From positions 1 through 34,008 of the forward strand of contig JACVJD010000027.1 of assembly GCA_015711825.1 (NCBI GenBank): 34,008 nucleotides of DNA, in the 5' to 3' direction. Shown here piece after piece: positions 1 to 34,008 of the stretch (position 1 is the first letter of the stretch; the number at the start of each line of letters is the position of its first letter). Under the pieces are notes generated by a model. It saw only the letters and a list, made by a program, of their open reading frames with translations, was not told the DNA's origin and did no database searches. This DNA is from Candidatus Solincola daggyaiensis. Its GTDB lineage: Bacteria; Actinomycetota; Geothermincolia; Geothermincolales; RBG-13-55-18. A program made the translations under genes and the position numbers.

Positions 1-105
1 CCCCTTCCCTTTCCTTCATACTCCACTCCCGGGGGCTCTGACGCCTGGGGTGGGCCTGGGGGGGTCCACCATGGCGGCGCGAAGGGAATCATGCGCCTCG
101 CCCTA

Positions 106-114
106 TGTTAGAAT
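106..114 (+). promoter_or_regulatory. Probable extended -10 promoter for efp
   Basis: TG at 106-107, one base, then TAGAAT at 109-114 makes an extended -10 element. The transcript would start near 121, about 43 bases before the efp start codon. No good -35 is visible, as is usual for extended -10 promoters. Bases 1-105 contain no gene I can support. Confidence 0.45.
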
Positions 115-163
115 ATAAAACGCATCTTGGATCGACATGAGACAGGGAGCATGAGGTGAGGGC

Positions 164-724
164 ATGATCACGACGGCGGATTTTCGCAACGGCATAACCA
201 TCGATCTGGACGGCAACCTCTTCAACCTGGTCTATTTCCAGCACGTGAAGCCGGGCAAGGGAGGGGCTTTCGTGCGCACGCGCCTAAAGAACCTCAAGAC
301 GGGCGCGGTGATGGAAAAGACCTTCCGCGCGGGCGAGAAAGTGGAGCTTGCCATCCTCGACAAGAGGCGCATGCAATACCTTTACCGCGAGGGGGACGAC
401 TTCATCTTCATGGATCAGGAGACCTTCGAACAGATGCCCATCGCGCAAGCAGAGGTGGGAGAGGCGGCTAAGTACCTGGTCGAGGGGGTGACGGTGGAGG
501 TGCCGCTCTATGAGGGCAAGATCGTAGGGGTGGAACCTCCGGTGTTCGTAGACATGGAGGTTGTGGACACGGCCCCGGGGGTCAAGGGAGACACCGCCAG
601 CGGCGGCAGCAAACCGGCCACCCTGGAGACCGGACTGGTGGTGAACGTCCCTTTCTTCATCGAGGCGGGAAACCGAGTCAAGGTGGACACGCGCAGCGGC
701 GAATACGTAGAGAGGGTCGATTAG
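164..724 (+). CDS. efp: Translation elongation factor P
   Basis: EF-P binds the ribosome next to the P site and relieves stalling at proline runs. The 186 residues match the usual family length: an N-terminal KOW-like domain (about 1-62) followed by two OB-fold domains. The tip loop reads KPGKGGAF with the functional lysine at K32, the position that is modified in some bacteria. No lysine-modification gene is visible in the window. The ATG is preceded by a GAGGTGAGGG ribosome site, which fixes the start. The next gene follows after two bases, so efp leads a short operon with the Asp23-family gene and nusB, an arrangement common in Gram-positive bacteria. The identification is firm. Confidence 0.97.
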   Translation: MITTADFRNGITIDLDGNLFNLVYFQHVKPGKGGAFVRTRLKNLKTGAVMEKTFRAGEKVELAILDKRRMQYLYREGDDFIFMDQETFEQMPIAQAEVGEAAKYLVEGVTVEVPLYEGKIVGVEPPVFVDMEVVDTAPGVKGDTASGGSKPATLETGLVVNVPFFIEAGNRVKVDTRSGEYVERVD

Positions 725-726
725 GG

Positions 727-1059
727 ATGTTGGACGCGGGGGATTTCAAGCTGCGTCAGGGCGTGCTCGAGCTCATCGCCGGCATAGCCGTCAACAGCGT
801 GGAGGGCGTGTGTGGAGCGGGCGTACACCCGGATCACCCGGAGGAAAAAAGAAAGCGCAAGCATCTCGTCAAAGGCATAAAGGCGGAGGTCGAGGGAAAA
901 AGAGTCTGCTTTGATATAGAGACCCACATGGAATACGGCAGGGACTTCAACCGCATGGCCAGGGAGGTGCAGGGCGCGGTGGCGCGGGCGGTATCGGATA
1001 TGACCGGTTGGGAGGTAATGGAGGTCAACGTGGCGGTGGTGGGGGTGAACGCCCTCTAG
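727..1059 (+). CDS. Asp23/Gls24 family envelope-associated protein
   Basis: A 110-residue protein of the Asp23/Gls24 (DUF322) family. It shows the typical pattern: an N-terminal helix with GVLELIAGIAVNSVEGV, a basic loop (KRKRKH, about residues 41-46), and a C-terminal half ending in a hydrophobic strand (VMEVNVAVVGV). Members are small cytoplasmic proteins, some attached near the membrane, linked to cell-envelope and alkaline stress in Firmicutes. The exact function is unsettled. The gene lies between efp and nusB, as in many Gram-positive genomes (yqhY position), and its stop codon abuts the GTG of nusB, indicating co-translation. Confidence 0.9.
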   Translation: MLDAGDFKLRQGVLELIAGIAVNSVEGVCGAGVHPDHPEEKRKRKHLVKGIKAEVEGKRVCFDIETHMEYGRDFNRMAREVQGAVARAVSDMTGWEVMEVNVAVVGVNAL

Positions 1060-1629
1060 GTGAAAGAGCCAAAGCCCCTCGGGAAACGCACCTTGGCGCG
1101 CATGGTCGCCTGCAGCGTCCTCTACGAGATGGACATCACTGGGGACGGGGCGGAGGCGGCCTTGGACAGCTTGGGGCGCATGATGCGGGAAAGCATTTCC
1201 GAGGAACCGTCACCCCCCAGCGAGATCACCGAAGTTGCCAGGGAGCAGGTGCGCTTTTCCCTGGGAGGAGAGGCCTGCGTGGAGGAGCTGGCTTCCTTCG
1301 GGGCCGAGAGCTTTTCGTATCCGGAGGAGATACCGCAGTTCTCCCGTGAGCTGGTCTATCTTTATCTCGCAAACCGGGAGAGGATCGACGGTCTTATCAG
1401 GGATTACGCCGACCGCTGGTCCCTGGAGCGCATGCCTGTGGTGGACCGCAACCTGCTCCGCCTGGGGATAGCGGAGTTGCTCTACCGTGGCGATATCCCC
1501 GCCAACGTGACCATCAACGAGTACCTCGAGCTGGCCAAGGCTTTCTCCACCGAGGACTCCGGAAAGTTCGTGAACGGCGTTCTGGGAAGCATCGCGCGCG
1601 ACCACCACCACGGTACTGGCACGGCTTAA
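1060..1629 (+). CDS. nusB: Transcription antitermination protein NusB
   Basis: NusB binds boxA RNA with NusE (ribosomal protein S10) and supports rRNA antitermination. The 189-residue product is longer than the usual 130-150. The N-terminal RNA-binding helix (KRTLARMVACSVLYEMDI) and the C-terminal signature region (VVDRNLLRLGIAELLY, then NVTINEYLELAKAF and GKFVNGVLG) are both present. The additional length is a less conserved stretch at about residues 38-80. The GTG start directly follows the TAG of the preceding gene, so translation is probably coupled. A gene-less stretch of about 430 bases follows before the pyr promoter. Confidence 0.95.
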   Translation: MKEPKPLGKRTLARMVACSVLYEMDITGDGAEAALDSLGRMMRESISEEPSPPSEITEVAREQVRFSLGGEACVEELASFGAESFSYPEEIPQFSRELVYLYLANRERIDGLIRDYADRWSLERMPVVDRNLLRLGIAELLYRGDIPANVTINEYLELAKAFSTEDSGKFVNGVLGSIARDHHHGTGTA

Positions 1630-2060
1630 GATAATATCCTCCCGGTATTCAAGGGCGTTATGGCGCGAATTACGGGATCCTAGAGCGCACGCTGTAGCGA
1701 AAAGGATACCCCCATCGTTTCTTCGCTCTTTTCCCTGCCATCCCGCTCGACTCTCACTCCGCGGTCGGCCTTGCATGGCTGGCCCTGGCAAGGGTTGCGT
1801 GGAGAAGCCTGAACAACGCGAGTGCCGAGTTTAGATCAAGCAAGCGGCGTTTTCCGCTCCTAAGTGCATCTGGTACGCTGGGCGTCTATATGGCGGAAGG
1901 AAAGAGGTAAAGAAACGGCGAAGACCTGTTACGGAGGTCGATGGAAATGATGAAATCCGGGCTAGTGCTGGAGATGCGGACCCCCTCGTGTTGCCTCATG
2001 GCAGGCAACGGTGGACGCTCGCAGCGGGAATAAGCGCCGGAACGCGATCGCGGAGATGGT
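1630..2060 (+). other. Gene-poor region between nusB and the pyr promoter, with a possible 28-30-residue leader ORF
   Basis: No recognised gene lies here. A short ORF runs 1941-2033; a start at ATG 1947 would have GGAGG at 1933-1937 with a good 9-base spacing. It encodes about 28 residues, including LVLEMRTPSCCLMAGNGG. A perfect 7-bp hairpin (GTTGCCT/AGGCAAC, 6-base loop) lies inside it at 1990-2009. The ORF ends before the proposed pyr promoter, so it would not be on the pyr transcript unless an upstream promoter exists. I cannot tell whether it is real. The rest shows no clear structure. Confidence 0.3.
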
Positions 2061-2089
2061 TTGCGCCCGGAAAACCAGAGTAGTAGACT
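2061..2089 (+). promoter_or_regulatory. Promoter of the pyr operon
   Basis: TTGCGC at 2061-2066 and TAGACT at 2084-2089 are separated by exactly 17 bases, a good sigma-70 type layout. Transcription would begin near 2096, immediately before the PyrR-binding hairpin. That would make the whole leader only about 100 bases long. Confidence 0.5.
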
Positions 2090-2094
2090 GATAA

Positions 2095-2742
<648 letters not shown>

Positions 2743-3034
2743 TTGATCGTCCCTGGGGCTGTGAGAGGGTCCCGGAGCGGGAAGTCTCCTAGGCGGCGGA
2801 GGCAACGATGAGAGAGGGATCGAGGGAGGGGGTGCCGTGGGTTTTGGAGGTTATGCCGTGAACTCCGCGAACAGGAGGGGCGCGATAAGACGGCATAGGG
2901 AGGAAGCCGGCCGGCGAGGGTGCGAGGGACGGATCGGAGCGCGGCAAAAAACGGCGGGACGCACGGATTACGGGAAACGAGTGTAGCCGGCGGTGAACGC
3001 GCCCGTGACCTAGAGGCAGCGAAGAGGTGAGGAG
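2743..3034 (+). other. pyrR-pyrB spacer, possible 17-residue ORF
   Basis: This spacer is unusually long for an operon. I see no second PyrR-binding loop (no AGTCC...GAGGCT core). A tiny ORF at 2808-2861 has GGAGG (2798-2802) five bases before its ATG and encodes 17 residues; it could be chance in such G-rich sequence. No terminator or promoter stands out. Confidence 0.25.
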
Positions 3035-3970
3035 ATGGTGGAGCGGCGCCACCTACTGGATGTCGACGACCTTGACCGTGAGGGCATAGAGAGAATACTG
3101 GATATGGCGCGTTCCTTCGCTGAGGTGCAACGGCGCCCCATAAAGAAGGTGCCCTCCCTGCGAGGCAAGACGGTGGCTAACCTTTTCTACGAGCCCTCCA
3201 CGCGCACGCGTTTGTCATTTGAGCTTGCAGCCAAGCGCCTGAGCGCTGACGTGCTCAACTTCACCGCCTCCGCTTCCAGCGTTCAGAAGGGGGAGAGCCT
3301 CAAGGACACGGCCCTCACCCTGGAGGCCATGGGGGTCGACGCGGTGGTGGTGAGGCACCCCGTCGCGGGTACCCCCTGGCTGTTGCGTAAATGGATAAAC
3401 GCCACCATTCTCAACGCCGGGGACGGCATGCACGCCCATCCCACCCAGGCCCTGCTGGACCTCTTCACCATGCGTGAAAGGATGGGCAACCTGGAAGGCA
3501 AGACCATAGCCTTCGTGGGCGACATCCTGCATTCGCGGGTGGCGCGTTCCGGGATGAAGGCCTGCCGCTTCATGGGCATGGAGGTGCTGGCGGTAGCGCC
3601 ACCCACCTTGCTGCCGCCTGTCGCCATGGAGGGAGTGGAATTCACTTGCGATTTCGATGCGGCGCTACCGCGATGCGACGTCATCTATATGCTTCGTATG
3701 CAAAAAGAGAGGCAGCAAGAGGGAAGGGTGCCCTCCATAGAGGAGTATGTCAGGTTCTACCAGATCGACGCCGGAAGGATGGGAAGGGCGCGCCCTGGAG
3801 CGATGGTGATGCATCCCGGTCCCATGAACAGGGGCGTGGAGATATCGAGCGAGGTCGCCGACGCGCCGTATGCGGTGATGACCGCCCAGGTGGCCTCGGG
3901 GGTGGCGGTACGTATGGCGGCCCTTTTCACCCTCCTGGGCGGCGCGGAAGGGGGCGATGGGATTGCCTGA
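3035..3970 (+). CDS. pyrB: Aspartate carbamoyltransferase catalytic subunit
   Basis: PyrB joins carbamoyl phosphate and aspartate to carbamoyl aspartate, the first committed step of pyrimidine synthesis. The 311-residue length is standard. The carbamoyl-phosphate motif STRTR is at about residues 55-59, HPTQ at 135-138, and the aspartate-binding region contains HPGPMNRGVE near residue 263. The ATG follows a GAGGTGAGG ribosome site. No regulatory PyrI gene is present, as in most Gram-positive bacteria. The 3' end overlaps pyrC by 14 bases, implying translational coupling. Confidence 0.97.
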   Translation: MVERRHLLDVDDLDREGIERILDMARSFAEVQRRPIKKVPSLRGKTVANLFYEPSTRTRLSFELAAKRLSADVLNFTASASSVQKGESLKDTALTLEAMGVDAVVVRHPVAGTPWLLRKWINATILNAGDGMHAHPTQALLDLFTMRERMGNLEGKTIAFVGDILHSRVARSGMKACRFMGMEVLAVAPPTLLPPVAMEGVEFTCDFDAALPRCDVIYMLRMQKERQQEGRVPSIEEYVRFYQIDAGRMGRARPGAMVMHPGPMNRGVEISSEVADAPYAVMTAQVASGVAVRMAALFTLLGGAEGGDGIA

Positions 3971-5273
3971 CCTGCTCATCGCCGCAGCCAGGGTGGTGGA
4001 TCCCTTCAACGGCATCGACGAGATCGCCGATGTGCTGATCTCCAGGGGTCGCATAGCGAAAGTGGGAAGAGGCCTGAGCCGGGATGGCAAAGAGGTCATC
4101 GAGGCGTCGGGCATGGTGCTTTCGCCGGGTTTCCTGGAACTGCACGCCCACCTCAGGGAGCCCGGTGACGAAGACGCCGAGACCCTGGAGACGGGACTGG
4201 CGTCTGCCTTGCGGGGAGGGTACACCGCGGTTTGTTGCATGCCTAATACCCGCCCTCCCCTCGACAACCCCGCCGTGATCTCTGGGCTATGGGCCAGGGC
4301 GCGGGACATGGGGCTTGCGGACCTCTACGTTATCGGTTGCGTCACCAGGGGGAGGGAGGGGCGCGAGCTCTCCGATATGGCCATGATGAACGCTTGCGAG
4401 GCTCGCGTAAGGGCTTTTTCCGACGATGGCGCGGCTGTCGAGGACGCGGGCGTCATGCGGCTGGCGCTGCAATATGCCGCCGCTTTCGGAGGCTTGATCA
4501 TCTCCCACCCCGAGGACACGCGCTTATCGCGGGGTGGGCAGGTGAACGAGGGGGCGGTTTCCACCGCCCTCGGCTTGCGCGGCATTCCCGCCCTGGCGGA
4601 GGAAGTGGTGGTGGCGAGGGATATCCTGCTGGCGGAGGAGACCGGTTGCCGCCTGCATCTGGCGCATCTCAGCACGGCGCGCTCGGTGAACATGGTGAGG
4701 GATGCCAAGGCGCGCGGGGTGAGGGTTACAGCCGAGGTGACCCCGCATCATTTAGTGCTGAACGAGAGCGATATACCCGGCTACGATACCTCGTACAAGA
4801 TGAACCCACCGTTGAGGACCCCGGAAGACGTTGCGGCCTTGCGGGAGGGATTGCGCGACGGCACCATCGACGCCATAGCCACCGATCACGCGCCCCACCG
4901 GTGCGAAGACAAGGAAAAGGAGTTCGATCATGCGCCCTTCGGCGTCGTGGGCATGGAGAGCGCGTTCCCGGTGCTTTTTCGAGAGCTGGTGGAGAGCGAC
5001 GAGATACCTCTAGAGCGGCTTCTGGGGGCGTTGACCCGGGGTCCTGCCGAGGTGATGGACCTGAGGCCACCTGAGTATGGGGCCGGCATCGTGGTGGGCG
5101 CAAGGGCGGACATGGTCCTTTTGAATTTGGAGGAGGAATGGATCATGGACGCGTCGCGCTTCGTATCCAAGGGCAGGAACTGCCCCTTTCACGGAAGATC
5201 GGTAAAGGGAAGGGTGGCGTACACGGTCAAGAACGGCAGGGTGGTCTACGCGCACGAGGACGGGAGGGGATGA
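3957..5273 (+). CDS. pyrC: Dihydroorotase
   Basis: PyrC cyclises carbamoyl aspartate to dihydroorotate. The 438-residue amidohydrolase shows the metal-binding HAH (H63, H65) followed by LREPG, an FSDDG segment near D156, ISHPED with H184, AHLS with H237, and ATDHAPH with D310. This is the class I arrangement (Bacillus/Aquifex type). The aspartate usually preceding the HxH motif is a glutamate here (ELHAH), a mild substitution. It overlaps pyrB by 14 bases and is followed one base later by the CarB-like gene, so the three are probably made together. Some class I enzymes work in a complex with PyrB, which would fit the overlap. Confidence 0.96.
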   Translation: MGLPDLLIAAARVVDPFNGIDEIADVLISRGRIAKVGRGLSRDGKEVIEASGMVLSPGFLELHAHLREPGDEDAETLETGLASALRGGYTAVCCMPNTRPPLDNPAVISGLWARARDMGLADLYVIGCVTRGREGRELSDMAMMNACEARVRAFSDDGAAVEDAGVMRLALQYAAAFGGLIISHPEDTRLSRGGQVNEGAVSTALGLRGIPALAEEVVVARDILLAEETGCRLHLAHLSTARSVNMVRDAKARGVRVTAEVTPHHLVLNESDIPGYDTSYKMNPPLRTPEDVAALREGLRDGTIDAIATDHAPHRCEDKEKEFDHAPFGVVGMESAFPVLFRELVESDEIPLERLLGALTRGPAEVMDLRPPEYGAGIVVGARADMVLLNLEEEWIMDASRFVSKGRNCPFHGRSVKGRVAYTVKNGRVVYAHEDGRG

Positions 5274-5274
5274 T

Positions 5275-8139
5275 ATGGCGGGGGGCGATTCCGTCGCTTT
5301 GGTGTTGGGGCCGGGCGCGGCGGCGTCTTCGCATGGGGGATGGCGAAGGTGGCAGGCAGCGCGCCTTTGCGCCTCTTTGAGGAGCATGGGGATCAAGGTC
5401 CTGGCGTTGGATGATGATCCCTGCACCCTTATGGATATGGGCGCGGCGAAGGATGACCTCTACATAGAACCGCCTCTACCGGAGGTGGTAGAGGTCATCG
5501 TCAGAAGGCGCGGGGTGACCTCTATCTGGTATGGCGTGGGAGGAAGGCGCGCGGGAGCCCTGGCGGCCAGGATGAGCGCCCGGGGCATGCACCAACGCCT
5601 AGGGGTGACCACGCCCGACTGGGATGACCGCGCCTGGTGGACCTGCGGGGACCGGTCCCTTTTACGCGAGGCCCTGGAGAACGCGGGCATCGCGAATCCG
5701 CGCTCCTATGCGGTGCGTCACGTGGGAGAAGGGCAGGCGGCGGCTGATCGTCTCGGTTTTCCCCTCGTTGCAAGGCCGCATTTCTCCACCGGGGCGCGCG
5801 GGGCGGGCATTGCGTACAACCGCGAGGATTACCTGGGTTTGCTGGAAGAGGCGATGCGCGAGAGCCTCACCGGGGAGGCTTTGGTAGAGGAATACTTGGA
5901 GGGGTGGAGCAAGTACGTTGTGGTCGCCATGCGTGACGCGTTCGGCGATTCTTGCGCGGTGGGGATAGCGGAACAGTTATCCGCGTTGCTCAGACACGAG
6001 GGCGACGCCTTGCTCATGACCCCTCCGAGGTGCGCGGGCAGCGAATCTGCCTACGCCCTGGAGGAGATGGCGCTGCGCGTCGCGGAGGTCGCCGGACTGA
6101 CGGGTGTATTCGAGGTGAAGCTGGCGGTTTCTCCCGCATGGGAGGAGATATACGTGGTGGACGTGAACCCCGTGTGCGGTGCCGGGTTGCCGTTACAGGA
6201 GATCCTCTCCGGAAGGGACCTGGTGCGCGCGCAGGCGATGATAGCAATGGGGCGGGAAGTGAAGCAGGTGTGGGGAAAGGGCGGCTACGGCGGGAAAAAA
6301 GCCTGCATCATGGCTTTGCCGTTAACCGACGAGGACAAAGCCGGCGAAGGAGAGGGCTATATATCGCTGGAATGCCGATCGCCTGCCTGGTGGGTGTCGT
6401 TGGCGGAAAGCCCCGCCGATGCTGCCGCCAAGGCCTTGCGCGATCTGCGAGAGATGGTGGAGCGAGGCAGTACGCGGGCCATGGACGAGTTTGCGCTGAG
6501 GCGGATTGAAGCGATTGCCTCCACAAAAACCCCCGGCAATAAAGACGAGAGCCGGGAACGGGGATCGACTCCTACATATTTCTGCCTTGCGCGCCCCACA
6601 CAGGGTGGTCTGGAGGACGGGTTGATGTTTCTAGGCGGCTCGCCCCGGGAGGAAGGAGGGCGTGAAAGGCAGGTGGCCTGCGCGCGTGCCATGTTGGCCG
6701 CGAAGGCAATGGGCTTTAAGGTCGCGCTCTATTCCCCGGACGCGGCCTTTGCCTTGCTCGGCGCCTCGCTGGCCGATGCGGTGTACCTTGGTGGGTTGGA
6801 GCCTGGAGCGGTCAAAGCGGCTGCCACGGGGCTGGGGATGAGGCGGATAGTGGCTCATTTCGGTGGAAGAGAAGCGGCGGAATGCGCCTTTGAAGCTGGC
6901 CGAAACGGCATTTCCGTGGCAGGAGTCGAAGATCTTGCGGACATGATGCAGCCCCATTTGGCGCTGGAGAGACTGAAGGCAGCGGGCATACCGGTGGTCG
7001 CGTTTCGCCTCGGCGGCGGCGAGGTGTGCGAGGCCTTGGACAACCTCGACTTCCCTCTGCATGCCGTGGCCATGGGGGATAAAAGGAGGGGTAGATGCGG
7101 GATCGCCTATACGCATGACGAGCTCCGAGGCCTGGCGGAGCGGTTGGGGGGAAGAGCGCTCTGGCGTCATTTGTGCGAGGAGGCGGGCGTGGTGCGCGTG
7201 GAGGCGGTGGGAGGGACAGAGGGTTGCGTGACCGCGCTGCTGTGGGAAAGCCTGCAATCAATAGGCAGTTCCGTCGCGGAGGGAATGGCGGTTTACCCTC
7301 CGGCCTCCCTGACATCGGAGCAGAAACGGCGTGTGGAGGAGCTCGCGCGCGCGGCAGTGAAGGCGCTGGGCTGGAAGGGTAACCTATCGCTGCGCGTGGT
7401 TCTCGACGATCAGGGAATGCAGATTTGGGGAGCGGAACCGACGGCATCCGAAGACCTTGCTTTCATGGAGACGGCGTCTATGATGCCTCTGTCGCGTCTA
7501 GGCGTCTGCGCTCTCTTGGGAGCGGGATGCGGGCACGAAGAGCTGGGTCCTACGAGGGTGACGGTGCGTCTTCCCTTTCCTCCGAGCGGCGGCCTGTCCG
7601 AAACGGATATCCTCCCATGCTCCTTGCGCCGATGCGAGGGCACGGTGATGGGGACGGCTAGCGATTTCGGAAAAGCTCTCAGTAAAACGCTTCTCAGCCT
7701 GGGCATGCGACCTCGCCCGGGGGGCAACGCACTGCTGAGCGTGGCAAACCGCGAGAAGCGCAAGGCGGTTCTGCTGGCAAGGGAATTGATGGAAGCAGGA
7801 TACCATATAATGGCAACGAGGGGTACAGCGCACACATTGAAGGCGGCGGGCATCGAGGTGAGGACGGTGAACAAGCTGCGTGAAGGACGGCCCAATATCC
7901 TCGATCACATCCGCAACGGGGAGGTGAGCCTGGTGGTCAACATCCCCAGGGGCAGATACCCCCATTGTGACGGCTTTTACATCCGGGACGCCGCCGTGCG
8001 TCACGGTGTGCCCTGCGTGACGGATATGGGGTCGGCCATGGCCTTGGTGATGGGGTTGAGATGCGATGCGGCGCTCGTCCTTGAGCCCAGGGATATGTCG
8101 GAGCAAATGCCCATGGACGTGAAAACCGGGGGTCGTTGA
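5275..8139 (+). CDS. Divergent CarB-like protein with intact MGS allosteric domain; probable pseudoenzyme
   Basis: The 954-residue protein follows the layout of carbamoyl phosphate synthase large chain (usually about 1,070), one base after pyrC. The first ATP-grasp half (about 115-330) is recognisable, with R167 and GIAYNRE. However, its metal-binding motif reads DVNPV (296-300) instead of ExNPR, and K282 replaces the usual glutamine. The part corresponding to the oligomerisation domain is shortened. The second half (about 445-800) is more degraded: AEPTA replaces VNPRA near 720-724, and the arginine before the glycine loop is missing (PLHAVAMG, 594-601). Both ATP sites therefore look impaired. 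The C-terminal MGS-like domain (about 818-930) is well kept: K828, ATRGTA (847-852), K867 and N889 correspond to UMP-binding residues of E. coli CarB. There are no stops or frameshifts over 2.9 kb, so it is not a decaying pseudogene. It may be a UMP-sensing partner or scaffold; carbamoyl phosphate synthase activity is doubtful. Confidence 0.8.
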   Translation: MAGGDSVALVLGPGAAASSHGGWRRWQAARLCASLRSMGIKVLALDDDPCTLMDMGAAKDDLYIEPPLPEVVEVIVRRRGVTSIWYGVGGRRAGALAARMSARGMHQRLGVTTPDWDDRAWWTCGDRSLLREALENAGIANPRSYAVRHVGEGQAAADRLGFPLVARPHFSTGARGAGIAYNREDYLGLLEEAMRESLTGEALVEEYLEGWSKYVVVAMRDAFGDSCAVGIAEQLSALLRHEGDALLMTPPRCAGSESAYALEEMALRVAEVAGLTGVFEVKLAVSPAWEEIYVVDVNPVCGAGLPLQEILSGRDLVRAQAMIAMGREVKQVWGKGGYGGKKACIMALPLTDEDKAGEGEGYISLECRSPAWWVSLAESPADAAAKALRDLREMVERGSTRAMDEFALRRIEAIASTKTPGNKDESRERGSTPTYFCLARPTQGGLEDGLMFLGGSPREEGGRERQVACARAMLAAKAMGFKVALYSPDAAFALLGASLADAVYLGGLEPGAVKAAATGLGMRRIVAHFGGREAAECAFEAGRNGISVAGVEDLADMMQPHLALERLKAAGIPVVAFRLGGGEVCEALDNLDFPLHAVAMGDKRRGRCGIAYTHDELRGLAERLGGRALWRHLCEEAGVVRVEAVGGTEGCVTALLWESLQSIGSSVAEGMAVYPPASLTSEQKRRVEELARAAVKALGWKGNLSLRVVLDDQGMQIWGAEPTASEDLAFMETASMMPLSRLGVCALLGAGCGHEELGPTRVTVRLPFPPSGGLSETDILPCSLRRCEGTVMGTASDFGKALSKTLLSLGMRPRPGGNALLSVANREKRKAVLLARELMEAGYHIMATRGTAHTLKAAGIEVRTVNKLREGRPNILDHIRNGEVSLVVNIPRGRYPHCDGFYIRDAAVRHGVPCVTDMGSAMALVMGLRCDAALVLEPRDMSEQMPMDVKTGGR

Positions 8140-8142
8140 AGG

Positions 8143-8916
8143 TTGCCGGCAGGATACACGGCGACGATAGCGGAGAGGAATTCTTTCGGTTGTTCCGTCG
8201 AGCTGGTCCTGGAAACGCCGAGGGGTTTCGAGGCTTCTCCGGGACAGTTCGTTCACGTGCTTTGCGGCGGAGACGGCCGCATTCTTCGCCGACCCTTCAG
8301 CGTATCGGTTTCGCATAACGGTGGCCTTGCCCTCCTGGTGCGACCTGTCGGCGAGGGGTCGAGGTGGCTATGCTCCAGGGAAGTGGGCGAAGAATTGGAC
8401 TTTTTAGGGCCCCTGGGGCGGGGTTTTAACATCAATGAGACCAGAGAAAACGTGCTGATAGCGGGAGGAGCGGGGATCGCGCCATTGCGCTTTTTGGCCA
8501 TGGAGATGCGTAAAAGAGGCCTGCGGACACTGCTTTGTTGGGGGATGGACGGGGGCGAAGACTTCGGTCGCCTTCCCGATATCATCGCAGAGGAAAGCGG
8601 TCTTTATGTCTCAACCCGGGATGGTAAGAGAGGTTTCAGGGGATCGGTGCTCGAATTGCTCGATGCCCTTGAGGTGGATCGCAACGCCGCCTTTTATGCC
8701 TGTGGGCCGCGTGAGATGCTCGCAGACTTGGTGAGAGGGCTTGGCGATGGCGAGCTCGAGAGAACGCAAGTGAGCGTGGAGGAGCGCATGGCATGTGGGG
8801 TGGGGGCATGCAGGGGATGCGCGGTGCCGTCTGCGCGGCCCGGCGCGCCTTATCTGACGGCCTGCAGGGAGGGGCCGGTTTTTTTCGCCCACGAGCTCGA
8901 CTGGGAAAGGATGTGA
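8143..8916 (+). CDS. pyrK: Dihydroorotate dehydrogenase electron transfer subunit
   Basis: PyrK carries electrons from the PyrD flavin through a [2Fe-2S] cluster and FAD to NAD+. The 257-residue protein shows the FAD-binding RRPFSVS (49-55), the nucleotide-binding GGAGIAP (108-114), a CGP motif (187-189) and four cluster cysteines, C218, C223, C226 and C241 (C-x4-C-x2-C-x14-C). It starts with TTG three bases after the CarB-like stop. Its presence means PyrD here is the NAD-dependent class 1B type. Unusually, pyrD does not follow directly but after a 399-base spacer. Confidence 0.95.
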   Translation: MPAGYTATIAERNSFGCSVELVLETPRGFEASPGQFVHVLCGGDGRILRRPFSVSVSHNGGLALLVRPVGEGSRWLCSREVGEELDFLGPLGRGFNINETRENVLIAGGAGIAPLRFLAMEMRKRGLRTLLCWGMDGGEDFGRLPDIIAEESGLYVSTRDGKRGFRGSVLELLDALEVDRNAAFYACGPREMLADLVRGLGDGELERTQVSVEERMACGVGACRGCAVPSARPGAPYLTACREGPVFFAHELDWERM

Positions 8917-9315
8917 GGTAAAAGGAGGCTAGGGGTTAAGAGTTGGCCGACGCCGGCAGGGCGGCTGAGGGCACAGTGGCGGCGGAGACGATACCGCAGC
9001 GTCTTGCGTGCACGGCTGATGGCGGGACTATCGCGCTAATGGATAGCGGAGTTGCGGATTGCCTTTACATCAGGGACGTGTTTAGGCTCGCGGACGGGGG
9101 GCACTAGGTGGAGTTATACGACGTTCTTCGTCAGCGTGTCCGATGTGGCATGGGGATAACGGGCGCCGTACAACGCGGAGCGACACGCAAAGCGCTCATG
9201 GGAGCAAATGCTTGCACAGGACGGCGGAGAAAGAAACCGCTTGGGGTTTGAGGGACGGAAGTCCCCTGAGACCGGCAAGAAGCCTTGAGATTGAAGGAAA
9301 GGTATTCGGCTGGAC
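8917..9315 (+). other. pyrK-pyrD spacer with two short in-frame ORFs separated by TAG
   Basis: In one reading frame, a TTG at 8943 opens 54 codons ending at TAG 9105-9107, followed directly by GTG 9108 and another 47 codons ending at TGA 9249-9251. An AGGAGG at 8923-8928 lies upstream, but 14 bases away, which is long. The first ORF has high GC at third positions, as real genes here do; it contains GTIALMDSGVADCLYIRDVF. Neither product resembles a family I recognise. It could be a small gene pair, one gene broken by an amber codon, or chance. A small hairpin (GGGAC, GGAA loop, GTCCC) is at 9252-9265. Confidence 0.3.
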
Positions 9316-10254
9316 ATGGGAACGGTACTACAAACGGAGGTAGCCGGCATAGGCATGAAAAACCCCGTGCTGGTATGTTCCGGCACCTGGGGAAACGGCA
9401 GGGAATACTCGGAATGGCTGGACCCGGGAGAACTCGGGGGGATAATCACCAAGTCGGTGACCTTGAAGCCTTGCGCGGGAAATCGTCCCCCGCGTTTATG
9501 GGAGACTCCGAGCGGCATGCTCAACTCCATAGGGCTTGAGAACCGAGGGCTGGAGGCGTTCCTGGAGGAGGAACTGCCGTGGCTTGCCGGGTTCGGCGTA
9601 CCGGTATGGGTGAACGTGGCCGGTTTCAGCGAGGAGGAATACGTGCAGGTGGCGACGGAGATCAGCGTTTCAGGCCTCGCCGCGGCTTTAGAGCTCAACA
9701 TCTCATGTCCCAATGTCAGAAAAGGCGGACTGCGGTTCTCGGAAAGCCTCGGCGACGCGGTTAGGCTGGTCGCCAGGGTGAGGGAGAAGGCCGAATTGCC
9801 CCTTTTCGTAAAGCTGTCGCCGCGCACCGCGGACATGAAGGCCATGTGCGTCGCCATGGCGGGAGCGGGCGCGGACGGCTTGAGCCTCGTGAACACCGTG
9901 CCCGCCATGGCCATAGACATTGAGAGGGCGAAACCGCGGTTGGGCAACGTCACCGGAGGCTTGTCGGGACCGGCGATACATCCCGTGGCGGTGCTCGCGG
10001 TATGGGAGGCGTACCAGAGCGTCGACATCCCCATCATCGGCATGGGAGGCATATGGGGCTGGGAGGATGCGGTGGAGATGATCATGGCGGGAGCCGGGGC
10101 GGTGGGGGTGGGGACCCTCAACTTCGTGGATCCTGGCGCGCCGCTGCGCATCGTCGAGGGAATAGAGAGGTTCCTGGCGCGCAAAGGGTTGGCCAGGGTG
10201 ACAGAGCTGGTGGGTCTGGCACACCGCGGCGGTTTCCCCGACCGCGCTTCTTAG
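9316..10254 (+). CDS. pyrD: Dihydroorotate dehydrogenase, class 1B catalytic subunit
   Basis: PyrD oxidises dihydroorotate to orotate with FMN. The 312 residues form a TIM-barrel of normal length. The active-site cysteine C131 lies in ELNISCPNV, which marks class 1B enzymes, and the barrel end has the phosphate-binding segment IIGMGGIWGWEDAVEMIMAGA. It pairs with PyrK just upstream. The ribosome site is weak (GGAAAGG about 13 bases before ATG). Near-identical class 1 folds exist in dihydropyrimidine dehydrogenase, but the setting makes PyrD nearly certain. Confidence 0.95.
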   Translation: MGTVLQTEVAGIGMKNPVLVCSGTWGNGREYSEWLDPGELGGIITKSVTLKPCAGNRPPRLWETPSGMLNSIGLENRGLEAFLEEELPWLAGFGVPVWVNVAGFSEEEYVQVATEISVSGLAAALELNISCPNVRKGGLRFSESLGDAVRLVARVREKAELPLFVKLSPRTADMKAMCVAMAGAGADGLSLVNTVPAMAIDIERAKPRLGNVTGGLSGPAIHPVAVLAVWEAYQSVDIPIIGMGGIWGWEDAVEMIMAGAGAVGVGTLNFVDPGAPLRIVEGIERFLARKGLARVTELVGLAHRGGFPDRAS

Positions 10255-10714
10255 GGCTCCGCCCTTGAGGGCTCGTTCCTCTTCCGTTGCCCAACCGTCG
10301 GCTCCGTGTGCTGGAGCGACATGCGCGGTGGGCTATCCTGCTCGCAAGCCGGCGTTGCTAGTATTTCCTACACCACGGCTAAGGCTTTTTATCACCATCG
10401 TTTTCCTCTCCATAGGAGGGCGGACGATTTCACGTATCTTGCGGAGCGGTAGCTCATATTGCAACAACACCGATACCGTATCCCTTATGCGGAAGTCTGG
10501 GGGGACGACCGCCAAGGGTATTACATCGGTTTTTACACCACCGCTGGTCGTTTTCTTACTCGTGCCTAGAGGCATGGACGTCGGGCATGGTTTATGATGG
10601 TTTTGGAAGAGGGTTTTCGGGAATAAGGGTTTTTAAGACATGCCGGAGGAGGGCGGACGCGGTAGGTTTCCGGTGCGAAAAGCGGACGGGTGACGTAAAT
10701 GGGGGTGAGTTGAC
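10255..10714 (+). other. 460-base lower-GC spacer between pyrD and pyrE
   Basis: No supported gene lies here, although pyrF often occupies this place. The GC content visibly drops and T-rich runs appear. One + frame would encode about 32 residues including AEVWGDDRQGYYIGFYTTAG (about 10470-10570), flanked by stops, with codon use unlike the neighbours. This could be a relic of inserted DNA or chance. A short GCCC-TTGA-GGGC hairpin follows the pyrD stop (10263-10274). The segment shows no orotidine-5'-phosphate decarboxylase motif. Confidence 0.35.
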
Positions 10715-11287
10715 ATGAATCCTGCAGAGGTGATGGAGATCTTCGAAAGAGAGGGGGCGGTGCAGAAGGGCCACTTCCTCCTCACCTCCGGGCTGCATAG
10801 CGATACCTATGTGCAGTGCGCCAAGGTGCTGCAATACCCTCATCTGGCGGAGAGCCTCGCGGGGGCCTTAGCGAAGGGTTTCGATGGCCGGGATATAGAC
10901 CTGGTGATAAGTCCGGCCTTGGGCGGCATCATCATCGGCTATATGGTGGCCCTGTCCCTGGGAAAGCGCATGGTGTTCGCCGAGCGCAAGGAGGGTAAGC
11001 TGGTGCTGCGCCGAGGGCAGTCCATACCCGCCGGAGCACGCGCCCTGGTGGTGGAGGACGTTATCACCACGGGGGGGTCCGTCAACGAGGTCATGGAGCT
11101 GTTGAAAGAGGCGGGGGCCGAGGTGCGAGGTTTGGGCGCGCTCATCGAACGCGGGGGGGACCGGGATTTCAACGTGCCTAAAAAAGTGCTCCTGCAGCTG
11201 GAGGCCAGGGCATGGGACCCGGCGGAATGTCCTTTATGCCGGGACGGGGTGGAGGTGGAAACGCCTGGAAGCAGGTACCTGGGCTAA
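10715..11287 (+). CDS. pyrE: Orotate phosphoribosyltransferase
   Basis: PyrE transfers orotate to PRPP, giving OMP. The 190-residue protein has the PRPP-binding loop ALVVEDVITTGGS (about 110-122), and KGHFLLTSGLHSDTYVQC near the N-terminus, as in the short thermophile/actinobacterial-type enzymes. A CPLC pair near residue 173 in the C-terminal tail is also seen in that subgroup. The ATG at 10715 sits behind GGGGGTGAG. It is the last pyr gene here; the OMP decarboxylase pyrF must lie elsewhere. Confidence 0.95.
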   Translation: MNPAEVMEIFEREGAVQKGHFLLTSGLHSDTYVQCAKVLQYPHLAESLAGALAKGFDGRDIDLVISPALGGIIIGYMVALSLGKRMVFAERKEGKLVLRRGQSIPAGARALVVEDVITTGGSVNEVMELLKEAGAEVRGLGALIERGGDRDFNVPKKVLLQLEARAWDPAECPLCRDGVEVETPGSRYLG

Positions 11288-11297
11288 GAGGGTAGAG

Positions 11298-11314
11298 CAA
11301 GCGATTCCCGCTTG
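11298..11314 (+). terminator. Weak hairpin after pyrE
   Basis: CAAGCG and CGCTTG pair around a 5-base loop just after the pyrE stop. There is no T tract, so at best it is a weak terminator or 3'-end stabiliser before the mihF promoter. Confidence 0.25.
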
Positions 11315-11364
11315 ATGGAGAGTGCCACGCCGAAAACCCCAAACGCGTAGTATCAAAATGCGCA

Positions 11365-11393
11365 TTGTAAGCTGAAGTAGCTGGGATTATACT
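11365..11393 (+). promoter_or_regulatory. Promoter for mihF-gmk-rpoZ-coaBC
   Basis: TTGTAA (11365-11370) and TATACT (11388-11393) are separated by 17 bases. The transcript would begin near 11400, about 40 bases before the mihF ATG. This separates the mihF unit from the pyr operon. Confidence 0.6.
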
Positions 11394-11441
11394 AGGTAAG
11401 ACCGTTGCCGTAGGGTTAGCTTTGACTCGAGGAGGGTTAAG

Positions 11442-11759
11442 ATGGCCAAGCAGGAGCTCCCGGAACTGTCGGCGGAACAGCGCAAGGCGGCCCTGGAAAA
11501 GGCGGCGCGCGTGCGGAAGGAGCGCGCGGATATCAAGCGGAAGCTCAAGGAGGGCAAACTGAAGGTAAGCGACGTCCTCAAGAGAGCCGATGACGAGATA
11601 TACGGAAAGATGACCGTAAGGTCGGTGATAGAATCGGTGCCGGGCGTGGGCAAGTTGCGGGCGGCCAAGATCATGGAGGAGATCGGCATCAGTACCTCGA
11701 GGCGTGTTAAAGGCCTGGGACCCAAGCAGGTGAGCGCCCTGAAGGAACGGTTTTCCTGA
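11442..11759 (+). CDS. mihF: Actinobacterial integration host factor (mIHF)
   Basis: A 105-residue nucleoid-associated DNA-binding protein of the mycobacterial IHF type. A basic, helical N-terminal part rich in Lys/Arg/Glu (about 1-55) is followed by the conserved helix-two-turn-helix fold: MTVRSVIESVPGVGKLRAAK, then GISTSRRVKGLGPKQ. The family binds and bends DNA and is largely confined to Actinomycetota, so the gene is the best lineage marker in the window. An AGGAGG ribosome site precedes ATG. Its placement before gmk and rpoZ is the conserved actinobacterial order. Confidence 0.95.
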   Translation: MAKQELPELSAEQRKAALEKAARVRKERADIKRKLKEGKLKVSDVLKRADDEIYGKMTVRSVIESVPGVGKLRAAKIMEEIGISTSRRVKGLGPKQVSALKERFS

Positions 11760-11820
11760 TTCGCCCGCCAGAAGACGATCGTAAACCGCCGCCGCGGACG
11801 AAAAACCCGCAGGAGAGGCA

Positions 11821-12405
11821 ATGGCTGAAGGTCGTCTTTTTGTCGTCGCCGGGCCATCCGGTGCCGGTAAAGGATCCCTCATCGAGGAGTTGCTGAGGCG
11901 ATACCCCACTGCCTGGCTGTCGGTTTCCGCCACCACCAGGAGGCCCCGACCGGGCGAGTCACACGGAGCGCAATACTATTTTTTGCACGAGGACGACTTC
12001 CGCTCCATGGCGAGCAGGGGGGAATTCCTGGAATGGGCGGAGGTGCACGGCAACCTTTACGGAACGCCGCGGCAATCGGTGTTGGAGCGCCTACAGAAAG
12101 GCTGCGACGTGATTTTGGAGATCGACGTGCAGGGCGCGAGGCAGGTGAAGGAAAAGGTGCCGGATGCGGTGGGCATATTCGTGATGCCGCCCTCACTGGG
12201 GGAGCTGGAGCGAAGACTGCGAGGCAGGGGCACCGAGAGCGAAGCCGAGATAGAGCAAAGGCTGAGCAATGCTAGGGAGGAGAGCAAGGCGGCGAGGGAG
12301 TACAAGTACGTGGTGGTGAACGACGACCTGCGTCGCGCCAGGGAGGAGTTTTGTGCTATATATGAGAATGAAAGTCCGCTGCTGAGAGCGGATAAAAAAC
12401 CGTGA
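11821..12405 (+). CDS. gmk: Guanylate kinase
   Basis: Gmk phosphorylates GMP to GDP with ATP. The 194-residue protein begins with the P-loop GPSGAGKGSL (about 13-22), followed by the GMP-binding SVSATTRRPRPGE and the YYFLHEDDF/FLEWAEVHGNLYG segments that are nearly invariant in the family. The ATG follows GGAGAGGCA. The stop overlaps the region of the rpoZ ribosome site, so the two are likely co-translated. Confidence 0.96.
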   Translation: MAEGRLFVVAGPSGAGKGSLIEELLRRYPTAWLSVSATTRRPRPGESHGAQYYFLHEDDFRSMASRGEFLEWAEVHGNLYGTPRQSVLERLQKGCDVILEIDVQGARQVKEKVPDAVGIFVMPPSLGELERRLRGRGTESEAEIEQRLSNAREESKAAREYKYVVVNDDLRRAREEFCAIYENESPLLRADKKP

Positions 12406-12428
12406 CGGGAGGTTTAACCGGCGTGTTG

Positions 12429-12668
12429 ATGAAGACGAAGATCGACGACCTTTTACAGTGGATCGACAATTCCAGGTTCAGCCTGACCATAACCGCAGCG
12501 AAGCGGGCGAGGCAGATCAACAACTATTTCCGCCATCTCGGCGAGGGCCTGGGACATGATGCGGGGCCACAGATCAGGTCGGCCTCCAACAAGGCGCTCT
12601 CCTTGGCCCTGGAGGAAATAGCCGCGGATAAGTTGGAATACGAGCTCCCGGAGGAAAGCCTTAAATAG
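12429..12668 (+). CDS. rpoZ: RNA polymerase omega subunit
   Basis: Omega helps assemble RNA polymerase by clamping the beta-prime C-terminus. The 79-residue protein has the family pattern: IDDLLQWIDNSRFSLTITAAKRARQIN, then RSASNKALSLALEEIAADKL. GGGAGG at 12407-12412 lies just after the gmk stop; in-frame GTG 12423 (10-base spacing) or ATG 12429 can serve as start. I give the ATG, but the GTG is equally possible and adds two residues. The gene order gmk-rpoZ-coaBC is widely conserved. Confidence 0.9.
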   Translation: MKTKIDDLLQWIDNSRFSLTITAAKRARQINNYFRHLGEGLGHDAGPQIRSASNKALSLALEEIAADKLEYELPEESLK

Positions 12669-12811
12669 TCGATGCCCGCGCATCTATGCCGAAACCACGG
12701 CAAAACAGTCATCGATGGCTTGTGGCGGGCGTAGGTTGAGCCTTTACCGGCAACATGTCCGTGGTAGTCGAGAGACGAAGCATTCTACCCCTCCACGGAG
12801 GAATATTGGGC

Positions 12812-14011
12812 ATGAACAACATCCTGCTAGGCGTAACGGGAGGCATAGCGGCCTATAAAGCGGTGGATCTTGCGCGCAGGTTGACCCTCCTGGGCTTCCG
12901 GGTCAAGGTGGTGATGAGCGAGAACGCCACGCGTTTGGTGGGGCCGGCCACCTTCAGGGCGGTTACCTCCAATCCCGTAGCGCTGTCGCTATTCGCCGAC
13001 GGAGGAGCGCCAATGGAGCATATCGATCTGGCAAGGGAAGCGGACGTGGTGGTGGTAGCGCCGGCGACGGCCAACATCATCGCCAAGATGGCACACGGCC
13101 TTGCCGACGACCTTCTTTCCACCACCTTACTTGCCACCAGGGCACCGGTGGTTCTGGCGCCGGCCATGAACCGGGAGATGTGGTCGCACCCCGCCACCGT
13201 TTCCAACCTCGAGACCCTACGCGAGAGAGGGGTGAGGGTGGTGGGGCCGGAAAGCGGGTCCCTTGCCTGCGGTGAGGAGGGTCCGGGAAGGATGTCTGAG
13301 CCGGAGACCATCGTGGAGGAAGTGCTCGCGGCGCTGGGTACGAATTCACTTCTCGCGGGTGTGCCGGTGCTGGTGACCGCGGGCGGCACCCGCGAGGCCA
13401 TAGACCCGGTGCGCTTCATCGGGAACCGCTCCAGCGGCAAGATGGGCTATGCCATGGCCGCGGTGGCGGCGCGCATGGGAGCCAGAGTGCAGCTAGTCAG
13501 CGGCCCCAGCGCCCTCGAATGCCCTGGAGGGGTGGAACGGGTGACGGTGGAAACGGCGGAGGAGATGAGGGAGGAGGTAGTTGAAAGGGCGCCCGCGTGC
13601 CGTGCTGTGGTGATGGCGGCGGCGGTGGCCGATTTCATGCCCGTAAAGGCCCATGGGGAAAAGATCAAGCGAGGGAGCGCGGAAAAGCTGGTGCTGGAGC
13701 TGGTGCGAACTCCGGATATACTCGCGGAGCTTTCAGGAATAAAGCCGCAGGGACAGGTGTTGGTGGGATTCGCGGCCGAGACGGGGGAGCTTTTGCAGAG
13801 GGCGCGCGCTAAAATGCGGGAGAAAAAGGTGGACATGTTGGTGGCAAACGACGTGACCCATCCCGGTTCGGGTTTCGATTCCGACTACAACCGCGCGGTG
13901 CTGCTCTTTGCGGATGGCCGGGAGGTGGAGCTCGATCTCATGCCCAAGGCGGAGCTGGCGGCTGTGATATGGAGAGAGGTATCCGCGTTATTGGATATAT
14001 CGGGGCGGTAA
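12812..14011 (+). CDS. coaBC: Bifunctional phosphopantothenoylcysteine decarboxylase / phosphopantothenate-cysteine ligase
   Basis: CoaBC catalyses two coenzyme A steps: ligation of cysteine to 4'-phosphopantothenate and FMN-dependent decarboxylation. The 399-residue protein has both domains. The CoaC half (about 1-185) contains GVTGGIAAYK, APATANIIAKMA, the PAMNREMW motif and a catalytic cysteine in LACGEEG. The CoaB half carries NRSSGKMGYAMA, AAVADFMP and KIKRG. The start at 12812 is set by GGAGGA (12797-12802) nine bases upstream. An in-frame ATG at 12755 lacks a ribosome site. Confidence 0.96.
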   Translation: MNNILLGVTGGIAAYKAVDLARRLTLLGFRVKVVMSENATRLVGPATFRAVTSNPVALSLFADGGAPMEHIDLAREADVVVVAPATANIIAKMAHGLADDLLSTTLLATRAPVVLAPAMNREMWSHPATVSNLETLRERGVRVVGPESGSLACGEEGPGRMSEPETIVEEVLAALGTNSLLAGVPVLVTAGGTREAIDPVRFIGNRSSGKMGYAMAAVAARMGARVQLVSGPSALECPGGVERVTVETAEEMREEVVERAPACRAVVMAAAVADFMPVKAHGEKIKRGSAEKLVLELVRTPDILAELSGIKPQGQVLVGFAAETGELLQRARAKMREKKVDMLVANDVTHPGSGFDSDYNRAVLLFADGREVELDLMPKAELAAVIWREVSALLDISGR

Positions 14012-14103
14012 GACCTCAAGAACGCTCGAGGCGCAGACGATAATAAAATGGCGCTGCGGGCGGGGCGACAGGGGCGGGGGTCCCTGGATGTTGGAGGAAA
14101 GAG

Positions 14104-14460
14104 TTGGCGAAGATCTCGAAAAAGGGCATAATCCTGAACGTCTCCACCTACCCCTTGCCTACGCTGATGCCGAGACGCGCCAACCGTAAATCCAAGACCC
14201 TGACCTTCGACATCAACTTCGACCTCTTGGAAGACGGCGGAGGGAGCACCAAGGTATGGTTTTATCGCGGCTTTCGCTTCCCGCCCCCCCTGGATGACGG
14301 AGACAGGGTGGAAGTGGTAGGAAAATTCGGGCGGGTATCGAAAGACATTTTTTATGCCTCTAGGATAATAGACCCGAGGCGGCATAGGGTATATACTGGT
14401 TTCCGAAATCGCAAGATGAAGCCCGAAGGGGAGCCGGAGGACGCAAAGGCCTCCAGTTGA
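14104..14460 (+). CDS. Small basic protein of unknown function
   Basis: A 118-residue protein starting with TTG behind a GGAGGA site. I do not recognise it. It has a predicted beta-rich middle (KTLTFDINFDLLEDG, TKVWFYRGFRFPPPLDDGDRVEVVGKFG, DIFYASRIIDPR) that could be a single OB-like barrel: strands, a GDxVEVVGKF turn typical of nucleic-acid-binding OB folds, and basic termini. The tail (GFRNRKMKPEGEPEDAKASS) looks disordered. A TAATAAAAT stretch at about 14040 may be its promoter. It lies between coaBC and a tRNA gene. The OB-fold idea is inference from pattern only. Confidence 0.65.
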   Translation: MAKISKKGIILNVSTYPLPTLMPRRANRKSKTLTFDINFDLLEDGGGSTKVWFYRGFRFPPPLDDGDRVEVVGKFGRVSKDIFYASRIIDPRRHRVYTGFRNRKMKPEGEPEDAKASS

Positions 14461-14480
14461 GGCGGGTTTACCGCACCTTT

Positions 14481-14568
14481 GTCGGAGTGGCGGAATCGGT
14501 AGACGCGCTAGGTTGAGGGCCTAGTGAGGAGCTTCCTCATGGGGGTTCAAGTCCCCCCTCCGACACCA
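14481..14568 (+). tRNA. tRNA-Leu (anticodon GAG)
   Basis: An 88-base class II tRNA with acceptor stem GTCGGAG/CTCCGAC, encoded CCA end, T arm GGGGG-TTCAAGT-CCCCC, and a long variable arm (GTGAGGAGCTTCCTCAT region) typical of leucine tRNA. The anticodon stem CTAGG/CCTAG encloses the loop TTGAGGG, giving anticodon GAG, which reads CUC and CUU. Confidence 0.97.
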
Positions 14569-14575
14569 GCTAAAG

Positions 14576-14598
14576 AGCCCCGCGTTCGCGGGGCTTTT
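14576..14598 (+). terminator. Rho-independent terminator of tRNA-Leu
   Basis: An 8-bp GC-rich stem (AGCCCCGC/GCGGGGCT) with a GTTC loop and a TTTT tail begins eight bases after the tRNA end. Confidence 0.9.
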
Positions 14599-14647
14599 AC
14601 TCTCCTCCATTACCGCTCGATGATGAAAGCGGATCATGGCCTGCAGC

Positions 14648-14667
14648 ATGTCCGGTTACATGGACAT
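14648..14667. repeat. Short inverted repeat downstream of the tRNA
   Basis: ATGTCC and GGACAT face each other across 8 bases, in the spacer between the tRNA terminator and the end of the reverse-strand hydrolase gene. It could be a protein-binding site or a weak 3' hairpin for the hydrolase transcript. Confidence 0.25.
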
Positions 14668-14771
14668 ATCTTTTCATCAAGTCGCGCCGTCGATCATCGT
14701 TAATGCCACCTCGTTCTTGCAGCAAGCTCCGCGTGACGAAAAAAGCCTGTCCTCTGCGCAAGCCTGGTTCT

Positions 14772-15659
14772 TCAAGGCAGGTCGGCCAGGAAATCCATGA
14801 TATAGGAATTGACCTCGGTGGGGCGTTCCTGCTGCACCCAGTGACTGCAGTGCGGTATATACTTGATCTCTAATGGACCCTCTACCTCGCGATGGAAATC
14901 ATAGGTCAACTCCTTGCCCAGGGCGCGGTCCTCTTCGCCCCATATCACCAGGGTGGGGCATTTGACCTTCGGCCCACCTTTGTCCCCTCGGGCTCTGGAA
15001 CGGAGAAAGGCGCGGAAGGCGGCGCGATAGTAGTTTATCCCCCCCGTCAGCGCCCCGGGCTTTGCCGCGGCGGTCTTGAACATGGTGATGTCGTGATCGC
15101 TGAAAGCGCTCTTGTCGATGGCCCAACCGCGAAAGGCGCGCTCGATCATCTCGTAGTCGCGAAACCTCAGGGCCATCTCGGGGAGGAGGGGAAGTTGAAA
15201 GAGGAACATGTAATAGGAGCGGCGCAGTTGCGCCCGGTTGCTCATGAGATGGCGCATGAGAACGGCAGGGGGAGGGCAGTTGAGGATGATCAGTCGCTCC
15301 ACCATCTCCGGATAGTGGGCGGCGAAGGGCCACGCAACCCCGCCTCCCCAGTCATGGGCGACGATAACCGCCTTTTCCTCTCCCAGCTCCTTTATGAGAC
15401 TTGCCAGGTCTTCCATGAGCGCCTCGATGCGGTAGTTGCTCACTCCTACCGGCTTCTCGCTCTGGTTGTAGCCGCGCATGTCCGGGGCTACAACCCGGAA
15501 GCGCTGTGCGAGCACGGGGATCTGGTGACGCCAGGAGTACCAGAACTCGGGGAAACCGTGAAGCAGAATCACCAGGGCGCCATCCCCCGCGCACACATAG
15601 TGCAGGCGCAGGTTGTTCACGTGGGCGTAGTGATGCTCGGGCTTTGGCGTTTCCTCCAT
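14772..15659 (-). CDS. Alpha/beta hydrolase, epoxide hydrolase type
   Basis: A 295-residue alpha/beta-fold hydrolase with an aspartate nucleophile. HGFPEFWYSWRHQ holds the oxyanion-hole motif HGxP, DMRGYNQSEKP follows, and the nucleophile elbow reads VAHDWGGG. A downstream acid (WGEEDRAL) and the catalytic histidine in PHCSHWVQQERP complete the triad. A helical cap with several tyrosines (RSYYMFLF; NYYRAAF) fits an epoxide hydrolase, where cap tyrosines polarise the epoxide. A dehalogenase of the same superfamily is the main alternative. An AAAGGAG ribosome site precedes the ATG on the reverse strand. It is divergent from the next unknown gene. Confidence 0.88.
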   Translation of the reverse strand: MEETPKPEHHYAHVNNLRLHYVCAGDGALVILLHGFPEFWYSWRHQIPVLAQRFRVVAPDMRGYNQSEKPVGVSNYRIEALMEDLASLIKELGEEKAVIVAHDWGGGVAWPFAAHYPEMVERLIILNCPPPAVLMRHLMSNRAQLRRSYYMFLFQLPLLPEMALRFRDYEMIERAFRGWAIDKSAFSDHDITMFKTAAAKPGALTGGINYYRAAFRAFLRSRARGDKGGPKVKCPTLVIWGEEDRALGKELTYDFHREVEGPLEIKYIPHCSHWVQQERPTEVNSYIMDFLADLP

Positions 15660-15802
15660 TCCAAAGGCTCCTTTCCCCCGTCAGGGATTGATCATATCGC
15701 TTCCGTCTCGATAGATATAATACCCCTTGTAAAGGGAATAAAACGGCAGGTACAAGAGCGAGGCTTGCAGGTAGCGGCCGGACGAGCGGAGAATGGTGAG
15801 GG

Positions 15803-15808
15803 TATAAT
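15803..15808 (+). promoter_or_regulatory. Consensus -10 element before the 162-residue gene
   Basis: A perfect TATAAT lies 25 bases before the ATG at 15833. No clear -35 is seen. The transcript would start near 15815. Confidence 0.5.
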
Positions 15809-15832
15809 ACGCCATGGTTGTGGAGGAGCGCG

Positions 15833-16321
15833 ATGGCAAAGGAAGGGCGTTTCCCGCGTGTGGTTCTTGAAACCGACAGGGAGCCGCCGCGCGGCTTGAA
15901 CCTCTATCAGGCCATCCCGGAGATGGTGGAGTTCCGACGGCTTGAAAGACCTCCCTCCCGCGTGCGCACCATCGGCCTGGGCAGACTGGTGGTGGTGGTG
16001 GACGCGGAGGTGGGGGAACTGGTAGGCCTGCAATCGTTTGTGAGGACGGGAAGGTGGAAAACGGAGGGAACGGAGGAACCCCCGGCACCCGACGCGCGAG
16101 GGATATTGAGATTCCCGGCCCTGGCGAGGGATGAAGACCTGGCCTTCTACCCCGCAGAGCCTGAATATCTATGGCATGAGGAATCCGCGTCCCTGCGTAT
16201 ATCCATAGTAGATGGAGTGGCGCTGGTCTTCGAGGTCGCCGACTGCCTCCTGGCGGGCGTTGACCGGGAGGGTTCCATATCCGACTTCTGGCTTCTCGAT
16301 CTGGATCTACGAGTTGGCTGA
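15833..16321 (+). CDS. Unknown 162-residue protein
   Basis: I do not recognise this protein. The start at ATG 15833 is supported by GGAGGAG at 15822-15828 and by the TATAAT upstream; an in-frame TTG at 15818 has no ribosome site. The sequence is acidic and mixed alpha/beta: a polar N-terminus, the strand RTIGLGRLVVVVDAEVGELV (about 45-64), a proline/charge-rich loop around 78-88, and a C-terminal beta section (SLRISIVDGVALVFEVADCL). There is no signal peptide or membrane segment. It stands alone between divergent and convergent neighbours. Confidence 0.65.
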   Translation: MAKEGRFPRVVLETDREPPRGLNLYQAIPEMVEFRRLERPPSRVRTIGLGRLVVVVDAEVGELVGLQSFVRTGRWKTEGTEEPPAPDARGILRFPALARDEDLAFYPAEPEYLWHEESASLRISIVDGVALVFEVADCLLAGVDREGSISDFWLLDLDLRVG

Positions 16322-16544
16322 ATCCCGGCGCCGGTGTTGACGGCTGTTGGCCGTAAGATACAATATCACCTTTTTTCAAACTTATGGGATTATGGGAAAA
16401 CGTTTACGGCCAAGACCGGTTTTATCAATAGCAATCACCCGCAGGTAGCCGCATAAATCGGTCGAATGGCCCCAGCCCCTTGAGGCAAGTGCTGCACACC
16501 TTTAATACTCGGGTTATCGCAATCCCTAAAGTGTGGCCGCCTGT
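16322..16544. other. Convergent intergenic region with a long-range inverted repeat
   Basis: TTGGCCGTAA (16347-16356) and TTACGGCCAA (16404-16413) are perfect 10-bp complements 47 bases apart. A local ACGGC/GCCGT hairpin (16340-16354) and a run of six T at 16371-16376 lie near it. The two flanking genes converge, so a bidirectional transcription stop is the simplest reading. Confidence 0.4.
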
Positions 16545-18065
16545 TTACTTGATATATTGGGCTTTAAGCTCCTTCTTCAGTATCTTGCCCGTGGCGGTGC
16601 GCGGGAGCGCCTCTACGAAGACCACTTTCTTGGGTATCTTGTACTTGGCCAGCTTGCCCTGGCAGAAGGCTATGACCTCCTCCTCCGTCAACTCCGTGCC
16701 GGGCGTGGGAACCACCACCGCCAGCCCCACCTCGCCCCATTTCTCGTCGGGGATGCCGATGACCCCGGCGTCGGCTATCTTCTCGAAGGACATGAGCACG
16801 TCCTCGACCTCGGCGGGATATACGTTTTCGCCGCCGCTGATATACATGTCCTTACGCCGATCCACGAGGTAAAGGTAGCCCTCCTCGTCGATATAACCCA
16901 TGTCCCCGGTATGCAGCCAGCCGTCGGTGAAGGATTCGGCGGTGGCCTCCGGCAGTTTCCAGTACTCGCGGATGACGTTGGGGCCTTTCACCCACACCTC
17001 TCCCATCTCTCCCTGGGGAAGTTCTTTGCCCTCCATGTCCACGATCTTGATGTCGGTGTGGAATACCGGTTTGCCGCAAGAACCCAGCTTGCGCAGGGCG
17101 TCCTCGGTGCGCAAAGCGGTGATGGCGGTGGCGGTCTCGGTCATACCGTAGCCCTGGTTGAAGGTTATGCCGTGCTTGAGCCAGGTCTCGATGAGAGAGC
17201 GCGGACAGGGAGCGCCTCCGGCGATGAAGAAACGCACGCTGGAGTAATCGGTGGTCTCGAACTCGGGCACCTGGGTCATGAGCAGGAACATCACCGGTAT
17301 GCCGAACATGAAGGTGACCTTCTCCCTCTCGATGAGCTGAAGGGTCTCCACGGGGTTGAAAAAGCGCTGGATGACCACCCGAGCCCCCACGTAGAGGGAG
17401 GGGAAGGCGGAAACGGCCAGCCCTCCTATGTGGAAGAGGGGAGCGCAGGCGATGCTCACGTCACTGGAGTCGAAGGCGTACATGTGTATGGAGTTGATGG
17501 CATTCCACTGCGTGTTCCCGTGCAGGATGGCCGCGCCTTTGGGCTTTCCGGTGGTGCCGGAGGTGTACATTATGAACTGCACGTCGTCCAAGGTGACCTC
17601 GGCGTCGGGCACCGGCTCATCTTCCGGTTTGCCCGCTATCCATTCCTCGTAAAGGGGGTCGTTCTGATTGCCCCCCTCCAGCTCCCTCAAGAACATGCGC
17701 AAAGAAGGGACTTTGCCGCGCAACCCCTCCGCCGCCTCCGCGAACTCCGGCGAGTAGATGAGGCCGGAAGGAGCGGAATCGTTGAGGATATATTCAAGCT
17801 CCGGGACCGCGAGGCGGAAGTTGAGGGGCACCATGATGGCGCCGATCTTGTTGAGGGCCAGGAGCACCTCGAGGAAGACATGGCTGTTGGCGAGGAGGGC
17901 GGCGAAACGGTCCCCTTTCTTCAGCCCCATTTCCTGGAAGGCATGCGCGAGACGATTGATCCTGGCGTTGAACTCTCCCTTGGTAAAGGCGAGGTCTCCA
18001 TACAGGATATACGGCTCGTCAGGATATCTGGCTGCCCAACGCGTCGGCCATTCACCGATGTTCAT
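16545..18065 (-). CDS. AMP-forming acyl-CoA synthetase (fatty-acid/aromatic acid CoA ligase type)
   Basis: A 506-residue member of the ANL adenylating family that activates a carboxylic acid to its CoA thioester through an acyl-AMP. The ATP-binding P-loop YTSGTTGKPKGA, the A5 motif GYGMTETATA, the A7-A8 region TGDMGYIDEEGYLYLVDRRKDMYISGGENVYPAEVE and the A10 lysine in PRTATGKILKKEL are all intact. Start chosen at 18065 (MNIGEWPTRW) behind an AAGGGGG site; an upstream in-frame ATG extends it by 17 residues without a ribosome site. The chain-length preference cannot be read from the sequence. It could feed the acyl-CoA genes further right. Confidence 0.93.
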   Translation of the reverse strand: MNIGEWPTRWAARYPDEPYILYGDLAFTKGEFNARINRLAHAFQEMGLKKGDRFAALLANSHVFLEVLLALNKIGAIMVPLNFRLAVPELEYILNDSAPSGLIYSPEFAEAAEGLRGKVPSLRMFLRELEGGNQNDPLYEEWIAGKPEDEPVPDAEVTLDDVQFIMYTSGTTGKPKGAAILHGNTQWNAINSIHMYAFDSSDVSIACAPLFHIGGLAVSAFPSLYVGARVVIQRFFNPVETLQLIEREKVTFMFGIPVMFLLMTQVPEFETTDYSSVRFFIAGGAPCPRSLIETWLKHGITFNQGYGMTETATAITALRTEDALRKLGSCGKPVFHTDIKIVDMEGKELPQGEMGEVWVKGPNVIREYWKLPEATAESFTDGWLHTGDMGYIDEEGYLYLVDRRKDMYISGGENVYPAEVEDVLMSFEKIADAGVIGIPDEKWGEVGLAVVVPTPGTELTEEEVIAFCQGKLAKYKIPKKVVFVEALPRTATGKILKKELKAQYIK

Positions 18066-18162
18066 GACACTTACCCCCTTTAGCGTTTCGTTCATGCAGG
18101 ACGGCTTTCCCCGCATCGCGCCATAACGTCGCAGCTATAGTGCATTTTACCCTAGACGGTCT

Positions 18163-18321
18163 GCGATTTGTATCCAGTTGAGGGCTTGGTTGTATGAAAT
18201 GCGAAAGCGATTTGTCCCCTCGAGGGCTTCTCTGCCGCTCAGGGGTATTAGACGCACGGACACAACCTCAATGGGGAGAGAATATCGCCATGCCTGTTTT
18301 TAGCGGGTAAGGGCGATTTGT
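18163..18321. repeat. Three GCGATTTGT direct repeats in a divergent promoter region
   Basis: GCGATTTGT occurs at 18163-18171, 18207-18215 and 18313-18321. The first two copies extend to a second shared block, GAGGGCTT, 6-7 bases later. The third overlaps the start of the -10 region of the His-rich gene. The layout suggests binding sites for a regulator shared by the divergent acyl-CoA synthetase and His-rich genes. Confidence 0.45.
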
Positions 18322-18323
18322 AT

Positions 18324-18329
18324 TATACT
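18324..18329 (+). promoter_or_regulatory. -10 element giving a probable leaderless mRNA
   Basis: TATACT at 18324-18329 (alternatively TATTAT at 18321) is only six bases before ATG 18336, so transcription would begin at or next to the start codon. No ribosome site is visible. Leaderless mRNAs are common in Actinomycetota. Confidence 0.45.
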
Positions 18330-18335
18330 CATGAC

Positions 18336-18647
18336 ATGAGCGAACATGATGACAGGTCACCTCTGTTGATCAAGGTAGCGCTGCGCCAGGCCATGCGCCG
18401 TTTGCGCGACGAGGAGGAATCCTTATCGCAGTACGAAGCATTGGCGGGCAACCTGGGGTGGGACAGGCTTGCCGACGCGCTTTCCGGCGCCAAGGAAGCG
18501 CTTTCCTCGGCGCTGGAAAGGACCGAGGACGCGGTGGAGGAGGCGGTCAAGCTGCAAGCGGAATCCGCCCATGCCCATGTTCACGCCCACGAACACCCCC
18601 ATATCCACGGCCACAGCCACCCTCACGAGCATCCCCACGAGCACTGA
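18336..18647 (+). CDS. Small protein with C-terminal alternating-histidine tail
   Basis: The 103-residue product has two parts. Residues about 1-77 are helical and charged (LIKVALRQAMRRLRDEEESL, then a heptad-like stretch to about residue 76) and may form a coiled coil. The last 26 residues are a perfect (x-His)13 alternation, every second residue being histidine to the final codon. In an extended strand all imidazoles would lie on one face, a pattern suited to binding Ni, Zn, Co or Cu. His-rich tails occur in metallochaperones such as HypB, SlyD and Hpn, but this helical body matches none I know. No metal-transport gene is adjacent. An in-frame upstream TTG at 18318 is less likely than ATG 18336. 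Confidence 0.75.
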   Translation: MSEHDDRSPLLIKVALRQAMRRLRDEEESLSQYEALAGNLGWDRLADALSGAKEALSSALERTEDAVEEAVKLQAESAHAHVHAHEHPHIHGHSHPHEHPHEH

Positions 18648-18983
18648 CGCCGCTATCGACGGCTGCGGCGGCAGGTCCTGCGAAGGGAAGACGTCGAGGT
18701 AGGCGCGCGGGAGTCAGGTCGATACGGCACAAAGGTCCGCATATCCTGTCGGCGTAAAAGCCGGGGGCCGGCGATAAAACGAGCCCGGCATCGAATCAAG
18801 AACGATCGCTCTGGCTTCAAGCCGCCCCATCCCCGCGGGAATGAGCAAGAACGCGCATCCACTATCGCAAGGCGCGATCTTATGAGTGCTTCTTACAGGA
18901 GGTTTTGAAAAAGGAATATCGTTTAAGTGCGACAACGGAATGCCGTCATAATGAGAGTGAAACTGCCGAAAAAACGCTTCTCG
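18648..18983. other. 336-base spacer, no gene recognised
   Basis: Nothing convincing is seen. An AGGAGG at about 18897-18902 precedes a TTG by only two bases, and the ORF it opens runs antisense into the DUF2207 gene tail, so it is not called. No strong terminator is visible for either converging gene. Confidence 0.4.
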
Positions 18984-21338
18984 TCAGCCGGCCGATGAGC
19001 CGCCGCCTCCGAAGCCGCCGCCCGCGGAGCCTCCTCCGAAACCTCCGCCTCCTCCATCTCCCGAGGAAGCGGGAGAAGAGGTCAGGGTGGAGTTGAGGTG
19101 GCTGGTCAGGCTGTTCAGAGAAGACGCAAGGTAAACGGTGCTGAAAGCGGCTGAGGGGCTCGAGAACCATTCCGGCGGGGTGGTGTAGATCTCCTTGAAC
19201 TTGCGTGCCCAGGCATCGGCGACCCCCAGCACCATGGCATAGGGCAAGTCGGCTTGGAAATCCTCCGGGGTCATGCTTTGCAGCTCCTCCCCCTCCGCGG
19301 TGGACATGAATTCGCGGAAACCCAAGGCATGCTCATAGCGGCGCGAACCCTCCGTGCTGCGACGCGGCATGAAACGTCCCACCAGCGCAACCACCACGCC
19401 TATGGGGAAAAAGGAGCATAGCAGGAGATAAAACCAGCCCAGATCGAGCCATATGGGAGATAACAACGCCGCCGCCGGCGGAAGCACGGCGATCATAAAG
19501 CCGGCGATATAGTAGGATTTTCTCACTCGCCTGGGATCGCGGTCGAACAGACCCAGGGACATGACCTCCTCCCTCACACCATCGAGGATCCCGGGTACGT
19601 GCACGTAAAAACTGTTCTCGAGGTCCTTCTCCTCCACGTAATCCCCGGAAGAGAAAAGGCCCTCCAGGATGGCTCTCTCGTAGGGGAGCAGCTCGGCAGA
19701 CGACTTATGAAGGCGATTGAATGCATAGGTGGTGACGCGGATAAGCGAACGCTTTTCCAACTCCATGATCTTCAGGTAACCGCGGCGGGCGAGGTCCACG
19801 ATGGTGGCGGTGATGTCCTCGACACGTGGTTTTTCGTGCACCAGCATGCCCAACATGGCCGGTTTCAAGCCTTCGGGAGGGTCGTAGCGGACCATGGCGG
19901 TTCCGGTTCTTCCCACGTCGCGCCCCTTGCGCCACCAAAGCAGGAGCATAGCCAAAAGGGATGCCGCGAAGGCCGCGCCGGAGGAGGCGATGACCGCGAT
20001 GCCGCAGGGCCTGCCGTACTGCCAGGGAACGCTCACCGTTCCCTTGGGCAGCGAGACGTCTATGGTAAAAGTGCTGTAGGGCGCGATATCCCTGACCGTC
20101 CACCACAGGCTGTTTCCCTCCACGCACGTGTCGTAAGTGGAGGGAGGGTTGTAGATATCCACGTACTGCGTGGACTGCACGGCCCCCATATCGGTCCCCG
20201 GGGGGAGATGCACCCTTATTGACGACGATTTCACCGGCACATCGCGGTCGATGGAAACGGCGTTCCAGTAGAGGCGGTGGTGGTTCTCCGCGAAGATGAG
20301 CGCGCCGCTTATGCGATACTCGATTATCCAACCCCTTTGCTCGCCCCGCGCCTCGAACTCTATGCGAACCCGCCTTAACCCCGGCTCGTCCTCGACGCTC
20401 CAGGATCCCGCATCGTATGGGGTCCCATCCAGGTTGAATACCGCTATGTCGCGTACGCGCACACGGCCGTAGGTCCTGCCCTCTTCAAAATATGCCGAGC
20501 GCGTGCTGAGGTCACGGTTGAGCCAACTGAAGCTGCCCCGGAAATTGACCACTTGGGTCTCGCGTACGGTGAAGGTGGCGTCGGGGTGTAAGGTGATGTC
20601 CACGTCGAAGCGCTCGAAATCCCAGCTTTTCTCCTGACTCGAATCGCTGATAAGACCGGTGTCGCCCGTCTCCATGACCCTGGAGGGCCAAAAGCAGTCG
20701 AACGAATAATGGGAGGAGGCGTCAAGCCAGTCGGCCTCGATAATCACGGTGGAATCACCCTGTACCTTGGTGGTTATCCCCTCTTTATATGAAAAGGGAG
20801 CGACGTGAAGGTCTATCTCGGATTCGTCAAGCCCCGCGGGGAGCCTGATGGTCACGGAGCTATGATCGATGCTTGAGTTCCTCTGGGAGGGCACGGCGCT
20901 CCACCCCGCAAGTCCGACTCTGTCCCCATCACGCTGCAACGCGCCCTGCAGTTTGTACTCGTAAATGAAAGTGGCGCTGGGGCCGGCGTCCTCCACCAGA
21001 CACCAGAGGGTGTAACCGCTATCGTCCTGCTCGTGATCCCATCGCTCGCTTGCAAGCTCCGAGCCGTCGCCCGCCAGCACCCGTGCCTCGACCACCTTAC
21101 CGTAGGAAGAGGGGATAGAGATCCCGACCCACCCGGAATGGTCCTGGAACGCGTAGGTGACCTTGTCGCGCACCATGACTATGCCGTCGCCGGAGACCTC
21201 TATAGCAGCGTGGAAAGATTCGTAGGTGTATGCGGGCTGCGAGGAAGCGGGGCGCGGGGAGGGAAACAGGAGAAAGGCGAGCAACGCCGATACGAAAAAG
21301 AGCGAAAAAGTCTTGACCCGAACCTCTTGAGCGATCAT
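18984..21338 (-). CDS. DUF2207-type membrane protein with glycine-rich tail
   Basis: A 784-residue predicted membrane protein. A signal peptide (hydrophobic FFVSALLAFLLF, then proline/serine-rich) leads to an extracytoplasmic beta-rich part built of two similar halves (about 27-230 and 240-445), each with a GxxxVRDKVTY/FTVRETQVVNF type start. One transmembrane helix follows (IAVIASSGAAFAASLLAMLLL), then a cytoplasmic domain with a winged-helix-like stretch (VEDITATIVDLARRGYLKI). A hydrophobic hairpin pair (IAGFMIAVLPPAAALL, YLLLCSFFPIGVVVALV) and the conserved DLPYAMVLGVADAWARKF come next. The last ~25 residues are nearly all Gly with Phe, Ser and Ala, the usual DUF2207 ending. Function in the family is unknown. 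ATG 21338 has GGAG upstream; GTG 21377 is an alternative. Confidence 0.88.
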   Translation of the reverse strand: MIAQEVRVKTFSLFFVSALLAFLLFPSPRPASSQPAYTYESFHAAIEVSGDGIVMVRDKVTYAFQDHSGWVGISIPSSYGKVVEARVLAGDGSELASERWDHEQDDSGYTLWCLVEDAGPSATFIYEYKLQGALQRDGDRVGLAGWSAVPSQRNSSIDHSSVTIRLPAGLDESEIDLHVAPFSYKEGITTKVQGDSTVIIEADWLDASSHYSFDCFWPSRVMETGDTGLISDSSQEKSWDFERFDVDITLHPDATFTVRETQVVNFRGSFSWLNRDLSTRSAYFEEGRTYGRVRVRDIAVFNLDGTPYDAGSWSVEDEPGLRRVRIEFEARGEQRGWIIEYRISGALIFAENHHRLYWNAVSIDRDVPVKSSSIRVHLPPGTDMGAVQSTQYVDIYNPPSTYDTCVEGNSLWWTVRDIAPYSTFTIDVSLPKGTVSVPWQYGRPCGIAVIASSGAAFAASLLAMLLLWWRKGRDVGRTGTAMVRYDPPEGLKPAMLGMLVHEKPRVEDITATIVDLARRGYLKIMELEKRSLIRVTTYAFNRLHKSSAELLPYERAILEGLFSSGDYVEEKDLENSFYVHVPGILDGVREEVMSLGLFDRDPRRVRKSYYIAGFMIAVLPPAAALLSPIWLDLGWFYLLLCSFFPIGVVVALVGRFMPRRSTEGSRRYEHALGFREFMSTAEGEELQSMTPEDFQADLPYAMVLGVADAWARKFKEIYTTPPEWFSSPSAAFSTVYLASSLNSLTSHLNSTLTSSPASSGDGGGGGFGGGSAGGGFGGGGSSAG

Positions 21339-21631
21339 CCCACTCCGTTCCGCTTGTTGCGGGGGCCTCGCGCTCACATATGCCGATGCGCGATTCCCAT
21401 GCGCGCGCCATCGCTGATCTCGATGACTATTCTACGGTATGAGGGCGGTGGTATGCATTAGGTCATGTACATCACGATACGGGATGGTAAAGAAAGTCAT
21501 ACGGCGCCGCGGCCATCGATCTGGGGATAGGGACACGATGCTGTGCAGAAAGAACCGGGTCGGTGATAGAATCCTCATATGCGCCGCGGAAGGCCGCGGG
21601 AAGCGATTCGGGAACAAGGAGGTCGAGGCAG

Positions 21632-22402
21632 ATGTACCGTGAGCAGTTCTCCTTGGAGGGCAAGGTGGCCATCGTCACGGGAGGAAGTCGGGGCATCGGG
21701 CAGGCCATCGCCGAGGGCTACGCCGAAATGGGCGCCAAGGTGGTGCTGGCGAGCCGCAAGGCGGAGGCCTTGGAGCAGGTAAAGGCGAAAATAGAGGCGA
21801 GTGGAGGAGAAGCCCTCGTCATCCCCACCCATATGGGGGACATGGACGGCATACGCCGCCTGGTAGAGGGGACCATGGATAAATATGGCACGATTGACAT
21901 CCTGGTCAACAACGCGGCCACCAATCCCATCTTCTGCGGCACCGCAGAAGTGGAGGAGGCGGCTTACGACAAGATCATGGACGTCAACGTCAAGGGCGTA
22001 TTCTTTCTCACTCAGCAGGTGGGAAAGGTGATGTGTGACAAGGGCTCCGGTTCGGTCATCAACGTCTCCTCCGAGGCCGCTTTCTGCCCCACCCCCTTTT
22101 TGGGCGTATATTCCATGTCCAAAGCGGCGGTGAACATGCTCACCAAGGTATTCGCTCAGGAATGGGGGCCCAAGGGAGTGAGGGTCAACGCCATAGCGCC
22201 CGGGCTGGTGAAGACCCATTTCAGCCAGGCCTTGTGGGGTAACGAGGCCATTCTTCAAGCGGCTTTGAACTCTATTCCCCTTGGGAGGATGGCCGAGCCG
22301 GAGGAGATGGTCGGGCTTGCCATATTCCTGGCCTCGGATGCTTCCCGCTACATGACCGGACAGGTCATCCTCATCGATGGCGGACGCGAGATCTCGGCTT
22401 GA
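21632..22402 (+). CDS. Short-chain dehydrogenase/reductase (FabG-like)
   Basis: A 256-residue classical SDR. The NAD(P)-binding TGGSRGIG is at about 16-23, NNAA in the middle, the catalytic serine in INVSSEAAF and the YSMSK catalytic pair, followed by VRVNAIAPGLVKTHF and the C-terminal DGGREIS. It probably oxidises or reduces a hydroxy/keto-acyl group. Start chosen at ATG 21632, which has AAGGAGG nine bases upstream; a longer in-frame start at 21563 lacks this. It is the first gene of the right-hand acyl-CoA cluster, 30 bases before the flavin oxidoreductase. Confidence 0.93.
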   Translation: MYREQFSLEGKVAIVTGGSRGIGQAIAEGYAEMGAKVVLASRKAEALEQVKAKIEASGGEALVIPTHMGDMDGIRRLVEGTMDKYGTIDILVNNAATNPIFCGTAEVEEAAYDKIMDVNVKGVFFLTQQVGKVMCDKGSGSVINVSSEAAFCPTPFLGVYSMSKAAVNMLTKVFAQEWGPKGVRVNAIAPGLVKTHFSQALWGNEAILQAALNSIPLGRMAEPEEMVGLAIFLASDASRYMTGQVILIDGGREISA

Positions 22403-22432
22403 GCCGGGACGTGCGGCAACGAGGAGACATGC

Positions 22433-24379
22433 GTGATTCGCGCTTCCCTCTGGGACGAGATGAACATAGGGAGATTGCGCCTGCGCAATCGCGCCATTAT
22501 GCCTGCCATGGGCACGGGATACGGATCGCCTTCCGGCACGGTGACCGATCGCCTCATCGGGTACCTGGAGCGCAGGGCGGAGGGAGGCGCAGGATTGATC
22601 ATCACCGAGGTATGCGCCGTGCACCAGAACGGCAAGGGCTTTCCGTCCGAGCTGGGAATCTACGACGATAGATTCATTCCCGGGTTGGAGAAGCTGACAT
22701 CGGCGGTAAAGCGCAAAGGAGCGGCGGTGGCGGCGCAGCTACACCACGCCGGCCGAGAAACCTTCGCCGCCGTCATCGGCGAGCAGCCGGTGGCGCCTTC
22801 GCCGCTTCCCAGCCGCGCCGTCGGACAGCTGCCTAGGGAATTAAGCGTGGCCGAGATAGAGGAACTGGTGGGTTGTTTCGCGGCGGCGGCGCGAAGGGCG
22901 CGGGAGGCCGGTTTCGACGCGGTGGAGATACACGGCGCTCACGGGTACCTCATCAGCCAGTTTATGTCACCCTATTCAAACCAGCGAGATGATTCCTACG
23001 GCGGCGATGGAGTGGGCAGAATGCGCTTCGCCCGGGAAGTGGTGAGAGAGGTGCGCAGTGAGGTGGGCCCCGGCTTTCCGGTGATATTCCGCCTTTCCGC
23101 ATCGGAATTGCTGAAAGGGGGATATGACCTCGATTACATCCTTCCCCTACTGCCCTCGCTGGTCGAGGAGGGGGTGGACGCTCTGCACGTATCCTGCGGG
23201 GTTTACGACTCGCCCGGAAACCCCACTTGCCCCGGGTTTCATCATCCGCAAGGGATCAACGTGGAGAGGGCCGCCGCGATCAAGAAAAACGTGGGAGTGC
23301 CCGTGATCGTGGTGGGAAAGCTGCACGATCCGCGACACGCGCAGAAGGTGCTGGAGGAGGGAAAGGCTGACCTGGTGGCCTTCGGACGGCAGCACTTGGC
23401 CGACCCCTATTTCCTTTCCAAGGCCGCCGAGGGACGCTACGGGGACATCAGGTTCTGTCTTTCCTGCAACCAGGGGTGCATCGAGAGACTCATGTTCGAG
23501 TTGAAGCCCATAACCTGCACCATAAACCCCTCCTGCGGGAATGAATTGGAGGAGAAAGCCATAAAAGGAAAGGGAGGCGGTCCTTACCTGGTGGTGGGAG
23601 CGGGTCCGGCGGGCTTGCAGGCGGCCGTCACCCTCGCGGAGGCGGGATCGGAAGTGAGGGTGGTGGAAAGAGAAGACCTTCCCGGCGGGCAGTTGCGGGC
23701 GGCATCTCGGCCTCCGGGAAAGGAGCCCCTGGCGGGCTGGGTGGAATGGGCGGAGCACAGACTGCGCTCGCTGGGCGTAGAGGTGGAGACGGGCCTGGAG
23801 GCGGACGCGATGGTCCTGGCGGAAAGGAATTGGGCCGGGGTAGTATCTGCCTGCGGCGCCGCGCCGGTGATCCCCGAACTCCCGGGGGTGGGCCTGCCGA
23901 TAAACGCGGAGGCGAGGGAGGTATTGCTGGGCAAGAGAGAAGCGCGAGGACGAGTCCTGGTGGTGGGAGGGGGTCCCGTGGGCTTGGAGACCGCACATTA
24001 CCTTATCTCCAAAGGCTGCATGGTCACCGTGGTGGAGGAAAAAGAATATCCCCCCGTACTCCCCATCACCTCGCACGGCTATTTTCTCCACCGCGAGCTG
24101 AGGGAAAAAGGGGAATTCTTTCTGGCCGCGAAAGTGCTCGAGGTTCATGAGGGATTTGCCGCGGTGGAGGTACGCGGAGAGGAAAGGGAGATAAAAGCGG
24201 ATCTTGTGGTATGGGCAGTGGGATCGCGCCCGGAAAAAGAGGTTGCGAAGAGAGCGCGAGAACTGGGGATCGATGTTGTGGAGGCGGGTGACGAATTAAA
24301 ACCGGCTAGGCTGCTGGAAGCGGTGCATACGGGCTGGGAGGCGGCTCGTTGGTTGCTGGACGGTGGTGAAAAAACCTGA
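22433..24379 (+). CDS. NADH:flavin oxidoreductase, 2,4-dienoyl-CoA reductase type
   Basis: A 648-residue FadH/old-yellow-enzyme fusion: an N-terminal FMN TIM-barrel (about 1-340), a 4Fe-4S binding segment CLSCNQGCIE plus a later Cys (about 342-362), then FAD (VVGAGPAGLQAA, near 387) and NAD(P) (VVGGGPVGLETA, near 508) domains. The active-site stretch HGAHGYLISQFMSPYSNQRDDSYGG-like region is complete. Such enzymes reduce conjugated C=C bonds in dienoyl-CoA or cyclic enones; relatives act on bile acids and aromatic-ring products. GAGGAG six bases before GTG 22433 sets the start. Confidence 0.92.
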   Translation: MIRASLWDEMNIGRLRLRNRAIMPAMGTGYGSPSGTVTDRLIGYLERRAEGGAGLIITEVCAVHQNGKGFPSELGIYDDRFIPGLEKLTSAVKRKGAAVAAQLHHAGRETFAAVIGEQPVAPSPLPSRAVGQLPRELSVAEIEELVGCFAAAARRAREAGFDAVEIHGAHGYLISQFMSPYSNQRDDSYGGDGVGRMRFAREVVREVRSEVGPGFPVIFRLSASELLKGGYDLDYILPLLPSLVEEGVDALHVSCGVYDSPGNPTCPGFHHPQGINVERAAAIKKNVGVPVIVVGKLHDPRHAQKVLEEGKADLVAFGRQHLADPYFLSKAAEGRYGDIRFCLSCNQGCIERLMFELKPITCTINPSCGNELEEKAIKGKGGGPYLVVGAGPAGLQAAVTLAEAGSEVRVVEREDLPGGQLRAASRPPGKEPLAGWVEWAEHRLRSLGVEVETGLEADAMVLAERNWAGVVSACGAAPVIPELPGVGLPINAEAREVLLGKREARGRVLVVGGGPVGLETAHYLISKGCMVTVVEEKEYPPVLPITSHGYFLHRELREKGEFFLAAKVLEVHEGFAAVEVRGEEREIKADLVVWAVGSRPEKEVAKRARELGIDVVEAGDELKPARLLEAVHTGWEAARWLLDGGEKT

Positions 24380-24671
24380 AGGGAGGGCAACGACCGGCGA
24401 CGTGTATGGGGGGCAAAAAGCGAAGGGCTTATGCCCTCGTTTCGGAAGGGAAGACGACTCCGGTCGGCCTTGAACGGACGGCTAAGGCGATAACGGCTCG
24501 AGACGGAAGCGGGGTTGCGGAAGCGTGAAAGCTTTGCTTGGGAACGGACTCGGCGATTGAGCCGGAGATGACGGGGAAGATAATATCGAAGATAATATCG
24601 CAGGGAAATATGGAAGTTAAGTATTTGGTCACATCTTTGTGGGATATTCCGAGCACGGGAGGGGCAACTGC
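24380..24671 (+). other. Spacer with a perfect 12-bp tandem repeat
   Basis: AAGATAATATCG occurs twice head to tail at 24577-24600. The first 11 bases also occur at 1628-1638, just after nusB. The repeats lie about 70 bases before the phosphatase start and could contain promoter elements. No gene was found in the rest of the spacer. Confidence 0.35.
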
Positions 24672-25319
24672 TTGAGGCTTTTATTCGTGTGCACCGGAAA
24701 TATCTGTCGCAGCGCCATGGCCGAGGCCTTTGCGGAGGATCTTTTAGGATCGAGAAACGGCGAGTGCGAGGTTCTGATCTCCTCCGCCGGCCTTGAAGCG
24801 GAGGAAGGGCAGCCTCCCCCCACTGAGGTGGTGGAGGTGATGCATGAATTCGGCCTGGATGTGGCGGGACATAGGGCAAGGCCATTGCTGGAGAGCGACA
24901 TCGAGGACTCGGACCTCATCCTGGCCATGGCCATGCACAACAGCTCGCGCTTGTTGACCCGACACCAGGAGGCGGTGGAAAAGGTATTCACCCTCAAGGA
25001 GTTCGTGCTCCAGGGAGAGGCAAAGGGGCGCGCGATCCCGGAGCGGGAACCGGAGAAAAGGCTGCTGGAGCTGAGGAGGTGGATACGCCATATCGAGGGA
25101 TTTGACGCCCTAGGCGTAAAAGGAGAGCTGAACGCGCAGCTGCAGTCGTTCTTCCTGCACTATTTCCACCTTTACGACCATAGCTTCACCATCGACGACC
25201 CCCTGGGGCAGTCAAGGGAATTCCTTCGCAACACCGCGCTGGAGATACGGGATGCGGTGAGGAAGCTCCTCGGCCCTGACCTCCTGGCCTTGATCCCGGG
25301 GGAGGCCCGGACAGGCTGA
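24672..25319 (+). CDS. Low-molecular-weight protein-tyrosine phosphatase family protein
   Basis: A 215-residue member of the LMW-PTP/arsenate-reductase fold. The signature CTGNICRS begins at residue 7, close to the N-terminus as usual. A late IDDPLGQ supplies the general-acid DP motif. The protein is about 60 residues longer than typical LMW-PTPs, with an additional helical segment before the DP loop (RRWIRHIEGFDALGVKGELN, FFLHYFHLYDHSF). Start at TTG 24672, with GGGAGGGG seven bases upstream; GTG 24639 is an alternative. The natural substrate is unknown. It is isolated within metabolic genes. Confidence 0.88.
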   Translation: MRLLFVCTGNICRSAMAEAFAEDLLGSRNGECEVLISSAGLEAEEGQPPPTEVVEVMHEFGLDVAGHRARPLLESDIEDSDLILAMAMHNSSRLLTRHQEAVEKVFTLKEFVLQGEAKGRAIPEREPEKRLLELRRWIRHIEGFDALGVKGELNAQLQSFFLHYFHLYDHSFTIDDPLGQSREFLRNTALEIRDAVRKLLGPDLLALIPGEARTG

Positions 25320-25533
25320 GGCGCGGCGATGCCGGGTGCTGGGGCGACGAAGAAAGAGCGGCTCGACTCACGCGAGCACGGATAAAAGAGGACGGCGGAG
25401 AGGTTGTGGTAAGGACAAAACAGGCGGTAAAGGCATGGGCTATGCCCTCTAGCGCTCAATAGGGTTGAAGAGCTCACCATTTACGGCGAAAACCGAGAGA
25501 GCCCATGCGTGGGCGGCGAAAAAGGAGGGAGAT

Positions 25534-26319
25534 ATGGACGAAGTCCTGTTCCGGCGCGAGGGTCAGGTAGAGGTGATAACCCTCAACCGCCCGGAAAAGA
25601 TGAACGCCTTCAACTACAACATGCTATATGCGCTTATTCAGCGCTTCGAGGAGCTGCACCAGGACGATGACGCCAGGGCGGTGGTGATAACCGGCGAGGG
25701 AAGGGGTTTCTGCACCGGCGCCGACCTCACGGGAGGCGGAGCGAGGGCGGATGCCCATACGCCTATGGGGATGCGCCTATCCACCCATATCTACTCGCGC
25801 ACCATAAGGTCCATGGCGTTGATGGAGAAGCCGGTTATCGGTGCCGTCAACGGTGACGCCGCGGGAGCGGGATGTAATTTCGCGCTCGCATGCGACATCC
25901 TCATCGCCTCCGATAAGGCGCGGTTCATCCAGATCTTCGTGCGCCGCGGGCTGGTGGCCGACGCAGGTGGGACATTCTTCCTGCCACGCTTGGTGGGCCT
26001 TTCGCGCGCCAAGGAACTCATGTTCTCGGGGGAGCCGGTGGATGCGCAACGCGCCATGGAGCTGGGGTTGGTAAGCAAGGTGGTGCCGCACGAGCGGCTC
26101 ATGGAGGAGGCCATGGAGGCGGCCCGTAAGCTTGCCTCGGGTCCGACCCGAGCCATGGGGATGATCAAGCGCATGCTCAACCGCTCCTTTGAATCGGATC
26201 TGGAGACCTGCCTGGAGATGGAGGCTTCCATGCAGGGCATTGCGGTAAGCACGGCGGACGTCATGGAAGGGATCACTTCCTTCCTGCAGAAGCGCCCGCC
26301 GGAGTTCAAGGGCAATTGA
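25534..26319 (+). CDS. Enoyl-CoA hydratase/isomerase, PaaG-like
   Basis: A 261-residue crotonase-fold protein. It has the acyl-CoA oxyanion-hole segments (GRGFCTGADL; NGDAAGAGCNFALACD). The catalytic Glu pair of classical enoyl-CoA hydratase is not conserved: N stands where the first Glu lies (GCNFALA), and LVADAGGTFFLPR has Asp at the second. This is the PaaG-type pattern, so isomerisation of a ring or double bond is more likely than simple hydration. AAGGAGG ahead of ATG 25534 sets the start. The 215-base upstream spacer shows no gene. Confidence 0.9.
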   Translation: MDEVLFRREGQVEVITLNRPEKMNAFNYNMLYALIQRFEELHQDDDARAVVITGEGRGFCTGADLTGGGARADAHTPMGMRLSTHIYSRTIRSMALMEKPVIGAVNGDAAGAGCNFALACDILIASDKARFIQIFVRRGLVADAGGTFFLPRLVGLSRAKELMFSGEPVDAQRAMELGLVSKVVPHERLMEEAMEAARKLASGPTRAMGMIKRMLNRSFESDLETCLEMEASMQGIAVSTADVMEGITSFLQKRPPEFKGN

Positions 26320-26325
26320 ACAAGA

Positions 26326-26350
26326 GGTGCGGGGAATCCGCTCCCGCACC
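26326..26350 (+). terminator. Hairpin after the crotonase gene
   Basis: GGTGCGGG and CCCGCACC form a perfect 8-bp stem with a 9-base loop, 7 bases after the stop codon. No T tract follows, so it may be a weak terminator or mRNA-stabilising hairpin. Confidence 0.45.
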
Positions 26351-26504
26351 AGGAGGAGGCCTCGGTGGATAGGGAGGAAAGCCTTCGGCCGGGTGGTTGG
26401 ATAGAAGGCTGAAATCCCCTGATTGCGGTCATCGGCTCGCATAACTCGGAAGAATGCGGCTCCTAAGCGGCGAAGGAGACCGCGGTGGAGGAAAGGGGGA
26501 GATC

Positions 26505-27734
26505 ATGAAAGCGCTGACCTTCGAGTACAGCATACCGAAATACCTTCTTACCGGGGCCTTAAGCGACCGCAAGCCGCAGATCCTCACCTCGTGGGCGGCT
26601 CCGGCACAGGTAAGGGAAGTCGAGGAGCCCAAGCTCCTGGGCCCGGACTGGGTCAAGGTGAGGCCGAGGCTTGCGGGTTTCTGCGGCAGCGACCTGAGCA
26701 TCGTGAAGTGCCACGAGAGCCTGACCCTACAGCCCTTCGCGTCTTTCCCTTTCGTCATCGGCCACGAGGTATGCGGCGAGATCGCCGAAAAAGGGGACGA
26801 GGTGGAGGGGTTCGAGGTCGGGGACAGGGTGACGGTGATGCCCGCCCTGGGCTGCCTGCAGCGTCGTATTAAACCGCCCTGCCGTGTTTGTGCCGACGGC
26901 AGCCACGGACTATGCGAGAACTGGACGGAGGGGGAGCTCGCAGCGGGCATGTTCGTGGGCAACACCGCGGGGGTGCCGGGGTTCATCAGCGAGATGGGGG
27001 TGGCACACGCCGCGCAACTCTACCGCGTGCCGGAAGGGGTTAGCGACGAGAACGCCGTGCTCACGGAGCCCTTCGCGGTTTCTCTGCACATGGTTCTGGG
27101 AAACCGCCTGCGCTCGGGAGAGACGGTCATGGTCATCGGCCATGGCGTGATGGGGCTTTGCACCATTGCGGCGTTGAAAGCCCTGTATCCGGACGTGCGC
27201 ATCCTGGGGGTGGAGGTTGACCCCTTCCATAGCGAGGTCGCAAAAAGCATGGGAGTGGAGGAGGTGCTTCGCCCGGGCGGAAAGGGCTTCTACAAGCGGG
27301 TGGCGGAGCTAACCGGCGCGAAGATGTACACCCCGCTGCTCGCAAAGCCCATCCTCATAGGCGGGGTGGACCGTGTCTTCGATGCCGTGGGGTCCACGCA
27401 GACCCTGGATTTTTCCCTGCGCGTTCTTGCTCATGCCGGGACCTACAATCTCTTGGGTATCAGCCCGGTGAAGAAGGTGGATTGGACGCCGGTTTGGCTG
27501 AAGGAGCTCACGCTGCGCGGTATCTACGTGTATGGGCAAGAGGAACACGAAGGCCAAAGGATGCACGCGTTCGAGCTGGCGTTGCGATTGTTCGCGCAGG
27601 GGAAGGTGGACCTGTCTCATCTCATAACCCACCGCTTCACCCTCGATGAATGGCCGAAGGCGCTTGATACCGCCCTGAACAAGAGCCGCGAAAAAGCCAT
27701 CAAGATCGTTTTCGCGCTGGACAAGGAGATATGA
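26505..27734 (+). CDS. Zinc-dependent alcohol dehydrogenase family protein
   Basis: A 409-residue medium-chain dehydrogenase. Catalytic-zinc ligands are seen in GFCGSD and GHEVCGE, structural-zinc cysteines in CRVCADGSHGLC plus an earlier Cys, and the cofactor motif in VIGHGVMGLCTIAAL. It is longer than typical (about 350) because of the N-terminal extension (KALTFEYSIPKYLLTGALSD) and a segment near residue 270. It would oxidise an alcohol or hydroxyacyl-type substrate with NAD(P). ATG 26505 follows an AAAGGGGGAG site. The stop overlaps the next start in ATGA, so it is translationally coupled to the HAD gene. Confidence 0.9.
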   Translation: MKALTFEYSIPKYLLTGALSDRKPQILTSWAAPAQVREVEEPKLLGPDWVKVRPRLAGFCGSDLSIVKCHESLTLQPFASFPFVIGHEVCGEIAEKGDEVEGFEVGDRVTVMPALGCLQRRIKPPCRVCADGSHGLCENWTEGELAAGMFVGNTAGVPGFISEMGVAHAAQLYRVPEGVSDENAVLTEPFAVSLHMVLGNRLRSGETVMVIGHGVMGLCTIAALKALYPDVRILGVEVDPFHSEVAKSMGVEEVLRPGGKGFYKRVAELTGAKMYTPLLAKPILIGGVDRVFDAVGSTQTLDFSLRVLAHAGTYNLLGISPVKKVDWTPVWLKELTLRGIYVYGQEEHEGQRMHAFELALRLFAQGKVDLSHLITHRFTLDEWPKALDTALNKSREKAIKIVFALDKEI

Positions 27735-28450
27735 TGACGTCGTCGCAACCCATAGCCTTTTTCGACCTGGATCACACTCTCCTGGACGGCGCCAACGGGA
27801 ATCTGGTGGTCATGTATATGGTGAAAAAACGGCTGCTGGGAATGGAGGCGATATGGAAAGCGGTGAAGTTCACCGCGCTCTACCGCCTCAACAGGCTCCC
27901 GCGCGAAGAGGTGTATCGCTGGACCTTCCAGGAATGCGGGAAATATCCCATCCATGAGCTGGTACGCATGCTGGATGAAGCCTATGAAGCCTGCGTGATG
28001 CCTCGCCTCTATCGCGAAGGCGCGGACTGCATAGCCAGCCACAGGGAGCGCGGTCACCGAACCGTTATCGCCACCGCCGCGGGAGAATACATGTGCGAGA
28101 AAGTGAGGGTGCAGCTGGGGGCGGACGATAAAATAGCGGCCAAGGCGCCGGTGAGGAACGGTTACCTCACCGACGAGCTGGAGCGACCGCTTCCCTATGG
28201 CGAGGGCAAAGCCGAACTCGCACGTGCTTATGCGTCTGCCCATGGCGTCGATCTCGACGCATGCTATTTCTATTCCGACAGCGTCGCCGACCTGCCGTTG
28301 CTCAGGGCGGTAGGGCATCCGGTGGCCGTGAACCCTCAAAGGGGATTGAGGAGGATCGCATCGGCGGAAGGTTGGACGATGCTGAACTGGAGGGAGCACG
28401 CGTGTTTCGCCGAGCCCAGCATCGCGGTCGAGCTTTCCTTCGAGGTGTAA
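27731..28450 (+). CDS. HAD-superfamily IB phosphatase
   Basis: A 239-residue HAD hydrolase related to SerB-type phosphatases. Motif I is FFDLDHTLLDG (nucleophile D and the second D), motif II is the VIATAA stretch, motif III lysine is in EGKAEL and motif IV is YSDSVADLPLL. A helical cap lies between motifs I and II (about 25-95). Actinobacterial relatives are annotated as phosphoserine-phosphatase-like or lipid-linked, without proven substrate. It overlaps the dehydrogenase gene by four bases. Confidence 0.9.
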   Translation: MMTSSQPIAFFDLDHTLLDGANGNLVVMYMVKKRLLGMEAIWKAVKFTALYRLNRLPREEVYRWTFQECGKYPIHELVRMLDEAYEACVMPRLYREGADCIASHRERGHRTVIATAAGEYMCEKVRVQLGADDKIAAKAPVRNGYLTDELERPLPYGEGKAELARAYASAHGVDLDACYFYSDSVADLPLLRAVGHPVAVNPQRGLRRIASAEGWTMLNWREHACFAEPSIAVELSFEV

Positions 28451-28575
28451 TGGTTGCCCTGGTGCGAAAAGAGCGTCGGCCCCGACTCTGGCCATAAACA
28501 GTTGCTGCGCTTCGTGTGCGATTGGGTTATCATGTTTAAGGCGTCCAGGGAGGGGGCGATGGTAGGAGGATGCCG

Positions 28576-28749
28576 ATGAAGACAAGCCGTCATTCCTTTC
28601 GAATTTTTGCTGCCTCGAAAACGGTTCCCTTTCTTCTTGGCGTGTTACTGGGAGCGGCATGGGCCCTGCGCCTCGACGAGGAACAGCAAAGACGACTGAA
28701 AAAGAACCTTTTCGAGCTGCGGGAAATGCCGTTCCGGGTGTTTATATAA
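28576..28749 (+). CDS. Small single-pass membrane protein, 57 residues
   Basis: An unrecognised small gene: AGGAGG (28564-28569) sits six bases before ATG 28576. The product has a basic N-terminus (MKTSRHSFR), one hydrophobic segment (VPFLLGVLLGAAWAL, about 17-31) and a charged amphipathic C-terminal helix (LDEEQQRRLKKNLFELREM). Its TAA overlaps the ribosome site of the next gene (AAGGGG at 28748-28753), indicating coupling to the FAD oxidoreductase. It may anchor or accompany that enzyme at the membrane; this is inference. An ATG six bases upstream (28570) would add two residues. Confidence 0.6.
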   Translation: MKTSRHSFRIFAASKTVPFLLGVLLGAAWALRLDEEQQRRLKKNLFELREMPFRVFI

Positions 28750-28761
28750 GGGGTGGCGAAA

Positions 28762-30309
28762 ATGACTTACGATTACGACACCATCATCATAGGCGCGGGC
28801 GTAGGGGGCCTGACCGCCGCTTCGCTGCTGGCCAAGGAGGGGCTTAAGGTCCTGGTGCTCGAGAGGCTGGACCGTGTGGGAGGATGTTGCTCGAATTACG
28901 ACGTCAACGGCTTCAAACCCGAGGTGGGTGCGGTGTTCGTCATCGGGCATGAACTCTATTACAAGCTCTTCGAGCTGCTTAACCTGCGCTTGGAGGATTA
29001 CCTGCAGTGGGACCTCATAGACCCGGTATACCAGGTCTATTTCGAGGACGGCAGCGATGTCGCCCTGCCCAGGGACGTTGACGAGATGGCCAAGGTGGTA
29101 AAGCAGATGGCCCCCCAGGACGTGGACGGGTACTACCGCTACTGCCGGGACATGGGGAAGATCCAAAACCTGCTTACCGCCGTCACCGCCAACCCCATGC
29201 CGGGGATAAGGGATATCACCAGGCTCTCCAAGCTCGCGAAACTGGTGATGACGAAAGAGCTCATCCCCGCCATTCCCGTAAACCTCAAGATGGGTTTGAA
29301 CAACTTGGAAAATCTTGTAAAGAGATATTTCTCCCATCCCTATGTGCAGTTGATCTTCGGCTGGGAGAACCTCTACGCGGGCCTTCCCGCCCACCGCTGC
29401 ATGGGCCTTTTCGCCATGATCACCTACATGGGCCACATGGGTTATTACTACCCAAAGGGAGGAATGATCTCCATCCCCAGGGCCCTGGCGCGCATCGCGC
29501 AGGATTTCGGAGCAGAGCTGCGCCTACAAGCGGAGGTGGACAGCATAGCCTTGCAGGGGAGGGAGGCAAGGGGCGTGAGGCTCTCCGACGGCGAGGTGCT
29601 CAACGCAAAATCCGTGATCTCCAACACCCATTCCCGGTTCACCTACTTCAACCTCCTCAAAGACGCTGACCTTCCGGGTTGGGTGAGGCGCACCGTGCGC
29701 CGGCAGCCATGTTCCATACCCGCTCCCATGTTCTACGTCGGGCTCTCCGAGAGGCTGGACAGCGTCAAGGCCCACATGTCTTTGGTGGCGCAGAAAAGGG
29801 AGAGGGTGGACAACATCTGGACGGACTTCTACGACCGCGGGCTGCTCTACCGCGCCAGGGACGGTGTATACCTGGTCATCGACAACACTTTCGACGACCC
29901 CAACATGGCGCCGCCGGGAAAGCAGGTTCTCTACACCATTTATATCGCTCCCTACAAGTTGAAGTACGATAACTGGGACGAGATCGCGGATGAATGGGCA
30001 TGGGAGTGCATCGATTACCTTGATGAGCGATGCTTCCCAGGCCTGCGAGGGCGCGTGGAGTGGATGGACTCCGTTCCCCCCACCGAGCTGGAGCGAAGGC
30101 TCAACGTAGCCGAGGGAGCCTTCTTCGGCATCGAGATGAGCCTACCGAACATGGGCCCCTTCCGCCCCAATTACCGCTCGCGCTTGATCGACCGCCTATA
30201 TCAGGCCGGACAGAGCACCAACCCGGGGCTGGGAGTGCCGGGCGCGATGATCTCGGGGATGGCCGTGGCGAGCCTGCTGCTCAACGACTGGCCCAGAACG
30301 CTGGCCTAG
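28762..30309 (+). CDS. FAD-dependent oxidoreductase, CrtI/phytoene desaturase-like
   Basis: A 515-residue flavoprotein. The N-terminal FAD dinucleotide-binding motif DTIIIGAGVGGLTAASLLAKEG is followed by ERLDRVGGCC. The C-terminal AGQSTNPGLGVPGAMISGMAVA is the second FAD-contacting motif shared by carotenoid desaturases and retinol saturases. Such enzymes desaturate, saturate or isomerise polyene chains. No other carotenoid-synthesis gene is in the window, so the substrate may be another isoprenoid or a hydrophobic acyl compound. ATG 28762 is preferred over GTG 28753, which lies inside the ribosome site. Confidence 0.88.
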   Translation: MTYDYDTIIIGAGVGGLTAASLLAKEGLKVLVLERLDRVGGCCSNYDVNGFKPEVGAVFVIGHELYYKLFELLNLRLEDYLQWDLIDPVYQVYFEDGSDVALPRDVDEMAKVVKQMAPQDVDGYYRYCRDMGKIQNLLTAVTANPMPGIRDITRLSKLAKLVMTKELIPAIPVNLKMGLNNLENLVKRYFSHPYVQLIFGWENLYAGLPAHRCMGLFAMITYMGHMGYYYPKGGMISIPRALARIAQDFGAELRLQAEVDSIALQGREARGVRLSDGEVLNAKSVISNTHSRFTYFNLLKDADLPGWVRRTVRRQPCSIPAPMFYVGLSERLDSVKAHMSLVAQKRERVDNIWTDFYDRGLLYRARDGVYLVIDNTFDDPNMAPPGKQVLYTIYIAPYKLKYDNWDEIADEWAWECIDYLDERCFPGLRGRVEWMDSVPPTELERRLNVAEGAFFGIEMSLPNMGPFRPNYRSRLIDRLYQAGQSTNPGLGVPGAMISGMAVASLLLNDWPRTLA

Positions 30310-30422
30310 GCGAGCGCAAGGATGAAGGGCTGTTTCAAGGGCTCCAGGAAACCGCTCCGGAGGAATCGCGACGCTGCTCCGCCTTGTCAATCGTGAGGCG
30401 TGAAACGGGAAGGTGAAAGCGT

Positions 30423-30463
30423 TTGACATAACCGTAAAAGGAAACTATTGTAATGACATGTCA
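30423..30463 (+). promoter_or_regulatory. Strong promoter with palindromic operator at the TetR gene
   Basis: TTGACA (30423-30428) and TATTGT (30446-30451) are separated by exactly 17 bases. The expected transcription start, about 30458, coincides with the ATG, so the mRNA is probably leaderless. A perfect palindrome, TGACATGTCA (30454-30463), covers the start site and is a good candidate for an autoregulatory operator. Confidence 0.6.
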
Positions 30464-31123
30464 GTACCAAAAAAGAGGATGCCCGCCGTCGAGAGGCGTG
30501 AACATATTCTAAAGGCAGCAGCGGAGGTGTTCGCGCGCAAGGGCTATCGTATGGCTTCTGTCTCCGATATCGTGGAGACGGCTAAGGTCGGCAGGGGCAC
30601 TTTTTACCTGTACTTCGAATCCAAGCGCCATATTTTCCTTGAGCTTATAGAGGAGTTCTTTCAGGGGTATGCCGTGCTCCTGGAGGAAAACCACCTCCAC
30701 CTGAAAGAGGCCTTCGGCAGAGGCGGAGCGGTGTTGCAGGCATGGCGGGACAACATGATGCGTGTGTTCAACTACCATCGCCACAACCCCCATCTCACCG
30801 ACATAGTCTACCGCGAAGCGCTGGGAAGGGACGAGGATTTCTCGGAGCGGGTGGAGGTGCTCTCGCGCTTCGCGCGTGAGAAGCTGGTAGAGGAATTCCG
30901 CATGATGCGCGAACGTGGAATGATGCGGGATTGCGACGTGGGGATGGTGACCTCCATCGTCATGGGCTCCACCGTTTACCTGGTCATGGAGCACCTCCAG
31001 AACGGGGGCGATGTGGACGTGGATAGGCTGACGGATATGATCGTGGAATATCATATCAGGGCCCTCATCCCCGACGAAGGGGATGTGAGAAGGGCCTTGC
31101 GCAGCGCCCTGGGCAGGGCATGA
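30458..31123 (+). CDS. TetR-family transcriptional regulator
   Basis: A 221-residue regulator. The N-terminal helix-turn-helix reads RREHILKAAAEVFARKGYRMASVSDIVETAKVGRGTFYLYFESKRHIF in overall pattern (about 10-58), typical of TetR; the C-terminal half is a helical ligand domain. The start is placed at ATG 30458, because the GTG at 30413 lies upstream of a strong promoter with a leaderless start at 30458. Lying between the flavoprotein and the acyl-CoA dehydrogenases, it is the likely local repressor, perhaps sensing an acyl-CoA, as FadR-type TetR proteins do. Confidence 0.92.
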   Translation: MSVPKKRMPAVERREHILKAAAEVFARKGYRMASVSDIVETAKVGRGTFYLYFESKRHIFLELIEEFFQGYAVLLEENHLHLKEAFGRGGAVLQAWRDNMMRVFNYHRHNPHLTDIVYREALGRDEDFSERVEVLSRFAREKLVEEFRMMRERGMMRDCDVGMVTSIVMGSTVYLVMEHLQNGGDVDVDRLTDMIVEYHIRALIPDEGDVRRALRSALGRA

Positions 31124-31295
31124 GATCAGGCGAAGAGGCGGCAGCGGAAAGACGATTGGCGTGACGGGCCTCTTGGAAGAGCAGGAAGGAAGGGCGCATC
31201 GCTGCCCTTGAGCCGAAAGGAGGGACGCAGAGAGCCGGAAAGCAACCAGGTCCCATGTAAAGTCAGAAGCGAGATGAGAGCAAGGGGTGAAGTCT

Positions 31296-32405
31296 ATGGT
31301 TTCCTTCGAGCTTAGCGATGAACAGAAGATGGTCCAGGAGACCGTCAACTCCTTCGCAGCGGATCAGATGGAGCCGATCATGAGGGAGTGTGATGAGCAG
31401 AACGCCATCCCGGAGGATGTGATCGCCAAGGGGTGGGAGTTGGGGCTGCTGGGCGGATGTATTCCCGAAGAGTATGAGGGCTTCGGGGAAGAGCTTTCCA
31501 CCGTTACCGGGCTTATAGCCCTGGAGGAGCTGGCCTGGGGCGATCTCTCCATGGCCCTGCACCTCATGGCGCCCTCGGTGCTGGCCATCTCCGTTCTTGA
31601 CCAGGGCACCGAGGAGCAGAAGAAGCAGATCCTCCCCGCTTTCTGTGGCGAAGAGTTCAAGGCGGCATCGAGCGCCCTGGTGGAGCCGTACTATAACTTT
31701 TGCCCCTCCGCGCTACGCACCACCGCCGTTAACGATGGGGACGAGTACGTCATCAACGGCAAAAAATGCCTGGTCCCCTTGGCGCAGGAATCCGAGAACA
31801 TGCTGGTTTTCGCGGCCACGGCGCCAGGGATGGGTTTTGCGGGCGTGGACGCGTTCATCGTTCCCGTTTCCACCAAGGGCGTAAAGATAGGAGAGCGCGA
31901 GAAGAACATGGGGATCAAGGCCCTATCCACATATTCGGTGACCTTCAAGGACTGCCGCGTGCCCGCCACAGCGCGCTTGGGCGGAGAGGCGGGGTGCGAT
32001 TTCCTCCGCCTGCTATCGCGCTCGCGGCTGGCGCTGGCGGCTCTTGCGGTGGGGATGAGCCGCAGGGCGCTGGAGCATTCGCGCGACTACGCCACCCAGA
32101 GGATCGCCTTCGGGGAGCCCATCGCTTCACGCCAGGCCATCGCCTTCATGATCGCGGAGATGGCCATCGAGGTGGACGCCACCAGGCTTCTGGCCTGGGA
32201 GGCGGCATGGCGCTGCGACCGCAATATCGATTTCGAAAAGGAGGCCGCGCTGGCCAAGAACTACGCTGCGGACATGGCGATGATGGTTTGCGACCGAGGG
32301 GTGCAGATAATGGGCGGCCATGGATATGTAAGGGACAATCCCGTCGAGCTCTGGTTCCGCAACGCGCGCGGATTCGCCGCCTTCGAGGGCTTCGTGATGG
32401 TATAG
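31296..32405 (+). CDS. Atypical acyl-CoA dehydrogenase family protein
   Basis: A 369-residue member of the acyl-CoA dehydrogenase fold: N-terminal helical domain, central beta domain and C-terminal helical domain (RIAFGEPIASRQAIAFMIAE; GVQIMGGHGYVRDNPVE). It departs from the norm in two places. The usual TEPxAGSD substrate/FAD loop is ALVEPYYNFCPS (about 128-138). The chain ends five residues after the Glu at 364 (AFEGFVMV), where family members normally continue with a TxQIxR-like stretch of about 15-20 residues. The Glu sits at the catalytic-base position. An AAGGGG site eight bases before ATG 31296 sets the start. It is paired with the next gene after a 10-base gap. Confidence 0.88.
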   Translation: MVSFELSDEQKMVQETVNSFAADQMEPIMRECDEQNAIPEDVIAKGWELGLLGGCIPEEYEGFGEELSTVTGLIALEELAWGDLSMALHLMAPSVLAISVLDQGTEEQKKQILPAFCGEEFKAASSALVEPYYNFCPSALRTTAVNDGDEYVINGKKCLVPLAQESENMLVFAATAPGMGFAGVDAFIVPVSTKGVKIGEREKNMGIKALSTYSVTFKDCRVPATARLGGEAGCDFLRLLSRSRLALAALAVGMSRRALEHSRDYATQRIAFGEPIASRQAIAFMIAEMAIEVDATRLLAWEAAWRCDRNIDFEKEAALAKNYAADMAMMVCDRGVQIMGGHGYVRDNPVELWFRNARGFAAFEGFVMV

Positions 32406-32415
32406 GAGGTGGAAG

Positions 32416-33666
32416 ATGATCGACTTTGAACTCTCCCCGCGCATCAAGGCCACCAAGAACATGATCCACATGTTCGCGGAAAGCGCCGTGAGGCCCCTCG
32501 CCCGTCAGTATGACGAGCAGGAGCACGAGAAGCCCTGGGATTTGCTGAACATGGTGCAGAAGGTCATGGGCGGAGGCATCGCCGGCGCCTTCGGAACCGA
32601 TAAAAAGGAGGACAAGGGGGAAGAAGAGCCCAAGGAGAAGAAGCCCAAGGAGACCAATCTCGCCGGCGCGGTGACGGTGGAGGAGATCTTCTGGGGGGAC
32701 GCGGGCATAGCCCTCTCCTTCCCCGGGCCGGGGCTGGGCGGCGCCGCGGTGCAGGCCAGCGGAACCCCGGAACAGAAGGAGAAGTTCCTGGCCCGCTTCG
32801 CGGGGGATAAGCCGGTGTGGGGAGCCATGGCCATTACCGAGCCCGAGGCGGGTTCCGACACCGCCAACATCAAGACCACCGCCGTGCTGGATGGAGACGA
32901 ATGGGTCCTCAACGGGGAAAAGATCTTCGTCACCTCAGGAAAGAGCGCCCTGGAGGACTCCGAGGGCTTCGTAGTGGTCTGGGCCACCGTGGACAAGAGC
33001 GCGGGTCGCGCGGGCATAAAGCCCTTCATCGTGGAGCATGGGACCCCGGGAATGCAGATAACCAAGATAGAGGACAAGATGGGCATCCGCTGTTCCGACA
33101 CCGTCTCCATCTCCTTCATGGACTGCCGTATCCCCAAGGAGAACATCCTCGGCAGCCCGGAGGTGGTGGACAAGACCAAGACCGAGGGCTTCAAGAAGGT
33201 CATGGCCACCTTCGACGCCACCCGCCCCCTGGTGGCCGCAATGGCCATCGGGGTGGGCCAGGCGGCCCTCGATTTTCTGCGTGAATACCTCACCGAGGAA
33301 GGGGTGGAGCTGCGCTACGGCATCAATCCCCACCGCATGACCTCCCTGGAGAGGGACATCATGCAGATGGAAGCCGATCTCAAGGCCGCGCGCCTGCTCA
33401 CCTGGAGGGCGCTGTGGATGCTGGACAACGGGCTCCGAAACGACCTGCAGGCCTCCATGGCCAAGGCCAAGGCGGGGCTGGCGGTAACCCGCATCACCCA
33501 GAAGGCGGTGGAGATCATGGGGCCGCTGGGCTATTCCCGCGAGCTGCTGCTGGAGAAGTGGATGCGGGATTCCAAGATCAACGACATCTTCGAGGGCACC
33601 GGCCAGATACAGCTGCTGGTGACCGCCAGGCGCATCCTGGGCTTCAGCCGCGAGCAGCTGAAGTGA
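32416..33666 (+). CDS. Acyl-CoA dehydrogenase with charged linker
   Basis: A 416-residue acyl-CoA dehydrogenase. The family loop AITEPEAGSD (139-148), the flavin-contacting FVTSG, and the catalytic Glu at about 393 in IFEGTGQIQ are all present. An unusual lysine/glutamate-rich low-complexity insertion lies at about 62-80 within the N-terminal helical domain. With the preceding atypical dehydrogenase it may form a heteromer, as in the alpha2-beta2 FadE pairs of actinobacterial steroid degradation. AGGAGG precedes the ATG. It is the last gene of the cluster. Confidence 0.93.
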   Translation: MIDFELSPRIKATKNMIHMFAESAVRPLARQYDEQEHEKPWDLLNMVQKVMGGGIAGAFGTDKKEDKGEEEPKEKKPKETNLAGAVTVEEIFWGDAGIALSFPGPGLGGAAVQASGTPEQKEKFLARFAGDKPVWGAMAITEPEAGSDTANIKTTAVLDGDEWVLNGEKIFVTSGKSALEDSEGFVVVWATVDKSAGRAGIKPFIVEHGTPGMQITKIEDKMGIRCSDTVSISFMDCRIPKENILGSPEVVDKTKTEGFKKVMATFDATRPLVAAMAIGVGQAALDFLREYLTEEGVELRYGINPHRMTSLERDIMQMEADLKAARLLTWRALWMLDNGLRNDLQASMAKAKAGLAVTRITQKAVEIMGPLGYSRELLLEKWMRDSKINDIFEGTGQIQLLVTARRILGFSREQLK

Positions 33667-33687
33667 CGGCGGCGGTCAACGTCGTTT

Positions 33688-33717
33688 ATGCGCCCCCCGC
33701 AAGGGGGGCGCATTATT
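33688..33717 (+). terminator. Rho-independent terminator of the acyl-CoA cluster
   Basis: A perfect 11-bp stem (ATGCGCCCCCC/GGGGGGCGCAT) closed by a GCAA tetraloop of the GNRA type, followed by TATT. It begins 22 bases after the last stop codon. Confidence 0.85.
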
Positions 33718-34008
33718 GTCCATCCTCTGGACCTATTCTCCCACCCACCGGTCCCGTACCGTCTTTTTTGAAAAAGGGAAATAGCTTAAAGATTTTAAAA
33801 GAGGATGATTTCATGCATTCGCCAAGCGGGGTTTAGGCGATAGAAATCGCTCAGCCCTACCATATGCGCAAAGATCAAAAAAGCAATGGTTTGTTCTCAA
33901 GCGACATCTGCGTACCCTAAGGCCAAGTCCCGTCAAGTGGTGTATTAAGAACCATCATGCCATCCCTCTCTTGATGACAGGCTAGACGGCCGCCGGTACG
34001 AGCTCCCT
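33718..34008. other. Lower-GC end region, possible insertion-sequence end
   Basis: No gene is supported. The region is clearly lower in GC than the rest, with A- and T-runs. A GCGAT/ATCGC hairpin (AGAA loop) lies at about 33838-33851. The stretch AAGTGGTGTATTAAGAACC near 33935 recalls the ends of IS256/mutator-family elements, but no transposase is readable before the edge. I treat this as tentative. Confidence 0.25.

Follow-up and report, generated by a model that had tools for sequence, protein, structure and literature searches.

Carbamoyl phosphate synthetases (CPSases) of the fused CAD/Ura2 type sense nucleotides. In these proteins the CPSase is fused with aspartate carbamoyltransferase (ATCase) and dihydroorotase (DHOase) (PMC6022934). 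A dead enzyme in pyrimidine synthesis is already known, since the pDHO of Pseudomonas class A2 ATCase is a dihydroorotase relative that is needed for assembly and activity of the ATCase (PMC7053772). In E. coli CarB the residues T977, K993 and S948 have been tied by experiment to the response to UMP/IMP, and the protein forms dimers via its regulatory domains and tetramers via a domain that is absent from the protein described here (PMC6245113).

We have analysed a window of 34,008 nucleotides (the whole stretch of DNA under study) from Candidatus Solincola daggyaiensis, which carries a divergent carB relative, here called carX, in its pyr operon. The carX product resembles E. coli CarB (PDB 1JDB, 1BXR and 1CE8) in its overall fold and in the UMP/IMP pocket of its MGS domain, and it shares its operon position with the CarB of related bacteria. 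Unlike E. coli CarB, to which it is 21-24% identical, it has a destroyed second site, an altered first site and no E892, and it lacks both the oligomerisation domain and an adjacent carA. Like pDHO, carX would be a dead relative of a pyrimidine-pathway enzyme that is kept in the same pathway; however, pDHO is a dihydroorotase relative with ATCase as its demonstrated partner, whereas carX is a CPSase relative with candidate partners only. As in CAD/Ura2, its CPSase module stands together with ATCase and DHOase, but the carX system consists of separate polypeptides and its dead module is the CPSase, while that of yeast Ura2 is the DHOase domain. No earlier report of a CPSase pseudoenzyme, or of a dead CPSase kept across an order, was found in the open-access full-text literature.

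Domain layout and ligand sites of carX

The operon order is pyrR-pyrB-pyrC-carX-pyrK-pyrD-pyrE, followed by ihf, gmk and coaBC (Table 1). The initial annotation of the window had reported 954 codons inside the pyr operon without a stop or frameshift, and this was confirmed.

Table 1. Features of the carX locus, with positions in the window and carX residue numbers unless otherwise indicated.
Feature	Position	Strand	Remark
PyrR-binding RNA element RF00515	2094..2184	+	upstream of operon
pyrR	2164..2742	+	ORF as listed; likely start ATG 2197
pyrB, aspartate carbamoyltransferase	3035..3970	+	
pyrC, dihydroorotase	3957..5273	+	
carX, putative pseudo-CarB, 954 aa	5275..8139	+	begins right after pyrC stop (5273); stop 4 nt before pyrK start
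N-half: preATP-grasp and ATP-grasp, residues 1-392	5275..6450	+	
Altered first-half metal site: E280, K282, D296-V297-N298-P299-V300	6112..6174	+	E. coli N283, Q285 and ExNPR, respectively
Linker, residues 393-445	6451..6609	+	short and variable; replaces deleted CPSase_L_D3
C-half: degenerate second ATP-grasp, residues 446-805	6610..7689	+	from alignment and structure model
GAEPT, residues 719-723	7429..7443	+	replaces second-half ExNPR
MGS-like allosteric domain, residues 806-930	7690..8064	+	
pyrK, dihydroorotate dehydrogenase electron-transfer subunit	8143..8916	+	
pyrD, dihydroorotate dehydrogenase	9316..10254	+	
pyrE, orotate phosphoribosyltransferase	10715..11287	+	

Pfam assigned a preATP-grasp domain, one ATP-grasp domain and an MGS domain (PF02142, 5.7e-22) to carX, and no oligomerisation domain. 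The latter, which lies between the ATP-grasp halves in E. coli (residues ~403-553), is absent from every carX copy that spans the region, and the sole PF02787 (CPSase_L_D3) match in the window genome is the canonical CarB on contig C30. The full CarB layout proposed in the initial annotation therefore holds for the two ATP-grasp halves and the MGS domain, but not for the oligomerisation domain that should link the halves. An AlphaFold2 model built on a 15-row alignment (pLDDT 81.7, pTM 0.87) had E. coli CarB as its best structural match (Foldseek E 1e-67), and VIA-align superposed the two with Z 32.7 and 3.8 Å over 935 residues. As modeled, both halves retain the CarB fold, as does the MGS domain, although a shared fold shows no function.

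In the second half (E. coli numbering) none of R675, R715, H788, Q829, N843 and R845 is retained in any of the 13 rows that could be read, and E841 is mostly lost. Both the GAEPT segment and the missing RPS motif (R715 corresponds to V598 in carX) had been pointed out earlier and are real, and the second active site is, as judged from its residues, destroyed. A CarB has two intact ATP-grasp catalytic and metal sites, an MGS allosteric domain and a CarA encoded alongside; carX has the MGS domain, but one site is lost, the other is altered, and the only CarA of the genome adjoins the canonical carB on C30. That carX is still an active CPSase, or supplies one working half, is hardly credible: the CarB fold and the operon position would suit such a role, but the second site is destroyed in 13/13 rows, no carA is adjacent, and the scores against the CarB equivalog models are far below the cut-offs (252.7 vs 1027 bits for TIGR01369; 285.1 vs 599 bits for NF003671). 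Most likely, carX cannot make carbamoyl phosphate.

The first half presents a different picture. The equivalents of R129, R169 and H243 (carX R127, R167 and H241) are retained in 15/15 rows, and nearly every row also keeps the glycine loop. At the metal site, the changes from ExNPR to DVNPV (carX residues 296-300) and from the ligand Q285 to K282 were correctly read in the initial annotation. E215 and Q285 are both replaced by K in 13 rows, with E at both positions in two rows of family f3; N283 is replaced by E in all rows and E299 by D in 13, while the N301 equivalent varies across carX (N, D, F, H). The swaps at carX K213, E280, K282 and D296 (window 5911-6162) are identical in 13/13 members of family f1. 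At 22 positions of the N-half, residues that are invariant among the canonical CarBs examined are replaced in the carX of f1 by others that are likewise fixed, which argues for remodelling and not random decay. The strongest case for an additional function of carX comes from this altered first pocket.

Such a function could be catalytic, with the first ATP-grasp reprogrammed (E215K, N283E, Q285K, E299D) for another nucleotide or substrate and the MGS domain serving as its allosteric switch. We consider a new enzyme of this kind improbable. The retained arginines, histidine and glycine loop, together with four pocket positions bearing the same new residues in 13/13 family members, are what such an enzyme would display, but the metal-ligand set is broken, the N301 equivalent is not conserved, the sister family f3 has E and not K at 215 and 285, and no partner enzyme gene accompanies carX.

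In the MGS domain K828, T848, T851, K867 and N889 are kept, as stated previously, and S822 (equivalent to S948) is present as well. Among the UMP/IMP-pocket residues, S948 and K954 are invariant in 13/13 rows, and T974, T977, K993 and N1015 in 14/14. Invariant columns amount to 41/125 in the MGS domain vs 34/392 in the N-half and 13/360 in the C-half. On the ornithine side T1042 is retained, but E892, an ornithine ligand, is lost in all 13 rows, and the ornithine site is broken. With the UMP/IMP pocket intact and E892 lost, carX could read a nucleotide signal, but probably not a signal from the arginine pathway.

Canonical carAB, distribution and history

The assembly of the window genome comprises 3.0 Mb in 190 contigs, with 95% completeness and 2.2% contamination. 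A second, canonical carA/carB, which the initial annotation had proposed to look for, is present. One end of contig C30 carries the N-half of a canonical CarB, adjoined by the CarA of the assembly, and one end of contig C121 carries the C-half with its MGS domain; the two pieces overlap by 33 residues, and the joined CarB of 1086 aa has all catalytic residues. In the genus mates the canonical CarB is a single ORF, about 92-93% identical to that of the window genome. Contamination or assembly error behind the split CarB was rejected, since the genus mates have this gene as a single ORF and the tree places the copy of the window genome among theirs. Likewise, carX is no assembly artefact, since it is intact in independent assemblies. 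In two genera the relocated carAB is adjoined by an ORF containing a glutamate-synthase domain, and a GAF-ANTAR protein is encoded nearby (L059 3557-5314; L062 10740-12311); these neighbours may hint at nitrogen-linked control.

Within the order carX was found in 15/18 genomes, in the slot between pyrC and pyrK wherever a contig spans both sides. The 13 full-length copies (7 genera, 2 families) are all open, with lengths of 945-1019 aa, and two further copies are truncated at contig ends. Chance is excluded by orthologues of the same layout that occupy this slot in 14 other genomes. Functional CPSases among close relatives with the same residues would have been at odds with the initial annotation; instead, the relatives show the same losses. 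Every genome of the order also yielded a canonical CarB, and the relatives' canonical carA-carB is located elsewhere where the region could be read, with 79-93% identity to that of the window genome. In other orders of the class, and in other classes, a canonical carA-carB occupies the pyrC-pyrK slot. Among the genomes of the phylum that were sampled (396 searched in all), no carX was found outside the order. A strong distant match in G133, a 1513-aa open frame, was rejected as a carX fusion, as it encodes a normal CarB in which every catalytic motif is present, preceded by a stretch in the same frame.

In one member of the order, from a third family (G015; L114, G015:C98), pyrC and pyrK lie ~130 bp apart with no car gene between them, which is a natural loss of carX. 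Two others (G004 and G008) also lack carX, but their assemblies are 78% and 62% complete and pyrC was not found at E <= 1e-60 either, so these absences are uninformative.

An AU test favoured neither a grouping of carX with the operon CarB of the class nor one with its relocated counterpart (p about 0.12 in either case, with long branches), and the case for vertical origin thus rests on synteny. Since outgroups have carA-carB in the slot and one relative has neither, carX most likely descends vertically from the carB native to the operon, of which it would be a stripped-down form. In the simplest history, a second carAB at another locus would have taken over carbamoyl phosphate synthesis, after which the operon carA would have been lost and the operon carB would either have become carX, by loss of carA, the oligomerisation domain and the second active site, or have vanished.

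Selection on carX

Pairwise dN/dS values (NG86), which are rough because dS frequently approaches or exceeds 1, were 0.15-0.28 for the N-half of carX, 0.15-0.38 for the C-half and 0.02-0.21 for the MGS domain. Canonical CarB gave 0.03-0.16 (NG86), and the neighbour genes gave 0.07-0.18 (pyrB and pyrC) and 0.19-0.33 (pyrK); the values for the carX MGS domain are close both to those of the canonical MGS domain and to those of pyrB and pyrC. All three parts of carX are under purifying selection, the MGS domain most. The initial annotation had concluded that the sensor, but not catalysis, was preserved by selection, and had named dN/dS of the MGS domain in relatives as a test: the MGS domain is indeed the most constrained part, but the N-half is constrained as well. 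Given this constraint and pocket residues that are fixed and changed in charge, the N-half probably serves a separate function.

The carX branches in the tree are ~10x longer than those of canonical CarB, a faster evolution that also fits slow loss. It is nevertheless unlikely that carX is a dispensable relic whose frame is kept by residual folding constraint and operon context. Slow decay of this kind would agree with the long branches, with the upper dN/dS of the C-half and with the complete loss in G015, but not with 13/13 intact full-length copies, dN/dS far below 1 everywhere and similar to pyrK in the N-half, the many invariant MGS columns or the 22 fixed derived residues of the N-half.

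Proposed role of carX

A regulatory pseudoenzyme such as pDHO has lost catalytic residues while its fold is conserved under purifying selection, has an active paralog in the same genome, and forms a complex with an active pathway enzyme that it affects. The first two features apply to carX, with the canonical carAB as the paralog, whose activity is predicted from its sequence; the third would be the proposed contact with PyrB-PyrC or CarAB. On balance, we judge that carX is probably a pseudoenzyme that has been retained, binds UMP/IMP and serves as a regulator or scaffold of either PyrB/PyrC or the active CarAB. As it lies among pyrB, pyrC, pyrK and pyrD and behind a PyrR element, carX is probably co-produced with PyrB, PyrC, PyrK and PyrD. 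UMP or IMP would bind in its MGS pocket, and the signal would be passed on by protein contact to a PyrB-PyrC complex, or to the canonical CarAB through MGS-MGS pairing. Pathway flux may in this manner be tied to the nucleotide pool. A passive scaffold would not account for everything, as suggested by a first pocket that is both constrained and altered in charge.

The dimerisation of E. coli CarB via its regulatory domains suggests that carX and canonical CarB could pair through their MGS domains. A specific form of such pairing, in which carX joins canonical CarA or CarB as a decoy or antagonist and, depending on UMP, reduces CPSase activity, is nonetheless very doubtful. It would be served by the well-preserved MGS domain, as CarB dimers in E. 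coli are built by MGS-MGS contacts, but carX has lost the oligomerisation domain, which in E. coli contacts CarA together with the carboxyphosphate domain (PMC6245113), and the canonical carAB pair lies at a distant locus.

By analogy with the service of pDHO in Pseudomonas, and as no PyrI (the ATCase regulatory subunit) was found in the 13 genomes checked, the PyrB-PyrC assembly is the other candidate partner of the proposed regulatory pseudoenzyme. We tentatively suggest, as a possibility that falls well short of probable, that carX is a detached UMP/IMP-sensing regulatory subunit of PyrB-PyrC (ATCase-DHOase) in bacteria without PyrI. It would not be universally needed by PyrB/PyrC, since the operon of G015 runs without it. 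If the detached-sensor reading is true, allosteric control has been split from carbamoyl phosphate synthesis and moved one step downstream. The carX system makes such a split between sensing and catalysis in a CPSase directly testable, and could reveal how bacteria that lack PyrI control their pyrimidine flux. The comparison is unusually clean, with an active carAB in the outgroup slot, a dead carB in 15 genomes and a loss in one relative.

Two further features of the operon were observed. The RF00515 element ends ~12 nt 5' of the likely pyrR start, with GGGGGG in between (2094-2197), an arrangement that would suit PyrR acting as a translational repressor rather than by attenuation. The gap between pyrD and pyrE (10254-10715) is without pyrF in the window genome and its two genus mates; elsewhere in the family this gap does contain an OMP decarboxylase match, and the best such match of the window genome is on contig C147.
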